A DNA stretch of 64,000 bases, taken from assembly GCA_020852275.1 (NCBI GenBank), contig JADZBE010000026.1, forward strand, positions 52,316 through 116,315, given 5' to 3'. Of the stretch, positions 1 through 64,000 are shown piece after piece. Every line of letters begins with the position of its first letter. Positions within the stretch are counted from its first letter, which is position 1. The notes under the pieces are model-generated. The model ran no database searches, was not told where the DNA came from, and saw nothing but the letters and a program-made list of their open reading frames with translations. A program made the position numbers and the translations under genes. This stretch comes from Phycisphaerales bacterium (GTDB lineage: Bacteria; Planctomycetota; Phycisphaerae; UBA1845).

Positions 1-1038
1 TCGCGATTCGCCGCGGCGTTCGAGGACGTTCCGCACGTGCGCTGCCCGAAGGTGTACTGGCCTTTGTGCAGCCCGCGCGTGCTCACGATGGAACGGCTGC
101 CGGGCGAAAACGTGGCCGCGCTGTTGGACCGCGAGCACTCGGGCGTGGATCGGCGCGTCCTCGCCGATCGCTTCGCCAACGCCTATCTGCGGCAGATGTT
201 CGAGATGGGCATGTTTCAGGCCGATCCGCACCCCGGCAATATTCTCGTTGAGCCGCCCGCAGACATCGGCATCATCGACTTCGGGCAGGTGGGGCTGATC
301 ACCGGCGAACTGATGACGCAGCTCGTGACCATGGTGTACGCGGCGGTGAATCGCGAAGTCGAAGTCATCGCCGACACGCTGGCGGACATGGACACCTACG
401 GACCGACGACGGAGCCGGGGCGGCTGGAGTCCGGGCTGCGGATGTTGGTGGACAAGTATTACGGGCTGCCGCTGAAGCGCATCGACCTTACGCGGCTGTT
501 CGACGAGGTTTCAGAGCTGATGCGGCGCAACGACCTGCTGCTGCCGCGCGACTTCGTGCTCATGATCAAGGCGCTTGCCACCGTGGCGAGCGTCACGCTG
601 CGCATCGACCCGGAGTACAACCTGCTGCAATCGCTGGGTCCGCGCCTGCAGGCGCTGATGCGAGATCGCTTCTCCCCGAAAAGCGTCCGCCGCGCAGCCG
701 TGCTGGGGGGCTGGCACCTGCTGACCCTCGCGCGCCGCACGCCGCGTCAGCTTAGACACTGGCTGCGGCACGTCGCGGCCGGCACGTGGCAGTTCCGCCT
801 GCGCCACGAGAACATCGACCATCTCGTGCGCGAGCTGGATCGCTCGAGCAATCGACTGGCGGTCTCGATCGTGATCGCCGCGATCATCATCGGCAGCAGC
901 GTCATCATCACCACGAAGGAGCACCTCAACCTGCTGAACGTGCCGCTGCAGTACTTCGGGATGGCCGGTTACGTCGTGGCGGCGCTGCTGGGGCTGACGC
1001 TCGTGTGGGCGATCTTCCGCAGCGGGCGGCTGCATTGA
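1..1038 (+). CDS. UbiB/AarF (ABC1) family atypical kinase, 3' part
   Basis: The reading frame is open from the first base, so the gene starts before the window. Visible are the family signature ADPHPGN (near position 230) followed by IDFGQVG, the DFG-type metal-binding motif of ABC1/UbiB kinases. The C-terminus has two hydrophobic segments (about 850-910 and 950-1025), matching the membrane anchor of UbiB-like proteins. Members bind ATP and support quinone biosynthesis or lipid homeostasis at the membrane. The substrate cannot be told from the sequence, and no ubiquinone or menaquinone genes are adjacent. The N-terminal half, including the KxGQ motif, is outside the window. Confidence 0.9.
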   Translation, partial: SRFAAAFEDVPHVRCPKVYWPLCSPRVLTMERLPGENVAALLDREHSGVDRRVLADRFANAYLRQMFEMGMFQADPHPGNILVEPPADIGIIDFGQVGLITGELMTQLVTMVYAAVNREVEVIADTLADMDTYGPTTEPGRLESGLRMLVDKYYGLPLKRIDLTRLFDEVSELMRRNDLLLPRDFVLMIKALATVASVTLRIDPEYNLLQSLGPRLQALMRDRFSPKSVRRAAVLGGWHLLTLARRTPRQLRHWLRHVAAGTWQFRLRHENIDHLVRELDRSSNRLAVSIVIAAIIIGSSVIITTKEHLNLLNVPLQYFGMAGYVVAALLGLTLVWAIFRSGRLH

Positions 1039-1070
1039 AGGACTGCTCGCGCCGGGGGGGGTAAGAGATT

Positions 1071-1846
1071 CTCGCGCAGAGACGCGGAGAGCGCAGAGAA
1101 GAGAAGAAAAACAAGGCAAGATGCGCTCTCGCACGAGTGGGTCTGAGCGGGTTTGAGTCGTCTGTTGTGGTTGGTTCTCGTCTTGGAGGTGGAAGGGGCT
1201 GTGGAGAACGAGATCACGAGGCAGATCGTCGATGCCGCGATTCATATTCACCGGACGCTGGGCCCGGGGCTGCTGGAGTCCGCGTGCCCGCACATCCTCG
1301 CGCATGCACTGCGGAAACGCGGGCTGGCCGTCGGATGCGAAGTTTCCTTGCCGCTCAGGTGAGACGAGCTTGAAATGGACTGCGCGTTTCGCGCCGATCT
1401 AATCGTTGAAGACACGGTGATTGTAGCACTGAAATCGGTTGAGCAGACCGCCCCTGTTCACCGCAAGCAACTCCTGACCTACCTGAAAGTAGCCCACAAA
1501 CGAGTAGGCCTGCTGATCAACTTCAGCTCGCCCCTGCTGAAGGATGGAATCACCCGGATCGTCGACGGGCTGCCTGATTCCGCTGCCCCGGCGAGCATTC
1601 CGGGTCCGTAGCCGCCGACCGCAGGCGAACTCTGGAAAGCCCGTCGCAGACGCGCCATTCTCCTCACCCGTATTTCGGTTCTCGCTTGTGGCTGGGGCGA
1701 CGTGCAGCGATCAAAGCAGCCGCCCTCGCCCCCTGTTCGCAATTCCCGCGACGGATTCTCGTTGCCGTATCGGAAGCCTCCAACTTCCCGCAGGATCGCC
1801 TCGTCCGTTCCTCTCTTCTCTGCGCTCTCTGCGTCTCTGCGCGAGA
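1071..1846. repeat. 33-bp inverted repeats bounding a broken GxxExxY gene
   Basis: The left copy (1071-1103, starting CTCGCGCAGAGACGC) and the right copy (1813-1846, ending CTGCGTCTCTGCGCGAG) are reverse complements with a single mismatch. They enclose the interrupted GxxExxY gene and about 200 bp of sequence in which I see no gene. The arrangement looks like a small non-autonomous unit, or paired repeats that have carried this gene; no transposase is present. Direct target duplications were not evident by eye. Confidence 0.75.
1201..1611 (+). pseudogene. GxxExxY family protein, interrupted by an in-frame TGA
   Basis: Both halves are in the same frame. The first (GTG 1201 after a GGAGG at 1185) carries TRQIVDAAIHIHRTLGPGLLES, and the second (from 1375) carries MDCAFRADLIVEDTVIVALKSVE and LLTYLKVAHKRVGLLINF, hallmarks of GxxExxY proteins. 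They are separated by TGA at 1360-1362, where homologues encode a residue between PLR and DELEMD. The eponymous GxxExxY motif is also degraded: LLESAC replaces the usual LLESAYE. A single point mutation is the simplest explanation, and an assembly error is possible. The role of the family is unknown; members have an endonuclease-like fold. Confidence 0.75.
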
Positions 1847-1896
1847 CATTCTTCCAAGGGTGTCGGGAAGCGAAGAGCCTCGGAGCGGGCCTGTGC

Positions 1897-2265
1897 TCAG
1901 TAAAACATCCGGGCGAAGGCGTCGTCCGCACCCTGCGGGTCGCCCTGGATCATCTTGCGCAGGCGGGCGTTCCACACCGGCTGCATCCGCCTCCACTTCT
2001 CGTCGCGGTCGATGCGGTCCTGCTCCAGCTTGTCGGTCATGGCCTTGAGCTTCTCCGGGCGGTCGCTGTCCATCTCCTCCAACTGCGAGAGCGTCTTGGC
2101 CACGCGCTCGTTGCGTTTGGCTTCTTCCCGCTCGTAGGAACTGACGACCTTCTCGATGCTGGCGTTGCGGCGCTGCCGGGATTCCTCGAAGCGCGGGTCC
2201 TGGCAGCCGCTCAAGAAGAGGAAGCTTGCTGAGGCCAAGACGAAGATTATCGGTATGCGTGTCAT
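1897..2265 (-). CDS. small lipoprotein, charged coiled-coil
   Basis: The start is placed at the ATG at 2265, which gives 122 residues beginning MTRIPIIFVLASASFLFLSGC, a type II signal peptide with lipobox FLSGC. Longer in-frame starts would put hydrophilic sequence before the signal peptide. The mature part is highly charged (many E, R, K) and probably helical, with a periodic pattern of the form SYEREEAKRNERVAKTL. No family is recognised. It is probably anchored on the periplasmic side of a membrane. No clear operon partner. Confidence 0.7.
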   Translation of the reverse strand: MTRIPIIFVLASASFLFLSGCQDPRFEESRQRRNASIEKVVSSYEREEAKRNERVAKTLSQLEEMDSDRPEKLKAMTDKLEQDRIDRDEKWRRMQPVWNARLRKMIQGDPQGADDAFARMFY

Positions 2266-2483
2266 GGTTTTCACTGCCTGTAAGCCGGCGGAACTCGAAT
2301 CCCTCATGCTGATGCAAGAGCCTGTGTGTACTGGCTTATACCGTACTGGAGCGTGGTCGGTTGTGCTGGATGCGGATGCATTAGTCCGCGTCATGGGCGG
2401 CGGATCGGGATCCCTGCGCGAAGCACCACCGGCTCGGAGAGCCGGTGAACCGGTGGCTGCTCAGAGAGCAGCCCCACGCTGCG

Positions 2484-2828
2484 TCACCCCACGGCGCTGC
2501 CCGGCGAGGCGTCGCTCCACGGTCCGATCAGCACGACCTGCGTGTGATCGGCGTTGCTGGCGGCGAGCAACATGCCGTTGCTCTCTTCGCCGCGCATCAT
2601 GCGCGGGGCGAGGTTGGCCACGACGACGATGCTGCGCCCGACGAGATCCTCCGGCTTGTAGAACGCGCGAATGCCGGCGCAGATCTGCCGCTGCTCGGTC
2701 CCCAAGTCCACCTTGAGGATCAGCAGCTTGTCCGCGTTCGGGTGCTCGCGCGCCTCCAGCACCCTCGCCACGCGAAGTTGCACGCGGGCGAAGTCGCCGA
2801 TGGTGATGATGTCCGCCGTCTCGCTCAT
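2484..2828 (-). CDS. stand-alone tRNA-binding domain protein (MetRS-beta/CsaA/Trbp111 type)
   Basis: A 114-residue protein consisting of a single EMAP/Trbp111 OB-fold. It has the FARVQLRVARVLEAREHPNADKLL pattern, the LGTEQRQICAGI segment, VVVANLAPRMMRGEESNGMLL and the end motif ADHTQVVLIGP. This is the domain found at the C-terminus of many methionyl-tRNA synthetases, and also as a free dimer that binds the tRNA elbow. The start at 2828 is preceded by GGAGG (revcomp of CCTCC at 2834), so the longer upstream frame is rejected. It may act as a separate subunit of MetRS; no metG is in the window. Confidence 0.85.
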   Translation of the reverse strand: MSETADIITIGDFARVQLRVARVLEAREHPNADKLLILKVDLGTEQRQICAGIRAFYKPEDLVGRSIVVVANLAPRMMRGEESNGMLLAASNADHTQVVLIGPWSDASPGSAVG

Positions 2829-3311
2829 GGGAACCTCCAGCAACCGGCGCGCCGGTCGCGCCGACACGGCCAAGCCGCTGCCTGCATGAGCATAGGAGGG
2901 AACATCGCCGGACTCAACCGCGAGGACCACGAGCCGGATGCTGACTCAGGGCAAGCGCATTCAGACTGCGGGCAGGTGTGGCAGCGTTCGGCGCAGCCGT
3001 CAGGCCGTGGCGCCTGAGCCATGGACTCCCTCCCGCACCGCCCGCGGCTCCGAGGCCGCGGATCCCTGCCACGCTCGCATCCGGCCTGCCGTCGAGTCCC
3101 GTCGCGCCGGCATCCAACACACCCTTTATCGACCGACGTCGCATTGAGAGCCGCCGGGCGAATCGGTATGATGGACGGAAGTGGTTGGATGAGTTCGAAG
3201 CAGGACGCGCCGCGCTGCGGTTCGCCCCCGGCTTCGAGACAGCGGCTCATGTCGCCCCCCCTTGTGGCGGCTGATTCGGGGGACCGCCGGCACAAGGGGA
3301 AGGGGAACGCG

Positions 3312-4214
3312 ATGTCATTTCGATATTCAGGATGGGCCTGCTCACTGATCGTCGCCTGCGCCGCGACCGCACGCGCTGAGTCCGTCCGTTACGACTGCCG
3401 ATTCGACGCTTCCCGCAGCGGGCTGAGCGCCAACATCGGCCTGCACGTCGGCACAACGGGCGCGCTGATCGGCAACTGGGACGAACTCAACAACCCTGAA
3501 GGCACCCGGACCAAGCCGGGCCTGTTCGGCGGCTTCGGCGACCGCGAGAACCTCGCCGTGGACCTCTCGTTCGATTTTGATCTTGGCGGTCGAGTCGATT
3601 CCGCCACGGCGGGCGCCTTCCGCCTTCGCGTCAAGCAGGGTCGCAACCTGATCCGAATCGCTGATCTGGACGCGGACTTGCTCGCCGGCGGGCCGGTCAC
3701 GCTCCCGGCCGAGGTGACGCTCCTGACCGACAACTTCCGCACGCGCCAGCCGGACTCGGCGTACCTTGGCGGCATTCCGATCACGCTGCCGCTGGGTGAG
3801 ATTTCGCTGACCGCGCTGCGGATGACGCAAACGGAGGATCGCGCCGTCGGCGCGCTGACGCCGATCGAGGGCAACCGCTACGCCTTCATCATCGTGCCGA
3901 TCGTCAACCTCAGCGGCCAATTCACCGTGCTGGAGAACACCTTCGATCTGCCTCCCACGCCGCTGCCGCTGCCGCTGACCGGGGAAATCGAGATCGGCCC
4001 GATCTTCGTGCACCTGCTTTCGATCCAGCCGCTCGACCTGTCTCAAACGCAGCCGCTCGACCTCGAGCTTCCTGAGTTCCCGCTCGATCTGCCGACCATC
4101 CTCCCGCCGGGCGACACGGCGCACCTGCTCATGCGCCTGATCCTCGACGAAGTGGGCTTCGTGTTTCAGGGTGAGCTGCGCACGGAGGCGGACGGGGTCA
4201 TCCATCATCCGTGA
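3312..4214 (+). CDS. secreted protein of unknown function
   Basis: The ATG at 3312 follows an A/G-rich stretch (AAGGGGAAGGGGAACGCG) and starts a 300-residue protein with a signal peptide (MSFRYSGWACSLIVACAATARA, cleavage before ESVRYD). The rest has alternating hydrophobic strands and proline-rich segments (LPPTPLPLPLTGEIEIGPI) and looks like a beta-rich exported protein. I recognise no catalytic motif. Planctomycete exported proteins often look like this; the function is unknown. Confidence 0.75.
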   Translation: MSFRYSGWACSLIVACAATARAESVRYDCRFDASRSGLSANIGLHVGTTGALIGNWDELNNPEGTRTKPGLFGGFGDRENLAVDLSFDFDLGGRVDSATAGAFRLRVKQGRNLIRIADLDADLLAGGPVTLPAEVTLLTDNFRTRQPDSAYLGGIPITLPLGEISLTALRMTQTEDRAVGALTPIEGNRYAFIIVPIVNLSGQFTVLENTFDLPPTPLPLPLTGEIEIGPIFVHLLSIQPLDLSQTQPLDLELPEFPLDLPTILPPGDTAHLLMRLILDEVGFVFQGELRTEADGVIHHP

Positions 4215-4418
4215 CAGCGGCCGCGAGGAGACGTTTGACCGACGCGGGGAGCGGCTCGATCGGGGCGAGGAGGGATTCGGTCGACGCGAGCCTCCGTGCA
4301 GATGCCTGGCAAGCCGGCCCCGCGCGCGTTCACATTCGCCCCGGCAGATCACTGCACAACCCATGACCACGAACCGGCGGCGGGCCGCAGCGCGCCAAGC
4401 AGCGAAACCACGACTGAC

Positions 4419-4619
4419 TCAAGACGAAGGCAGGTCAACCACGATCTGGTCAGCCGGGATCCAGACCACTTTGCCGTCCTGCCAGACGACGATGGGATCG
4501 CCGGTGCGCTGGTGGTCGAGCAGCGCGTCGCGCACGGCGTCCTGCATGGCCGCGTCCATGATGGCGTCGTCATCGAAGACGGCCCGAATATCGACCGATT
4601 CTTCAGTCTGTCGAATCAC
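4419..4619 (-). CDS. small acidic protein overlapping the zeta-type kinase (putative antitoxin)
   Basis: I place the start at the GTG at 4619, preceded by GGAG, which gives 66 residues beginning MIRQTEESVDIRAVFDDD and ending in IVVWQDGKVVWIPADQIVVDLPSS. The start lies inside the end of the upstream zeta-type gene (17-bp overlap), which implies translational coupling. The acidic N-terminal half and the small size fit an antitoxin or chaperone-like partner, but no family was recognised with certainty. Longer in-frame starts would overlap the kinase gene by more than 100 bp. Confidence 0.6.
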   Translation of the reverse strand: MIRQTEESVDIRAVFDDDAIMDAAMQDAVRDALLDHQRTGDPIVVWQDGKVVWIPADQIVVDLPSS

Positions 4620-5202
4620 GGCTTTGCTCCTGGATCCGCTCCCAGAGGCTCTTTTCCCGAACAAGCGTTGCCCGCCCGACGCCACCACGGGCGATAAGCA
4701 GGGGAATCGCCCCCGCGCTATCATACACCCGAAACGCCGAAACGATAGGGATGTACAAGGTGAAGAGGTTCTGAAGGCTTCGATCGTATCTCCGCCGTAC
4801 CGTAGTCTCGTCGATTGAATGTCCCCCGCGGCTCGCTCGGTCCCGCACCCTCGCCACGGCCAAATCAGCCGATGGTAGCCAAAGGTACATCAAGCTTGTT
4901 TCGTATCCCTGGGTCATCCGTGCTTGGAGCCACGGTGCGAGTGTTCGCGCTGCCAACGTCGTCTCAAGAGCGAAGCTCACACCCGAGTCGGCCAGCGCAT
5001 TGATTCGAGAGAGCATGATGCGTGAGGCCTCGTATGCCACGCTCTCGGGATCAAACCCTGCCAACCCGCGAGCGATGACATCGGCATTAACGAACTGAGG
5101 AACATGCAACCTGCCGCGCAGCAATTTGGGCGCAGCGGTGGTCTTCCCGGCACCGTTGGGGCCGGCGAGGATGACGACGTGAAGTGACGCTGTGGATGGC
5201 AT
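4603..5202 (-). CDS. zeta-toxin-like P-loop kinase
   Basis: A 199-residue protein. The Walker A motif GPNGAGKTT lies about 15 residues from the start, followed by FVNADVIARGLAGFDPE and a central FALETTLAARTLAPWL. In zeta toxins and related kinases these correspond to the substrate-binding Asp and the ETT segment. Zeta kinases phosphorylate UDP-GlcNAc, but some relatives phosphorylate other small molecules. ATG 5202 is chosen over 5244 because the latter would run into the preceding gene. It is followed by an overlapping small acidic gene, the layout of a toxin-antitoxin pair. The chromosomal neighbourhood of defence-like genes supports that reading; activity is inferred. Confidence 0.75.
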   Translation of the reverse strand: MPSTASLHVVILAGPNGAGKTTAAPKLLRGRLHVPQFVNADVIARGLAGFDPESVAYEASRIMLSRINALADSGVSFALETTLAARTLAPWLQARMTQGYETSLMYLWLPSADLAVARVRDRASRGGHSIDETTVRRRYDRSLQNLFTLYIPIVSAFRVYDSAGAIPLLIARGGVGRATLVREKSLWERIQEQSRDSTD

Positions 5203-5218
5203 TTCAGGCAGCAGGAGA

Positions 5219-6310
5219 TCAGGGTGTCCGCTTGTACGGGCCAAACCCGAGCGTTCCGACTATTCGATGGTAGAGTTTCTCCCTAAGTTGATCGGGTTCC
5301 TGCCATTTGATGGTATTGATTTGTTGGACATCAAAGTGCCTTCCTGGGAAGTGCGATTCGCGACATGTGTGTATTACCGGGATACCAAGTCCACGAGCAA
5401 AGCCGGATTCAAAGTAAACGCCACCGCGATGTCCCGTAAAATCAGCTACCGCGAAGGGCGCGACGCGGATCATGCCCATGACCTGATCCATCACGAAGTC
5501 GTTGTGCGGCCTCAAGTCCACCCTATCGGCCTTGTACCCTGCCTCTTCCACTGCCATGAGGATATGGTTCTGGTAAAGGTCACTCATGAATGCTTGAGTC
5601 TCGGCCGCTGAGTCATCCCCGAACCACATCGCAACGAAGGCTGGCTGGCGGGGGTTAGCCCGCGTACGCTCAAGTTCGTCAATACGACGCCAGCCCTTGG
5701 AGGTAATCACAACCATTAGACTGTTTGGTGGCTCTTGGAGAACTCCCTCTTCAATCAGAGCACTTAAACAACCGCGTGCTTCTCCGTCATCGGGTGCGAA
5801 ACACATGCGTCGGAGGTCGTCGCGCGTCGAATCGTTCGTAAGGAATCCCCGACCGAGCGAAGTGACTCGACCGAGATTTTGAAGGATTCGGTCAAATCGG
5901 TCGGCAACGGTGGATGGCCAACGATTGAGGAATTCTTCAAATGTGATGGCGGTGAAGGGTTCGAGCGGATATGTCTCGTGAAACGACTCCCCATCAAATA
6001 AGAGATAGGGCGTCGGTAGTTTTCTAGATTGATGCTCTGCGATGAGGGCTTGGAGCTTATGCGCGTTTGATCGCAGTTGGTCTTGGAGCGAGCGCAGCTC
6101 AGGTTGTGAGGGACCGGCAGGCGTTCGCAGTGCCTGATCCGCCACTCTCGACACGGCATATTGGCCGCAACATTTACACCAGCATTTCAGCGTTCCCAGA
6201 TTGTTCTGCAGCATCGCTGTCGTGGGGTTCGCAAGAGATGCAACAGATTGCAAGGGAGTCTGCTGAGCACGCTCGTGCCCGCAGATAAGACACGGCCTTG
6301 AATCAGGCAT
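5219..6310 (-). CDS. zinc-ribbon protein with C-terminal nucleoside 2-deoxyribosyltransferase-like domain
   Basis: 363 residues in two parts. The N-terminus has CLICGHE and, about 35 residues later, CWCKCCGQY, a likely zinc ribbon. The middle is helical and without recognised motifs. The last 140 residues read AFVAMWFGDDS, then GYKADRVDLRPHND, then FAVADFTGHRGGVYFESGFARGLGIPVIHTC. This is the Rossmann-like fold of nucleoside 2-deoxyribosyltransferase/TIR-like domains, in which the Glu of VYFESGFA would be the catalytic residue. Such domains occur as NAD- or nucleotide-degrading effectors of defence systems, fused to varied sensor parts. Placement between a zeta-type pair and HicAB supports a defence role, which is inference. 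Confidence 0.65.
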   Translation of the reverse strand: MPDSRPCLICGHERAQQTPLQSVASLANPTTAMLQNNLGTLKCWCKCCGQYAVSRVADQALRTPAGPSQPELRSLQDQLRSNAHKLQALIAEHQSRKLPTPYLLFDGESFHETYPLEPFTAITFEEFLNRWPSTVADRFDRILQNLGRVTSLGRGFLTNDSTRDDLRRMCFAPDDGEARGCLSALIEEGVLQEPPNSLMVVITSKGWRRIDELERTRANPRQPAFVAMWFGDDSAAETQAFMSDLYQNHILMAVEEAGYKADRVDLRPHNDFVMDQVMGMIRVAPFAVADFTGHRGGVYFESGFARGLGIPVIHTCRESHFPGRHFDVQQINTIKWQEPDQLREKLYHRIVGTLGFGPYKRTP

Positions 6311-6316
6311 CAGCGA

Positions 6317-6541
6317 TTATCCTTCAAACAACTCCTGAACCTTGCCGGAAAAATCCGGCAGCACGGCGTAATGGGTGATGGTGTCGTCTTCCGGGTACTC
6401 CAGCGGCGAGGCGTCGGCCTGAAAGTCGTGCAGCATGCGGCGTTTCGGGTCGATGATCCACGCGCGATCGACGACGTCGAGCATTCTCGTCGAGAATCGC
6501 TTGGCGTGTTGGAGCACGGCCGACCACCAGTAGTTCCGTCA
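6317..6541 (-). pseudogene. C-terminal remnant resembling Uma2 (DUF820) family
   Basis: The frame is open from the hicB stop region to 6317 and carries DVVDRAWIIDPKRRMLHDF and, near the end, THYAVLPDFSGKVQELF. The pattern VWIIDPxRRxxxxF followed by a final LPDF-LF is that of the end of Uma2-family (DUF820) putative nucleases. The upstream two-thirds, with the PD-(D/E)xK core, is missing and is replaced directly by hicB. It is probably a leftover from replacement by the HicAB cassette. The family assignment is tentative because only about 65 residues remain. Confidence 0.4.
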
Positions 6542-6745
6542 CGCCTCCACATACTCGCAAACGCTTGTCGGTTCCGGTGCATCCATTCCGTCGGCCCGAA
6601 GGCCTTCCAGATGAAATCGGATAACTTTGCGGATTTCCTGTTGCGTTTCCTGAAGAGTCGCGCCGGTTGCGATGCACCCCGGCAAGTCGGGCACGAACGC
6701 AGAGTAGTTCCCGTTTGCTTTCTCGATGACGATGGCGTAACGCAT
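6539..6745 (-). CDS. hicB: HicB-type antitoxin
   Basis: A 68-residue protein beginning MRYAIVIEKANGNYSAF, with the HicB core VPDLPGCIATGATLQETQQEIRK. This is the short form of HicB, which has a partial RNase H-like fold and neutralises HicA. Its ATG shares bases with the hicA stop (TGATG at 6743-6747), so the two genes are translationally coupled in the order hicA-hicB. The C-terminus lacks an obvious added DNA-binding domain, so autoregulation by this protein alone is uncertain. Confidence 0.85.
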   Translation of the reverse strand: MRYAIVIEKANGNYSAFVPDLPGCIATGATLQETQQEIRKVIRFHLEGLRADGMDAPEPTSVCEYVEA

Positions 6746-6939
6746 CACGACTTCTCCTTGAGTCCCGCTTGCTTCAGGATGCTGTTCAGTGTGCCTGGTG
6801 CAAGCTCGTCCGATGGCTTGCCGGCGACTGTGACACGACCGGGCTTGGTTGGATGTTTGTATTGCCGATGGCTTCCCCTCGTAGCCACGAGGCACCAACC
6901 GTCGGATTCAATTATCCTGATGACTTCCCGAATCTTCAA
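6745..6939 (-). CDS. hicA: HicA-type mRNA interferase toxin (TTG start)
   Basis: 64 residues. The pattern KIREVIRIIESDGW, then the catalytic-histidine segment RGSHRQYKHPTKPGRVTVAGK, then LAPGTLNSILKQAG is the complete HicA double-stranded RNA-binding fold with its conserved Gly-Ser-His. No ATG or GTG fits; the TTG at 6939 gives the usual family N-terminus. HicA cleaves mRNA when not held by HicB. The pair sits directly downstream of ispG with 53 bp between. Confidence 0.85.
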   Translation of the reverse strand: MKIREVIRIIESDGWCLVATRGSHRQYKHPTKPGRVTVAGKPSDELAPGTLNSILKQAGLKEKS

Positions 6940-6992
6940 ACCGGGCTCGCCCCCTATTGTATGCCGCAAGCTCGCCACAACGCCGACGTACC

Positions 6993-8198
6993 TTACCGGA
7001 TAACCCTCAGTGGCACCCCGCCATCCCCTCTCGGCAGCGGGTCCGGCGGTTTGATGTCCACGCTCGCGTTCTTCAGCGTGGCTTCGCCGCGGGCGACCTT
7101 CTCCGCGAAACTCCGGCACTCGCTCATCAGCGCGTCGAGCATCGACTCCGTCGGCACGATGGCCTTCTGTTCGCCCTGCACGTAGATGATGCCCTTCCCC
7201 TTGCCCGCGAAGATGGCCACGTCCGCGCCTTCGCACTCGCCCGGGCCGTTGACCACGCAGCCCATCACCGCGAGCTTGATCGGCGGAAGCTTCTCCTGCG
7301 CCAGCTTGTGCCGCACGTCTGTCACCAGCGTGTACAGGTCCACCTCGATCCGCCCGCAAGCGGGGCAGGCGATCAGCTCCGGCTCCGTGCGGCTGCGAAG
7401 ACTCAGGCAGCACAGAAGCTCCTTGCCGTCCTCGACTTCGAACACCGGGTCGGCCGCGTAAGAGATGCGGATCGTGTCGCCGATGCCGTTGGCCAGCAGC
7501 GTGCCCAGCGCGGTAATGCTGCGGATGCGCCCCGTCTCCGGCGGGCCGGCGTGCGTAACGCCCAGGTGCAGCGGAAAGTCGAAGCGCTGCGAGAGCGCGG
7601 TGTACGCGTCGATCACAATGCGCGGGTCGATCGACTTCGCGGAGATGACGATGTCGTGGTAGTCGGCTTCGTCGAAGATGCGCAGGTATTCCTCGGTCTT
7701 TTCGATCATGATGCGGATCAGCCCGCCGGCGTAGTCCTGCGTGAGCGAGGCCTTCTCCTCGGCACGGGCGTCCTTGTCGCGGCGCTCGACGATGCCGCCC
7801 TCATTGACGCCCACGCGGATGGGGATGCGCCGCTCCTTGCACGCGGCGATAACGCGAAGCACCTGCTTGCGGTCCTGAATGTTGCCGGGGTTGAGGCGGA
7901 TTTTGTGCACGCCGGCCTCGATGGCTTCCAGCGCCCGCTGAAAATGAAAGTGCACGTCCGCGACGATGGGCACGGGCGACGCGGGGAGAATGTGCTTGAG
8001 CGCTTCCGTATCGGTCTTCTCCGGCACGGCCACGCGCACGAGGTCCGCGCCCGCCCGCGCGAGCTTCTGAATCTCCGCGATGCACTTGTCGATTTCGTAG
8101 GTGTACCCGGACGTCATGGTCTGAAGCACGACCGGCGCCCCGCCGCCGAGCGGGACGGAGCCGACGAAGACCTGACGGGTTGGATGACGAGGTGGCAT
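6993..8198 (-). CDS. ispG: 4-hydroxy-3-methylbut-2-enyl diphosphate synthase (flavodoxin/ferredoxin)
   Basis: 401 residues with the full IspG/GcpE architecture: N-terminal TIM barrel (VPLGGGAPVVLQTMTSGYT, DLVRVAVP, VADVHFH, KIRLNPGNI, RVGVNEGG) and C-terminal ferredoxin-like part with the 4Fe-4S cysteines in CPACGR and MGCVVNGPGECEGADV. It catalyses the penultimate step of the MEP isoprenoid pathway, making HMBPP from methylerythritol cyclodiphosphate. It is a lone housekeeping gene within an accessory block; no other MEP genes are nearby. A diverged fragment of a second copy lies at 10345-10530. Confidence 0.95.
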   Translation of the reverse strand: MPPRHPTRQVFVGSVPLGGGAPVVLQTMTSGYTYEIDKCIAEIQKLARAGADLVRVAVPEKTDTEALKHILPASPVPIVADVHFHFQRALEAIEAGVHKIRLNPGNIQDRKQVLRVIAACKERRIPIRVGVNEGGIVERRDKDARAEEKASLTQDYAGGLIRIMIEKTEEYLRIFDEADYHDIVISAKSIDPRIVIDAYTALSQRFDFPLHLGVTHAGPPETGRIRSITALGTLLANGIGDTIRISYAADPVFEVEDGKELLCCLSLRSRTEPELIACPACGRIEVDLYTLVTDVRHKLAQEKLPPIKLAVMGCVVNGPGECEGADVAIFAGKGKGIIYVQGEQKAIVPTESMLDALMSECRSFAEKVARGEATLKNASVDIKPPDPLPRGDGGVPLRVIR

Positions 8199-8214
8199 AG
8201 AACGCTCTGGGCGA

Positions 8215-8817
8215 CTACGTGTCGGCTGTTAGCTGATCTACAAACCGAGCGCAGAACGGCATCTGTTCACGAACAACCATGACATTCACGGCACCCAGTG
8301 CAGCAAAGGACGCTTTGCCCTTCGTATATTTACCCTTTGACGTGCGCTGGGTTGCTGATCGAAGTGCCTCGAATACTTTCCACCGCTCAACCGCCTCCAA
8401 GTCGGATGCGCTTGGTAAGCGACTCGAAGCAAAGCCCTGGCCATAGAATCGGTCCAGGGACTCGGGGTCTGCAATAAGCCATGATTCCATGCACACGGCC
8501 ATAAAATGAAGGTGTTTCTCAGAAGCATTGGCCGGACGGTCCCAGTTATCCCCGGGTCGGTTGCTTACGTGCTGCCAAACAGAGTTCTCGGAATTGACGC
8601 GATCCTCGGAGTCAACGAGCAACAGATAGGCTCCGCCCGGATTTGCCATCAGGGCAGTGCTTAGCCGTGAGAATGCATCTGCACGACTGCCGCATGCGAC
8701 GAGCTTCGGGCTATGAGGAAGGTTCAACCTCCCGAGGAAGTTTCGAAAACCCTCTCGACATCGAGTGCGGAGATCCTTGCTCTGCCCGCCTCCCTCAAGG
8801 AATATTGTCAAGCTCAA
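8215..8817 (-). CDS. DUF4276 family protein
   Basis: 200 residues beginning MSLTIFLEGGGQSKDLRTRCREGFRNFL, with the acidic LLLVDSEDRV at about residue 70 and CMESWLIADPE near 110. These are the features of DUF4276, a Toprim-like domain with conserved acidic residues (E8, D69/E71 region). It overlaps the upstream AAA ATPase gene by 4 bp (8814-8817), so the two are certainly co-translated. Toprim-type proteins paired with SMC/OLD-like ATPases occur in several predicted defence modules. Nuclease activity is an inference from fold family, not visible directly. Confidence 0.75.
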   Translation of the reverse strand: MSLTIFLEGGGQSKDLRTRCREGFRNFLGRLNLPHSPKLVACGSRADAFSRLSTALMANPGGAYLLLVDSEDRVNSENSVWQHVSNRPGDNWDRPANASEKHLHFMAVCMESWLIADPESLDRFYGQGFASSRLPSASDLEAVERWKVFEALRSATQRTSKGKYTKGKASFAALGAVNVMVVREQMPFCARFVDQLTADT

Positions 8818-9986
8818 AATCGCCGCCCTCCAATTTGCCCGCTGTTCCAGAGTTCACCAAGTTGATACTTTTCCAGCCAAACTTGGAGATTCGCGCGGTT
8901 GAGGCGATTCAGCGTCGTTGCCCCGTCTTGCTTCTCGCAAACGACGATTGATTCCGGTTGATCGCTCAACGCATCGACGAGCTCGTCGGAATGGGTCGTC
9001 ACAATAATCTGCATTCGCTTGCTCGCCTCTTGCAACAAATCGGATAGTGCGGGGATAATGTCCGGATGAAGTCCAAGGTCGGGTTCATCAAGGCAAACCA
9101 CCTTCGGAGGAGAGGGATCCAACAATATCGCCAACAGAGCAAGCCATCGCATCGTGCCATCGGACAGCCGCGTGGCTGGCGTAATCCATTGGTTCTCAGT
9201 CAGGTATATCTGAACGGTGCCGCCCTCGATCCGGACGTCCACGGCTTCAGCGCTGGGATAGAATCGCCTAAGCAAATCCTCCAGTCTCGTTCGCGACTCT
9301 CTGTGCGCCCGCAAACGGTTCAGAATGAGCCCGATATTTGAGCCGTCTTCGAGGAGCGCGCGTGAGGGCAGGTCGGTACGCTGAGGTTGACGCGTGGGCG
9401 ATTTGGGACCGAAGTTAATATCTCGATAGGCACGAATTCCTTCGTAATCGGCTCGAATATGTGCGATCTCAGGATACTCGTCCGGATCGTTCCGCTGGGC
9501 AAGGACCGATCGTTCAGGATCGAGATCTTCGCGGCGCAGTGATCGCTTCGGATTCCGATCGCTTTCGACACCGGCGAACCATGCACGACCGTGCTCGTAG
9601 TGAAAATAAAAGAACGGACGTTGAGCCCGATGATCGGTCTTCTGGGAAGCCTCAATCAATTCATCCTCGACGGTGAACCGCTGAGCCGCTGATCGAAAGT
9701 CGAGACGGTGCCGGAGACACGGAGCGCGCGTCAGATCAATGCCCTCAAGTACAACTTCGATCCGCGCGATCGCGTCAACTGCCGAGCCTTTCCAAATCCA
9801 GTCAATGATTGGCAGTGAAACTTCAGGACCGGCCGCCGGCAACCGGCTCAGAAGATACATCGCCTCCAGTACGTTGGACTTTCCGCAGCCGTTCGGCCCG
9901 ATGAGAACATTCAACGGCCCCAATTCCAAGTTCGTTTCATTTGGGCCAAAGGAGAGCAAGTTACGGAATAGAATCGACTTAAGCAT
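8814..9986 (-). CDS. SMC/OLD-like AAA ATPase of a defence-type module
   Basis: 390 residues from ATG 9986 (MLKSILFRNLLSFGP). Walker A is GPNGCGKSN near residue 30, the ABC-type signature region is RLSDGTMRW (about 290), Walker B is VVCLDEPDLGLHP and the switch His is TTHSDELVDAL. This is the AAA_21/AAA_15 architecture of RloA/OLD-like ATPases without a coiled coil. The upstream ATG at 10061 would overlap the nucleotidyltransferase remnant and is rejected. The gene is coupled by a 4-bp overlap to a DUF4276 gene. Together they look like an ATPase/Toprim antiviral module; its activity is untested. Confidence 0.85.
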   Translation of the reverse strand: MLKSILFRNLLSFGPNETNLELGPLNVLIGPNGCGKSNVLEAMYLLSRLPAAGPEVSLPIIDWIWKGSAVDAIARIEVVLEGIDLTRAPCLRHRLDFRSAAQRFTVEDELIEASQKTDHRAQRPFFYFHYEHGRAWFAGVESDRNPKRSLRREDLDPERSVLAQRNDPDEYPEIAHIRADYEGIRAYRDINFGPKSPTRQPQRTDLPSRALLEDGSNIGLILNRLRAHRESRTRLEDLLRRFYPSAEAVDVRIEGGTVQIYLTENQWITPATRLSDGTMRWLALLAILLDPSPPKVVCLDEPDLGLHPDIIPALSDLLQEASKRMQIIVTTHSDELVDALSDQPESIVVCEKQDGATTLNRLNRANLQVWLEKYQLGELWNSGQIGGRRF

Positions 9987-10125
9987 ACGATTTCTCAAAT
10001 GCCTGAGGGGGTGCCGTTCCGCGGCAGTGGATGGTATACCCCCCGGCCAGCAGGTATTCAACCTTCACCAAGTTCAGCGAACTCAAAAACTCTCTGAAGT
10101 CGGCCGGTAATCGCGGCGTCGTCAT
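9979..10125 (-). pseudogene. N-terminal remnant of a nucleotidyltransferase (DUF6036-like)
   Basis: A 48-codon frame reads DFREFLSSLNLVKVEYLLAGGYTIHCRGTAPP and then stops. The VEYLLxGGYxxxxRG pattern is the start of the MNT-type nucleotidyltransferase fold, whose next element (DLDxxV metal ligands) is missing. It overlaps the end of the small gene at 10058-10288, the usual arrangement for that antitoxin/nucleotidyltransferase pair. The 3' part has been replaced by the AAA ATPase gene at 9986, so the junction marks a recombination point. Confidence 0.55.
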
Positions 10126-10288
10126 GATTGATCTGCCTAAGAAGCTCCGCTGCTTCGAGCCGCTCGTCCGGGGTTCGACCAAGCCAGTACTCGCGCTCGC
10201 CGTCGTCGAGCGTCCCGAACTCGAAGACCCTTCGATCCATCCGCGCGGTGGAAACCTGGTCAACATTTCGCGGACGTTCTTCGCTCAT
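10058..10288 (-). CDS. small protein usually paired with a nucleotidyltransferase
   Basis: 76 residues. The core MDRRVFEFGTLDDGEREYWLGRTPDERLEAAELLRQINH followed by TGRLQRVFEF is a pattern I know from short proteins encoded directly upstream of nucleotidyltransferase-like genes. A start at the internal Met (about 10240) is equally plausible. The partner downstream is truncated, so this copy is probably an orphan of a toxin-antitoxin-like pair. Confidence 0.6.
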   Translation of the reverse strand: MSEERPRNVDQVSTARMDRRVFEFGTLDDGEREYWLGRTPDERLEAAELLRQINHDDAAITGRLQRVFEFAELGEG

Positions 10289-10344
10289 CTTCAGCCATTA
10301 TACCACGAGGCACGAAGGTGGGGAGCGCAGGGCCGGTTCAAGCC

Positions 10345-10530
10345 GGTATCGGCCTCCGTCGGCACGGCCATGCGCACGGCGTCCTCCCCCGCGCGGGCGA
10401 GTTTCTGAATCTCGGCGATGCAGGCGTCGACGTCATGCGTGTAGCCGGCGGTCATGGTCTTAAGCACGATGGGCGCGCCGCCGCCGAGCGGAACGCGATC
10501 GGCGAAGGCGTAGCGGATCCCTGTCGGCAC
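10345..10530 (-). pseudogene. truncated second copy of ispG (N-terminal fragment)
   Basis: The minus-strand frame encodes FADRVPLGGGAPIVLKTMT followed by AGYTHDVDACIAEIQKLARAG, clearly the N-terminus of IspG. By hand count it matches 38 of 54 residues of the complete copy at 6993-8198. Similarity ends at TEADTG; then sequence becomes unrelated and the frame ends at 10291. It is too diverged to be a recent tandem duplicate. It is either the relic of a native copy displaced by a transferred one, or a flank brought in with the defence genes between the two copies. Confidence 0.8.
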
Positions 10531-10559
10531 GCTCTCCGAGCGCTCAATCCTATTCCACC

Positions 10560-11606
10560 CTATTCCACTGGGAAGCGGCTGAACGTCCATGGGACCAATA
10601 GCTCGGCCTTGCGCAAATACGGATTGTCCCAGAGGTTTGGAGCAGCCTCGTTCAACCCGGACGGATAACAGCCCGGAACAAGCATCACGCCAATGAGGTT
10701 TTGGCCCAAGGCGCTTGCGGCATCATCCCAGATCGAGCTCGTTTTCGAGCCGTCTCTACTTGTGTCAGTTGCCCCATACAACACACTCTTGATCTCTTCT
10801 AAATCGGGCAAGTTGGCGAAATCATTAAATGCAATCGCAACTACCAGGCGCTCACAGGACTTGTATCGCCTTACCTTTTCAGCAATGGCGTCTCTTAGCT
10901 TCACCTCCCCGACGTCGCCCGTCCACGCTGCCGACGCCTGTCCGGCGATCACCTGCGCCAGCTTCTCATTACTATTCAGGTCAATCAGGTAAAGCTTGAG
11001 CCTCCAACCTTCTGGTTCGCAATAGTCCCGGCTCCTCGGCACCATTGTGGAGTATCGAGCCTGAGTGAACCAATCATTCAAGAATAACGCGAACTTTCGA
11101 GCGCTCGGATTGGCGTCGGACACTCTGCTTCCAGCCAAACTCAAGCCAACCGCGAATCCTTGCACGGTGATCAACGGTGAGGCCTCCATATTGAGCTGAT
11201 GGATTCTCTTTGCAAGTTTGGAGGTCGCCGATGATTCGCGAATTACGGTGCATTCGACGATAGTGGACAACGAGTTTGCGTTGGTAACTCGAAAATCTGG
11301 TGTCAACCCTTGGTCAATCTGCGGATTCACTTCGATGTCAAAACCAAGGGATCGAAACACTTCATGCACGTAGAGCTCAAAAACGGCTGCTTCGAATGCG
11401 GATTCGTCCTTGGCGGTGAGCCTAGCGTAAAGGTGCTGTTTGGAGGCAGGAGGAAAGTCCTTCCAAAGTCGATTCAGCGTTTCCCGCGCCAAGACGGCGT
11501 GGGCGCGCTCCGAACGTGAGAGGTATTGGAACGGGGTCTCGCCTGGGCAGATCGCGCCCCCGGAGAGAAGTGCAGAACAGAATAATTCAGCGGGAGCGGC
11601 GCTCAT
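10560..11606 (-). CDS. putative PD-(D/E)xK-type nuclease domain protein
   Basis: 348 residues, family not recognised. Around residues 75-115 it reads AAVFELYVHEVFRSLGFDIEVNP, then LTPDFRV, then STIVECTVIRES. The spaced E, PDF and (V)ECT correspond to the core of PD-(D/E)xK nucleases, with Thr where Lys is normal. The C-terminal half has alternating helices and strands without known motifs. The gene overlaps DUF4926 upstream by about 20 bp and is followed by the ispG fragment. The base composition around 10680-11500 is visibly more AT-rich than the neighbours, suggesting transfer. A nuclease role in defence is inferred. Confidence 0.5.
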   Translation of the reverse strand: MSAAPAELFCSALLSGGAICPGETPFQYLSRSERAHAVLARETLNRLWKDFPPASKQHLYARLTAKDESAFEAAVFELYVHEVFRSLGFDIEVNPQIDQGLTPDFRVTNANSLSTIVECTVIRESSATSKLAKRIHQLNMEASPLITVQGFAVGLSLAGSRVSDANPSARKFALFLNDWFTQARYSTMVPRSRDYCEPEGWRLKLYLIDLNSNEKLAQVIAGQASAAWTGDVGEVKLRDAIAEKVRRYKSCERLVVAIAFNDFANLPDLEEIKSVLYGATDTSRDGSKTSSIWDDAASALGQNLIGVMLVPGCYPSGLNEAAPNLWDNPYLRKAELLVPWTFSRFPVE

Positions 11607-11907
11607 GGGAGAATCGGTCCTTCCAAGTGTTTCGCTGGTGGAGATGCGCGTCGTCCATATTGGCGAACCTCTCGGTGGTCGCTCGCGCCGTCAACGACAG
11701 CAAGTTCAACCGCATGAGTTGTGTCGCAGGAATGGCTGCAACAGCCTTGTGCTGGCCCTGCCCAGCAAGAAATTCGACTTCGTAGGTCTTTCCGCGCTTA
11801 TAGCAATGAACGACAGCGCCGAGGTCACCGACGTGAAGTTGTTCAGTGTTGCGGTTCTGCGTCAGCGCGACAACATCGTGCTTCTTGAATATCGCTTCAC
11901 TCCTCAC
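11587..11907 (-). CDS. DUF4926 family protein
   Basis: The core IFKKHDVVALTQNRNTEQLHVGDLGAVVHCYKRGKTYEVEFL is the DUF4926 beta-barrel pattern. These are small proteins found beside toxin-antitoxin-like genes. The start is uncertain: GTG at 11907 is the only normal start that fits the overlap with the upstream gene, but a GAGGAG element precedes an ATA codon exactly where homologues have ATG-TTC. The C-terminal extension (TTERFANMDDAHLHQRN) is unusual for the family and may result from loss of the original stop. Confidence 0.6.
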   Translation of the reverse strand: MRSEAIFKKHDVVALTQNRNTEQLHVGDLGAVVHCYKRGKTYEVEFLAGQGQHKAVAAIPATQLMRLNLLSLTARATTERFANMDDAHLHQRNTWKDRFSHERRSR

Positions 11908-12463
11908 ATTGTGCCGGATCATTGTAGACGGTGTGGGAAAGATCCTCAAATTTCGCTCTCACATAGGGATTCAACCGCGCGCCGAACTCCTTCGGCAGCT
12001 TCAGCACCCGTATCAACTCCTGCACATCCGCCAGATCGCGCAGGCGGCCGGGGTTGGTCATGCCTGATGCCAGCTTGAGCTCGATCAGCGTCGGAAGGTT
12101 GACGTAGCGCACGCCATCCATTTCGTCGATGACGGAGGCCTCCGCGGGATCGGGAAACGACACGGGTTTCGGCTTGCCGTCGCCGGGGAATTGTCCGGTC
12201 ACGATGAACTCGATTCGCACTCCCGTGCGCGTGTCACGCAGGTTCTTGCTGCCTTCAAACGGAGGCACATAGCCCGTTCCCTCCAGCTTCTCATGAATCG
12301 CTCTCAGGCCCTCAGGCGTGACCAGCAGATCCACGTCCACCGTCGTCCGCAGGTAACCGTGCGCCACCAGCGCCATACCCCCGACAACCGCGTGTGGGAT
12401 ACCGAGTTCCGTAAGGCGGCGCGTGATCTCCGTCAGCGTCTGATGCACCGGGTCGTCGCGCAT
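11897..12463 (-). CDS. MNT-type nucleotidyltransferase-fold protein
   Basis: 188 residues from ATG 12463 (MRDDPVHQTLTEITRRL). The pattern IPHAVVGGMALVAHGYLRTTVDVDLLV provides the GG(M/F)AxxxxG...T.DVDL nucleotidyltransferase signature with two metal-binding Asp. Further on are RIEFIVTGQFPGDGKPKPVSFP and LIELKLASGMTNPGRLRDLADVQELI, typical of planctomycete members annotated as nucleotidyl transferase AbiEii-like. The frame stays open upstream of 12463 to about 12646, so a longer protein is possible. It probably forms a toxin-antitoxin-like operon with the DUF4926 gene that overlaps its end. Confidence 0.7.
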   Translation of the reverse strand: MRDDPVHQTLTEITRRLTELGIPHAVVGGMALVAHGYLRTTVDVDLLVTPEGLRAIHEKLEGTGYVPPFEGSKNLRDTRTGVRIEFIVTGQFPGDGKPKPVSFPDPAEASVIDEMDGVRYVNLPTLIELKLASGMTNPGRLRDLADVQELIRVLKLPKEFGARLNPYVRAKFEDLSHTVYNDPAQCEE

Positions 12464-12676
12464 GAAGAACTTCCCGGCCTGGCGGATGGCAACGTTTCCG
12501 CCGCTCCTTGTCTGTTCATCGAAGCTGCTCACCGCCAGATTGTATCCGACCGGCCTCCGCCGCGCGAAGGGGCGAATTAAATGGGCCGCTTCGCCGCGGC
12601 GATTTCGCTCAGCCCGACCGGGCGAATTCCGCTCCGCCAGCCTCACCGATGGCAGGCGATGGAGGGCCGTACCGGC

Positions 12677-13474
12677 TCAGCGGTCATGCTCGCCCACGTA
12701 GGCGCACATGCCCATGCGCGGCGAATTGACGATGGGCATCATGAACTCATGACCGCACTGGTGCTTGCGGCCGCACTGGCTGCAATACCAGGCCGGTTCG
12801 TTCCAACCGCATTGCGGGCATAACTTCACCGCCTCGGCGCCGCAATTCACGCAATCAAACCGGTGAGGATCGTTGCGCGCCAGCAGGAGGATGGTCTTGG
12901 GATCGTGTCGAGCTCGGCGCCGCCTTTTGCCGGCGATGCGCAGGCGCGGCCCGTCTGATGCCGCTCGCGAGGATGCGGCGCCGGCTGATAAAGCGCCCGA
13001 TGAGGCCGTGCGGCGCGACGCAGCGCCCGGTGAAGCATCGCCCGACGAGGCAGCGCCGGTTGATGCCGTGCCCGAAGACGATCCGCGCGATGACAACGCG
13101 TGCGAAGACGAAACCGCCGGCCAGCAACCGGCGACCTTCAGCTCCAGTTCCGTCGTGGTGCCCATGTCGTATTCATGCTGGAACGCCTCCCCCTGCGCGA
13201 GCACGTCCCCGACGGCCACATCCATCGACTCGTCGCCGAAATCGTCGAAGATGCCGGCCAGGGAGCCGGCAAGCATCTGGTCCGGCCCGGCGGAGCTGTA
13301 CCGCGTCCTCCGGATCTCGAATTGGCTCATGTGTCCGCAGCACTCCAGCCAGATGGCGCGCAGAAAGCCGTCCAAGGCTTCCAACGAAGTGTCCACCGGC
13401 ACGCCCAGGTGCAGCCAGTAGTCGCCCCAGCCCCAACCCTTGACGACGATGTAAAAGAGGTCGCACCGCGCGGG
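12677..13474 (-). pseudogene. pRiA4b ORF-3-like protein with C-terminal zinc ribbons, 3' part split by TAG
   Basis: The frame upstream of the first usable start (GTG 13402) encodes CDLFYIVVKGWGWGDYWLHLGVPVD, clearly part of the same domain. It is cut from the gene at 13475 by a single TAG at 13475-13477. The domain continues with LEALDGFLRAIWLECCGH and FQHEYDMGTTTELELKV, the pRiA4b ORF-3 fold (PF07929-like). A serine/alanine/glycine repeat stretch follows, then FDCVNCG, CPQCGWNEPAWYCSQCG, CGHE zinc-binding motifs. Homologues have an N-terminal zinc finger joined without interruption. Either the gene is broken, or translation restarts at GTG 13402. Confidence 0.65.
12950..13085. repeat. degenerate 15-18 bp repeat inside a coding region
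   Basis: Reiterated units close to GATGCNGCGCCCG(A/G)TGA on the plus strand encode the low-complexity SSGTASTGAASSGDASPGAA linker of the minus-strand protein. The units keep the frame. The linker separates the pRiA4b-like domain from the zinc ribbons. Confidence 0.6.
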
Positions 13475-13912
13475 CTAGCCCGGCGGCGGATTCTTCGGGT
13501 AGCAGGAGCGCACATGCCGGGTCATGGCCCTGCCGGAAAACCGCTGCCCGCACAGCAGGCAGGCGCCTTCAGACTTTGCTTGTTCCGTTTTCATGCTTGG
13601 TTCTCGCTTTGTGGAGTGATGCGCGGGCGGGCGGTCGCGCGATCCCCTGTTGGGATCATGGCGGCTGTCGTCGTCCCCGGAATCGCGAAACTCCTTGGAT
13701 CGCTGGATCAGCCAAACCGCCAACCTCTTTGTTCGTTGTGTCAGCGCCAGCAAGGTCGCCAGCAGCACGACCTGAACCCACCGCGGCAGCAGCGGCACAT
13801 AATAGAGGTACACGACCCACATGAACGCCATCAGCGCCAGTCCGAGGAGTACGCCGATGGCGACCGCCCGGACGAATCGGCGCCATCCCACTCTTGCGGT
13901 CTTGATTCTCAT
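13475..13912 (-). CDS. two-TM membrane segment followed by a zinc-finger region
   Basis: From ATG 13912 the frame encodes MRIKTARVGWRRFVRAVAIG, two transmembrane segments (about residues 12-37 and 46-60), then a charged linker, then at residue 107 MKTEQAKSEGACLLCGQRFSGRAMTRHV. The last part is a C2H2-like finger that, with the frame below the TAG at 13475, forms one known domain architecture. The membrane segment and the finger may be two genes fused by loss of a stop, with a start at ATG 13594 for the second. I cannot decide between them; neither ATG has a strong ribosome-binding site. Confidence 0.45.
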   Translation of the reverse strand: MRIKTARVGWRRFVRAVAIGVLLGLALMAFMWVVYLYYVPLLPRWVQVVLLATLLALTQRTKRLAVWLIQRSKEFRDSGDDDSRHDPNRGSRDRPPAHHSTKREPSMKTEQAKSEGACLLCGQRFSGRAMTRHVRSCYPKNPPPG

Positions 13913-13941
13913 GGCTGACAGCGCTGGGCGAGAGCCAACAC

Positions 13942-14046
13942 TCGTCATTCCCGCGCAGGCGGGAATCCAGTCTGTTGCATGTGACGTGGCAGGAATTCAC
14001 CGGTTCCTCGGGGCGAACCGGACCCCCGCCTGCGCGGGGGTGACGG
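13942..14046. repeat. REP-D palindromes (two copies)
   Basis: CGTCATTCCCGCGCAGGCGGG at 13942 and its inverted relative CCCCCGCCTGCGCGGGGGTGA at about 14022 lie between two minus-strand genes. The same element recurs at six other places in this window, always between genes and often as inverted pairs, the layout of REP/BIME sequences. Confidence 0.8.
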
Positions 14047-14081
14047 GTCTCAAGTCCGGTTGCGAGTTCCGCCACGCTCGC

Positions 14082-15821
14082 TCACGCCGCAACCGCCTCC
14101 GCCCCGCGCGGTCCTCCCGTTGAACCCACAAACACCAGCACCGCGTCCACCAGCATGAGCATCGCCAGACCGACAAGCACGACGGCCACCACGCCCACCG
14201 TCGTCAGCGATCCGAAGGCGAACCCCTGCATCGCCCACGGCGTCAGCTCGCGCCGGATGATGCGCACCAGCGCCCACGTGCTCATCACATACATGATCAC
14301 CGTCGGAAGCCCGCAAAGCAGAAAAACCCACTTCTGCCGCCGCGTCTGCCACAGCCACACCGTCACGCCGATCAGCGTCAGCGCCGCCAGAAGCTGATTG
14401 CTGGCGCCGAAGAGTTCCCAAAACACTTTCCACGCCGGAACGGTTTTGCCGGAGGCGTCGACGGTCTGCCGGATGAGGAACGGGATCGGCGCGCCCACCG
14501 TCACGACCGTGGCGAAGACCTTCCCGCCCCGGCCCCGCCATCCGGTCAGCTCTTCCACAATGTACCGCCCCAGCCGCGTGCAGACGTCGAGCGTATCGTA
14601 CACAAATGTGGTAAACGCCATCAGCGCGAACGACGTGGCGAACGCCAGCGGAACGCCGAAGACGTTGAGAAAACTGCCGATGCCCGTGGCATACAGAAAA
14701 TTGGGATCCTTCTTCAGCAGTGGATCGCCGTGTGCCAGCCGCATGACACACGCCAGCGAGATCACCGCGACCATCCCCTCCATCAGCATCGCGCCATACC
14801 CCACCAGCTTCGCGTCCGTTTCCTTGCGAAGCTGCTTGGAGGTCGTGCCCGAGGCCACGATCGAGTGGAACCCGGAGCAGGCGCCGCACGCGATGGTGAT
14901 GAAGAGCATGGGCAGCAGGGGCTTTCCCGCCGTCGCCTCCCAACCCGTGAAGCTCGGATACGCGATCGGCTCGTGCGCGAGAATCAGCCCTAGCGCCCCG
15001 CCCACCAGCGACACGAACAGGAAGTACCCGCCGAGGTGCCCGCGCGGCTGAAGCAGGCACCACATCGGCACGAGCGAGGCGACGAAGCAGTAGCCCAGGA
15101 TCAGGAGGTTCCAGACTTTGCGAGAATCCAGCTGCGACACTCCCAGTTGTTCCGCGAGATTCAGCGGCAGCTTCTGCCCGGCCCAGATCGCCAGCCCCAC
15201 CAGCGGAAGGAAGATCAGCGTCGCCCAGTTCAGGCGCAGCTTTGTGTAACGCAACAGCAGGCCCATGAGGACGGGCAGGATGAGGTAAAGGACGGACGAC
15301 GTGGCGATGCCCCCACCGGTGACAACCTGGTCGTTCTCCAGCGTGACATCGCCGACGAAGGACGACGCCGTGATGTCGGTGAAGGCCACGATGATGTAGT
15401 CCAGCGCCAGCCAGACGAAGATCATGAACAGCACATACGACCGGCGGCTCATGTGCTCGCGCACGACCTCGGCGATGGAGCGCGCCTTGTGGCGGATGGA
15501 CGCCGTCAGCGAAGTGATGTCGTGTACGCCGCCGATGAAGATCGATCCCACCAGGATCCACGCCAGCGCCGGCAGCCAGCCGAACATCACCCCCGCCAAG
15601 ATCGGCCCGACGATCGGCCCGGCCGCGGCGATGGCCGAGAAATGCTGGCTCAGCAGGGTCTTCGACTCGATCGGCGCATAGTCCACGTCGTCGCGCAGCG
15701 CCACGGCGGGCGTGCGCGCGTCCGGATCCAGCCGCAACAGCCGCGCCAGCAAGCGCCCCATCGTGACGTAGGCCGTGACGAGCACGACCGCGGAGAGAAT
15801 GACGATGTGCAGCAGAGTCAT
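14082..15821 (-). CDS. cstA: carbon starvation protein CstA family transporter
   Basis: 579 residues with about 14-16 hydrophobic segments. Conserved CstA parts include AAAGPIVGPILAG near the N-terminus, IFIGGVHD, IACGACSGFHSIVASGTTSKQL in the middle and FGASNQLLAALTL near the C-terminus. The ATG at 15821 follows GGAGGCGGGTC. CstA proteins are peptide or pyruvate importers induced on carbon limitation. The GPI/GACSGFH elements are intact, so it should be functional. It is transcribed alone, with a 260-bp gap upstream that could hold its promoter. Confidence 0.95.
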   Translation of the reverse strand: MTLLHIVILSAVVLVTAYVTMGRLLARLLRLDPDARTPAVALRDDVDYAPIESKTLLSQHFSAIAAAGPIVGPILAGVMFGWLPALAWILVGSIFIGGVHDITSLTASIRHKARSIAEVVREHMSRRSYVLFMIFVWLALDYIIVAFTDITASSFVGDVTLENDQVVTGGGIATSSVLYLILPVLMGLLLRYTKLRLNWATLIFLPLVGLAIWAGQKLPLNLAEQLGVSQLDSRKVWNLLILGYCFVASLVPMWCLLQPRGHLGGYFLFVSLVGGALGLILAHEPIAYPSFTGWEATAGKPLLPMLFITIACGACSGFHSIVASGTTSKQLRKETDAKLVGYGAMLMEGMVAVISLACVMRLAHGDPLLKKDPNFLYATGIGSFLNVFGVPLAFATSFALMAFTTFVYDTLDVCTRLGRYIVEELTGWRGRGGKVFATVVTVGAPIPFLIRQTVDASGKTVPAWKVFWELFGASNQLLAALTLIGVTVWLWQTRRQKWVFLLCGLPTVIMYVMSTWALVRIIRRELTPWAMQGFAFGSLTTVGVVAVVLVGLAMLMLVDAVLVFVGSTGGPRGAEAVAA

Positions 15822-15963
15822 GACCCGCCTCCCGGTCGAGGATAATGCCGTTAGCGTCGGGAGGATACCGTCCCGGGCGGGCGCGCTAACAGTCGCGCAC
15901 TTGCGCGGCCTTCAGTCCGGCGTCGGCCTTCGCGGAGTGGGAAGAACCCGGACGGGCGTGGGT

Positions 15964-15986
15964 GCGCCCCGCGAGAGGCGGGGCGC
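15964..15986. terminator. GC hairpin in the cstA upstream gap
   Basis: GCGCCCCGC, a GAGAG loop and GCGGGGCGC form a perfect 9-bp stem. No T-run follows on either strand, so it may be a repeat-type hairpin or a regulatory structure in the cstA leader rather than a true terminator. Confidence 0.35.
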
Positions 15987-16092
15987 CGCCTTCTAACCCG
16001 CTCCGCTTGGGCTGCATTCGGGGTCGTGATCGCGCCTCCTGTTTCCCGTAAAGCTTGAGTCCTTGGCGGGACCCCGGTATCTCTTCTTCCCC

Positions 16093-16809
16093 ATGCTTCC
16101 ATCGACGACGGAACGTCCCGCTCATCGGGCCGGGCTGACGGCTTCTATTCTCCGGTTCGGCCTGCTCGCAGGCGCGCTTCCCGCGGCACTTGCGAGCGTG
16201 CTCTGCTTGTTCGCCGAGGCGCGTGCCGTCGCGCCGGACGGGTCGAGCGACCTGCTGAGCGTCGCACTTTTGGCATGGATTCCGGCGTGCGTGGCCTTTC
16301 CCGCGGCGTTCGTGGCCTGTGCGGCGATGTGCAGTGGGCGCGCGCGGCGATGGGCAGCACCGCTCCTGGCGGTCTGCCTCACGTGGGTTGCCGCATTTCT
16401 GATCGTCCCGCGATGGGGATGGAGCCTCCGTCGTGAGGGCTTTGCGCGCCTTGCGGAGCGCAGCCGACCGCTGATTGAGGCGATCGAGGCCTTCGAAGAA
16501 GCGGAGGGTCGCCCTCCGGCTTCGCTGGGGGAACTCGTGCCGGGCTATCTGCCCAATGTTCCGACGACCGGGATGAAGGCCTATCCGCGGTACGTCTACC
16601 GCGTCGCACCGGAAGCGAAAAAGCCGGATCCAGTCTCTACGCCGCAGGAAGACCCCTTGAAGGAAAACCGCTGGAGCATCTGGGTTCCATGCTCATCGGG
16701 AATGCTCGACTTCGACGCGTTCACCTACTGGCCGCTCAAGAACTACCCCGACACCTTCGGCGGCGCCAGCCTCGAGCGGATCGGCGACTGGGCGTATGAG
16801 CATGAGTAG
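16093..16809 (+). CDS. membrane protein of unknown function
   Basis: From ATG 16093, about 238 residues. There are three hydrophobic segments in the first half (LLAGALPAALASVLCL, LLAWIPACVAFPAAFVACA, PLLAVCLTWVAAFLIV), then a soluble part with FARLAERSRPLIEAIEAFEEAEGRPPASL and GYLPNVP. That last pattern resembles the propilin-like EAIEAYxxxxGxPPxxLxxLVP segment common in prokaryotic exported proteins. No catalytic motif is seen. Confidence 0.6.
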   Translation: MLPSTTERPAHRAGLTASILRFGLLAGALPAALASVLCLFAEARAVAPDGSSDLLSVALLAWIPACVAFPAAFVACAAMCSGRARRWAAPLLAVCLTWVAAFLIVPRWGWSLRREGFARLAERSRPLIEAIEAFEEAEGRPPASLGELVPGYLPNVPTTGMKAYPRYVYRVAPEAKKPDPVSTPQEDPLKENRWSIWVPCSSGMLDFDAFTYWPLKNYPDTFGGASLERIGDWAYEHE

Positions 16810-16856
16810 GCCACGGAGTCGGCTCGGCTTCGCAGGATTTCCGGGGCGCGCGGCGT

Positions 16857-17846
16857 TCAACCGCGCGCCAGGATCGAATCGCCCGTCGGCGCGCGGCCCG
16901 TCTGATGCGGCGCGAATGCCGGAAAGCCCACCGAGCCTGGTGTCGACTCGCGCCGCAGATCGCTCGATGGCGCGGGTCCAAGCGCCGCCGCCAGCTCGCG
17001 GGCGTAGGGTTCGACGGCGTGGCCGCGGCGCTTCAAGCGTTTGAGATCGCGCCGAACGACGCGAACGCGCGTCAGCGCCGTGGCGCCGTTCGGGTCTTCG
17101 CGCAGCAGGGCGCTGGACTGCAGGTGGTTGAGCAGATCAAACGTGCGGTCCACGCATTCCCCCTGGTAGCGCGATACCAGATCGCTGGAGAGCGGATGCC
17201 GCGAGTAATCGGCCATCGTTTCGACCGCGCGGCGCGGCAGGGGGTGCAGCACCGTCTGGTTCATGCCCTCGAACAGCCGCCGGTTCAGCGCGTAGGGCAG
17301 GAACGTTCCCGTCAGCTGCCGCGACAGCGAGCGGTGATGGGCGTCGTGATCCTCGTCGAGCACCGTCCGCAGGTTCAACCACGCGTCGCCAGAGGCCAGC
17401 GTGTCCGCGCGCAGCTCCCAGTAAAAATGTCCGAAGTTCATCGTGCACCCGGTCAGCGTGATCTGCCGCGGGACGTACTTGCCGTGCGCGACCGTGTCCG
17501 CGGCAAGGTGCGAAAGATAGCCGTAGGCGAATGCGCGATCCGGCTCGGCGGCCGCGCGCTGCAGCAGGCGAAACCCGGTCGACCAGTGGTGGCAGAACTG
17601 CCGCACGCGGCTCATGCGCTTGGCGAACACCATGTCGGCCGCCACCGCACCGTACAAATACGCGACGCGCTGCCGCGCCAGCAGCACGGCGATCGCCGCG
17701 GGGATCAGACCCAGGTTCCGCAGCACCTCGCCGGCGATCTCGACATGGGTGGCCGGTCCCCATGCCCACGCCGTGCGCGCGGGAAACAGCACCGCAAGCA
17801 GGATGAGAGCGACCCAAAGCCAGCCGCCTCGACCGGAGGATTTCAT
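16857..17846 (-). CDS. zinc-dependent phospholipase C-like protein
   Basis: 329 residues from ATG 17846: signal peptide (WLWVALILLAVLFPARTAWA) followed at once by WGPATHVEIAGEVL, the mature Trp and the first zinc-binding His of zinc-dependent phospholipase C/S1-P1-like proteins. GYLSHLAADTVAHGKYVP carries the next His and Asp ligands, and YWELRAD, DEDHDAHH and MADYSRHPLS follow. The ORF extends upstream but without signal-peptide logic. The protein is probably exported and hydrolyses phospholipids or another phosphodiester; the substrate is not inferable. Confidence 0.7.
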   Translation of the reverse strand: MKSSGRGGWLWVALILLAVLFPARTAWAWGPATHVEIAGEVLRNLGLIPAAIAVLLARQRVAYLYGAVAADMVFAKRMSRVRQFCHHWSTGFRLLQRAAAEPDRAFAYGYLSHLAADTVAHGKYVPRQITLTGCTMNFGHFYWELRADTLASGDAWLNLRTVLDEDHDAHHRSLSRQLTGTFLPYALNRRLFEGMNQTVLHPLPRRAVETMADYSRHPLSSDLVSRYQGECVDRTFDLLNHLQSSALLREDPNGATALTRVRVVRRDLKRLKRRGHAVEPYARELAAALGPAPSSDLRRESTPGSVGFPAFAPHQTGRAPTGDSILARG

Positions 17847-18537
17847 GATGCTCGAATGACCAGCCTTCAAAACACCGCGCCTGAGGGGTCTCGTAAGGAT
17901 TATAGCATCCCGCGTGCCGTCGCGTTGCTCCCCGCAACGCCTGGAGGGCCGCTTTGAGCCTTTTGGCCCGGCCGTGCCAACTCCGTCGGAAGTCCGAACG
18001 GGTTCGCCGGCGTCCCTGGCAGTCCTTGGTGAAACTCGACACCAAGTCTGGGGACGGTCACCCCCGAGCAGGCGGGGGTCCAGTCCGCCCGGGAGAACCA
18101 CTGAAGCCACGGCTCCTCTCAACTTATCGCTGGATTCCCGCCTTTGCGGGAATGACGGAGTTCGATTCCCGCCGGCGCGGGAATGACGAGTGCCGCCTTG
18201 CACCACGAGGATCCAACGCAAGACAACCGCCTTCTGACGGCCGGCAGGCGTGGCATAGTTTGCCTTGCCCGCCGTCCCGTGGTGACTGAGCCATTGACCC
18301 ACGTTTTCGCTCCACGGGTCCGCTGCTGCGGACCCGTGCCACCCGCGCGCCCGGCCCTCCGCGCGCCCGGCCCTCCGCGCGCCCGGCCCTCCGCGCGCCC
18401 GGCCAACCGTTGAATGCGGTCGCACGGCTTCCGCAATCGGGCCTGCCGCCGCCGCGATTGACTTGCACGGCGAGCGGCATAGACTTACCGTCTAAGTTAT
18501 CGTCTTTTCTTGCACGAAGTCGCGGCAGGATTGACCT
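17847..18537. other. intergenic region of stacked repeats
   Basis: No gene is recognised. It holds REP-D palindromes (18056-18187), one REP-A (18313-18344) directly followed by four tandem units of about 15 bp (CCGGCCCTCCGCGCG, 18345-18408), and a degenerate copy of the REP-B type near 18245. It separates the divergent phospholipase-like gene and the STAS gene, so promoters for both should lie here. Confidence 0.6.
18313..18344. repeat. REP-A palindrome
   Basis: The core GGTCCGCTGCTGCGGACC is a near-perfect palindrome, flanked by CAC and by GTGCCACCC, the reverse complement of the GGTGGCAC head. One of six copies in the window (also 23994, 32338, 33418, 43202, 54543). Confidence 0.9.
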
Positions 18538-18540
18538 GTG

Positions 18541-18900
18541 ATGGCGGAACCCAGATCCCATATCACGCTTCGTTCTACCGGTCGGGCGACCGTGGTGGAG
18601 TTTGCCGACCGCAAGATCCTCGATGAGCTGGTCATCAGCGAGATTTCGGAGGAGCTGAGCGGTCTGATCGATCGCAACGACGGCATCCGGCTGCTCCTGA
18701 ACTTCCGCAACGTCGAGCACATGACCAGCGCCGCGCTGGGCATGTTGATCACGCTGCGGCAGAAGGTGCAGGAGGGTCGCGGGACGCTCAAGCTGGCGGG
18801 CATCATTCCGCAGATTTACGAGGTTTTCAAGATCACGCGGCTGAACCACGTCTTCGAGATCCACGACGACGAGGCGGGCGCCCTGGCGGCTTTCGGATGA
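18541..18900 (+). CDS. STAS-domain anti-sigma factor antagonist
   Basis: 119 residues with the STAS fold: VVEFADRKILDELVISEISEEL, LLLNFRNVEHMTSAALGML and an end helix. The Ser of TSAALGM sits where SpoIIAA/RsbV are phosphorylated by their kinase. ATG 18541 is preceded by an in-frame GTG at 18538; either may be used. It overlaps the following RsbW-type kinase by 4 bp (ATGA), so the two form a partner-switching pair that is probably reset by a PP2C phosphatase such as the SpoIIE-type protein at 22520-23752. Confidence 0.85.
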   Translation: MAEPRSHITLRSTGRATVVEFADRKILDELVISEISEELSGLIDRNDGIRLLLNFRNVEHMTSAALGMLITLRQKVQEGRGTLKLAGIIPQIYEVFKITRLNHVFEIHDDEAGALAAFG

Positions 18901-19391
18901 ACCCTGGGCGGCGCCGGTCCGTTCGCCCATCCGCGAGGACGGTCATGACGCGGTGCGTGGACCCCGATAACGAAAGCACCTACGTGGAGGTCGAGTTTCC
19001 CAGCAGCCTCGAGGAGGCTAAGAAACCCGAAGCCGACATTCTCCGCGAGCTGCGCCGCTGCGGCTACTGCAACGAAACCACCTTCGCCATCAAGCTCACG
19101 CTCGAGGAATCCCTCACCAATGCCGTCAAGCACGGCAACCGCTGCGACCCCTGCAAGAAAGTCGTCATCCGCTACGGCATCAACGAGGACAAGGCCTGCT
19201 TCATCATCCGCGACGAAGGCCCGGGCTTCGACCCGGAGGCCGTCCCGGACCCGACGGCGCCGGAGCGGATTTCCGTCCCCAGCGGACGGGGCATCATGCT
19301 CATGCGCGCCTACATGGACCGCGTCGAGTATCGCGATCGCGGACGCGAGGTCTTCTTCATGAAGCGTCGGCAGGTTCAGCCGCCCGGTTGA
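18897..19391 (+). CDS. RsbW/SpoIIAB-type serine kinase (HATPase)
   Basis: 164 residues. The GHKL ATP-binding boxes are clear: N box EESLTNAVKHGN, G1 DEGPGFDPEAVPDP, G2 SGRGIMLMRAYMD. The N-terminal 40 residues are an extra, poorly conserved stretch, and a start at the internal Met (18945) would give the usual length. Such proteins phosphorylate a STAS antagonist and sequester a partner, usually a sigma factor. No sigma factor gene is adjacent, so the regulated partner is unknown. Confidence 0.85.
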   Translation: MNPGRRRSVRPSARTVMTRCVDPDNESTYVEVEFPSSLEEAKKPEADILRELRRCGYCNETTFAIKLTLEESLTNAVKHGNRCDPCKKVVIRYGINEDKACFIIRDEGPGFDPEAVPDPTAPERISVPSGRGIMLMRAYMDRVEYRDRGREVFFMKRRQVQPPG

Positions 19392-19455
19392 GCAGTGCAG
19401 CGCGATCGCCGTGGGCCGGCAGCGCTGCGAGTCCAGTGCGCGGCAGCGCGCCCTT

Positions 19456-19480
19456 CAGAACCCGAGGCGCCAGCGAGGGA
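19456..19480. repeat. REP-E element
   Basis: CAGAACCCGAGGCGCCAGCGA is a single copy of an element found as inverted pairs at 30855-30923 and 34463-34535 and as a direct pair at 54674-54764. Confidence 0.7.
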
Positions 19481-19582
19481 GACGTCCGGCAGGACACAGG
19501 GGTCCGGGGTGCGGAAGGACGATGGCTGTCGGACAGCGTCTCGCACGACGGCAGGGGTGCGCCGATCTTTCCGGCGCCGGCA

Positions 19583-19987
19583 CTACTCGGCCGAGTAGCT
19601 CAGCGGCTCCGGCGAACCTTCGAAGCCGGACGCCGCAACGATGTTGTTCTCCTCGTCGAGACGGATCACCCGAGGCTCAGGCGTCGCACCCCGCAGGTCC
19701 GCCTCCCGATGCCAGCCGAAGGCCATGATGATGACTCGGTCGCCGCGCGCCCCGAGCCGGGCGGTGGCGCCGTTCAGCACGATCCGCCGCGACCCCGGCG
19801 CCTCGCGGATGGCGTACGTCTCGAATCGGTCGCCCGTGCTCATGTTCCCCACGAGGATTTTCTCGTAGGTCCGCAGGCCGATCAGGTCCATCAGCTCGGC
19901 GTCGATGCCGAGGCTGCCCTCATAACTGAGGTCGGCGTCGGTCACGCACGCCTGGTGAATCTTGCATTTGAGAAGCTGGATCAACAC
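19583..19987 (-). CDS. panD: aspartate 1-decarboxylase
   Basis: 134 residues from GTG 19987, which gives the family N-terminus VLIQLLKCKIHQACVT. The self-processing site is DLSYEGSLGID: cleavage at Gly-Ser makes the pyruvoyl cofactor. Also conserved are NMSTGDRFETYAI and LNGATARLGARGDRVIIMAF. It makes beta-alanine for pantothenate and CoA. An AAGGA element lies about 11 bp before the GTG; the longer upstream frame lacks homology. The C-terminal 30 residues extend past the Escherichia coli end, as in many other phyla. No other pan genes are nearby. Confidence 0.93.
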   Translation of the reverse strand: MLIQLLKCKIHQACVTDADLSYEGSLGIDAELMDLIGLRTYEKILVGNMSTGDRFETYAIREAPGSRRIVLNGATARLGARGDRVIIMAFGWHREADLRGATPEPRVIRLDEENNIVAASGFEGSPEPLSYSAE

Positions 19988-20158
19988 GCCTGTGAGTTCC
20001 TTCGAGTACGCCCGAACCGCATGATTGTTGATGCCGGGGGCTGTGATGTCAAAAACCTGTAGCGACCCTGCCAAGAACGGACTGACCGGAGGATACGGAC
20101 GCCGGATGCCGGTCCCCGGGCAGGTCACCCGACTCCGGATCGGACGACCGGCTGCCCG

Positions 20159-22000
20159 CTACCGCTTTTCAAGGTAGTCCAGCCGCTCCTTGAGGGGCCG
20201 TGTCAGCGGCTCGTCGTCGCGGCCGTCCAGCGCGTTGCGGTAGTTCGCCTTCACGTCCGCCAGCATGGCCTGGTCCCCGAAGAGGACGAACAGGTAACCC
20301 GTGCCGGCCAGCTCCGCCGCGACGGTCCAGTGTCCGCCCACCTGCTCGTGGCTGCGCTGCAGCACCTCGGCCGCCTTGCGAGCGGTGTCCACGCCGGTCT
20401 GGTTGGCTTTCGCCGCCGCATCCGCGAAGGCGCCCGCCGCATCCGCCGGGAGCGACAGCGCGGCCGCGGCTTTCTCGATCAGCGCCGCGGCGTCCTGCGA
20501 CGCGGCATACGCCTGCTGGTGGATCCACGCCGCCCCGGCAAGCGATTCGGCTTGCTCGGTGGCAATGTGGTACACGCTTTGTCCGCTCTGGCTGATCTTG
20601 GTGAATGCCGAGTTCGCGGCGGCTTCGGGAGAGATGTCGCGCGTGCGCTCGGCGGCGGCGCTCATGATGGACACTGCCCCATCCAGCCCCGCCTTGAACG
20701 ACGCGGCCGCCTGCGTGAACGCGGCGACGGCGGCGGATTCCGCGGCGGTGGCGGCGGCATCAGCAGCCTTGATGGCCGCAAGCACTTCGCCCGCCTTTCC
20801 TTGAATGGCCTTGAGCTCCTCGGTCGCCTGACCTTGATCGGCCTCCATCGCGTCGCGCGTGCTCTTCATCCGAACGCGCTGTTCGCGCAGGTCGGCCAGC
20901 GACTGCTCGGCCAGCTTCTTCGCCGCGTCCGCGCGCTCGAACTCCGCCTGATAGTGGCTCAGCCCGAGCTGCTGCGTCTGCGGCTCGGCGCCGCCATTCT
21001 CCAGGAGCCGACCCTTGAGGTAGTCGCCGCTCTGATCGATCAGGGCCTTTGGATACACGCCAAACTCCGCCTCCTGCGCGGCGCGAACCGCCTGGCGATA
21101 CTTCTCGGAATGGGCCGAATGCTCCTTCTGAAACTGATCCAGCGCGTCGGGTTTGGCGAAGTCCATGCCGCGCGAGGCGACGGCCTCGAACGCCAGCCGC
21201 TCCGTTTCCGCCGTCTGCCGGGCGGAAGCCAGCTTGGCTTCGTGATCCTTGACCTGCGTCTGGAGGGTCTGCCATTCGGCAGTAATCGCAGCGAGGTCCT
21301 TCTGGCGGGATTCGATTTCGCCATCGACCTTGGCGATCTGCGCGTCCACGCCGCTGGTGGAGAGCAGCGCCGTGCGGGGCGCCACGATTCGCGCCTGCTC
21401 GTTGAGCGAGCTTAGCGCGCTCAGCAGCGGCGCCATGCCCGAACGGTGCAGCGTCGCGCCGCGCGCCGTCGTTCTCGCCTGCTCGTACTGGATCGCGCCC
21501 TTCAGCCGGTTCGCCGCCGGGTTCGAGCGGGTTGAGGCGTCGCCGATGGAGATGCTCAGCGCCGCATCCACCTCCGCGAGGGCGGCCTTGAGGACGCCCT
21601 GGTTGTCCTTCACCAGCTCCTTATGCGCCTTGACTCCCTCGCGGATTTGCGTTGAGTTGCCGCCCTTGGGCCGGCGGTCGCCTTGCGAGTTGTACAGTTC
21701 CACCGATGCGTCGCGCTGTCCCTCGTAGATCGTCTGGAAGTCGGCGTCGTCAAGCTTCTCCGGACTCTTGTCGAGATGGACGTCAACCTCGCGGCCCGCG
21801 AGGTCCGCCAGCAGCGCGCCGGACAGGTCGGCCTCCGGGTTGTAGCTCGCCAGGAGCCGTCGCGCGGTTTCGACATGCCGCTCGGCCTGTCGGTCCGCCC
21901 GAAGCTGCGCGGACTCCAGCATGGGCGTCCCCACCAGCCCGACCACGCACACCAGCGCCCCCGCCCCCAGCGCCGCCACCGCCGTCTTGTTGCCGTTCAC
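20159..22000 (-). CDS. long coiled-coil exported or membrane-anchored protein
   Basis: 613 residues from GTG 22000, preceded by GGAGAA. One N-terminal hydrophobic segment (TAVAALGAGALVCVVGLVGTP) acts as signal or anchor. The rest is Ala/Glu/Gln-rich helix with heptad-like patterning (for instance IAKVDGEIESRQKDLAAITAEWQTL and AEQSLADLREQRVRMKSTRD). No known domain is recognised. Its length and composition suggest a periplasmic scaffold or filament-type protein. It is the only gene in its transcription unit, directly upstream of panD with a 171-bp gap. Confidence 0.65.
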   Translation of the reverse strand: MNGNKTAVAALGAGALVCVVGLVGTPMLESAQLRADRQAERHVETARRLLASYNPEADLSGALLADLAGREVDVHLDKSPEKLDDADFQTIYEGQRDASVELYNSQGDRRPKGGNSTQIREGVKAHKELVKDNQGVLKAALAEVDAALSISIGDASTRSNPAANRLKGAIQYEQARTTARGATLHRSGMAPLLSALSSLNEQARIVAPRTALLSTSGVDAQIAKVDGEIESRQKDLAAITAEWQTLQTQVKDHEAKLASARQTAETERLAFEAVASRGMDFAKPDALDQFQKEHSAHSEKYRQAVRAAQEAEFGVYPKALIDQSGDYLKGRLLENGGAEPQTQQLGLSHYQAEFERADAAKKLAEQSLADLREQRVRMKSTRDAMEADQGQATEELKAIQGKAGEVLAAIKAADAAATAAESAAVAAFTQAAASFKAGLDGAVSIMSAAAERTRDISPEAAANSAFTKISQSGQSVYHIATEQAESLAGAAWIHQQAYAASQDAAALIEKAAAALSLPADAAGAFADAAAKANQTGVDTARKAAEVLQRSHEQVGGHWTVAAELAGTGYLFVLFGDQAMLADVKANYRNALDGRDDEPLTRPLKERLDYLEKR

Positions 22001-22186
22001 GGGATTCTCCTGCAACCGTCGCGTCCGCCCGGATTCCAAGCCTTACCAGTTTAAGGCAGGGAGGGTGGATGACAAGCCCGCCAGCCCGGCCTCGAACCGC
22101 GGGAACCAGCTTAGCACGCTCGACCGCAAAGCGGGCTGATCACCCGGGGCTTCGGCACGGGATATCGCGTGCTGGAAGGGCAAGCC

Positions 22187-22386
22187 CCGGGTTGGCACGG
22201 AGCACTGCGCGTGGCAGGGGGAATCGCGTGTTGCAGGGCGAATCGCAGGTGGCACGGGGAATCGCGTGTTGCAGGGCGAATCGCAGGTGGCACGGCGAAT
22301 CGCAGGTGGCACGGGGAATCGCGGGTGGCACGGGGAATCGCGGGTGGCACGGGGAATCGCGGGTGGCACGGACCTCCGGGACGTGC
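22187..22386. repeat. 19-bp tandem array ending in REP-C
   Basis: About ten copies of a 19-bp unit of the form GGTGGCACGGGGAATCGCG (period seen exactly at 22323, 22342, 22361) end in a REP-C copy at 22362-22386 (GGTGGCACGGACCTCCGGG then ACGTGC). The unit is the REP head GGTGGCACGG plus a 9-bp spacer. Early copies are degenerate (GTGTTGCAGGGCGAATCGC), later ones identical, so the growth is toward the REP. Confidence 0.85.
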
Positions 22387-22519
22387 TTTCTCCATGGAAA
22401 TCCCCCTGCCGAAACAGGGGATTCGGAGTGTCGCAGCGGACCGCGATTCCAGCGTCTGCCGAGCACGCCAGACCTCGGCACCCGGCTCCGTCGTGCAAGC
22501 CCGCTGCCGCAGGGCATGT

Positions 22520-23752
22520 TCACGCGGCCTCGATGCCGACGACGGTGATGTCGTCCACGTCCCAGTCGGTTACGCGGGTGCGCAGGCGCAACTCGCGCCA
22601 CGCTCCGAATCGCCGCTCCATCGGCGCGGGCGCGGCTCCGGGCGCAAGCACGAACGCGCTGTGACCTTCCGCCTCTTCGCCCCGACCGCCGACCGTGGCA
22701 TCCGTGGCCTGCGTCGCGGTCGTGCGCCGTCTCGCGGCCAGCAGCGCTTCCAGCCCGTCGGTGTGCAGAAGCAGAGTCTCGCCCGGCGCAAGGCGGAGGC
22801 TCGCCACTTCCAACTGGGGGCGATCCTCGACGCCGAGCAGAATGCCGGCGCTGACGCAGCAACGCGGCTCGCCGCCGCCGGAGAGCAGGAGCGGATAGGG
22901 AACGCCGCCGCGCGCCCAGCGCACCTCGCGCGTGAGTTCGTCGTAGATGGCGTACAGCGCCGCCACGTACTGGCTCTGCGACGCGCCCAACTCGATCAGG
23001 TCGCCGTTGAGCCGCTGCAGGACTTCATCCGGCTGCAGAATCCGGTAGCCCTGCGGCGTGATCTCCTTGCCGCGCAGCGAGCGCTTCAGCAGCGCGGTCA
23101 TCAGCGCGGCCGGGACACCGTGCCCCGTGGCGTCGGCGACGGCGATGCCGATGCGCGTCTCATCGAGGCGGAACACGTCGTAGAAATCGCCGCTGATGCG
23201 GTCCGCCGGGGCGAAAAAAGTGTGCAGCCGCGCGCCGCGCACCTGCGGGATCTTCGTGGGAAGCAGCTCGCGCTGCACCTGCTCGGCCAGCACCAGCTCC
23301 TCATCCAGCATGCGAAGACGCGCCAGCCACGTCGCTTGTTCCAGGCGGGCGTTTTCGAGCTGTGCGTGAACCGCGATCAGCGTTTCGCGCAGCGTCACCA
23401 TGACGGAGAGCCGCTGGAGGAGCGAGTCAACCGAGAGCGGACCGGTGACCGTAATCAGCGCGGGCGCGGGGCAGGGCGGCGCCGCCGTCTCCGCGGTCGC
23501 CTCTTCGCAAACCAGCAGCGTCGCGCAGGCGTGGTGTCGTGCGTCGGCCAGTTGCGCCATTCGGCGCGGCAGAGCCTCCGCGGAGGTGAACACCAGCCGG
23601 GCATGGGAAGGATCGCGCCCGAGCATCGCCTCGACCGTCAGGTCCTCGGCCCGACGGACGGTGTAGTCGGCCTCAATTCGGCGCAGGGCGCGGAGAACGT
23701 CCGGCCTTTCGCCGGGTCCCTCCACCACGACATCCACGCAGGGCCGAGTCAC
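22520..23752 (-). CDS. SpoIIE-type PP2C-family serine phosphatase (RsbU-like)
   Basis: 410 residues from GTG 23752, preceded by GGAGG at a 6-bp spacing. The first 130 residues are a receiver-like or unrecognised domain. A coiled segment (LARLRMLDEELVLAEQVQRELLP) follows, then the phosphatase: FFAPADRISGDFYDVF, GIAVADATGHGVPAALM with the metal-binding Asp, and LLLHTDGLEAL near the end. Such enzymes dephosphorylate STAS antagonists and so release sigma factors. The STAS/kinase pair at 18541-19391 lies 3 kb away on the other strand and is a candidate target. Confidence 0.85.
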   Translation of the reverse strand: MTRPCVDVVVEGPGERPDVLRALRRIEADYTVRRAEDLTVEAMLGRDPSHARLVFTSAEALPRRMAQLADARHHACATLLVCEEATAETAAPPCPAPALITVTGPLSVDSLLQRLSVMVTLRETLIAVHAQLENARLEQATWLARLRMLDEELVLAEQVQRELLPTKIPQVRGARLHTFFAPADRISGDFYDVFRLDETRIGIAVADATGHGVPAALMTALLKRSLRGKEITPQGYRILQPDEVLQRLNGDLIELGASQSQYVAALYAIYDELTREVRWARGGVPYPLLLSGGGEPRCCVSAGILLGVEDRPQLEVASLRLAPGETLLLHTDGLEALLAARRRTTATQATDATVGGRGEEAEGHSAFVLAPGAAPAPMERRFGAWRELRLRTRVTDWDVDDITVVGIEAA

Positions 23753-24167
23753 TCCATACCTCCGCCGCCGACGATCGGAAGTTCGCGCCGCCGGCAGACG
23801 GACAGCTCTGCAGGGCAGCCTGTGTCGCCGACGAGCGAACGAGTCTCCTGTAATTCTTCGGAAACGGCGTCGTTTGACTTGACCCGGCGGGTTGGCCGGC
23901 ATGGACGGAGCGCTGCAGGCGCAAGCGGCGCGCCGCGGCGGAAGGCCGCGGTGCAGGGGGAAGCCGCGGTGCGGGGGAAAGCAGTGAGCATTGGGTGGCA
24001 CGGGTCCGCAGCAGCGGACCCGTGGTGCCTACGGAGCGGCGAAGGTCACCCCCTTCGCCACGGCCTGGCGAGTACGCCAGACCGTGCCACCCGTTCGCAG
24101 CAGCGCACCTGCGGCGTCAGGGGCGCGGCCGGGGTTCTCTACGTCGCAGTCCTTCAGCAGCGCTAAG
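23753..24167. other. intergenic region with REP-A and REP-B
   Basis: No gene is recognised in these 415 bp. It contains REP-A (23994-24024) and REP-B (24059-24092, CACGGCCTGGCGAGTACGCC and onward), both with the GTGGCAC-type head. It separates the SpoIIE-type gene (start 23752) from the end of the S9 peptidase gene. Confidence 0.6.
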
Positions 24168-26276
24168 CTACCGCATCCCCAACGGCGACGGGGGTTTGGG
24201 AGCGGCCGGCTCGTCCTCGTGCTTTTCCAGCACGTAGTGATCGAGCCAGGCGAGGTCCCATTCCATCTTCGCCTTGCGGTGCGTGTACTTGGTCAGCCCG
24301 TGCGGCTCGCCGGGATAAACGACAAGTTCACAGGGGACGTGGAGATACTGGTGCAGCGCGCGGTACAGCCCGCGGCTGTGCTCCGGCGGGCATCGCTCGT
24401 CCTTTTCGCCCACGTGGATCAGCGTCGGCGTCTTGACCTTGTCGATGGCATACAGCGCCGACGCGCGCTTCATCGCCTCCGTCTGATTCCACGGGAAACC
24501 CTGCATGTAGTTGATGACGTGCCCCGGCGTGTCCTCCGCGAGCCACTGCAGCGCCATGTCGAAAACGCCCGCGCCGCTGCTGGCGGCCTTGAAGCGGTCG
24601 GTATGCGTGATGAGGCAGTTGGTCAGGTACCCGCCGTTGCTCCAGCCCATGACGGCGAGGCGATCGGGATCGGCGAGGCCGCGTTCCACCATCGCATCCA
24701 CGCCCGCGAGGATGTCCGCCACCTCGATCTGGTTCTCATGCCCGACGAGGTCCGTAAGGAACTTGTCGCCGTAGCCGGTGGAGCCGCGGTAATTCGGCGA
24801 GAGCAGGGCCCAGCCGCGCGCGGGCAGCAGCGTTCGCCCGTAAATCCAATACTGGAACATGAACCGCGTCGAGGAAGTCGGTCCACCGTGAATCTCGACA
24901 GCCATCGGCAGCTTCATGCCCGGCTCGTAGTGGGGCGGCAGCTCCAGCACGCCCTCGACGTCGCTGCCGTCCGGCGCTTTCCACCTGGCGATTTCGATCT
25001 TCGGCAGCTTCCACGAGTCCACCTGCGGGTTGATGCGCGTGAGGCGGTCGAACTTCGTGCCCTCACCGCCGCCGGAGACCATGAACAGGTCCTGCGGATG
25101 CGTGAGCGCGTTCATCACCACGACGATTCGATCGCCGGAGCTTGCCAGGCTGAAGTGATCGATTGCCACGTCGCCCGGCGTCAGCACCAGCGGCTTGCCC
25201 TGCTTGCCGTCCTTCAGATCGCTCACGCAGTACACGCGCTCCCGCGCGTGGTCCTCGGCGCAAAACGCCAGATCGCGCTTGCCGGGCAGCCACTCCATGT
25301 GCTCGTGCGCCAGCGTGACCTCGCCGGGGCGCGTCAGCTTCCACGTCGTCGCAGAGCCGTCGTCGGCGAACTGCGCCACGAACGCCTCGCCGGGATAGCC
25401 GTCGAAGTCGATGCGGAAGGCCAGCGCCGCCCCGTCGTCCGACCAGGTCGGGGAGAGGAGCCAGCCGTAGGGCGAGGGCGCGTCGGCGCGCCACAGCTTG
25501 TCCGGCAGCGTGACCGTCTTCTTCGTCCTTGCGTCGTACACGTCCACGCGAGACCAGCCCTCGTTGTGAATGGCCTCCTCCGCGGGCGTGGTCACCATGG
25601 CGATGCGCCGCTCATCCCGTGTGACGGACCACGCGGTGATGACGCGCTGCTCGTCCACGAGCTTCTCGCTGCGCCAGTTGACCAGGTCGAGCTTCCAGAT
25701 CTGCGAGAAGCTCTCGACCCCGTGGCCGTAATCGAGCTTGTCGTACTTCTCCTTGAGGGATTTCCAGAGGTCGTCGGTCTTCTTCTTCGATTGGGTGTAG
25801 TAGAGCGAGCGTCCGTCGTGAGCGAGCTGAAACCCGCCGACGCCGTCGGGCAGCCGCGTGACGGGAAACGGCTCGCCGCCTTCCAGACCGATGCGCCACA
25901 CCTGCGTCCTGCCGTTGTAAGGGGGGTCGGCCGGCTCGCGCTTGCGCGACGCGGTGAAGTAGATGGACTTGGAGTCCGGGCTCCAGGCGGGCGAGCCGTC
26001 GCCGCCGGTCTCGAACGTGAGCCGGCGAACCTCCTTCGACTGCACGCTCACCACCCAGAGGTCGGCGTTGCGCGTCTCGGCCGGCGGCTCCCAGCGGGAT
26101 TCGACGTAGGCGACAAACTGCCCGTCCGGCGAGAGGACGGCGTCGGTGATGACGCCGAGGGTGAAGTAGTCGTCGAGGGTGATGTCATGGTCGCGCGGCG
26201 GATCGGCGGCCCGGCCGAGCGCGGCAGGGGTCAAAGCAAACACGGCGGCTGAACACAAGCGGACGATCGCTTTCAT
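24168..26276 (-). CDS. S9 family prolyl oligopeptidase-type peptidase
   Basis: 702 residues from ATG 26276 (GGAGTCGAGGTG precedes it). Signal peptide MKAIVRLCSAAVFALTPAALG. The middle 400 residues are a beta-propeller with repeated WSPDSKSIYFTASR-like blades (SPDGQFVAYVESRW, SDDGAALAFRID). The C-terminal hydrolase has IHGGP, PNYRGSTGYGDKF, the nucleophile elbow GWSNGGY, then VGEKDERCPPEHS and GEPHGL for Asp and His. This is the DPP4/acylaminoacyl-peptidase subfamily; it is probably periplasmic and cleaves oligopeptides. The OPT transporter gene lies 750 bp away on the other strand. Confidence 0.92.
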   Translation of the reverse strand: MKAIVRLCSAAVFALTPAALGRAADPPRDHDITLDDYFTLGVITDAVLSPDGQFVAYVESRWEPPAETRNADLWVVSVQSKEVRRLTFETGGDGSPAWSPDSKSIYFTASRKREPADPPYNGRTQVWRIGLEGGEPFPVTRLPDGVGGFQLAHDGRSLYYTQSKKKTDDLWKSLKEKYDKLDYGHGVESFSQIWKLDLVNWRSEKLVDEQRVITAWSVTRDERRIAMVTTPAEEAIHNEGWSRVDVYDARTKKTVTLPDKLWRADAPSPYGWLLSPTWSDDGAALAFRIDFDGYPGEAFVAQFADDGSATTWKLTRPGEVTLAHEHMEWLPGKRDLAFCAEDHARERVYCVSDLKDGKQGKPLVLTPGDVAIDHFSLASSGDRIVVVMNALTHPQDLFMVSGGGEGTKFDRLTRINPQVDSWKLPKIEIARWKAPDGSDVEGVLELPPHYEPGMKLPMAVEIHGGPTSSTRFMFQYWIYGRTLLPARGWALLSPNYRGSTGYGDKFLTDLVGHENQIEVADILAGVDAMVERGLADPDRLAVMGWSNGGYLTNCLITHTDRFKAASSGAGVFDMALQWLAEDTPGHVINYMQGFPWNQTEAMKRASALYAIDKVKTPTLIHVGEKDERCPPEHSRGLYRALHQYLHVPCELVVYPGEPHGLTKYTHRKAKMEWDLAWLDHYVLEKHEDEPAAPKPPSPLGMR

Positions 26277-27026
26277 CACCTCGACTCCTTCCCAGAGGTC
26301 TCGTTTTTGCCCCGGGCGGGCAACCTCCATCAATCATGGGCGATTCTGTACGAACTGCAGGTAGCGTGCAATTGGACGGCGCGGCCGGGGAATTGCGAAG
26401 TGTGCCCAGAAACCCGGCCAAAGCGATCGCAAGGCCTGCGCGCTCGAAGTTTCTGGCAGCGCCATCGTGGGTCGGCACTTCGGTTTTGCCGACTCGCCCG
26501 GAGTTCTTGGCCCGCCCAATCAGGCAGTGCCGATCGGCGGTCGGCTTCAGCCGACCAGCGTTTGCCACCAACTTCAGTTGGTGGAAGGCGTGCAGCCCTC
26601 TCTTGTCTCTAGCCGGCTTCAGCCGGGCTTGGTGTGGATGCGTTCGGTCCCTGCGGAAAGTCCGGCTGAAGCCGGCTCCATTATTCCGCGAACATCCTGC
26701 CCACCAACTGGAGTTGGTGGCAAACACCGACCGGCTGATGCCGGTCATGCGCTGCCAATGCTGTGCCTGGATGCCGCCGCCGCGTGCGCCCCTCTCTTCG
26801 CGGGAGTTGGCAAGACCCAATCGCGGTCTCCCGATGGCCCTGCCATGAACGCCGGTAGCGCCGACCTTGCAATCGCTTCGCCCGGATTTCCGGGCGCGCC
26901 CGAAATGCACTTCGTCGAAGGGCGTCTCACGTTGCGGGGGGCGCGAGCATTTCCTAAACTCCTCGCCGGGCAGCGGCGGCGACGCGCGCGGCGTCGCTCT
27001 TCTCCCCGTCGACCACGGAGCACGGC
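26277..27026. other. 750-bp gap with hairpin cluster
   Basis: Lies between the divergently transcribed S9 peptidase and OPT genes. I see no gene. From 26539 to 26746 there are six separate palindromes of two kinds; the rest is unremarkable. Promoters for both flanking genes should lie here. Confidence 0.6.
26539..26746. repeat. cluster of six palindromes of two types
   Basis: Type 1: CCACCAACTTCAGTTGGTGG at 26565-26584 and CCACCAACTGGAGTTGGTGG at 26701-26720. Type 2: GGTCGGCTTCAGCCGACC at 26539, AGCCGGCTTCAGCCGGGCT at 26611, GTCCGGCTGAAGCCGGCTCC at 26660 and GACCGGCTGATGCCGGTC at 26729. Base changes are matched on both arms in several copies (CGGC/GCCG, CCGGC/GCCGG), so folding is being kept. 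Confidence 0.8.
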
Positions 27027-28943
27027 ATGGCCATCTTACAGCTTTCCGAAGAACAGATCCGCACGATGTCGGTCGAGGAGAAGGACCGATGGTGGCTGGA
27101 GAACGTGTACCGCGGCGACATGCCCCAGCTCACGTGGCGTTCGGGGCTGTCGGGCATGGTGATCGGCGGCGCGCTGTCGCTGACCAACCTCTACGTAGGC
27201 ATGAAGACGGGGTGGACGCTGGGCGTGGGCATTACCTCCGTCATCCTCGCCTTCGCCATGTTCAAGTTCATTCATACCACGTTTCGAACCTCCGAATTCA
27301 CCATCCTCGAAAACAACGCCATGCAGTCCATCGCCACGGCCGCCGGGTACATGACCGGCCCGCTGATTTCCAGCATGGCCGCGTACATGATGATCACCAA
27401 CAAGGTGATCCCCATGTCCACGACGTTCGTGTGGGTCACGGCGATCTCGGTGCTGGGGGTGCTGTTCGCGTTTCCGCTCAAGCGGCGTTTCATCAATGAC
27501 GAGCAGCACCCGTTTCCCGAGGGACGCGCCGCGGGCATCGTGATGGACGCGCTGCACACGAGCGACGCGGGGAGCGGGCTGTTCAAGGCCAAGATTCTCG
27601 CGGGGTTCGGGATTATCTCCGCCCTGTTCAAGTTTTTCGTCGAGGGGGGAGAGATTCTCAAGCATTTCAAACTGGAGAGGCTGACGCTGCCGGGCGCGTT
27701 GGAAGCGCCGATTCTTTCCCGGCTGGGTCTGGCGCCGCGAATCCTGGGAACGAAGCTGGAGGAACTGACGGTCAGCATCGAGCCGGACAACGTCATGTTC
27801 GCGGCGGGCGGGCTGTCCGGCATTCGCACCGGCATCTCCCTGCTGATTGGCGCGCTCATCAACTACTGCATCCTGGCGCCGTGGGCGATTCAGCATGGCG
27901 ACGTGTTCGGCGCCGTGGGCGCGGACGGGGATCTCATTTTTGGCTTTCGCCGCGTGACCATCTGGGCGCTGTGGGGCGGCGTCGCGATGATGACGACGGC
28001 CAGCCTTCTGGCGTTCTTCAGCAAGCCCGCGATGCTCATCGGCGCGTTTTCCGGCGTGCTGGGCGGCAAGAAGGGCGGACCGGATTGCCTCAAGCACATC
28101 GAGCTTCCGATGGGGGTCTTTCTCGTCGGCATCCCGCTCGTCGGCGCCGTGGTCGTGTATCTTGCGAACCACTTCTTTGAGGTGGCGGTCTGGCAGGCCA
28201 TTGTGGCGATTCCGCTGGTCCTGATCTTCACGCTGATCGCGGCGCACTCGACCGCCTTGACGTCGATCACGCCGATCGGGGCGCTCGCCAAGCTCACGCA
28301 GGTCACCTTCGCCGCCATCGCTCCGCGCAACATCGGGACGAACATCGTTTCGGCCAGCATTACCGGAGAGGTCACGAGCAATGCGTCGAACCTGCTCATG
28401 GACATCAAGCCCGGGTACATGCTGGGCGCCAAGCCCCGTCAGCAGGCGGTCGGTCATGTGCTGGGCATCATCGCGGGGTCGCTGGCGGCCGTGCCCGTGT
28501 TCTACGCGCTGTTCTTGAAGGACGATCCGCAGGGGCTGGTGACCGAGCAGTACTCCATGCCTTCGGCCATCGTCTGGAAGGCCGTCGCCGAGTTGCTGAC
28601 GCGGGGAATCAGCGAGCTGCCGCAGTCGGCGCTTGTCGCGGCCATCGTGGGCGCCATGGCGGGCATCGCCATCGAAGTCGCGCAGATCCGCATGAAGGGG
28701 CGGCTGCCCGTCTCCGCGGTCGGGATCGGCCTGGCGTTCGTGATTTCCTTCCAGACCTGCTTCGCGATGTTCGCCGGCGCGTTTTTCTTCTGGCTGCTGG
28801 GCAAGCTGCTTAAGCACCCGGAGAGTCTGCCCCACAAGCTTTTTGTCGAGAACATGGAGCCGATCTGCGGCGGGATCATCGCGGGCGGCGCGCTGATGGG
28901 AATTGCGATCAAGGTCGTCGAGACGTTCTTCCTGGGTTCCTGA
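27027..28943 (+). CDS. OPT family oligopeptide transporter
   Basis: 638 residues, about 16 hydrophobic segments. The N-terminal WLENVYRGDMPQLTWRSGLSGMVIGGALSLTNLYVGMKTGW and the later MDIKPGYMLGAKPRQQAVGHVLGIIAG match bacterial OPT transporters (TIGR00733/EspB type). ATG 27027 follows GGAG. The family imports oligopeptides or metal-peptide complexes across the inner membrane. A downstream lipoprotein gene starts 15 bp after the stop, which suggests an operon. With the exported S9 peptidase nearby this may form a peptide-scavenging locus (inference). Confidence 0.93.
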   Translation: MAILQLSEEQIRTMSVEEKDRWWLENVYRGDMPQLTWRSGLSGMVIGGALSLTNLYVGMKTGWTLGVGITSVILAFAMFKFIHTTFRTSEFTILENNAMQSIATAAGYMTGPLISSMAAYMMITNKVIPMSTTFVWVTAISVLGVLFAFPLKRRFINDEQHPFPEGRAAGIVMDALHTSDAGSGLFKAKILAGFGIISALFKFFVEGGEILKHFKLERLTLPGALEAPILSRLGLAPRILGTKLEELTVSIEPDNVMFAAGGLSGIRTGISLLIGALINYCILAPWAIQHGDVFGAVGADGDLIFGFRRVTIWALWGGVAMMTTASLLAFFSKPAMLIGAFSGVLGGKKGGPDCLKHIELPMGVFLVGIPLVGAVVVYLANHFFEVAVWQAIVAIPLVLIFTLIAAHSTALTSITPIGALAKLTQVTFAAIAPRNIGTNIVSASITGEVTSNASNLLMDIKPGYMLGAKPRQQAVGHVLGIIAGSLAAVPVFYALFLKDDPQGLVTEQYSMPSAIVWKAVAELLTRGISELPQSALVAAIVGAMAGIAIEVAQIRMKGRLPVSAVGIGLAFVISFQTCFAMFAGAFFFWLLGKLLKHPESLPHKLFVENMEPICGGIIAGGALMGIAIKVVETFFLGS

Positions 28944-28958
28944 AGCGGAGGGCCGGCC

Positions 28959-29882
28959 ATGAACAGAGGAAATCCGGTGCGAACAACAGAGCGTGGTCGA
29001 TCAGACCGTCGTCGGCTGGCCCGCGGGGCCATGCCCCTGTGGTCGTTGGGCTTGGGTCTCCTGATCGGGTGCGAGGCACATCCTCCTACTGAGGTCGAGG
29101 ATGTGGTCAACTACCTTCGCAACGCCGCCGCGGGCGCGGAGGTCAAGAGGCTGGATCCCGCGGCTCAGGCGTATGTGACGGACGTGTGGAAGGCGTACAA
29201 GGCATGGCAGAAGACGGACGCCGAGTTTGACGCTGTGTGCGGAACGGAATCGCTGTGGGCGCAGGAGGCGGACGCCTGGCGCGACGCGGAACAGGTGGCG
29301 GCCCGCGCGAAACTCGTTGAGCCTTGGCGCGGCGGCGCCGTGTCGCAAGCCGCCGCGGCCGCGACCACGGAGTTCGAGAACGTGGTCGTCAATGCGCCGA
29401 CCCTGCCGGGCGAGACGCCGGCGCCTCTGCCCCAGCGAGTGAGGGCTGCACTGGGGATGGACGAGCCCGGGCTGGCCGCTGCAAGGCAGGAGCGGACGGA
29501 GACCGCCAGTGCCTGCGGCGAACTCCTCGATTGGGTGCAGGCGCATGTCTCCGAGTTCGATCCGAAGGGCAAGGGGCTGGCGTTCGCCTCCACAGAAACC
29601 ACGCGCAAGGCCCACGAGTTGTGGAACGTTTTGCATGCGCGCTTCGCCGCTGAGGATGCGCAAGCCGGCAAGGCCGCGGATGCGATGCTGGTCGGCGGCC
29701 GCGCGGAGCGGCAGTCGCTGATCGACCGCAAGAATGAACTCTTGAAAGCCAAACCCAAGACCGCGAAATCCGAGGTGGCCATCCGGTCGCTGGATTTCCA
29801 GATCAAGCGGTTTGACAGGCTTATTGCGGCCGCGGAAACGACGAAGCGAAAACAGGCTCACGCGGCCGCGGCAGCCAGGTAG
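28959..29882 (+). CDS. lipoprotein of unknown function downstream of OPT
   Basis: 307 residues; ATG 28959 is preceded by GCGGAGGG. There is a basic N-terminus then MPLWSLGLGLLIGCEA, a lipobox LIGC around residue 38. The mature part is helical, Ala-rich and charged, ending in many Lys/Arg (ETTKRKQAHAAAAAR). No conserved domain is recognised. The tight spacing to the OPT gene suggests a co-transcribed envelope protein. The start could also be the internal ATG at 29031, giving a more normal signal peptide length. Confidence 0.6.
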   Translation: MNRGNPVRTTERGRSDRRRLARGAMPLWSLGLGLLIGCEAHPPTEVEDVVNYLRNAAAGAEVKRLDPAAQAYVTDVWKAYKAWQKTDAEFDAVCGTESLWAQEADAWRDAEQVAARAKLVEPWRGGAVSQAAAAATTEFENVVVNAPTLPGETPAPLPQRVRAALGMDEPGLAAARQERTETASACGELLDWVQAHVSEFDPKGKGLAFASTETTRKAHELWNVLHARFAAEDAQAGKAADAMLVGGRAERQSLIDRKNELLKAKPKTAKSEVAIRSLDFQIKRFDRLIAAAETTKRKQAHAAAAAR

Positions 29883-30161
29883 CGGCACACCTTGGCGCAC
29901 ACCGTCTGACGATTCGCGCGAGTTTGCGCACATGGGGCGGCCCTCGCCGCTACCCGTAGCCTTGGATGGGGCTGCTTGGGGCGCGACTTTTCGATCGGCT
30001 GCACCGCCTGAGCGTCCGGATGACGAAAATCGCGCAGCCAGCGGGCGGCGGGGGCGGCGGTTGGCGGGACCGGGGGTTGTCCCGGCTCGGCAGCAGCCGA
30101 TACGGGCCACTCGACCTGCCGCGGAGGTGCGCCACCCGGTTTCCCTTCAGCGAGCTTCCAT

Positions 30162-30749
30162 TTAGAACCACTTTCCTTCGCCCGTTGAAAGCCGGGGTTC
30201 GGCGCGATCCAACAGCGCGAGCGCCTGCGGCACGTTTGCGGCAACGTCGAACAAGCCGCGGTAAGCCGGTTTGATAAGCTGCTCGCGGATCGCCCGGTCC
30301 ACCTGCGCCAGCAGTGGGTCGTAAAAGCCGTCGAGGTTTACCAGGATGATCGGCTTGGCGTGCAGCGCGAGCTGCTTCCAGGTGACGACTTCGAGAAACT
30401 CCTCGTAGGTGCCGAACCCGCCGGGAAGGACGATGTACCCGGCCGCGCGCTGGGACATGATCGTCTTGCGCTCGTGCATGGTGTGGACGATGACCAGTTC
30501 CGTCAGCCCGGCGTGCGCGATTTCTTTCTCCGCAAGCTGATGGGGAATCACGCCGACGACGCGGCCCAGAGCCGCCAGCGCCGCATCGGCCAGCACGCCC
30601 ATGAGCCCCACCGAGGCGCCGCCGTAAATCACGACCGCCCGCCGCTGCGCCAGCGCCGCCGCCAGCTCCGCGGTCGCGCGGCGAAATCCCTCCGCCGCGC
30701 CCTCGCTCGAGCTGCAGAAAACCGCAATGCCCGCGCCGTCCAGGTTCAC
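30162..30749 (-). CDS. LOG family protein (TIGR00730)
   Basis: 195 residues from GTG 30749, preceded by GGAGGA. Rossmann-fold motifs are GIAVFCSSSEG, YGGASVGLMGVLADAAL, the LOG signature HERKTIMSQRAAGYIVLPGGFGTYEEFLE and ILVNLDGFYDPLL. LOG proteins cleave cytokinin nucleotides to free bases; bacterial ones have a broader 5'-monophosphate phosphoribohydrolase role. All catalytic residues (R of HERK, E of GTYEE) are present. Confidence 0.92.
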   Translation of the reverse strand: MNLDGAGIAVFCSSSEGAAEGFRRATAELAAALAQRRAVVIYGGASVGLMGVLADAALAALGRVVGVIPHQLAEKEIAHAGLTELVIVHTMHERKTIMSQRAAGYIVLPGGFGTYEEFLEVVTWKQLALHAKPIILVNLDGFYDPLLAQVDRAIREQLIKPAYRGLFDVAANVPQALALLDRAEPRLSTGEGKWF

Positions 30750-30854
30750 TGGCGTCCTCCTCCACGGCGCGGCGGCAACGCTCCGCGACCGCCTGCGACC
30801 GCAAGCGGTGAGGATAGAAGCGCCAGGATGTGGAGAGCAATGGCCCTCGGTGAT

Positions 30855-30923
30855 CAGAACCCGAAGCGCAAGCGAGGGCGGTCCTGAGGGTCTCTGGAAA
30901 GTCGCCCTCGCTTACGCTACAGG
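30855..30923. repeat. REP-E inverted pair
   Basis: CAGAACCCGAAGCGCAAGCG (30855) and the inverted GCCCTCGCTTACGCTACAGG (30903) enclose about 24 bp. The same layout is seen at 34463-34535. Confidence 0.8.
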
Positions 30924-30980
30924 TGAGGAAAAAGGGGCGGTGCCCTGGCTGGTGCTACGGGTTCGGAAGGGCGGGTGGAG

Positions 30981-32108
30981 CTACTCCTCCCGCTCGGCGA
31001 TTTTTCTTGTGCTCAGTTCGCGGTCGGCGACTTCGACGAGGGTGTCGCGCGTTTCGCCGTCGCGCAGGAAGCGCACGGGCGCCTTTGTTCCCGGGGGCGT
31101 GAAACCGACGAGCCGAACCAGGTGATCGGAGTTCCGCACCAGTTCGCCGTTGAACGACACGATGCGATCGTTCTCGCGCAGGTTGGCTATCGCCGCCGGC
31201 TGACCCGGTTCGACATACCCGATCAAGGCGCCGCCCACGTGCCGCGGAGGCTCCACGGGGCGCGGACCGGGCCAGGACCGCAGATCGTCCGTCGGCTGAA
31301 TGCCGAGGTAGCCGTAATGAAACTCGCGCCCCTCTCTGATTTCATCGAGCAGCCGCTTGGTGAAGCGATCCACCGGAACCGCAAAGCCCAGACCCTCGCT
31401 GACGCCGCTGCGCGACGCGATCGCTGTCACCACGCCGATCACGTCGCCCTCCAGCGTGAACAAAGGCCCGCCGCTGTTGCCCGGGTTCACCGCCGCCGAG
31501 GTCTCGATCAGTCCGCCGTAGTAGTACACGTTTGCCGTGCGTCCGTCCGTCAGGTCCCCCGTCAGGTCGCGCCCCAGCGCGCTCACCGTGCCGAACGTCA
31601 CCGAGCTTTCACCTCTCACGGCCGCAAGTCCGAACGGGCTGCCGATCACCACCGACCACTGCCCCACCTTCACCTGGTCCGCGTCGCCGAGACGGACGGC
31701 CTTGAGATGCTCCGCGTCGATCTTCAGCACGGCGAGGTCGCTGCGCACGTCGGCGCCGCGGATGACGGCTTCGAACTCGCGTCCGTCGTACAGGATGGCA
31801 AGGATATGGCCCGCGCCGCGGACGACGTGGTTGTTCGTGAGGATCAGCCCGTCGGGGCTGAGGATGAACCCCGTGCCGTGGTTGTCGCGCTTCTTGAGGA
31901 CCTTGGGTTCGTCCTTGTTGCGCGGACCTTTGGTGACGAGATCGTACGTGCGGATGGCAACGACGCTGGGGCGGTGCTCCTCGGCCATGGCGCAGAACGC
32001 CTGCTGCAACTGCTTGAGGTCGGCCAGCTCGAGGCGCTGCTGCGCCCCAGCCTGCCCCGCGGCGAGGAACAATGCCCCCCAGACGAACGCGAATACTCGA
32101 CGGCGCAT
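30981..32108 (-). CDS. HtrA/DegP-type serine protease with PDZ domain
   Basis: 375 residues from ATG 32108, with GGAGGAG upstream. Signal peptide MRRRVFAFVWGALFLAAGQAGA. The trypsin-like domain has GTGFILSPDGLILTNNHVV (His), RSDLAVLKID (Asp) and AAVNPGNSGGPLF (Ser), with all three catalytic residues present. The PDZ part is YLGIQPTDD...ALIGYVEPGQPAAIANLRENDRIVSFNG. It probably acts in periplasmic protein quality control. It is a single-PDZ form as in DegS, but without an obvious anchor. Confidence 0.93.
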   Translation of the reverse strand: MRRRVFAFVWGALFLAAGQAGAQQRLELADLKQLQQAFCAMAEEHRPSVVAIRTYDLVTKGPRNKDEPKVLKKRDNHGTGFILSPDGLILTNNHVVRGAGHILAILYDGREFEAVIRGADVRSDLAVLKIDAEHLKAVRLGDADQVKVGQWSVVIGSPFGLAAVRGESSVTFGTVSALGRDLTGDLTDGRTANVYYYGGLIETSAAVNPGNSGGPLFTLEGDVIGVVTAIASRSGVSEGLGFAVPVDRFTKRLLDEIREGREFHYGYLGIQPTDDLRSWPGPRPVEPPRHVGGALIGYVEPGQPAAIANLRENDRIVSFNGELVRNSDHLVRLVGFTPPGTKAPVRFLRDGETRDTLVEVADRELSTRKIAEREE

Positions 32109-32522
32109 GATGACGCACTCCTCCATTCGATGCAGGACGCTCGCCCCGATCCGGTTCCTCCAAGCATTATACAGCGCCCTCATGCTCTGAAATCAAGGGC
32201 TGCGGGAAGCGGCGGCATCGCTGGGGGAAAGAACGGTAACGGTGCGGAAAACGGTGGTAACGCTGCGGGCGGGTGGCACGGTCTGGCGTACTCGCCAGGC
32301 CGTGGCAGTGCGGCAACGAATGCCGCATCGCCAGCCACACGGGTCCGCTGCTGCGGACCCGTGCCACCCCGAGCAACTCGTGCCACCCCGAGCAACCCGT
32401 GCCACCCCGAGCAACCCGTGCCGCACCGGAGCCACACGGGCGACACCGCAGGAACACACGGCACTCCGTGAAACCCTCCGAGCCGGATCGGTTCGAGCAG
32501 ATACCACGCTCTCCCGCCACGA
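32109..32522. other. intergenic region with REP-A, REP-B and an 18-bp array
   Basis: No gene. It holds REP-B (32271-32305), REP-A (32338-32369) and, overlapping REP-A's end, four 18-bp tandem units of the form CGTGCCACCCCGAGCAAC (32360-32425), the reverse complement of the GGTGGCAC head with a new spacer. Confidence 0.75.
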
Positions 32523-33131
32523 CTACGTCAGCTCGACATCCCAGTACGCTGCGTTGACGAAGTGCTTCCACGAGGCGTACCGCGTGTCCGAAAGCTTGAC
32601 GTGCAGCATGGGATGTCGCGCGGGCTTGGCCGGGCGGCGGACCAGGTGCATGTGCGCCTCGTCCGGCGTGCGTCCGCCCTTGTGGACGTTGCAGCGCAGG
32701 CAGGCGCAGACAATGTTCTCCCATGTGTTCGAGCCGCCGCGCGAGCGCGGGATCACGTGATCCAGGCTGAGGTCCTTGGTGTGGAACTTGCGCCCGCAGT
32801 ACTGGCAGGTGTTTTCGTCGCGCGCGAAGAGGTTGCGGCGGTTGAACTTGATCTGGTGCCGCGGCATGCGCGAATACGAGAGCACGCGGATGATCTTCGG
32901 CGCGGCGATCGGCGAGCGCACGGTGCGGATCCAGTCGTAACGCTCCAGCTCGAACTGCGCGCGGAAGGTGCTCAGCTCCGCCCAGTCGGCGAAGTCATAC
33001 GAGACATACTTCCCACCCTCGACGTGGATGATTTCCGCGGCGGGGCGCTCGTCCGCCAGTCGCTTGAAAAGCAGGGACAGCGCCCGACGCACGCTGATGA
33101 TGCGCAGCGCCAAGTAATGCGCGTTGAGCAT
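32523..33131 (-). CDS. HNH endonuclease family protein
   Basis: About 200 residues. The N-terminal part MLNAHYLALRIISVRRALSLLFK is the planctomycete/cyanobacterial HNH-protein pattern. The nuclease has CQYCGRKF, DLSLDHVIPRSRGGSNTWENIVCAC, CLRCNVHKGGRTPDEA: two CxxC pairs and the DH...N HNH core. The start is uncertain. ATG 33131 or GTG 33137 lacks a clear ribosome-binding site, and the frame is open upstream to 33317. Such solitary HNH genes are common and often not part of a restriction system. Confidence 0.8.
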   Translation of the reverse strand: MLNAHYLALRIISVRRALSLLFKRLADERPAAEIIHVEGGKYVSYDFADWAELSTFRAQFELERYDWIRTVRSPIAAPKIIRVLSYSRMPRHQIKFNRRNLFARDENTCQYCGRKFHTKDLSLDHVIPRSRGGSNTWENIVCACLRCNVHKGGRTPDEAHMHLVRRPAKPARHPMLHVKLSDTRYASWKHFVNAAYWDVELT

Positions 33132-33417
33132 CAGCACGCTGCCGTCGAGAGCGGAAGCCGGTTGCAGGCTGATTGCGATCCCCTCTGCGAAGATAGCCTC
33201 CCCGTGGTCGAGGTCCGCAACGCGGACCCTTGAACTCCACGCTGTTGCATGGGATTCTAAGGCGGTTGCATGGCAGGAGCAAGCAGAAAACGCCGGGGAG
33301 CCACCTAGCCAATGCAACCGTGCTGCGAACCAGGCCCCTCCCGCTCCACGCCAAGCTGGATCGGAAGTTGGCTAGCGCCGAAAGCAGCGTGGACGGCCCG
33401 CCTGCGCGGCACGAAGC

Positions 33418-33449
33418 GGGTGGCACGGGTCCGCAGCAGCGGACCCGTG
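33418..33449. repeat. REP-A palindrome between HNH and CYTH genes
   Basis: GGGTGGCACGG followed by GTCCGCAGCAGCGGACCCGTG; it lies about 100 bp before the CYTH gene start. Confidence 0.9.
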
Positions 33450-33548
33450 TGTCCGACGCACATGGGTCGGTTGGTCGATTCCTTGCGGTCGCGTGAGTTC
33501 GCCCGTCCGCGTCGCGCCAACCGTGCCTGTTCAATCCGGAGAGGTTTC

Positions 33549-34112
33549 ATGGCGCTGGAGATCGAAACCAAGCTCAAAGTCGATTCACTCGATGCGGTTC
33601 GCACCGCGCTGCGCGCCCATCATGCCGTTTTTCTTGGCGAGCACGTTGAAACCGACTGCATCTACGACCTGGCGGACGGATCGCTGCGGCGGCGGGATAT
33701 CGGACTGAGGATCAGAACTTCCTGCCCCGCCGGGCCGCAGCCGGGTGAAATCACGCTGACCGTGAAAGGACCGCCCGAACACGGGCCGCTGAAATCGCGG
33801 GAGGAAGCAGAGCTGCGGATCACGGATGCGGAGACGGCGGACCTGGCCCTGCGGCTGCTCGGCTACGCCCCGAGGCTGCGCTACCAGAAGCGGCGGGAGA
33901 GCTTCAGCCTGCGCGGCTGCCGCGTGGAGCTCGACACGCTCCCACATTTGGGAACCCATGTCGAAATCGAAGGCCCCGATGCAGCGACCGTACTAGCGGT
34001 GCAGCAACTGCTGGGATTGGGGAGCCTCGCACACGAGGCAAAATCCTACGTCTCCCTTTGGGCGAGGCACTGCGAGGAATCGGGCACGGATCCGTTGCGG
34101 CTGGACGGCTGA
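33549..34112 (+). CDS. CYTH domain protein (class IV adenylyl cyclase/thiamine triphosphatase fold)
   Basis: 187 residues. It begins MALEIETKLKVDSLD, the ExExK signature of CYTH tunnel enzymes. TDCIYDLADGSLRRRDIGLRIRTS and ITLTVKGPPE provide the Arg/Lys residues that line the triphosphate tunnel, and RVELDTLPHLGTHVEIEG the acidic metal ligands. ATG 33549 follows CGGAGAGG. Such enzymes hydrolyse tripolyphosphate or thiamine triphosphate, or make cAMP; which one cannot be told from the sequence. Confidence 0.88.
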   Translation: MALEIETKLKVDSLDAVRTALRAHHAVFLGEHVETDCIYDLADGSLRRRDIGLRIRTSCPAGPQPGEITLTVKGPPEHGPLKSREEAELRITDAETADLALRLLGYAPRLRYQKRRESFSLRGCRVELDTLPHLGTHVEIEGPDAATVLAVQQLLGLGSLAHEAKSYVSLWARHCEESGTDPLRLDG

Positions 34113-34206
34113 GCAAGCGCGCAGGAAGGAGCAAGCTTGGCGAGCCGAGGACTCTTGACGCGCGCCGTCGCCTGACTTGCGCGGTGAAAGACATTTCCGT
34201 GCGGGG

Positions 34207-34305
34207 CACCGGCTTTCCATGTGAGACACCGGCTTTCCATGTGGGACACCGGCTTTCCGAGTGGGACACCGGCTTTCCAAGTGGGACACCGGCTTTCCTG
34301 CCGGT
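34207..34305. repeat. 20-bp tandem array, five copies
   Basis: Units of CACCGGCTTTCC(A/G)(A/T)GTGGGA start at 34207, 34227, 34247, 34267 and 34287 with an exact 20-bp period. The last copy ends CTTTCCTGCCGGTG and thereby forms a full hairpin (CACCGGC/GCCGGTG). Confidence 0.85.
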
Positions 34306-34462
34306 GATTCGTCAGCGTTTGGGCGGGGACAACAAGTCGAGGATCGCATCCCCGAACTTGCGCCAGAGGCTGTTGACCCGCGCGGTCTCTTGACCCGCAC
34401 GGACCCTTGACCTGAACGGACGCTCCGCCCGCATGGTCTCAGCCTGTGCCGAGCCTTCATCC

Positions 34463-34535
34463 CAGAACCCGACGCGCCAGCGAGGGAATGCTGCGCGCAT
34501 CGGGCGGCACGACTCCCTCGCTTGCGCTACGGGTT
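34463..34535. repeat. REP-E inverted pair
   Basis: CAGAACCCGACGCGCCAGCG at 34463 and the inverted CCCTCGCTTGCGCTACGGG at 34514, in the 600-bp gap between the CYTH gene and the cytochrome gene. Nothing else is recognised in that gap beyond this pair and the 20-bp array. Confidence 0.8.
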
Positions 34536-34713
34536 TGGAACGGGGGCACGCGGGTCGGCGGCCAGGCGCCTTCGCTTCGCCCCGCGGCGATTCCAGCGCG
34601 GGGCTCGAGTTGACAACTACGCACACGTTCCGAAAACTCAAAGGCAATGACGAGGCGGGAGACCGCGTTGAGACCGGAGTAAGCGATCCATTCGTTTCCT
34701 GGAGCTACACACG

Positions 34714-35226
34714 ATGAAAAAAGCCGTTCTGATCGGGGGAATCGTAACCACGCTGGCCTGCCTGGTCTGGGTGCAGCGCGCCGCCAGCCTGCCGCAGGCC
34801 GCACCATCCAACCCCGCACCATCCAACCCCGCGCCAACCAACCCCGCGCCAACCAACCCCGCGCCGTCGCAGACCCCTCCTGCCTCCGCTGCCGCGTCCT
34901 TCAAACCCGTCAGCGAGCTGGAACACCTGATGGAAGGGCAGGAGCTGCATTTCAAGGCCATCGACGAGCTGCTCAAGGACACGGCGGTCAAGGATCGTCT
35001 CAAGAAGCTCGCCATGCACGCCGACGTCCTCGCGGAACTTGCCAACGTCAACACGTTCAACAAGGACAAGACCGACTACAAGACCTGGGCCGGACAGGTC
35101 CGCGACCTCTCCTTAAAACTCGCCGCCGAGGCGGATAAGAAAGCCGGCGCTTCCGAAGAGGAACTCAAGAGCCTGCGAAAGCAGATCAGCGACACCTGCG
35201 CGGCCTGCCATGATGCGTACGATTGA
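34714..35226 (+). CDS. exported c-type cytochrome (cytochrome c'-like) with proline repeat linker
   Basis: 170 residues. N-terminal anchor or signal (MKKAVLIGGIVTTLACLVWV) is followed by four 5-residue repeats (PSNPA/PTNPA) encoded by 15-bp tandem units at 34801-34863. The rest is a four-helix-like domain ending in DTCAACHDAYD: a single C-terminal CxxCH haem site, as in cytochrome c'. ATG 34714 lies a few bases after GGAG. It is probably membrane-tethered through the Pro/Asn/Ala linker. Electron partner unknown. Confidence 0.75.
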   Translation: MKKAVLIGGIVTTLACLVWVQRAASLPQAAPSNPAPSNPAPTNPAPTNPAPSQTPPASAAASFKPVSELEHLMEGQELHFKAIDELLKDTAVKDRLKKLAMHADVLAELANVNTFNKDKTDYKTWAGQVRDLSLKLAAEADKKAGASEEELKSLRKQISDTCAACHDAYD

Positions 35227-35584
35227 CCGTCCGTGGTGAAAGGCGACGCTCGTCATTCCCGCGCAGGCGGAGATCGACTTCCGTCATTCCCGCGCAGGCG
35301 GGAATCCAGGGTCTTTGCGAAGCGCCTTGGCCCCGCGCCTGCGCGGGGTTGACGCGCCCCTTGTCCGGTTCGGAGCCGCGCAACGGTCTGCAACGGGCGC
35401 GATCGAAGCGACGCGCGACATCCTTGGCCGCGCCTGTCGGGAAACGGTTCCATCCGGCTCCCTCGAAACCACCGCAGGGCGCGCCTGTGAGATTTGCCCA
35501 AGGAGGCGAGCAGCCCGCCCCCTTGTCGATTTCGCCGACCCTCGTTAAGCTGCAAACCCAACCCTAACATGGAGGACCGGCACC
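35227..35584. other. intergenic region with REP-D copies
   Basis: Three REP-D palindromes (two close together at 35249-35310 and a CCCCGCGCCTGCGCGGGG-type at about 35332). No gene seen. The block begins CCGTGGTGAAAGGCGACG, similar to the start of the block at 51110. Confidence 0.6.
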
Positions 35585-37081
35585 GTGAGCGGCAGCGCAG
35601 CGGACAAGAAACGGCTCATCCGGGTCACGGAGGGCAACCTCAGAAACAATCACCTGTACGTGAAGGACCACCTCGATTTCTTCCCCGGCGATGTCATCGG
35701 AGGCTCCCGGTGCAACGGCCATGCCAACGGCAACGGAGGCGCTCAAAAGGGGTTCGACCTGCGTCTTGACGGCCTCAACGAAGTCACCCGCACCGACATC
35801 GGAAGCGACAAGGACACCGGCAAACCGCGCGGGTTCCTGCGCTGCCGGGGGCTGATCGGACGATTCTACCGCCACCACGCGGTCAAACCCGGCACATTCG
35901 TCACGCTGGAGCGGCTCTCCGAGCGATCCTATCGCGTCTGCGTTCCGCCGCGCTCTCCACAGGCCGCCGAACCCTTCACCGCCGCGGAGTTTTTCGCCGG
36001 CATCGGGTTGGTCCGCCTCGCGCTGGAGCGACAAGGCTGGTCGGTGCTGTTCGCTAATGACATCGATCCGGGCAAGGCCAAGATGTACCGCGACAATTGG
36101 CCGGAGGACGAGACGCTGGTTGTCGGCGACATTCACAACGTCAGCGCCGCCGAAGTTCCGACGTGCCAACTATTCACGGCTTCATTTCCCTGCAACGACC
36201 TGTCAATCGCTGGAAGATGGGAGGGATTGAACGGTCGCGAGTCTTCAGCGTTTTGGGGGCTAATTCGCATTCTCCGTGAAATGGGAGAACGGCGCCCGCA
36301 ACTCTTGTTGATTGAAAACGTATTGGGCTTCCTGATGAGTCGTCGCGGACAGGATTTTGAGCAAGCCCTTCTTTCGCTCAACAATCTTGGATATGTCGTC
36401 GATGCGATGATTCTCAACGCTCTGCATTGGACGCCGCAAAGCCGTGTCCGACTTTTCGTCGTCGCACGCCTCGACGACGGACGTGAGCGACGAACGATGG
36501 CGATGGAGTGCCAAGCGCGGCCTGACTTGCTTTGCGTTTTCATCAACACGCATCCAAACATCCGATGGGATATACAATCGCTTCCATCCTTGCCTAGGCG
36601 TCGGAAACAATTGGCGGAGATCGTGGAGCGGCTCGCCGAAGATGATCCGGATTGGTGGAGCGAGGATCGCGCGACATACTTCTTTCGGCAGTTGAGCTCG
36701 AGGCATGAAGCTGAAGCGCATCGAATGATCAAGGGGCGGTCGTACACCTACGCCACCGCATTCAGGCGAGTTCGCAATGACAGGAGCATGGCTGAGCTTC
36801 GCACAGACGGGATCGCAGGATGCTTGCGCACGCCACGTGGAGGGAGCGGCCGGCAGATATTATTCAAAGCGGGACGAGGGCGATTTCGAGTGCGACTTCT
36901 CACGGCCCGAGAATGCGCTAGACTCCAAGGTGTTCCGGATAGCTACAAGATCGACGTACCTTTGAACCGAGCATTGTTCGGATTTGGCGATGCGGTGTGC
37001 GTCCCGGCGGTCGAGTGGATCGCCAAGAACTACCTAAAACTACTCCTCGCGACATCCAGTTCCCCTGTTGTGAGTGCTTGA
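35585..37081 (+). CDS. DNA (cytosine-5) methyltransferase with N-terminal extra domain
   Basis: 498 residues from GTG 35585. About 125 N-terminal residues (RLIRVTEGNLRNNHLYVKDH and onward) form an added domain, possibly DNA-binding. The C5 MTase motifs follow in order: I AAEFFAGIGLVRLALE, IV ASFPCNDLS with the catalytic Cys, VI LLIENVLGFL, VIII QSRVRLFV, a variable target-recognition region, then IX/X RLLTARECARLQGVPDSY and NRALFGFGDAVCVPAVEWI. It is the modification half of a cassette with the next gene and vsr. Codon use downstream of 36200 is less GC-biased than that of the neighbours, which suggests transfer. Confidence 0.92.
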   Translation: MSGSAADKKRLIRVTEGNLRNNHLYVKDHLDFFPGDVIGGSRCNGHANGNGGAQKGFDLRLDGLNEVTRTDIGSDKDTGKPRGFLRCRGLIGRFYRHHAVKPGTFVTLERLSERSYRVCVPPRSPQAAEPFTAAEFFAGIGLVRLALERQGWSVLFANDIDPGKAKMYRDNWPEDETLVVGDIHNVSAAEVPTCQLFTASFPCNDLSIAGRWEGLNGRESSAFWGLIRILREMGERRPQLLLIENVLGFLMSRRGQDFEQALLSLNNLGYVVDAMILNALHWTPQSRVRLFVVARLDDGRERRTMAMECQARPDLLCVFINTHPNIRWDIQSLPSLPRRRKQLAEIVERLAEDDPDWWSEDRATYFFRQLSSRHEAEAHRMIKGRSYTYATAFRRVRNDRSMAELRTDGIAGCLRTPRGGSGRQILFKAGRGRFRVRLLTARECARLQGVPDSYKIDVPLNRALFGFGDAVCVPAVEWIAKNYLKLLLATSSSPVVSA

Positions 37082-37099
37082 GCGGGCGGACATCCAGAG

Positions 37100-38074
37100 A
37101 TGGAAGTGCATTCCGAGAATCCACTTGTCGCTGCCATACTTGGCGACGTTAGGGCAACGAAGAGCGTCATCTGCAGCGTGTTCGCGTTCCTGGAAGCGGT
37201 TGAAGAGGATATTGAGCGGCATGAAGCTGCGTCGCCGCTTCGGCTAGTGCAGAGTCGAGTGGTGAAGTCGAACGGGATCAAGTCACAAGGCAGGCGCGCA
37301 GCGCAACACATCGCCAGATTTGGTCTGCCGACTGAGAATGTTTTCGGGGACAAGAGCGGCCGGAAGACCCCGCAGGCGCCGGTGATTATTCCTCGATTGG
37401 TGGATTACCTTGAGACGCAGGGTTTTGACGCTGCCGCGCGCTCTGAGAAAGTGCATCTGCTTCATGCGATCTCTGCGCCATTTCAAGCAAAGCTTGGCCT
37501 CTCTCTCGGTCCTATCAGAATCACGCCCGCGGGGAAGTCCGCGGCGGCAGTCGTCGAAGAGATTCTCAAACAAGCGGACGAACGTGGCGTCGTCTCAGCA
37601 ATCGCCGAATTGATCGTTGGCAGCAAGCTGGAAACCTGCCTCGGCGAGCGGCGACGTTCCGAGGTTGCGCGGCAGCACAAGTGGGAGAACGGTCATGACA
37701 ACCCATCCGCACTTGGCGATTACCGGATCGAGAATGTCGCTATCGAAGTGACAATGGTGAGGGGTCCGGATGAATCCCACCGCGCCAAGGCCAACACGAT
37801 TACCGCCGACGGAACGGATGAGTGCTGGCTCGTAGTTCGCAGCGACAAGATAAAGGCGTGGCAGGATTACCTTTCCAAAGCGCCAAGCAAGTATCCAGGT
37901 CTGGTCAGGTGCATCGGCATCAGTGAATTCGTCGGGCTGAACGTTACTGAAACGCGGTGGCGCTCCACTGTTCCCAGCAATCCGCTCGGCGATGTAATAG
38001 CGAAACTCAACGAGCTGGTGGAGCGCCTGGGCTCCCAGTACCTACCAGCCGCGCGGGTGGATCTTGTGGCCTGA
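37100..38074 (+). CDS. DUF4928-like protein, probable restriction endonuclease partner
   Basis: 324 residues starting 19 bp after the methyltransferase. Recognisable segments are SPLRLVQSRVVKSNGIKSQGRRAAQHIARFGLPTE and, later, KLETCLGERRRSEVARQHKWENG followed by LGDYRIENVAIEVTMVRGPDE. The (G)D-x12-E-V pattern at GDYRIENVAIEVT is compatible with a PD-(D/E)xK-type core, though the usual Lys is not evident. The family is commonly found beside C5 methyltransferases. The cognate endonuclease role is inferred from context, not shown. Confidence 0.6.
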   Translation: MEVHSENPLVAAILGDVRATKSVICSVFAFLEAVEEDIERHEAASPLRLVQSRVVKSNGIKSQGRRAAQHIARFGLPTENVFGDKSGRKTPQAPVIIPRLVDYLETQGFDAAARSEKVHLLHAISAPFQAKLGLSLGPIRITPAGKSAAAVVEEILKQADERGVVSAIAELIVGSKLETCLGERRRSEVARQHKWENGHDNPSALGDYRIENVAIEVTMVRGPDESHRAKANTITADGTDECWLVVRSDKIKAWQDYLSKAPSKYPGLVRCIGISEFVGLNVTETRWRSTVPSNPLGDVIAKLNELVERLGSQYLPAARVDLVA

Positions 38075-38084
38075 CAGCCGCGCG

Positions 38085-38282
38085 CTATCGATGACTGAAG
38101 GCCAGGATCGATTCGGGATCATTCATCCAGGCGATCAAGTAGTCCCGTGCATCCTCGCGTTCGAGCGAGGGATCGAGCGCGTAGTCGAGGTAGACGGTGA
38201 GCTGATGAAGCGACTCGGGGGCAAAGCCGCCGCTCCAGTCCAGAAAGTCCCGGGTAAGCGATAGGAGTTCTTCGTTCGTCAT
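38085..38282 (-). CDS. small acidic protein convergent with the RM cassette
   Basis: From ATG 38282, 65 residues: MTNEELLSLTRDFLDWSGGF and LHQLTVYLDYALDPSLEREDARDYLIAW. It is probably helical, with no family recognised. It lies on the opposite strand between the DUF4928 gene and vsr. Its start is 53 bp from the Vsr start, so the two are divergent. The pattern looks like real coding sequence; a controller or immunity role would be a guess. Confidence 0.55.
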   Translation of the reverse strand: MTNEELLSLTRDFLDWSGGFAPESLHQLTVYLDYALDPSLEREDARDYLIAWMNDPESILAFSHR

Positions 38283-38334
38283 AGTGTTCGCATTATCCTC
38301 TCCCGAGAGGTTGCTCCCAAAATCGAAGCACGGG

Positions 38335-38754
38335 ATGTCCGACGCCTGCACAAAATCCGAGCGTTCCCGGATCATGGCCACCGTCAAGTCGCGGGGCACG
38401 GCACCGGAGAGGGTTGTGCGCCGCCTCGTTTCCGCAATGGGGTTTCGGTACCGCCTTCATGTCCGCTCGCTGCCTGGCACGCCGGACCTTGTTTTTCACC
38501 AGCTTTGCAGAGTCATCAACGTCTCCGGCTGCTTTTGGCACATGCACGGGTGCGGGCGGTGCCGGATTCCGGCCACCCGCAGAGCCTACTGGCTCGCGAA
38601 ACTGGAGCGCAACGCCGCGCGCGACGCGCGGAACCGGCGGAAGCTGCGTCGGATGGGGTGGTCGGTGCTGACGGTGTGGGAGTGCCAACTGACGGCCAAA
38701 CGCATCGGCCGGACGACGGAGCGGATTGGCGCCTTTCTCAGAAGGGTTGGATGA
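38335..38754 (+). CDS. vsr: very short patch repair endonuclease
   Basis: 139 residues from ATG 38335 (MSDACTKSERSRIMATVKSRGTAPE). Core motifs are RYRLHVRSLPGTPDLVF (the catalytic Asp) and VINVSGCFWHMHGC followed by CRIPATRRAYWLAKLERNAARDARNRRKLRRMGW. It nicks 5' to T in T:G mismatches that arise by deamination of 5-methylcytosine, which fits the adjacent C5 methyltransferase. An in-frame start at 38284 gives a non-homologous extension and is rejected. Confidence 0.93.
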   Translation: MSDACTKSERSRIMATVKSRGTAPERVVRRLVSAMGFRYRLHVRSLPGTPDLVFHQLCRVINVSGCFWHMHGCGRCRIPATRRAYWLAKLERNAARDARNRRKLRRMGWSVLTVWECQLTAKRIGRTTERIGAFLRRVG

Positions 38755-38965
38755 ACCCGCAGGTTCCAGTGAACGGTGCCCACGGTTGTTCGCGCCAATG
38801 CCCTGCGGAGACAAAGCCGCCTCTCGCGGGGCTATCCTGGCTTTTCCGCAGGACTATCCCGGCTTGTCCGCAGGGTCGCTGCAGATGCTCCACGGGGCCG
38901 TCACGGGTTTCTGCAGGGCCATCGCGGCTTGTTCCCCGGGGCGTCATAGTTTACCTGCGGGCCCG

Positions 38966-39886
38966 TCAAGGCTTGTCCGCGGTGCGTTTCGGCTGCGATT
39001 TCCAGCGGCGGTGGATCCACAGGTATTGCGCGGGGTCGCGACGCGCGGCGCTTTCGATGGCCGACGTGTAGGTCTGCGTGATCCAGCGGAGCGGGTCCGG
39101 CTGCTCCTCCCATTCCTCCGGGCGGATGAAGCGCTCGACGGCGACTTCGTAGCGGAAGCAGTCGCCCAGCCGCCGCGCGTATCCCACGATGACCGGCACG
39201 CGCGCGTGCATTGCCAGAAGCCCGATCGACTTGTACGTGGACGCGGGGCGGCCGAAGAAATCCACGAACAAGCCCTTGCGCCCCGCGTCCTGATCGGCGA
39301 TGAACGCGACCGGTCGCCCGCGCTGCAGCAGCGCCTCCGCCTCGGCCGTGGCGCCTTCCTTGTCCAGCAGCTCCAGCCCGTGCGTGGCGCGCGTGCGCAC
39401 CAGGTGCCGGTTGAGATACACGTTGTCGAGCGGGCGCATGACGGCCGACACGCGGAAGCCGAAGCAGGCCAGCAGATGCCCGAGCAGCTCCCAGTTTCCA
39501 AAATGCCCGGCCAGCAGGATCGCCCCCCTGCCGGCCAGCAGGTGACGCAGCGTTTCTTCGAGATTGACGGGCACGAGATAGCGGTGCCACGTGTCGCGGC
39601 GGATCAGCGCCGGCGCGCGGATCAACTCGACGGCGAACATCGTCCAGTGCTCCAGGCAGCGGCGCGCGATGTCGTGAAGCTGGGCGTCGGAAAGGTCGGT
39701 GCCGTACGCGCTGCGCAGGTGCGCGACGGCGCGTTCATGGTGGCGCGGCATGAGGCGCTGCCACCCGCGCGCCAGCGACCGCGCCACGCTGAGGTTCCGG
39801 TCGATCGGCGCCAGATGCAGCAGCGCCGAAACGAATCGGAACGCCAGGTACGCAGCATAGGCGACGGGTCCGCGATCCTTCTTCAT
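38966..39886 (-). CDS. lipid A biosynthesis-type lauroyl acyltransferase (LpxL/HtrB family)
   Basis: 306 residues. The family core is ILLAGHFGNWELLGHLLA (HxxxxE catalytic pair: H of HFGNWE), followed by RPLDNVYLNRHL, VAFIADQDAGRKGLFVDFFGRPA and the C-terminal PAQYLWIHRRWK. One N-terminal hydrophobic stretch anchors it. It transfers acyl chains to lipid A precursors or related glycolipids. The presence of such a gene in a planctomycete-type genome supports a Gram-negative-type outer membrane. Confidence 0.9.
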   Translation of the reverse strand: MKKDRGPVAYAAYLAFRFVSALLHLAPIDRNLSVARSLARGWQRLMPRHHERAVAHLRSAYGTDLSDAQLHDIARRCLEHWTMFAVELIRAPALIRRDTWHRYLVPVNLEETLRHLLAGRGAILLAGHFGNWELLGHLLACFGFRVSAVMRPLDNVYLNRHLVRTRATHGLELLDKEGATAEAEALLQRGRPVAFIADQDAGRKGLFVDFFGRPASTYKSIGLLAMHARVPVIVGYARRLGDCFRYEVAVERFIRPEEWEEQPDPLRWITQTYTSAIESAARRDPAQYLWIHRRWKSQPKRTADKP

Positions 39887-39951
39887 GCGCCGCGTATCCT
39901 AGCCGTCAGCGGCGAAAGGCGAATCTTGTCACGCCCGCGCGGGCCACGCAC

Positions 39952-40158
39952 CCCGTCATCCCCGCGCAGGCGGAAGTCCAAGACGTGCCGTCAACCCTCT
40001 GAACGCCCGCCTCCAGGGGAATGACGAAACTGGATCCCCGCCTGCACGGGAATGACGGGTGCAGCCGTTCACCGCGGACTGCCAAGACACTGTTGCAGGA
40101 CCCGCGTGCTGGGGGGGAAACCCTCGGCTCCCTCACGGTCGCGGCTCAGTTGTGCAAC
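39952..40158. repeat. REP-D pair and one REP-F element
   Basis: Three REP-D type half-palindromes (near 39952, 40010 and 40030) are followed at 40126-40158 by REP-F, GGCTCCCTCACGGTCGCGGC then TCAGTTGTGCAAC. REP-F also occurs at 44761 and 51600. Confidence 0.7.
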
Positions 40159-40163
40159 CGCGC

Positions 40164-41042
40164 CTAAGGCTTCGTCAAGTCGGCGAAGCGGGCGCCGCTG
40201 GGCAGCGTGAAGTTGAACAGCTCGCCCATGGCGAAGATCTGCCCCTGCTCGACGAGGTAGATTTCCACGCGGCGGTTCTGCGCCTTGCCCGCGTCGCCGG
40301 CGTTGTCCGCGATCGGCCGATACTCGCCGTAACCCATGACCCCGATCTTCTGCGCCGCGTAGCCGTACTGCATGATGACGTCCGCAACCGCGATCGAGCG
40401 GTGCGCCGAGAGATGCCAGTTGGTCGGGTGCCGCGCGACCGTCTCCGCGCGCTTGATCGGCGTCGTGCAGGTGTGGCCGACGATGGCGACCTCGAAGCCC
40501 GCGGCCGCCTGCGAGTTCAGAATATCGACGAAGCCGCGGATCGCGTCCTTGGCCGAGTCCTTCACCACGTCGCTGCCCAGATCAAAAACCAAGTCCGCCT
40601 TCCACTTCAGGAAGCCGCGCTTCGAGTCGAACTCGACGACGTCGGGATGCGCGGCCGCGAACTGCTTCAGCGCGGAATCGAGCGGCGCGGGGAGCTTGGG
40701 CGTCTCCACGGTGATGTTGCCCGGAACGGACTTGCCCATCTCATCGAGCAGTCGCTCGGCCATGCGCATCTTGTCGGCGAGCACGTCGTTGGTCGCCTGC
40801 AGGCTGGCGATGCGCTCATCCTTGGCGGCCAGTTCCTGCTGCGCGGCGTCGAGACGCGCGTTGAGCAGGTCCATGCTGTTGCGGCAGTCCTGCAACTCCT
40901 CCTCGATCTTCTCATTCTGGGCCGTGAGGTTGTTGTTGGCCCGCTGCGCCGCGCGGAAGTCGTCGAGACTCGCACAGCCCGTTGAAAACCAGATCGTCGC
41001 ACCGACCCCCAAGGTCGCCATCCCAAGCACCCGCCGCGTCAT
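40164..41042 (-). CDS. OmpA-family lipoprotein with coiled coil
   Basis: 292 residues from ATG 41042. Lipobox STGC follows MTRRVLGMATLGVGATIWF. A coiled-coil (NNNLTAQNEKIEEELQDCRNSMD and onward) comes next, then an OmpA-like domain: VAIVGHTCTTPIKRAE, NWHLSAHRSIAVADVIM, VMGYGEYRPIADNAGDAGKAQNRRVEIYLV. The peptidoglycan-binding Asp after GHT is replaced by Cys, while the Arg of SAHRS and NRRVEI remain. It is probably an outer-membrane anchored protein, with peptidoglycan contact in doubt. Confidence 0.88.
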   Translation of the reverse strand: MTRRVLGMATLGVGATIWFSTGCASLDDFRAAQRANNNLTAQNEKIEEELQDCRNSMDLLNARLDAAQQELAAKDERIASLQATNDVLADKMRMAERLLDEMGKSVPGNITVETPKLPAPLDSALKQFAAAHPDVVEFDSKRGFLKWKADLVFDLGSDVVKDSAKDAIRGFVDILNSQAAAGFEVAIVGHTCTTPIKRAETVARHPTNWHLSAHRSIAVADVIMQYGYAAQKIGVMGYGEYRPIADNAGDAGKAQNRRVEIYLVEQGQIFAMGELFNFTLPSGARFADLTKP

Positions 41043-41331
41043 GTGTTGATCCCTCCGAAGTGAGCTTCCGTGCCGCCGCGCCGACGACGGCTTGATATCG
41101 CATGATGCAACTGCTGATGAGGCTCGAAGCCGACGCCTCGTAATCCGAACGGAGCCGCTCCCGATCAGAGCCGCTCTCAATCCGAGCAACTCCGCGCCGC
41201 GCCGAATCAGAGCCGCGCCCGTAAGGAAGCGGTATTCCTGACGCTCGCTCGCGGCCACGACTCAAAGGTCGTGTCACTCTCGATCGCGCCAATCTCCAGA
41301 TTGTTCCCGCGCCCGCGAATCAGGAACCGAA

Positions 41332-42240
41332 CTACGCCCGCCGCGCCAGGAAATACGCCACCGCGCCCGCCAAGCCCGCCACCAGCGCCGCGCCCGCCGT
41401 GAAGAAAGCCATCCGCTCGTAGAGGAACGGCAGCGGATTGGGATAGACGCCGCGGACCATGCCGACCACCGCCAGCCCGGCGATGAGCATCACCACGATG
41501 CCCACGCCCATCGCCGCCGTGAGCGCTTTGGATACCGCGTCCGGGCCGAACTCCACGCGCGTCGAGGTGACCACGCGGGCGCCGCCCGCCGCGCGCTTCG
41601 GGCCGACCGGCGCCACGGCCGCTTCATCGTCCGTCGTGCCTTCTGAGATCGCGTCTTCCAGTCCCGCACGCGTGGCGTCGCCCATTTCAAGCGTCGCTTC
41701 CTCCGCGGGGACGATCTCATCGAGCAGCTCGGCGCCGAGCGATGTGTCGTCGCTCTCGCGCGTCAGGTCGAGAATCCCGGAGCCGCTGCCGATGCCTTCG
41801 AATCCGACGCCCGCCTCGCTGACGTGCGTCTGCGCCAGCGGATCGACCATCTCGTCCAGTTCGTCATCATCGAACACGCTGATCCCCACCGACGGAACCA
41901 CCGTGCCTTCCTTGTCTTTCTTGGCGACGCCCGCGCGCGTGCCGGCGGACGTCTTGTCCTTCGCCTTGGAGCTGTCTGCGATGCTGAGCACGTCGCTGCC
42001 GGAGTCGAGCATCAGCTCCAGCCCGGAGTCCGCTTCCGCCGGCTCGAGCACCAGCTCGCCCGTGTCCGCCGCCGGGGATTTCGCCGACGCGAGCTTGTCG
42101 ATCTCGTCCGTCTTGTAATTCACCTTGCCTGCGTCGCGGAACTCGCGGATTTTTCCCTGACGCGCCATCTGCGTCAGTTCGTCCGCGCTGATCTTCAGAA
42201 GCTTCGCCGCTTCTTCCGCCGTGTAAAACATCTTGGCCAT
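41332..42240 (-). CDS. excisionase-type HTH protein with C-terminal transmembrane segments
   Basis: 302 residues. The N-terminal 55 residues, MAKMFYTAEEAAKLLKISADELTQMARQGKIREFRDAGKVNYKTDEI, are a MerR/excisionase-like winged helix. A long acidic linker (many D, E, S, T) follows, then two transmembrane segments (AMGVGIVVMLIAGLAVVGMVR and FFTAGAALVAGLAGAVAYFLA). A DNA-binding-type domain tethered to the membrane would act as a membrane-bound regulator or, as proposed for similar planctomycete proteins, a structural tether. It is followed by a second single-TM gene that starts downstream on the same strand. Confidence 0.8.
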   Translation of the reverse strand: MAKMFYTAEEAAKLLKISADELTQMARQGKIREFRDAGKVNYKTDEIDKLASAKSPAADTGELVLEPAEADSGLELMLDSGSDVLSIADSSKAKDKTSAGTRAGVAKKDKEGTVVPSVGISVFDDDELDEMVDPLAQTHVSEAGVGFEGIGSGSGILDLTRESDDTSLGAELLDEIVPAEEATLEMGDATRAGLEDAISEGTTDDEAAVAPVGPKRAAGGARVVTSTRVEFGPDAVSKALTAAMGVGIVVMLIAGLAVVGMVRGVYPNPLPFLYERMAFFTAGAALVAGLAGAVAYFLARRA

Positions 42241-42275
42241 CGGTCCGCTGCCCCCAATGCACAGTTGCTGCGCGG

Positions 42276-42836
42276 CTACTTTTCCACGTCGCCGTCTGAC
42301 TGCTTGTACGCGCGCTGATCCTCGATCAGCCGCTCCACGTCCGCCGGCGTAATGTCGCAGACGTTAAACTGCTCAAGGTATCGATCGTACTTCCACGATC
42401 GCGCTGCGGCCAGCCTCATGCACCCGCGTTCCTTCTGGTATTCATAGCACCAGATCGTCATGCTGTCGACATCGACCATGTACACGCCGAACGCGCCGGA
42501 GGCAAGCTGACCGCTGAAGGCAAACACGCCGCGCGAGCCGCCGCCGGTCAGCGGCTGCGCCCACGCCGGCGCCGAAGGTCCGCCGCCCCCGCGCGCCAGC
42601 AGAGTCACCGCGATGATCGACAGCGCCGTGGCGATCACCCAGAAGACGGGATGAGGCCGCTGCGCGCGAGAGCGCTGCCACGCGCCGGGAGGACCGGCTG
42701 CGGCCGGCAAGGCGGCGGACGACTCCGACGTTTCACTCGGGTCGCGCCAGGCGGACGGGACAACCCCGTGGGCAGGCGCCAAACGTGCGCCGTCGGGCAC
42801 AGCCTGAGCAGGCAAACCGTCTGCGGAAGACTTCAT
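42276..42836 (-). CDS. single-TM hypothetical protein upstream of the HTH-membrane gene
   Basis: 186 residues from ATG 42836. A proline/alanine-rich N-terminus is followed by one transmembrane segment (VFWVIATALSIIAVTLLA), then GGGGPSAPAWAQP and a domain with GVFAFSGQLASGAFGVYMVDVDSMTIWCYEYQ. That last segment has an odd density of Phe/Tyr/Gly and looks like a small extracytoplasmic beta domain. It is transcribed just upstream of the HTH-TM gene (36 bp gap), so the two are probably one operon. Confidence 0.65.
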   Translation of the reverse strand: MKSSADGLPAQAVPDGARLAPAHGVVPSAWRDPSETSESSAALPAAAGPPGAWQRSRAQRPHPVFWVIATALSIIAVTLLARGGGGPSAPAWAQPLTGGGSRGVFAFSGQLASGAFGVYMVDVDSMTIWCYEYQKERGCMRLAAARSWKYDRYLEQFNVCDITPADVERLIEDQRAYKQSDGDVEK

Positions 42837-43275
42837 TGCACGAATAATCCCTGTTTGATACACGCGATCCGCGAGCACCATCCGGCTCGGCCTTGAACTC
42901 AGGCGAGGTGCTGCTGCATTGGATGCCTTGGCCGATTGCCACCGCGCGCACCTCTGCCCGCAACCCTCCGCACCATCCGTGGCGGCCTCGTGTCTGACGC
43001 GGGCGGAACCCCACCCCCAGGGGCAATTCTCAGCCGAAGCTTCTGGATTCTAGCCGAAGCGTCGCGCGGGGCCAAACATCCGGCGCTCGAGCGGTTGGTG
43101 CGTGACAGGGCAACCGCATTCTGGCCTCGAGTGAGCCAGGCTGGCTCCCGCGTGTTTGCCAAACCGTGGTGACCCGGCGACTCCAATCCACCCAAGCCGT
43201 CCACGGGTCCGCTGCTGCGGACCCGTGCCACCCAAGCGAGCGGCAGCCGCTACTCACCCAACCGTGCGGCAGCCG
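42837..43275. other. intergenic region with REP-A and a direct repeat
   Basis: No gene. It holds REP-A (43202-43233) and the direct repeat GCGGCAGCCGCTACTCA at about 43240 and 43263, the latter at the very end of the YdjY gene. Confidence 0.6.
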
Positions 43276-44499
43276 CTACTCAAACCGCCTTGGGTCGATC
43301 AGGATCGCCGATGCGGGGACGCCCGCTGCGAGCAGCGCTTCGACGTGCGGACGCAAAGCGTCGCGTTTCACCTTGCCCACGGGAGACAGCTCGATCAGGC
43401 GGAGGCGCGAATTCCTGGCCTCGCCCGGGACGACCTGCCCAGCCGATTCACCCAGCGCGACCTCCTTGTCTGACTCGCCCGGCGCGAAAGGCTGGGGAGA
43501 CTTCTCCTGTTGAGCCTGCGGCGTTGTGGAGGAAGACTTCCAGTCGACGACAAGCTGATCGACACTGACCTCTTTGCCGCCCAGCAGCAGCTTGCCGTCA
43601 GCCGTGACCTCGGCTTTTCGCATGTCCTGCGGCGGCGCGCTGATCAGCAGACTGCAGCGCGTCCCCTCGCGCGGCACGAAAGCCGGGTCCGCGCCGAGCC
43701 ACAGCACCTCATCATCCGCGCTGTGCGCCTCGCCGACCGTCATCAGGGCCGAGCTGAAGTCCACCACGCAGACGATCGTCCCATCCACATCCGCGCCGAA
43801 CGCGCCGTCCTCCAGCCGGTCCGATCCGGCGAACACCCACGGAATCGCCTCGATCTTGCGCGAGCGGTCCTTCAGGTCCAGCAGCCACGCCTCGACGGGC
43901 ATGGTGGCCTTGCCGAACGGGAACTCCGCCAGCACGCGAAGCATGAGCCGGTCGCCGGTGGGGGCGATCCACTGGTCCTTGGCGGCGTCGTAGCGCACCG
44001 GCGCACCGGGCGTCAGACCGATCAGCCCCAGCGCCTCAAAGACCCGCAGCGGCTTGGCGGGGATTTGCAGAATGCTCTCATGCTCCCGCGTCCCGGGGCT
44101 GCACGCCAGCAGCTCCAGCGGACCGGCGCGCAACACGACGCGGGCCTCCAGCTCGACAAGCGGGAAGCGCCAGTCGATCACCACGTGCTCCGCGTAGTTC
44201 GCGCGATCCGGCTTCTTCTGCGCCGAGGGGAGCGTTTCTGGAGTGGAGGGGAGGGGAGCCGGCGCGTCCGATCGCGCGGGCGGAGACGGATCCGCGTCCG
44301 GCTTCGAGGGCGGCTGCGGCGGCGCCTGATAGCGGGTCAATGCGCTGCTGCCATTTTCCAGGCGGTCGGCAGGGAATGAACCGTCCGTGCCAACGTCGAA
44401 CGCCGAGACGACGGCGAAGTCCGAATCGACGGCGAATGTCGAGACGACGGCGAATGCCGTGGGGACGGCGAATGCGATGATGAGGTAAGTGCGCTTCAT
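43276..44499 (-). CDS. YdjY-domain secreted protein with repeat-expanded signal region
   Basis: 407 residues from ATG 44499 (MKRTYLIIAFAVPTAFAVVS). The N-terminus carries three 6-residue near-repeats (AVVSTF, AVDSDF, AVVSAF) coded by 18-bp units. A proline-rich linker follows, then the YdjY domain: VVIDWRFPLVELEARVVLRAGPLELLACSPGTREHESILQI followed by LRVFEALGLIGLTPGAP, and later WVFAGSDRLEDG. YdjY-domain proteins are iron-sulfur or ferredoxin-linked in some bacteria, but the function is unsettled. It is exported. Confidence 0.8.
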   Translation of the reverse strand: MKRTYLIIAFAVPTAFAVVSTFAVDSDFAVVSAFDVGTDGSFPADRLENGSSALTRYQAPPQPPSKPDADPSPPARSDAPAPLPSTPETLPSAQKKPDRANYAEHVVIDWRFPLVELEARVVLRAGPLELLACSPGTREHESILQIPAKPLRVFEALGLIGLTPGAPVRYDAAKDQWIAPTGDRLMLRVLAEFPFGKATMPVEAWLLDLKDRSRKIEAIPWVFAGSDRLEDGAFGADVDGTIVCVVDFSSALMTVGEAHSADDEVLWLGADPAFVPREGTRCSLLISAPPQDMRKAEVTADGKLLLGGKEVSVDQLVVDWKSSSTTPQAQQEKSPQPFAPGESDKEVALGESAGQVVPGEARNSRLRLIELSPVGKVKRDALRPHVEALLAAGVPASAILIDPRRFE

Positions 44500-44556
44500 G
44501 AATCTGTCATGCAAGGGGGAATCCACGTTCGTGGAGGCGCGACGTACTCCCTCCCG

Positions 44557-44797
44557 TCATTCCCGCGCAGGCGGGAATCCAGTGACTCGGCTGCGCACCC
44601 TGGACCCCTGCCTTCGCGGGGGTGACGATGCGTACGCCCGGTCCACAGTTCGGCCATGTCTTGCCAACGTGTTGCCGCGCCGCCCCGTTGCCCTGCTGCC
44701 TTGTTGCCTCGGCGCCTCGTTGCCTTGCTGCCTCGCTGCCCCGTTGCCTCGCAGCCGCAGTCGCTCCCTTACGGTCGCGGCTCTGACACGATGCAAC
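44557..44797. repeat. REP-D pair, short CCTNGTTGCC repeats and REP-F
   Basis: REP-D copies sit at 44557 and about 44608. From 44690 to 44755 runs a degenerate 8-10 bp repeat (CCTCGTTGCC, CTTGCTGCC, CTCGCTGCC). REP-F lies at 44761-44797. No gene is seen in 44500-44814. Confidence 0.65.
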
Positions 44798-44814
44798 TCT
44801 CGCCATGCGCTACG

Positions 44815-45243
44815 CTACTTCTGCGGCATGTCCAGCAGCTTGTTCATCGTGGCCAAGTCGTCCACGTACACCACCGTGCCGGCCGCGTCGAACTCGACCT
44901 TGAACGCCACGCTCTGGCTGAACGTGTACGGAAAGAAGAAACCGTGCGGCGCGGTGCCGTCCTTGACGCGTGCGGCGATGGCGTCGGCGCTGTAGTTCAT
45001 CTTCGGTCCGTCCTTGATGAGCGGCTCGCCCGTCGTCGGATGCTTGCCGGCCTCGATCATGAGGACATAGTGCCGCGGCGCCCCGGCCGCCGTGACCACC
45101 TGCGTCCACGTCATGCCCGCGGTCACGGCCGCGCGCGCGTTGCGCCCCTGCTGCGAAGGATCGAGCTTGCCGTAGCCGCCAAAGTGATACACGGCAAAGA
45201 CGCCCGCGGCGAAGAGGAGGACGAGAATGATCAAGGCTTTCAT
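44815..45243 (-). CDS. small single-TM hypothetical protein
   Basis: 142 residues. N-terminal hydrophobic segment MKALIILVLLFAAGVFAVYHF, then a soluble domain: MTWTQVVTAAGAPRHYVLM, GEPLIKDGPKMNYSADAIAARVKDGTAPHGFFFPYTFS, and VAFKVEFDAAGTVVYVDDLATMNKLLDMP. This looks like a SmpA/OmlA-like small lipoprotein-type fold (Gxxxx-V...G-P), but without a lipobox Cys. Function unknown. Confidence 0.6.
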   Translation of the reverse strand: MKALIILVLLFAAGVFAVYHFGGYGKLDPSQQGRNARAAVTAGMTWTQVVTAAGAPRHYVLMIEAGKHPTTGEPLIKDGPKMNYSADAIAARVKDGTAPHGFFFPYTFSQSVAFKVEFDAAGTVVYVDDLATMNKLLDMPQK

Positions 45244-46272
45244 GGGCTTGGCTCCAGGGGAACGGAATTCCGTGAAATCCCCAGCGCACCATGATGCTTG
45301 TGATCGGCGAGGAATTCAAGCCGCGCGCAGCGGGCACCGTACTCGGAGGCGGGCATGACAACCGGCACGCGGGCGCAACCCTATGCGTAAGAACCGGCAT
45401 CCTGCGGCGGAAACCACGCTTGGCAGACGGCTTGGAAACAGGAACATTCCACTGCCGGCCCCTGCCTGGCCCGCACGGCGCCCCACCGCAGGTCGCCCAA
45501 GGGTTACCGCGTGCCTGAAGCCCTTGGACGCAGCAGTCCGGCGTGGAGTGGCTTTCACCACGGGTTGATAGCCCCAGCGCCTGTCACACGCCGGCCCCAT
45601 GCGTTCCCGGGCATCCCCCCGTGGTGGGCGCGAACCAAGGAGGCCTTTTCCATGCAGGCAGGCAACCCGGCGGGGGTCGCGGGGTTGAGGCGGCCGTTGC
45701 GCCTTCGAGTCGTCATCGCAAAATGCCATCGACGCCGCTTCCGTGAAGAGGCAGCCCGGCCTGCCCCGTGGTCCGGGCACGCCACTGCACCGACCCGGGT
45801 GCCGGAGGACCGGGAAGCCCGCTTGGCGGCTGGGCATGGAATCGGGGGCACGTCGGCCGAATTGCCTTGACCAGAAATCCACAAGTCCCTAGCATGGTTG
45901 TCAATGAGGCAAGCGTCAGCCTCGCGCGATGCGCAGGTCGCTGGGGACGCAGGCTGCACGGAGCGACACCCACCGTGCAGAACAAGCAGACGGAGCGTTG
46001 GCGTCATGACGCTGGATCATCCGTTATCGCGTACCGGTGTTGGCCCCGCGGCGCCCCCTGGCCGTGCCTTCGACCCGGTTCCTTCCTTTGATTCCATGCC
46101 TGCCGATGTTCCCGACCGCTTGAATCCGGCAGGAATGTGCGTCAGGAAACAAGCGGTCCATTCTGGCATGCGTCCGCGCTCGTCGATGGGGAGGATCGGC
46201 GAGCGTGGCACAGGCGCTGCCAGCCAGTAGCGTCGGTCGTTCTGTAGTGCTTTCTTTGATAGGAGGAGGAAA
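45244..46272. other. 1-kb region without a recognised gene
   Basis: Open frames of 90 to 188 codons exist here on both strands, but they have an Arg/Pro/Gly-rich composition and no domain pattern, so I regard them as shadows. I checked for RNase P, tmRNA and 4.5S RNA landmarks and saw none. A GGAGG-type ribosome-binding site for the next gene is at 46261-46266. An unrecognised ncRNA or a long 5' leader for the TSP3 gene is possible. Confidence 0.5.
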
Positions 46273-49200
46273 ATGAGCAGAAGACTGAAAGCAAGGTTGT
46301 GTTTTTCTTCAATGGCCGCGTTGTGCTTCGCGGCGGCCGGCACGGCGCACGCCATCGCTGCGGCAGCGCCGGCTCGCAGCGAGGGCGGAGTCGGCTTCAT
46401 CATGGTCAAGGGGATCGCGTTGCCCATCGACGCGTCGCTGATCCAGCGCGAGATGGCGAGGGACGTTCGAGCCGCCAAGGTGTTGGCGCCATCGGGGGTG
46501 GGCGCGTTGCGAGGTCGTCTCGAGCCGGCCAGCGAGAAGCTCGTCGGCAAGACGATCGCGGCCGTCCCAACGCCGCCGCCGACAAAGCCGACTGCCGCCC
46601 CCGTCAGGTCCGAGCTTCCGATTGCCTTCAAGGCGATCGAGAATGGGAAGCACGGTCCCGTGATTCTGCCGCCTCCGGTGGAAAATCCGGCGGACGTGTT
46701 GTACGACGCGTTGGGCGTTCCATCCTGCGCCTGGGGCGCGGTCGGCAATGCCTGGGCCGGCGCCGGGTGCTTCGGCTCAACGTCCGACATGCAGGCCTGT
46801 GACGACTTCGTGCTGACGGGTCCCACGGACATCACGCAGGTCACGGGCGTTTTTGACAGTTGCTTCGGGGTCTGCCCTCCCACCGTGTACATCGCCATTT
46901 ACGCCGACGCCGGCTGCACGCCGGACAACGCTCCCTATTGCGCGTATGACGACGTCCCGGTCACGTACTGTTCCGGAGGCTTCCCCAACACCATCACGGC
47001 CGACCTGCCATCGCCATGCACCCTGTCGGCGGGTCGCTGGTGGATCGACATCCAACCCAAGGATCTCGGCGGAGGCGCGGACTGGTACTGGCAGTACGCC
47101 GCGGCCAGCCCGACGTGTTCGGGCAATGAGGACTGCGAGGTGCATATCCGCGACGGGTTGCGTGCGAACACGGGCTACGGAGTGAGCTACTGGTACCCCA
47201 GCAGCGCCTACTGGGGCGTCCGTCTGACGCTGGCCACGCAGGTCGTGGGCACGCCCAGCGGGGGCGGCGGCTGCGGGGCGCTCGTATTTGACCAGGGGCC
47301 GAACACGGGATCGAACGGCGGCTGCTGGTCGAATTATACGGACGGGCAGAACTTCGCCGAGAGGTTCAGCTTCGCGAGTACGATCACGGTCGAGCAGCTC
47401 CTCAGTTGGTCGTGCATCAACACCAGCGGCACGATGCACATCAAGATTCTGGACGACATCGGCGGCTCGCCCGGCAACTACCTCTACGAGGTGGACATGA
47501 GTCCGGACAGCGTGGTGTACGACAACGGCCAGTACAAGTACACGTACACGCTGCCGACGCCCTTCTCCGCCACCGGCGGCGCGACGTATTGGATTGGCGT
47601 TTCCGGCAATGGCTTCGAGCTGGGGCAGACCTCTGTGTTCACGCCGGGCGACGGCGCCATGGCTCAGTTTTCCGGGCGCTCTTTCTCGTTCCACACCGCC
47701 GTGGGCGACATGATGTTCCAGCTCGTGGGATGTTCCTGCCAGCCGGGCGATGACAGCGACGGCGACGGCGTGGACAACTGCGAGGACAATTGCCCGAACG
47801 ACTACAACCCGGATCAGTCCGATCGCGACGGTGACGGCCTCGGCGATGTCTGCGACGGATGCCCGGATGACCCGAACAAGACGGAGCCGGGCGTCTGCGG
47901 ATGCGGTGTGGCGGACGACGACCGCGACGGCGACGGCACGCCTGACTGCAACGATGGCTGCCCCGACGATCCCAGCAAGATCGAACCGGGCGTCTGCGGC
48001 TGCGGCACGCCCGACACCGACCGCGACGGCGACGGCTATGCCGACTGCATCGACGGATGCCCGGACAACCCGGACCTCCAGGAGCCGGGCCCCTGCGGGT
48101 GCCTGCGAGGGGAGGCGGTTTACGACATCCCGCGCGACCAGTTGGACAACCTGTTCAACGACTGCGGCAACGACTCGTTGTACAACTGCTCGACGCCGGT
48201 CGGTTTCCACTGGACCGACACCGGGAACACGACGCCGACGTTCGTCACGCTTGAACTGAACCTGGGCGTGGACTGCCACGGCGGGTACTCGTTCACGACG
48301 ACGCTCAACGGCAACCCGGATGCCAGCTTCCAGGACAACAACTACTACTGCGACTGCAATGTTCGCACAGAAATCATTTCGCTGAACCTCAGTTCCGCGA
48401 ATTACAACGTGGGCGGGACCAATTATTTCCTCGTCACCAATCTAAACAACTGTCTGGGTTTCTGCCCGACCGGGGCGCTGGGCAACGCCTACGCCCGAGT
48501 TCATGTCGGCCGGCCGCTTGATGAATCTGACGGCGACGGCGACGGCATCCTCGGCTGCGTGGACAACTGTCCGGATGCGTACAACCCGGGCCAGGAAGAC
48601 TCGGATGGTGACGGGACGGGCGACGTCTGCGACGACACGCCCTGCGGTGGCGGCGGTGGTGGAAGGGCCCTTGTGCTGTGGGCGGATAACGACGACGCAG
48701 GTCTGCAGTCCTACCTGTCCGGCGACGGGCGATTCTCGCTCGTTGATGCGATCGACGCTCGATCGTATACGCCCAGCCTCAGTGAGCTGCAGAACTACGA
48801 TGCGGTCATTACGTGGAGCAACTACTGCTACGCCGACGGCTACACGTTAGGCAACAACCTGAGAGATTACGTCGATCAGGGCGGCGGTGTGGTGATCGCC
48901 ACATTCGCCCACTACGCCGACGGCTCGTGCCTGGGCCCGGGCGGCGGGTGGCTGTCCGATCAGTATGATCCGATCCTCAACAGCTTCAACGTTTCAGGCG
49001 GAGCTCCGAGCATTGGAACGGTCGACGACCCGGGTCATCCGATCATGTCCGGGGTCAGCGATGTCCAGCCCGGATACTACTTCTATGGCACCTCGCTGAG
49101 CGGCGGGGCCAGCGCCGTGTTCCACTGGGACAACGGTGAAATCGGCTGCGCCGTGAAGACGGTTGGCAGTGGCAAGACCGTGGCCTTGAACCTGGAGCCG

Positions 49201-50739
49201 TATTTCGACACCGGCGCACACCGGGATGTGCTGATCGCCAACGCGATGGCGTGGGCTGCCGGGGAAAGCGGACCCGGCGACACGGACGGCGACGGCGTCT
49301 GCGATAACGTCGACAACTGCGTGGATGTTTACAACCCGGATCAAGCGGATCGCGACGGCGACGGCGTCGGCGACGCATGCGACGAATGCCCGGACGATCC
49401 GTACAAGACCGGGCCGGGAGTCTGCGGTTGCGGCGTGCCGGACACCGACACGGACGGCGATGGCACGGCGGATTGCATTGACGGCTGCCCGGACGATCCG
49501 AACAAGACCGAGCCGGGCGTCTGCGGCTGCGGCGTGCCAGAGGGCGGCACGTTCACCTATGACATGCAGTTCGCCAATCTGCTCGACGCGAGCTGCGATT
49601 GTGGGACGGGCTCGTACTATAACTGCTGCGCCGGAGCGAATCCGGGCTTCGGCTGGGTGGATACATCCGGCGCCGCGCCATTGAGCGTGGTCGTCGAGAT
49701 CAACACCGGCGTGGACTGCACCGGTACGGGCACCCATGACGTTTACCTCAACGGCATCAACCAGGGACCCATCGGCGCTTCGTTCTGGTGCGACTGCAAT
49801 GTGAGAACCTATTTGCAGTCGATCAGCATCAATCCGGCCGACTACGTGGTCAATGGGTACAACGAAGTGCGGCTGGCGGACGGGAACCTCTCCTGCCTGG
49901 GCTTCAGCCAGACGGGTGATCTCGGCGGAGCGTTCGGGCGCATCACCGTTACGGTGGATAACGACCGCGACGGCGATGGCACGCCGGACTGTGTGGACGG
50001 CTGCCCGGACGATCCGGGCAAGACCGAGCCGGGCGTCTGCGGCTGCGGCGTGCCGGACACCGATACCGACGGCGACGGCACGGCTGACTGCAACGACGGC
50101 TGCCCGGACGATCCGAACAAGACCGACGCGGGAATCTGCGGGTGCGGCGTGCCTGACACCGATACCGACGGGGACGGCACGGCGGACTGCAACGACGGCT
50201 GCCCGGAGGATCCGAACAAGATCGAGCCGGGCGTCTGCGGGTGCGGCGTGCCGGACACGGACACCGACGGCGACGGGACGGCGGACTGCAACGACGGCTG
50301 CCCAGAGGATCCGAACAAGACCGAGCCGGGCGTCTGCGGTTGCGGCGTGCCGGACACGGACACGGATGGCGACGGCGTGGCCGATTGCGAGGACAACTGT
50401 CCGGATGTGTTCAACCCCGGGCAGGAAGACAGCGACGGCGACGGCATCGGCGATGCGTGTGACGAGCCGGGCGATTGCACGGGTCTGGAGTACCTCCAGA
50501 TGCGCTGCAAGCTCAACACGGACAACACCATCACCGTCATCTCGAAGCTGTACAACGGCGTTCCCAACAATACGGCGACGTTCCGTCTGGACAGCAATCC
50601 GAACACGGACGTGATGAAGTCCATCAATGCCAACGGCAGGGCCAAGGTGAAGTACTTCAGCATTCCCATCGGCAGGCACTTCGTGGCCATGATCGAGTGC
50701 GGTGTTGAGGCGAGCATCACCTGCGGCCCGCAACCGTGA
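46273..50739 (+). CDS. giant secreted protein with thrombospondin type 3 calcium repeats
   Basis: 1488 residues from ATG 46273 (AGGAGGAGGAAA precedes it). Signal peptide MSRRLKARLCFSSMAALCFA. Order: two Cys-rich beta domains (about 150-490), TSP3 block 1 (DSDGDGVDNCEDNCPNDY, DGDGLGDVCDGCPDDPNK), a duplicated domain copy 1 (near 615-745, with NYYCDCNVRTEIISLN), more TSP3, a glutamine-amidotransferase-like domain (RALVLWADNDDAGLQSYL to ANAMAWAAGE, about 790-1000), TSP3, domain copy 2 (FWCDCNVRTYLQSISIN, about 1095-1230), then five near-identical 33-residue units with CPDDPNKTEPGVCGCGVPD. The C-terminus has no recognised anchor. It is probably a Ca-dependent surface or secreted adhesin or enzyme scaffold. 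Confidence 0.9.
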   Translation: MSRRLKARLCFSSMAALCFAAAGTAHAIAAAAPARSEGGVGFIMVKGIALPIDASLIQREMARDVRAAKVLAPSGVGALRGRLEPASEKLVGKTIAAVPTPPPTKPTAAPVRSELPIAFKAIENGKHGPVILPPPVENPADVLYDALGVPSCAWGAVGNAWAGAGCFGSTSDMQACDDFVLTGPTDITQVTGVFDSCFGVCPPTVYIAIYADAGCTPDNAPYCAYDDVPVTYCSGGFPNTITADLPSPCTLSAGRWWIDIQPKDLGGGADWYWQYAAASPTCSGNEDCEVHIRDGLRANTGYGVSYWYPSSAYWGVRLTLATQVVGTPSGGGGCGALVFDQGPNTGSNGGCWSNYTDGQNFAERFSFASTITVEQLLSWSCINTSGTMHIKILDDIGGSPGNYLYEVDMSPDSVVYDNGQYKYTYTLPTPFSATGGATYWIGVSGNGFELGQTSVFTPGDGAMAQFSGRSFSFHTAVGDMMFQLVGCSCQPGDDSDGDGVDNCEDNCPNDYNPDQSDRDGDGLGDVCDGCPDDPNKTEPGVCGCGVADDDRDGDGTPDCNDGCPDDPSKIEPGVCGCGTPDTDRDGDGYADCIDGCPDNPDLQEPGPCGCLRGEAVYDIPRDQLDNLFNDCGNDSLYNCSTPVGFHWTDTGNTTPTFVTLELNLGVDCHGGYSFTTTLNGNPDASFQDNNYYCDCNVRTEIISLNLSSANYNVGGTNYFLVTNLNNCLGFCPTGALGNAYARVHVGRPLDESDGDGDGILGCVDNCPDAYNPGQEDSDGDGTGDVCDDTPCGGGGGGRALVLWADNDDAGLQSYLSGDGRFSLVDAIDARSYTPSLSELQNYDAVITWSNYCYADGYTLGNNLRDYVDQGGGVVIATFAHYADGSCLGPGGGWLSDQYDPILNSFNVSGGAPSIGTVDDPGHPIMSGVSDVQPGYYFYGTSLSGGASAVFHWDNGEIGCAVKTVGSGKTVALNLEPYFDTGAHRDVLIANAMAWAAGESGPGDTDGDGVCDNVDNCVDVYNPDQADRDGDGVGDACDECPDDPYKTGPGVCGCGVPDTDTDGDGTADCIDGCPDDPNKTEPGVCGCGVPEGGTFTYDMQFANLLDASCDCGTGSYYNCCAGANPGFGWVDTSGAAPLSVVVEINTGVDCTGTGTHDVYLNGINQGPIGASFWCDCNVRTYLQSISINPADYVVNGYNEVRLADGNLSCLGFSQTGDLGGAFGRITVTVDNDRDGDGTPDCVDGCPDDPGKTEPGVCGCGVPDTDTDGDGTADCNDGCPDDPNKTDAGICGCGVPDTDTDGDGTADCNDGCPEDPNKIEPGVCGCGVPDTDTDGDGTADCNDGCPEDPNKTEPGVCGCGVPDTDTDGDGVADCEDNCPDVFNPGQEDSDGDGIGDACDEPGDCTGLEYLQMRCKLNTDNTITVISKLYNGVPNNTATFRLDSNPNTDVMKSINANGRAKVKYFSIPIGRHFVAMIECGVEASITCGPQP

Positions 50740-50774
50740 TCGGTCGCTGACAACCACGTGCTGAAGTCCGCTTG

Positions 50775-50819
50775 GGGCGGGTCCGGGAATTGAGTATTCA
50801 CGGACCCGCCCTGTTTCTT
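50775..50819 (+). terminator. rho-independent terminator after the TSP3 gene
   Basis: GGGCGGGTCCG (50775-50785), a 15-nt loop, and CGGACCCGCCC (50801-50811) form a perfect 11-bp stem followed by TGTTTCTT. It begins 36 bp after the stop codon at 50739. This is the clearest terminator in the window. Confidence 0.8.
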
Positions 50820-51046
50820 GGGAGCGGAGGTCTGCAGGCGATGTCGAGGGGTTCGAATCCGTGCGGTGAACGACACGCGTGAGGAGCAGGCGGGGCATGG
50901 GGTGCGGGCGGTGAAGATGAGGAGTTTGCGGTTTCCGTCAGGCAGCGGCGGGGGCCGTTTGAGCGGCGTCGGTCCTGAGATCTGGAAGAAGGACTTCGAT
51001 TTGAGTCATCGGCGCGGCGGCGCGGCCATGACGACGTCGGCGCGAT

Positions 51047-51115
51047 TTACATGTATGACTTGAACTGCAGGCAGCACCTGGACTGCGAAGACATCGAAGA
51101 CCTTAACCGCCCGTG
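51047..51115 (+). pseudogene. dockerin-like C-terminal remnant
   Basis: The frame reads GAIYMYDLNCRQHLDCEDIEDLNRPW then stops. DLNC-x4-LDC-x-DI is the pattern of planctomycete dockerin-type repeats (normally DLNCDGLVNFxDI). The frame ends inside CCCGTGGTGAAA, the first bases of the REP-D block that follows, so the gene end was probably cut by the repeat. It lacks a start and an upstream body. Confidence 0.4.
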
Positions 51116-51260
51116 GTGAAACTCGAAACCCGTCGTGGGATCTGTCGCCCCCGCGCAGGCGGGGGCCCAGTTCGCCCGGGAAAACCGCTCGTTTTTCGAT
51201 CCTCGTAGGCTGCCGGCTGGATTCCCGCCTGCGCGGGAATGACGCGCGTCGCCTTTCACC
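51115..51260. repeat. REP-D block between two gene remnants
   Basis: Contains CCCCCGCGCAGGCGGGGG (about 51148) and TTCCCGCCTGCGCGGGAATG (about 51224), bordered by CCCGTGGTGAAACTCGAAA at 51107 and GCCTTTCACCACGGGC at 51251, which are imperfect inverted ends. A related border and order occurs at 18020-18187 and 35225-35310. Confidence 0.7.
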
Positions 51261-51279
51261 ACGGGCTGCTGAGGCTCGC

Positions 51280-51492
51280 TGCGAAGATGGCGTCCTGACC
51301 GTACAGGCTCGACTGACCCGTCCACACGACAGCCGGTCGTTTCTAACGATCGTCGTCAACGGGACGGAGTGCGCCGTGCGCATCCGCGGGGATCGCGCCC
51401 GCCTCGCCCTTGAAGGCGCGGCCGGCGAGCAGACCATTACGCTCCTCGATCCGCCGAGGTGTAAGGATCCCGAGACCGTGGTCTGCCCGTAG
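51280..51492 (+). pseudogene. C-terminal fragment of an exported planctomycete-type protein
   Basis: An open frame without a start reads CEDGVLTVQARLTRPHDSRS, then LTIVVNGTECAVRIRGDRARLALEG and ITLLDPPRCKDPETVVCP, ending at TAG 51490. The pattern of alternating strands and Cys resembles the C-terminal domain of the giant protein at 46273-50739 and similar exported proteins. The upstream part is replaced by the REP-D block. It was not apparent from start-codon-based ORF finding. Confidence 0.5.
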
Positions 51493-51599
51493 AAAGAGGC
51501 CGATACTCGGGCCGCCGCGGACCGGCGCGTTCCGTCTCAATAGTTTGAGGGCGACGGCTTACAAGACGGTTTCAGAACCCGCGGGTTCGGCAGGAAACC

Positions 51600-51636
51600 C
51601 TCGCTCCCTCACGGTCGCGGCTCCGTTGTGCGACAG
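51600..51636. repeat. REP-F element
   Basis: CTCGCTCCCTCACGGTCGCG followed by GCTCCGTTGTGCGACAG, just after the end of clpC (minus strand). Like the copies at 40126 and 44761 it lies in a gap at a gene's 3' end. Confidence 0.7.
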
Positions 51637-51639
51637 AGT

Positions 51640-54174
51640 CTACGTCGCCTCGCTGGTGTCTCCCGCGGTCACAGGCTCGCCCTGCGGTTCCTCTTTCGTC
51701 ACCGTGCGCTGACCCTCGAAGTACAGGTTCTTCACCCCGTCCTCGTTGGTCTGGACGCTGACGATAACGCGGTTCTTTTCCTTGTACTCGCCGCGCAGGA
51801 TGGACTCCGACAGCGCGTCTTCGAGGTAGTGCTCGATGGCGCGGCGCAGCGGACGCGCGCCGAACTTCTCGTCCGTGCCCTTGTCGATCAGGAAATTCTT
51901 GGCTTCCTGCGTCAGCTCCAGGTCCAGACCCTTCTCGCCGAGTCGGGCGGCCAGCTTGTTGACCTCGAGATCGACGATCATGGTCAGGTCCTCGTGGTTG
52001 AGCTTGCGGAAGACGACGACCTCGTCCACGCGGTTGAGGAACTCAGGACGGAAGTAGCTCTCCATCTCGCTCTTGAGCACTTCCTTCATCTTGTCATAGG
52101 ACACCTGCTCGTCGCGCCGCTGGAAGCCGAAGCTTTCCTGATGCGTGATACGGTGCGCGCCGACGTTGCTGGTCATGATGATGATCGTGTTGCGGAAGTC
52201 CACGTGCCGCCCGAACGAGTCCGTCAGCCGCCCCTCCTCCATGATCTGCAGCAGCATGTTGAACACGTCGGGGTGCGACTTCTCAATCTCGTCGAAGAGC
52301 ACCACCGAGTAAGGGCGGCGGCGGATGCGCTCGGTGAGCTGGCCGCCTTCTTCGTAGCCCACGTAGCCGGGCGGCGCGCCGATGAGCCGCGACACGTTGT
52401 GCTTCTCCATGTACTCGGACATGTCGAGCACGAGCAGCGCGTCCGGGTCGCCGAACATGAACTCCGCCAGGCACTTGGCGAGATACGTTTTGCCCACGCC
52501 GGACGGACCGACGAAGATGAAGCTGCCCATCGGGCGCTTCGGATCCTTCAGCCCGCTGCGGGAGCGGCGCACCGCCCGCGCCACGGCGCTGACCGCCTCG
52601 CCCTGGCTGATGACGCGCTTGTGCAGTTCGCGTTCCAGCCCCAGCAGGCGCTCGGCCTCGTCCTTTTCCAGGCGGGTCATGGGGATGCCGGTGATCTTGC
52701 TGACGACCTCGGCGATGACCTCGCCGTCCACGACGCCGTCCACTTCCTTGGCGCGCTCGCGCCATTCGCGCTGCACGTCCTTCTTCTTCATCTTGCACGA
52801 CTCGATGGAGTCGCGGAGCTGCGCCGCGCGCTCATAGTCCGCGTTGCGCACCGATTCGTCCTTCTCCACCGTGAGCCGCTCGATCTCGCGCTCCACCTCC
52901 GTCAGGTCCGGTGGCTTGGTCATGCTGCGCAGGTGAACGCGGGCGCCGGCCTCGTCGATCACGTCGATCGCCTTGTCCGGCTGGACGCGCCCGGAGATGT
53001 AGCGGTTGGACAGCTCGACGGCCTGGTCGAGCGCCTCGTCGGTGATCTGCACGCGGTGGTGCGCCTCGTAGCGGTCGCGCAGACCCTTGAGGATGAGAAT
53101 GGTGTCGCGGCCGGTCGGCGGCTCGACAATGATCTGCTGGAAGCGGCGCTCCAGCGCGCTGTCCTTCTCGATGTACTTGCGGTACTCGTCGAGGGTGGTG
53201 GCGCCGATGCACTGAATCTCGCCGCGCGACAGCGCCGGCTTGAGCACGTTCGAGGCGTCGATCGCCCCCTCCGCGCCGCCCGCGCCGACCAGCGTGTGCA
53301 GCTCGTCGATGAAGAGGATGACGTTGCCCGCGCGGCGGACCTCGTTCATCACCGCCTTGATGCGCTCTTCAAACTGCCCGCGATACTTGGTGCCCGCGAC
53401 CATCATGGCGAGGTCGAGCACGACGATGCGCCGGTCGGCCAGCAGCTCCGGAATGTCGCCGCCGACGATCTTCTGCGCCAAGCCTTCGACGATGGCGGTC
53501 TTGCCCACGCCTGCTTCGCCGAGCAGCACGGGATTGTTCTTCTGACGGCGGCAGAGCACCTGGATGACCCGCTCGATCTCGTTCATGCGCCCGATGACCG
53601 GGTCGAGCTTGCCGTGACGGGCCATCTCGGTGAGATCGCGTCCGAAGGAGTCGAGCGCCGGCGTCTTGCTGCGGCTCTTCTTGCCCTCGCTGGGCGCGGG
53701 CGCGCCGGCGCCTTCGCCCTCTTCGCTTTCCTGGTTGCTGGCGCCGAGGAGGTTGAGCACTTCCTCGCGCACGTCCTCGAGCTTGAGGTTGAGGTTCATC
53801 AGCACCTGGGCGGCCACGCCTTCCTGCTCGCGCAGGAGACCCAGCAGCAGATGCTCGGTGCCGACGTAGTTGTGGTTGAGGTTGCGCGCTTCCTCGATGG
53901 CGTACTCGATCACCTTCTTGGCGCGCGGCGTCTGCGGGAGCTTGCCCATCGTGACCATCTCCGGGCCGCTCTTGACCAGCTTCTCGACTTCGAGACGGAC
54001 CTTGCGCAGGTCCACGTCGAGGTTCTTCAGGACGTTCGCGCCGACGCCGGAGCCTTCCTTGACCAGACCCAGCAGGATGTGCTCGGTCCCGATGTATTCG
54101 TGGTTGAAGCGCTGGGCCTCCTGATTGGCGAGCGCCATGACCTTGCGGGCACGATCCGTGAAACGTTCAAACAT
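51640..54174 (-). CDS. clpC: ATP-dependent Clp protease ATP-binding subunit ClpC
   Basis: 844 residues from ATG 54174, with AGGAG upstream. Order: two N-domain repeats ([31 protein letters not shown], then [17 protein letters not shown]), AAA1 with Walker [16 protein letters not shown] and Walker [12 protein letters not shown], a UVR motif in the M-domain ([15 protein letters not shown]), AAA2 with [12 protein letters not shown] and [15 protein letters not shown]. The UVR motif marks ClpC rather than ClpA or ClpB. It unfolds substrates for ClpP. It is encoded alone, with REP-rich DNA on both sides. Confidence 0.96.
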
Positions 54175-54863
54175 AACGACACCCACTCCTGGTCGGCACG
54201 GGCGGGCGGGAACGCGCGCGGTCCAACGCAGAGACCACGATCCCCCGCCGTCGCCGGCCTAATCTGAATCGGCATCGGCCCGCGCCAAGTGACGCACGAA
54301 GTGACGGCAATGTCCGATCAGCCGATCCACTGGAATCGTAGCATTCAATACCCGGGGCATCAAGAAAGCGTGATCCGCGCAGATTCCGCGCGTCAAGTCC
54401 GTGCGGCTGCGAAGTGGGACGCGATCAGGCGGCATTCGCTTGGGCGGCGCAATCTCGCGGGCGGCCTCCTTTCGCCTGGCGCAATCTCGCGGGTGGCAGA
54501 CTTGCTCGGGTGGCAGGTTTGCTCGGGTGGCAAGTTTGCTCGGGTGGCACGGGTCCGCAGCAGCGGACCCGTGGTGCCGGATGCGTGGAGCTTCGGATTG
54601 GGCGACCGAGCCGACTTTTGGTCGTGGCTGGCACGTCGGATCTTGTCCATGACTCGCAGGAACACGTTCGAGCCGCCCTCGCTGGCGCTACGGGTTCCGA
54701 TTTCGGCATTCGCCATTCGCCATTCGCCATTCCTCACCCGCCCTCGCTGGCGCTACGGGTTCTGAATGGGAATGCAAGGCGAATGTGCCTGGACCCGCGA
54801 CGCAACGCCAAGGCGCTTCATCCAAACAAGCCGAGGCGCTTCATCCACACAAGCCGGAACGCT
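54175..54863. other. intergenic region with a 17-bp head array, REP-A and REP-E
   Basis: No gene. Tandem 17-bp units TTGCTCGGGTGGCA(A/G)GT (54488-54550) run directly into REP-A (54543-54573). Two REP-E copies in direct orientation are at 54674 and 54740, and three copies of GCCATTC-type heptamers lie between them. It separates the two minus-strand genes clpC and the MacB-type permease; the clpC promoter should lie just upstream of 54174. Confidence 0.75.
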
Positions 54864-56096
54864 TCACTCAAACCGCAGCGCATCCACCGGGTCGAGGTTG
54901 GCCGCGCGGATCGCCGGGTACAGTCCGCTGACCACGCCGACGAACGTGGCCATGATCAGTGCCCAGACGATGCTCGACGGCGGCGTGTACGTGTGCAGGA
55001 CTTGCGTGATCTGCGAGAGCAGGTCGGTGAACGCGAACCCCACGAGCACGCCGAGCGCGCCGCCCAGCAGGCTGATGACGCCGGCCTCGATGAGGAACTG
55101 AAAGCCGATGTCGAACGGTCGCGCGCCGACGGCGATGCGCACGCCGATTTCTCGCGTGCGCTCGGTGACGGAGACCATCATGATGTTCATGATGCCGATG
55201 CCGCCGACGACCAGCGAGATGCCCGCGATGCTGTACAGGACGATGGCGAACAGCCGCGCCACGTCGCCGAAGCTGCTCTTGACCTGTTCCTGCGTGAAAA
55301 TCTGGAAGTCGGAGGGCTGCCCGGCGCGAAGCCCGTGCGACTCGCGCAGCGCCCGCGTCACCGCGTCGATGCACGCTTGGACGTGGCGCGTGTCGGCCGC
55401 GCGCACGGCGAGCGTTTCCAGGAAGCGCATCCCCGTGGCGCGTTGCAGCGTGGCGACGGGGACGAAGACCATGTTGTCCACCTCGAACAGCCCGAGGATG
55501 CCGCGCTCCTCCATCACGCCGACGACGGTGTAGTTGCGCGTGTCCACGCGGACCTGGTTGCCCACCGCGGGCAGCGCGCCGAAGAGGTCCTCCTTCGCCT
55601 TGTGCCCCAGCGCGCAGACGAACGCGCCTTCGCCCTCGTCGTCCTGGCTGTTGAGGAACCGCCCGTCCACGGCCTGGTAGCTGTTCATGTCCGCGAAGTC
55701 CGCGCTGGTTCCGAGCACGTTGAGCGACAGCACGCGCGAGACGCGCTTCACTTGCGCCAGGCGCGAGGCGTTGGGCGCCACGCCGCGCACCTGCTCGCCC
55801 AGCTTGCGCCGGATGAAGTCCGCGTCGTCCAGCGTCAACGACGGCGCCACGGCCGTGCGCCGTCGCGATCGGTCCGCGGTCCCGTTCATGACGAAGACCT
55901 GGTCCGCGCCGAGCGACTCGAACTGCTTAAGCACGTCGCGTTGCAGCCCCTCGAGTATCGAAACCGCCGAGATCACGGCGGACACGCCGATGATCACGCC
56001 CAGCGTCGCCAGCAGCGAACGCAGGAAGTTCGCCCGCAGGCTCCCGATGGCCATGCGTACGATGCGCAGGTGAAAGATGGGATTAAGCCCCAGCAT
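54864..56096 (-). CDS. MacB-type ABC transporter permease
   Basis: 410 residues from ATG 56096 (MLGLNPIFHLRIVRMAIGSL); an ATG at 56108 is also possible. One TM near the N-terminus (LLATLGVIIGVSAVISAV), a large periplasmic domain (MacB_PCD), then the FtsX part with three TMs (FAIVLYSIAGISLVVGGIGIMNIMMVSVTERTREIGVRIAVGA and two more). The ATPase partner is not adjacent; the gene upstream on this strand is outside or absent. It probably exports lipoproteins or small molecules with an ATPase encoded elsewhere. Confidence 0.85.
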   Translation of the reverse strand: MLGLNPIFHLRIVRMAIGSLRANFLRSLLATLGVIIGVSAVISAVSILEGLQRDVLKQFESLGADQVFVMNGTADRSRRRTAVAPSLTLDDADFIRRKLGEQVRGVAPNASRLAQVKRVSRVLSLNVLGTSADFADMNSYQAVDGRFLNSQDDEGEGAFVCALGHKAKEDLFGALPAVGNQVRVDTRNYTVVGVMEERGILGLFEVDNMVFVPVATLQRATGMRFLETLAVRAADTRHVQACIDAVTRALRESHGLRAGQPSDFQIFTQEQVKSSFGDVARLFAIVLYSIAGISLVVGGIGIMNIMMVSVTERTREIGVRIAVGARPFDIGFQFLIEAGVISLLGGALGVLVGFAFTDLLSQITQVLHTYTPPSSIVWALIMATFVGVVSGLYPAIRAANLDPVDALRFE

Positions 56097-56204
56097 GACG
56101 CGCAGCATAGCGCGCCGCGGCGGCTGAGCCAATCTCCTTTGCGCCACGCACGACCGCGGGCGTCGGTCGACGAGATGCGAACCACATGGCGAGGTGCCAT
56201 GCGC

Positions 56205-56385
56205 TCGCTGTACTCAGCGTGAGCATGTGGCCCAGTGCGCAAGCATGTGACGGCGGGGTGGCATGCTCTCGCTGTGCTCAGCGTGAGCTTGTTGCCCAGT
56301 GCGCGAGCATGTGACGGCGGGGTGGCATGCTCTCGCTGTACTCAGCGTGAGCATGTGGCCCATGGGGAAAGCATGTGACGAAGGG
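56205..56385. repeat. 64-bp tandem repeat, nearly three copies
   Basis: Units starting TCGCTGTACTCAGCGTGAGC at 56205, 56269 and 56333 with an exact 64-bp period. Each contains the smaller inverted words GCTCGCTG...CAGCGTGAGC and GCATGTG. It lies between the MacB-type permease start and tRNA-Glu. Confidence 0.85.
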
Positions 56386-56536
56386 AGGCTGCGGTCCTCA
56401 GCCTGCCCGTGCACCCGCGCCGCTTGACTGCGGTCGAGCGGGTTGCTACCGTTCCAGGCGCTGACGGGCGGCGGAGTCGTTTGCGGACTGACGTCGCGGG
56501 GCCGTCCGTGCGTGTGGGTTGTTCGGGATCCGGATT

Positions 56537-56610
56537 GGGCCCCATCGTCTAGTGGCCTAGGACACCGGCTTTTCATGCCGGTAACAGGGGTTCGAGTCCC
56601 CTTGGGGTCA
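56537..56610 (+). tRNA. tRNA-Glu (anticodon TTC)
   Basis: Acceptor GGCCCCA pairs with TGGGGTC (one G-T), discriminator A at 56610. The anticodon stem CCGGC/GCCGG frames the loop TTTTCAT with anticodon TTC at 56571-56573. T-arm AGGGG-TTCGAGT-CCCCT. CCA is not encoded. It is 74 nt and stands alone; the PolX gene starts 34 bp downstream. Confidence 0.95.
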
Positions 56611-56644
56611 GTGCATCGCCCTCCGGTTTCGGTGCAACAGCGCC

Positions 56645-58390
56645 ATGATAAACGCCGAGGTTGCCCGCCTCTTTGAACGCATCGCCGACCTGCTGGAGCT
56701 GACGGGCGAGAACCGCTTCCGCGTCAACTCCTATCGCCAGGGCGCGCGCTCCGTGGACGCCCTCACCGAAGACCTCGCCGCGCTCGCGGCCGAGAACCGC
56801 CTTCAGTCCGTCAAGGGCATCGGCAAGGGACTGGCCGAGCACGTGCACTATTTCATCGAGCACGGCACGATCGACGTCCTCGATGACTTGCAGAAGCGGC
56901 TCCCGCCGGGATTGCCGAAGCTGATGGAGATCCCGGGTCTTGGACCCAAGAAGGTGGCGAAGGTCCATGAGGCGCTGAGCGTCAACGGACTCGACGACCT
57001 TAAGAAGGTCATCGCCGACGGCCGGCTGGCCCAGCTCGAGGGCTTCGGCGAGACGAGCGTCAAGAAGATTGCCGAGGGCATCGCGTTTCTCGAAACCAGC
57101 GGGAAGCGCACGCCGCTGGGGATCGCCCTGCCGCTGGCGGAGGAGCTGCGCGACCGGCTCTTGAGCGTCGAGGGCGTGCGCCGCGTGGAGATCGCCGGCT
57201 CCGCACGCCGGGGGGAGGAGACCGTCGGCGACGTGGACCTGCTCTGCGAAGCCGACAACGGCGAGACCGTCGTGAAAGCGTTCACCGCGTTTCCGCAGGT
57301 GCGGCGCGTGCTGGCATCCGGGGCGACGAAAGGCTCGGTCACGGTCGGCCTGTCGGATGACCGCGAGCTTCAGGTGGACGTTCGCGTCGTGCCGAAGGAG
57401 TCGTTCGGCGCGGCACTGCAGTATTTCACCGGCTCCAAGGCGCACAACGTCGAACTGCGCGAGCGGGCGGTGAAAAAAAAATGGAAGCTCAACGAGTATG
57501 GGCTGCTCGATGTGGACGAGAAACGGCTCGCCGGCGAGGACGAGGCCGGAATCTACCGCGCGTTCAAGCTCCCGTGGATTCCGCCGGAGCTTCGACAGGC
57601 GCGCGACGAACTCAGTGGCGAGTTCGATTTCGAATCACTCGTGGCGCTGGAGGACATCCGCTGCGACCTGCACATGCACACCACCGCCAGCGACGGGCGC
57701 CATTCCATCGAGGAGATGGCGGAGGCGGCCAAGGCGCTGGGGTATCACACGATCGCCATCTGCGATCACTCGAAGAGCAGTGTGATCGCCAACGGGCTGA
57801 CCGTCGAGCGAATGAAGGCGCACATCAAGGCGATTCGCAAGGCCGGCGAGAAAACGGCGGGTATCCGCATTCTCGCCGGCTGCGAGTGCGACATCCTTCC
57901 GGATGGCTCGCTTGATTATCCAGATGAACTTCTGGCGGAGTGCGACTGGGTCGTCGCCAGCATCCACATCGCGCAGGGCAAGGGCGGCTCTGGCAAGCTC
58001 AGCCCGACGCAGCGCACCCTGGCGGCGATCGAGAATCCTTTTGTGTCCTGCATCGGACATCCGACCGGGCGGCTGATCAACCGCCGCGAGCCGATGGACT
58101 TGGACATGGCGGCGATCGTAAAGGCCGCGGCGGATTCACACACGATGCTGGAGATCAACGCCGCGTGGCAGCGTCTGGATCTCAAGAGCGACCACGCGCG
58201 TCAGGCGATCGCGGCGGGCGTGATGCTCTCCGTCAACACCGACGCCCATTCCACGGGCGATTTGCGGCAGATGCGCTACGGCGTGGTCACCGCGCGCCGC
58301 GCGGCCGCGAGGAAGTCCGACATTCTCAATGCGCTCACGCCCGCCGCCCTGCTGAATCGCATCCGGACGAAGCGCAAGGTCTCAAGCTGA
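56645..58390 (+). CDS. polX: PolX-type DNA polymerase/3'-5' exonuclease with PHP domain
   Basis: 581 residues. N-terminal Pol-beta-like part: 8-kDa domain (VARLFERIADLLELTGENRFRVNSYR) and helix-hairpin-helix (SVKGIGKGLAEHV, IPGLGPKKVAKVHEAL). The palm has GSARRGEETVGDVDLL with the metal-binding GDVDLL, plus a later LQVDVRVV. The C-terminal PHP domain has DLHMHTTASDGRHSIEEM, AICDHSKSS, GCECDILPDGSLDYPDE, NTDAHSTGDL. It acts in base-excision-type repair. Frame is retained across a run of nine A at about 57473. Confidence 0.94.
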   Translation: MINAEVARLFERIADLLELTGENRFRVNSYRQGARSVDALTEDLAALAAENRLQSVKGIGKGLAEHVHYFIEHGTIDVLDDLQKRLPPGLPKLMEIPGLGPKKVAKVHEALSVNGLDDLKKVIADGRLAQLEGFGETSVKKIAEGIAFLETSGKRTPLGIALPLAEELRDRLLSVEGVRRVEIAGSARRGEETVGDVDLLCEADNGETVVKAFTAFPQVRRVLASGATKGSVTVGLSDDRELQVDVRVVPKESFGAALQYFTGSKAHNVELRERAVKKKWKLNEYGLLDVDEKRLAGEDEAGIYRAFKLPWIPPELRQARDELSGEFDFESLVALEDIRCDLHMHTTASDGRHSIEEMAEAAKALGYHTIAICDHSKSSVIANGLTVERMKAHIKAIRKAGEKTAGIRILAGCECDILPDGSLDYPDELLAECDWVVASIHIAQGKGGSGKLSPTQRTLAAIENPFVSCIGHPTGRLINRREPMDLDMAAIVKAAADSHTMLEINAAWQRLDLKSDHARQAIAAGVMLSVNTDAHSTGDLRQMRYGVVTARRAAARKSDILNALTPAALLNRIRTKRKVSS

Positions 58391-58480
58391 TAATTGACTC
58401 GGGCAGTCCGGGGCGAGTTTCGCTTCGACGTGGGATTGCGGCACGATTGCTTTCCTGATGCACCCGCTGCTGAATTCGCA

Positions 58481-58678
58481 CAGGTTGGAAACCTGTGCCA
58501 CACCCACCGGTTGGAAACCGGTGCCACATACACAGGTTGGAAACCTGTGCTACACCCACCGGTTGGAAACCGGTGCCACATACACGGGTTGGAAACCGGT
58601 GCCACATATACCGGTTGGAAACGGGTGCCAACTACACCGGTTGGAAACCAGTGCCAACTACACCGGTTGGAAGCCGGC
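58481..58678. repeat. 26-bp tandem hairpin array, eight copies
   Basis: Units begin at 58481, 58507, 58533, 58559, 58585, 58611, 58637 and 58663, an exact 26-bp period. Each contains a short hairpin around TTGGAAA: CAGG-TTGGAAA-CCTG in copies 1 and 3, CCGG-TTGGAAA-CCGG in copies 2 and 4. The arm changes are compensatory, so the hairpin is conserved rather than the sequence. Spacer parts vary slightly (CACATACA, CACACCCA). It lies between PolX and the end of leuS. Confidence 0.9.
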
Positions 58679-58702
58679 GTCACACAAGGTTTTCGAAAGC
58701 CG

Positions 58703-61700
58703 TCAATTCGCCACGATGTTCACCAAGCGTCCCTTGACGGCGATCACCTTGCGCACGGTCTTGCCGGCGAGTTGCTCGCGCACCGTCGCATCGGCCAATG
58801 CGATCTGCTCCAGCGCGGATTCGTCGGCGTCTGCGGAAACCATGATTTTCGCCTTGACCTTGCCGAGAATCTGCACCGCGATTTCAACCTCATCATCACG
58901 CGCCGAGGATTCATCATACGTCGGCCACGCAAGTTGAGTGACGCTTGTGCCGCTGTCGAAGGCGGATTCCTCTCCGCGCGGCGCCTGTCCCGCCTGATGG
59001 CTCAGGAGGTCCCCGGACGCGGCCCCGCCTTCCTGCCAGATCCCCGCACGGCGCAGGCGCTCGTGCAGTTCCTCCGCCAGGTGCGGAGCAAACGGCGCGA
59101 GAATACGGAGGAACGGTTCCAAGACCAAGACCGGGCGGCGATCCATGGGCGTCAGCGCGTTCACGAAATCAAACAATCTTGCAATGGCCGTGTTGAACTT
59201 GAGGTTCTCAATGTCCTCGGTTACATGCTTGATGGTCTTGTGCAGAATCCGCAGTTGGTCCCGCGTCGGCTCGACTGTCGCCACGGCGCTCGATAGTTCG
59301 CCCGTGTCCGGTTCGACAAAGAGCCGCCAGATGCGGTTGCACAATTTGTGCAATCCGCCGACGTCGCGCGTGTTCCACGGCTTGGACGACTCCAGCGGCC
59401 CCATGAACATCTCATACAGCCGGAACGTGTCCGCGCCGTATTCCGCGATGATGTCGTCTGGATTCACCACGTTCTTGAGCGACTTGCTCATCTTGGCCAC
59501 GACCTGGGCAATAGGTCTGCCCGTCGCCTTTTCGATGAACTTGCCTTCCTCCACTTCCTCGACCTCGTCCACCGGCACGAGCGACTTGTCGGCCCTCTGG
59601 TAGGCGAACGACGTAATCAGGCCCTGGTGAAAGAGCTTGCGAAACGGCTCAAGCGTGCCCACGTGACCCAGATCAAACAGGACTTTGTGCCAGAAGCGCG
59701 CATACAATAAATGGAGCACGGCATGTTCGGAACCGCCGATGTACAAATCGACGCCGCTTCTGCCCATCCAATAGTTCTCGCACTCACGCGACGCGAATCG
59801 CTCCACGTTCTTCGGATCCCCATAGCGCAAATAATACCAGCACGATCCCGCCCAGCCCGGCATGGTGTTGGATTCACGGTGAACGCGGGTCCCGGCTGAC
59901 AATCCCAAGAGATCATTCGCGCCGGTCGCCTCGCGCACGCCCGCCGCTCCCGCCGTCGTATCCATCCACTGCGTCGCCTTGGCGAGCAGCGGCTGAGGTC
60001 GATCGCTTTCGACCGGCTGGTAATCGGCCATCTGCGGCAGGACGACCGGCAAATGCGACGGCTCGACAGGGTAGTGGTTGCCGGCCTCGTCGAAAACAAT
60101 GGGAAACGGCTCTCCCCAATATCGCTGCCGGGAGAAAAGCCAGTCGCGCAGTTTGTATTGCACGCGGCGTTTCCCCAGACTCTGCTGCTCCAGCCATTCA
60201 ATGATGCGTGATTTGGCCTCGTCGATCCTGAGTCCATTGAGAAACTCGCTGTTGATCGCCGGCCCGTCCTCCAGAAACGCCTCGCCTGCAAAACCCTCCG
60301 GCGGCTGGACCGTGCGAATCACGGGCAAGCCGAACGCATGGGCAAAGTCCCAGTCGCGCGGGTCCTGCCCCGGAACGGCCATGATCGCCCCCGTGCCATA
60401 GCTCATGAGCACATAATCCGCCGTCCAGACGGGAATTGCCTGGTGATTGGCGGGATTGATGCAATACAAGCCGGTGAACACGCCGGTCTTGGCTTTATCC
60501 GCGCCGGCCATGCGCTCCACGTCGCCGCGGTGGCGCGCCGATTCCACATACTGTCTCAGCCTGGCCGTGTCTGTTTCTGGCGCTGGATGCGCCAGCACGT
60601 GCACAACCAGTGGATGCTCCGGCGCGACAACCATGTAGGTCGCGCCGAAAATAGTGTCAGGCCGTGTCGTGAAGACGCGCAGCGAAGGCGGAACCGTAGA
60701 TGCCTGAGCTGCAGGAGCCTTGGTGGCACGGACCTCCGGGACGTGCTGCGGAGTCGAATCACAAGTCGGCGGGCGCATGCACGAAGACCATTCCGCGAAC
60801 CCTGCATCCTTGTGAACCCTCGTCCAAGGATATTCAGCCACTTTACCGCAAAGGCCAGCTTCAACAGGATTCCACACCAAGTAGTGCAGGAACTTGGAGA
60901 ACCACAACCCATCCCTGACAATGTGGTCGATCCCTTCATCCTGCCAAAGGGATCCCTTGCGGCCACGTTTCTTGTTGATCTGCGTCGCCGAAAACCGCTT
61001 GATGCTGTCCAGAATCTTGCGAAGCGTTCCATGTGCGTATGGGCGCACGATCACGTGCACATGGTCCGGCATGACACAAGCGGCGTATACACGCCAATGG
61101 CGATCATCCCAATGAAGAATGGCGCTGAGAGTTTCATCGCGCTCATGGGCATCGAGTTGCAGCCTGGAGGCGGTACACCATGTGACGAAGTAGGTGGCCC
61201 CTTCGAGTTCAAGGTGAGGCAGAGTCCGGCGGTATGTCTGCAAGTCCGGCGGGCAGGGTTGACCCTTGGGAAACGGATCACGGCATTCGAACCCGACTGG
61301 GTTCACGATGACCGGCTCGGACATGAGCACGTCCCGGAGGTCCGTGCCACCCACTTGGGGCACCGGCACGTCCCGGAGGTCCGTGTCACCCACTTGGGGC
61401 ACCAGCACGTCCCGGAGGTCCGTGTCACCCACTTGGGGCGCCGGCACGTCCCGGAGGTCCGTGTCACCCACTTGGGGCGCCGGCATGTCCCGGAGGTCCG
61501 TGTCACCCACTTGGGGCACCGGCACGTCCCGGAGGTCCGTGTCACCCACTTGGGGCGCCGGCACGTCCCGGAGGTCCGTGCCACCTGTTTCGGCCAAGGG
61601 GAAGTCAATCTCCGCGCCCTCGCTGCGGCCGATCCAGTCGATCTGCTGTGTTCGCGTGCTGTCCGGCCAATCGACGACGTTGAGACCGTCGAGCAGACGG

Positions 61701-62566
61701 TCCGCATAGGCGGTGATGCGGAACATCCACTGCTTCAGCGGCTTGCGAAACACGGGGAAGTGCCCGCGGTCTGACAGGCCGTCCGCCGTGACCTCCTCGT
61801 TCGCCAGCGCCGTGCCCAGCTTGGGGCACCAATTGACCGTCTGCTCGGCAAGGTACGCCAGGCGGTAGCTGTCGATCACCCGCCGCCGTGCGGCGCGATC
61901 GAGCGTCTGCCACGCGCCGAACTCGCGCGCCTTGTCAGTTGAGGAATACTCGGCGGCGTCCGGGTTGATTCGCGGGCGCCGCTGTCCACTTTCCAACTCG
62001 CGGACAAGTTCGTCGATGCGCCTGGCCTTGCTTTGCTCCACGTCGTACCAGGCGTTGTAGATTTCCAGGAAAATCCACTGCGTCCAGCGGTAGTAGTCCG
62101 GGTCGATGGTGGCGAACTCGCGCGACCAGTCGTAACCGAAGCCGAAGCGCTTAAGCTGCCGGCGGAAGGTGTCGATTGCGCGGCGCGTTGTGATGGCCGG
62201 GTGGACGCCGGTGGCGATGGCGTACTGCTCGGCGGGCAGCCCGAAGGCGTCCCAGCCCATCGGGTGCAGCACGTTGAAACCGCGCATCGTCTTATACCGG
62301 GCAACGATGTCCGTGGCGGTATAACCTTCCGGGTGGCCGACGTGCAGGCCGGAGCCACTGGGATAGGGAAACATGTCGAGGATGAAGAACTTGGGGCGCG
62401 AAGGGTCGAAGCCCGGCCCGCCGGGATTGGGGACGCGATACGTTCCCTGCCGCTCCCACCGCTCCTGCCACTTCGGCTCGATGACCGCGGGGTCGTAGAG
62501 ACCAGGTCTCGTCCGCGATGCGGGTCGATGGCCGGTTTCAGAATCGTCGTTTCGTGCGGCGGACAT
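58703..62566 (-). CDS. leuS: leucyl-tRNA synthetase with an in-frame RAYT insertion in the editing domain
   Basis: 1287 codons. HVGH (residues 75-78) and KMSKS (about 1024-1028) mark the class I catalytic core. Leucine-enzyme features include [46 protein letters not shown] and [19 protein letters not shown], the editing site with its Asp. About 303 codons lie between EGAEIDFPL (ends residue 324) and RVFTTRPDT (resumes at about 630), where other LeuRS have a short loop; they encode 13-residue repeats and a RAYT domain. Without the insertion the protein would be about 984 residues, plausible for the phylum. No frameshift or stop interrupts the fusion. Whether the protein is made as one chain is untested. 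Confidence 0.9.
   Translation of the reverse strand: [1287 protein letters not shown]
60722..60746. repeat. REP-C, left inverted copy of the RAYT element
   Basis: GGTGGCACGGACCTCCGGGA followed by CGTGC; identical to 22362-22386. It is coded in the leuS frame as [10 protein letters not shown]. Confidence 0.9.
61328..61594. repeat. 39-bp in-frame repeat array of REP-C, seven copies
   Basis: Units start at 61328 and then every 39 bp to 61562 (CACGTCCCGGAGGTCCGTG on plus, then TCACCCACTTGGGGCACCGG). On the minus strand each codes [13 protein letters not shown] or close variants (M for V, A for V, L for P). 39 is a multiple of three and the units contain no stop, so the leuS frame is kept. The unit consists of REP-C plus a 14-bp spacer. 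Confidence 0.95.
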
Positions 62567-62677
62567 AGACTCATCAGTTTAACTCTGCTAAGAAGAGGCG
62601 GCAACGGAGCGTCGCGGATCAAGACCGGCAGCGGCCGCGCCCGAGCGCCCCGCGGAACGGCCTGCTGGAGATGAGAA

Positions 62678-63652
62678 GTGTTCACCGCCTTCGCGCGATT
62701 TCCCGACGGCACGGCCGAGCAGGTGGCCTCACTGGAGGTGCTCGGTCCGGCGTGGGCGAAGGACGGCGTGACGCTGTGGGTGGACCTGGAGGCGCCGACG
62801 CCGGCAGAAGTGGAGCAGATTCACGTCATCAGCGCGCTGGACGGCGCGTCGCTGGAGGCCTGCCTGCGCAGCGACCAGCGCCCGCGCATCGAGGAGTTCG
62901 AGAAGTACCTGTTCATCGTGATGTACGGCGCCTTCGCGCCGCACGAGGGGACGGATTTTCAGCCGCGCCGGGTGGCGGCGTTCTGCGGATCGCGGTTTCT
63001 GCTGACGATCCACGAGGAGCCGCTGCGCAGCATTTCGACGATGCGCGAGCGGTGCAGCCGCGTCGGGCACCAGCTCCTCGCCCGCGGGCCGGATTATCTG
63101 CTGTACGACATCATCGACATGATGGTCGATCGCTACGTCGAGGTGACAGAGCACTATGAGCGGCTGGTCGAGCATCTGGAGGAGGAATCGCTCGACGAGG
63201 AGATCGACGCAGGCATCATTCAGATGGTGTCGAAAATGCACCGGGAACTGCTGGGTCTGCGCCGGGCGGCCACGGGCAAGCGCGACCTGATCACGCCCGT
63301 GGCACGGGGCGAGTACGACCATATTTCGGAGACGCTCGGGCAGCGGTTCAGCCACTTAAGGGATCATCTGGTGCAAGTGATCGAAACCATCGGCACGCTG
63401 CGCGAGCGCCTCGACGGCGTGCGCGACAATTATCACTCGGCGCTGGCGACCCGCACCAGCGAGGTGATGCGCGTGCTCACGGTGTACGCCGCCATTCTGC
63501 TGCCCATGTCCGTCATCGCGGGGATCTACGGCATGAATCTGCAGACGTGGCCCCACGCGGATCATCCGATGGGCTTCTGGGGCGTGCTGGTGCTGATGTG
63601 CCTGGTCGGCGCCTCCATGCTGGGCTACTTCCGCTGGAAGAAATGGCTGTAG
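62678..63652 (+). CDS. corA: CorA family magnesium transporter
   Basis: 324 residues from GTG 62678, with GGAGATGA upstream. The N-terminal cytosolic domain has LWVDLEAPTPAEVEQI and RIEEFEKYLFIVMYG; a long helical stalk (RYVEVTEHYERLVEHLEEE) follows. Two TMs at the C-terminus frame the signature YGMNLQ (IAGIYGMNLQTWP), with MGFWGVLVLMCLVGASMLGYFRWKKWL. Transports Mg2+ (or Co2+/Ni2+) as a pentamer. It is divergent from leuS with a 111-bp gap for both promoters. Confidence 0.94.
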   Translation: MFTAFARFPDGTAEQVASLEVLGPAWAKDGVTLWVDLEAPTPAEVEQIHVISALDGASLEACLRSDQRPRIEEFEKYLFIVMYGAFAPHEGTDFQPRRVAAFCGSRFLLTIHEEPLRSISTMRERCSRVGHQLLARGPDYLLYDIIDMMVDRYVEVTEHYERLVEHLEEESLDEEIDAGIIQMVSKMHRELLGLRRAATGKRDLITPVARGEYDHISETLGQRFSHLRDHLVQVIETIGTLRERLDGVRDNYHSALATRTSEVMRVLTVYAAILLPMSVIAGIYGMNLQTWPHADHPMGFWGVLVLMCLVGASMLGYFRWKKWL

Positions 63653-63852
63653 CGGAGCATCACAAGCTGCGGTGCAGCAGGTGGGGCAGCTCTCCGAGCT
63701 GCCATCGGTCGACCAGCTCTCTGAGCTGGTCAACGCGGGCCGGCCCTCCGCCGCGCCGGAGGCAAAGCTGACGCGCGACAGGCTGGCGTGGAACGACGCG
63801 CACGATTGGGTCTGCTGCGGACGTTTCGGACGGGAAGGGAATCAAGACCCGC
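63653..63852. repeat. hairpin pair in the corA-terC gap
   Basis: GCAGCTCTCCGAGCTGC (63685-63701) and GACCAGCTCTCTGAGCTGGTC (63711-63731) are two palindromes of a related type (core AGCTCTC(C/T)GAGCT). No gene is seen here. Confidence 0.75.
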
Positions 63853-64000
63853 ATGATCTGGATGTGGATTGGATTCGTCGCTTTCATCCTCGCCATGCTG
63901 GCGCTGGACCTCGGCGTGCTCAACCGCAAGGCGAAGGTGATCGACACGAAGCACGCGCTGATCTGGTCCGCGTTCTGCGCCGGATTGGCGATGGCGTTCA
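63853..64000 (+). CDS. TerC family integral membrane protein, 5' end
   Basis: From ATG 63853 the frame runs off the window after 49 codons: MIWMWIGFVAFILAMLALDLGVL, then NRKAKVIDTKHALIWSAF. The first TM with ALDLGV followed by a basic RKA and ALIWSAF is the TerC/Alx start. TerC proteins support tellurite resistance or manganese export at the membrane. An A/G-rich GGAAGGGAA lies about 12 bp upstream. Confidence 0.8.
   Translation, partial: MIWMWIGFVAFILAMLALDLGVLNRKAKVIDTKHALIWSAFCAGLAMAF

Follow-up and report, generated by a model that had tools for sequence, protein, structure and literature searches.

Inteins with homing endonucleases are parasitic coding elements that carry a nuclease and lie in frame within essential enzymes, where they occupy few recurrent sites and show a patchy distribution. 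In the Rickettsia palindromic elements, palindromic repeats are read in frame within proteins, and the CP1 editing region of LeuRS is known for natural insertions and splits. REPs, too, have been described inside genes, several of them genes of DNA repair or replication, where they yield "decorated" proteins and do not destroy the gene (PMC3733652). The associated transposases, the RAYTs, are regarded as single-copy genes that make no further copies of themselves, and the source that describes them so presents their benefit and persistence as unexplained (PMC8049555). Cleavage of the cognate REP and strand transfer by a RAYT have been assayed in vitro (PMC8266576). In classifying the family, Quentin 2018 excluded proteins that were longer than expected, treating them as fusions or annotation errors (PMC6006769). 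Here, we analyze a RAYT and its REPs that lie inside leuS in a 64,000-nucleotide stretch of DNA from a Phycisphaerales bacterium (the window).

Results

The leuS frame reads through a RAYT

A preliminary description of the window had proposed that about 303 extra codons, encoding a RAYT with its REPs, lie within the unbroken leuS frame in the region of the editing domain. We found that this description holds: the window protein aligns with T. thermophilus LeuRS (1h3n/2v0c) up to residue 324 (equivalent to 236) and again from residue 629 (equivalent to 243), and six residues (237-242) of a loop in the T. thermophilus enzyme are replaced by 304 codons. This alignment places the RAYT and REPs at a loop position (Table 1). 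The host itself has the features of a LeuRS: the 1287-codon frame scores 932.6 bits against the NCBIfam LeuRS profile TIGR00396 (cut-off 548.4), contains the editing domain at residues 628-793 (Pfam/NCBIfam), and carries the HIGH, KMSKS and T-rich editing motifs. GC content is 62.1% in 60688..61594 and 62.5% in the remainder of leuS. A single leuS was recovered from the window genome (43 contigs, 96.9% complete); as the sole leuS found, it likely encodes a working synthetase. An Rfam search of 60400-61900 at E up to 1 gave no match, and hence no intron RNA match, and no protein-splicing (Hint) or intein-type domain was present among the Pfam and NCBIfam matches of the 1287-codon protein.

Table 1. 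Features of the leuS locus, in window coordinates.
Feature	Position	Strand	Basis
leuS with embedded RAYT	58703..62566	-	single open frame, 1287 codons, no internal stop
LeuRS N-terminal part, residues 1-324	61595..62566	-	1h3n/2v0c alignment ends at 324
HVGH motif (LeuRS N-terminal part)	62333-62344	-	motif position
Insert, residues 325-628, 304 codons	60683..61594	-	alignment to T. thermophilus LeuRS
Seven tandem REP cores, 39-bp period, TDLRDV/TDLRDM units in leuS frame	61328..61580	+	pattern search
RAYT domain (HMM envelope), residues 437-592	60791..61258	-	profile HMM
HUH motif PDHVHV	61052-61069	-	motif position
Tyrosine motif YLVWNP	60866-60883	-	motif position
Inverted REP core, read HVPEVRAT in leuS frame	60727..60745	-	pattern search
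LeuRS C-terminal part, residues 629-1287 and stop	58703..60682	-	alignment; Pfam editing and anticodon-binding domains
TTRPDT editing motif	60653-60670	-	motif position
KMSKS motif	59480-59494	-	motif position

Within the insert, the profile NF047646 matched residues 451-581 at 87.9 bits (cut-off 80) in the window protein, and the same RAYT scored 93 bits when the genome was searched. The HUH motif and the catalytic tyrosine are both present, in the intact PDHVHV and YLVWNP motifs that had been reported initially, and the RAYT has both inverted flanking REPs and REPs dispersed in the genome. It departs from the described RAYT form, which has its own start and stop, in that its frame enters LeuRS on either side. 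By sequence, the closest solved relative is 4er8 (TnpA-REP). The matches listed by a structure search were LeuRS; TnpA-REP was absent among those listed, and the kinship of the RAYT thus rests on sequence. Seven RAYT-like stretches occur in the window genome, two of them inside enzymes (leuS and purH). A predicted model of the purH-RAYT protein (mean pLDDT 55) was left unused.

REP families accompany the embedded RAYTs

The leuS REP core, CACGTCCCGGAGGTCCGTG, is present in seven direct copies on the N-terminal side of the RAYT and one inverse copy on the C-terminal side, matching the inverted REP and seven in-frame units claimed at the outset. Six of the direct cores encode TDLRDV; the seventh, which has one mismatch, encodes TDLRDM. 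The genome contains 53 copies of the core at no more than two mismatches, as against 0 for a reversed-pattern control, indicating that its recurrence is not due to chance. None of the other RAYTs of the window genome has a leuS-type REP within 1 kb. We also considered that REPs might serve as adaptors, lying in coding frames throughout the genome such that REP-REP exchange would keep the frame. This idea was dropped because, the 23 leuS-type REP sites shown include two within the leuS insert, and for the remainder neither a consistent peptide nor a clear coding frame emerged. Separately, an array of another REP type lies at about 58500-58675 (+) of the window, just 3' of the leuS stop; its + strand reads HRLETGAT / GWKPVLH, resembling the purH flanks.

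The purH RAYT is flanked by a REP family different from that of leuS: GTGGCAC-headed hairpins, read as CGTGLQPV on one side and as HRLQTGAT on the other. In a test that left out four hostless loci and loci with flanks shorter than 200 bases, 69 of 85 loci had flank-to-flank inverted repeats above the 95th percentile of controls with swapped flanks. The nine genomes whose purH carries a RAYT contain 242, 107, 18, 62, 58, 350, 324, 169 and 33 purH-type REPs, and eleven genomes lacking it contain 2, 0, 1, 9, 31, 29, 9, 0, 3, 0 and 0 (one-sided Mann-Whitney p 1.7e-4; control 0 throughout); because the species are related and the eleven non-carriers were picked by the analyst, the amplification is a correlation. 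Two non-carriers, G030 (31) and G034 (29), outnumber the carrier G010 (18). The counts agree with the description of E. coli, in which genomes with a RAYT contain more REPINs (PMC8049555). Another in-frame repeat family, of LPDGRGS type, was observed further along one RAYT-bearing purH (L010), at residues ~777-849, and also around the RAYT of alaS in G002.

RAYTs are embedded in many enzymes

A search for database fusions had been suggested for this locus, and it revealed RAYTs inside LeuRS and many other enzymes. When the RAYT was used as part of the 1287-aa query (candidates of ~708-2252 aa), 63 proteins, the query included, were retained from 155 candidates; their hosts were AlaRS, ValRS, LeuRS, RecG, CarB, ThrRS, PurL, DnaE, PFL, PriA and a methylase. 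The RAYT alone (candidates of ~91-289 aa) retrieved 8 of 12 candidates, and the best of these free-sized matches reached 125 bits, compared with 190 bits for the best embedded relative. With the purH RAYT as query, 225 of 438 candidates were retained, which extended the hosts to IleRS and SerA and to many cases of PriA and PurH; host-enzyme Pfam domains were found in all but one (P0161) of the 120 matches listed. One ValRS with a RAYT (P0108) comes from Phycisphaeraceae bacterium D3-23, where it is encoded on a contig of 4.62 Mb; the record bears no MAG label.

We carried out a census by scanning GTDB genomes with the RAYT alone, free of length limits, and taking the best 80 of 175 relatives, which were chosen by similarity to the window RAYT; to identify hosts we used tblastn with a host library, together with Pfam. 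Host sequence flanks the RAYT on both sides, within a single uninterrupted sense frame, in 67 of these 80 loci. BLAST assigned 59 of the 67 hosts (RecG 28, AlaRS 17, LeuRS 8, ThrRS 5, CarB 1), two of the eight LeuRS being assigned to ValRS in another assignment, and Pfam assigned five MetH, one aminotransferase and two Ham1. For six loci, an in-frame host is present on a single side (L223, L233, L262, L271, L272, L293); these are at contig ends, or the N-terminal side of PriA fell outside the comparison. In three (L222, L281, L267), host lies on both sides of a frame that is interrupted by decay or sequencing error. For four loci with short frames (L251, L258, L270, L285) no host was found, and none of the best 80 of 175 was an antisense insertion. 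By taxon, 65 loci belong to Verrucomicrobiota and 12 to Planctomycetota, with one each in Kapaibacterium, in Zixiibacteriota and unplaced.

Among 392 evenly drawn genomes of the phylum, 69 (the window's included) had RAYT matches at 1e-12. Three of the five best non-self places lie in frames longer than 1200 codons, encoding LeuRS (L164) and ValRS (L166, identified by Pfam, and L167, identified by its ends). Within the family, RAYTs of other types mostly have frames of the usual RAYT size and are mostly free. L054, L057, L061, L064, L066, L074-L076 and L079-L083 were rejected as embedded, being judged free RAYTs with chance extensions; L077 and L078 are labelled free, a doubtful label, and in L056 the frame begins at the RAYT and continues into another protein. 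No second alaS was found in any of 17 genomes with an alaS RAYT; in one of the genomes, G482, the alaS that contains the RAYT is split over two contigs. From these searches, we conclude that the RAYT in the window leuS is one case of a wider phenomenon, that the embedded set is dominated by one RAYT lineage, and that the window's lineage is found mostly embedded.

Several other observations concern hosts. Two genomes, G469 and G476 (those of L245 and L278), contain several embedded RAYTs each: besides alaS, they have RAYT-only matches in further frames, 848-1018 codons long. RAYTs are also often hosted by DNA methylases of restriction-type systems (L060, L063, L070, L071, L172 and PF06634 proteins). 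Single further hosts are L183 (FabA-like), L169 (FAD/Oxidored_FMN), L178 (helicase), P0025 (PFL-like) and P0135 (SerA), some of which carry other RAYT subfamilies.

Insertion sites are recurrent and patchy

RAYT insertions occupy few recurrent sites across many enzymes and are patchy even among congeners. The second embedded RAYT of the window genome lies in the 942-codon frame of purH. A purH with a RAYT occurs in 9 of 51 family genomes, and the nine carriers belong to nine different genera; the PurH body is recognisable in 43 of the 51 (count from listing). Six of the nine carriers have both halves in one frame, and in the other three (G025, G028, G031) the contig ends at the RAYT. Further hosts within the family are valS (G003), alaS (G002) and DNA methylases.

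The leuS loci of 29 relatives (L013-L041), some of which (e.g. L015, L036) stop short of the insertion site, include two with a RAYT domain by HMM, those of G003 and G036. In the congener G003 (L013), the RAYT occupies the same site as in the window, a result that answers the proposal to align leuS of relatives; it has the motif SNHVHW and keeps the tyrosine. The leuS of G036, from another family, contains a different RAYT type at a different insertion point. Another congener, G002, has a linker of ~50 residues at the site and no RAYT. This linker (L014), of low complexity and lying between GRSEG and TTRPDT, may be the scar of a lost insertion. A RAYT type remote from that of the window is embedded as well, in L072 (valS, G003), L073 (alaS, G002) and L026 (leuS, G036); it has NHVH where seen and may be near class 3 of Quentin 2018.

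In the RAYT trees, host labels need 23 changes, with a minimum of 14 or 15, and a single clade of LeuRS RAYTs is rejected (p 2.4e-5). Sisterhood of the window and G003 leuS RAYTs gave p 0.34 in a tree test; the two RAYTs are 52% identical and their hosts 78%. Free RAYTs of the family mostly separate from embedded RAYTs in the tree (35 of 38 rows, support 86/87). The purH RAYTs form one clade in the two larger trees (95/92 and 99/88), weakly so in a 14-row subset (61/80), and not in a 38-row subset, in which two methylase RAYTs fall among them; the second RAYT tree leaves out the long-branch rows L026, L048, L056, L072 and L073 together with L131 and L133. The PurH hosts of RAYT carriers are not one clade (p 5e-35), on a poorly resolved host tree with 16 of 27 forks open. 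The pairing of G010 with G033 favoured by the RAYT tree is rejected by the host data (p 0.005), the AU-tested purH pairs, this one included, having been named after the trees were seen. These sequence comparisons suggest a picture in which few RAYT lineages arrived repeatedly at the same loops, followed by inheritance with loss.

Embedded RAYTs appear to be under purifying selection

Of the embedded rows, 76 of 77 retain the two histidines and the tyrosine, as do 78 of 80 rows from the census and all 19 from the phylum; word seeding of the searches favours the HUH motif and does not favour the tyrosine. A comparison of four host groups, which together hold 53 of the 80 census loci, yielded 19 measurable pairs at a RAYT dS of no more than 1.5; dS was at least 0.7 in all pairs measured. 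RecG pairs with RAYTs at least 79% identical (n=8) gave RAYT dN/dS of 0.06-0.125, with hosts at 0.03-0.11 where measured, and the eleven more diverged pairs gave 0.19-0.42. In two methylase pairs, RAYT dN/dS was 0.12 (dS 1.1) and 0.08 (dS 2.4), with hosts at 0.13-0.22. Under an automatic filter, the median for six pairs was 0.30 in the RAYT versus 0.16 in the hosts. As sequence statistics, these values point to purifying selection acting on the embedded copies. Divergence in some RAYTs far exceeds that of their hosts (for L236/L249, 53% identity versus 77-85%), which fits replacement or faster evolution.

Discussion

Our results are probably best explained if the stop-less REP-RAYT-REP cassette is a translated internal domain of a working LeuRS and is likely to act from there. 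An alternative is that the in-frame copies are survivors of random insertion, each an inert and decaying passenger held open by the need for its host. Essential genes do permit only frame-keeping insertions to survive, and the divergence of some RAYTs from their hosts (L236/L249; window versus G003 leuS) is as this alternative would have it. We nevertheless regard it as unlikely: the catalytic residues are kept in 78/80 and 76/77, dN/dS is 0.06-0.125 in close pairs, matching REP families are amplified, and one RAYT lineage prevails among the embedded copies. Distinctly unlikely, in our judgment, is recruitment of the RAYT for the benefit of enzyme or cell, for instance in regulation or nucleic-acid binding, with transposition irrelevant. 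Long persistence under purifying selection is compatible with such co-option, as is the general view of RAYTs as domesticated (PMC8049555), but the domain is common to very different hosts, its sites are patchy even among congeners, and its REP flanks remain intact.

Removal or bypass of the insert is another conceivable outcome: it might be excised from the DNA, spliced out of the RNA or the protein or released by proteolysis, or the RAYT might be translated separately, starting at ATG 61324. The one point in favour is that DNA excision is conceivable because RAYTs belong to the HUH single-strand nuclease family. Against removal, there is no Rfam match in 60400-61900 and no intein-type domain among Pfam/NCBIfam families; a Shine-Dalgarno-like stretch is missing just before ATG 61324, leaving independent translation, as initially envisaged, unsupported; and 67 of 80 census loci keep an open frame across the insert, something that removal would not need. 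We therefore consider removal or bypass very unlikely, and of the three outcomes first proposed (a fused enzyme-transposase, proteolytic release or independent translation), the fusion fits best. Finally, the majority of the genomes are fragmented bins, and 3 of 9 purH carriers have a contig end at the RAYT, but an assembly chimera or binning error is next to impossible given the same architecture in a congener and many independent assemblies, the valS-RAYT on the 4.62-Mb contig of D3-23, and the equal GC and continuous frame of the window leuS; with a single leuS in a 97%-complete genome, the other refutation that had been foreseen, a second, uninserted leuS, is likewise unlikely.

If the cassette is indeed an internal domain, then a stop-less REP-RAYT-REP unit, placed by alignment at the editing-domain loop of LeuRS, would be translated within a predicted fusion protein in which the REP-encoded peptides could act as flexible tethers. 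The fused RAYT would cut and join single-stranded REP DNA, and likely still serves the genome's REP repeats. Embedding may also aid persistence: because the second half of an essential enzyme would be read through the RAYT, frameshifts and stops in the RAYT would be purged with their carriers. Beside this idea stand two census results: insertions rarely interrupt the host frame (3 of 80), and none was antisense. The argument is incomplete, because DNA methylases, which are nonessential, often host RAYTs. Moves of the RAYT lineage between permissive loops would be rare, and the form that moved probably already lacked a stop, because a stop would truncate the host protein.

We tentatively extend this reading, at somewhat short of even confidence, to a new class of element, "coding REPtrons" that have no stop; these would be a RAYT lineage that specialises in essential enzymes, moves in a homing-like manner and always as an in-frame insertion domain, and is a transposase while fused. 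If so, such elements would reach the same loops in different lineages as homing elements do, each copy of the host protein would also be a transposase, and the cell could not drop the passenger's frame without losing the enzyme, an intein-like life with no splicing. The embedded lineage would then offer a testable answer to the persistence of RAYTs, in which an indispensable enzyme carries the transposase and the host's need polices the frame. It would also show that synthetases, purine enzymes and helicases can bear a foreign DNA nuclease domain. For annotation, the consequences are already visible: one PurH with a RAYT is named "transposase" in databases, another entry reads "alanyl-tRNA synthetase/REP element-mobilizing transposase RayT", and the RAYT family classification set long proteins aside (PMC6006769). 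In the titles and abstract openings listed by our searches of open-access journal papers, we found no description of RAYTs inside enzymes, in keeping with the preliminary remark that none had been seen, and no paper searched joins the whole words "RAYT" and "tRNA synthetase".

How does the embedded cassette compare with known systems? Like other RAYTs and REPtrons, the window RAYT has an HUH and tyrosine core, with 4er8 as its best solved relative, and embedded RAYTs share with them inverted flanking REPs and REPs dispersed in the genome; the GTGG head of the purH-flank REPs matches the GT(A/G)G head given by Nunvar 2010 (PMC2817692). Descriptions of known RAYTs present them as separate, single-copy, non-self-copying genes (PMC8049555), whereas the frame of the embedded RAYT has no stop, starts in the host protein and runs back into it. 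The "decorated" proteins resemble the window leuS in that palindromic repeats are read through in frame, but there, as in the Rickettsia palindromic elements, the repeats span tens of codons, whereas the window insert includes the transposase itself. Natural insertions and splits of LeuRS, such as the separate subunit alpha in structures of the Aquifex enzyme, likewise indicate that the CP1 editing region tolerates interruption, but, unlike the window insert, they bring no transposase and no REP repeats. Inteins are similar as in-frame, nuclease-bearing elements with few recurrent sites and a patchy distribution. They differ in that the embedded RAYTs have no splicing domain that we could find, and the insert is predicted to remain in the protein; the RAYTs sit at loops, not at active-site motifs; and the nuclease is an HUH/Y1 enzyme, unlike the intein homing endonucleases. 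On our best reading, the embedded cassettes resemble inteins without splicing, and would join inteins and in-frame palindromic repeats as a further kind of coding parasite of essential proteins.
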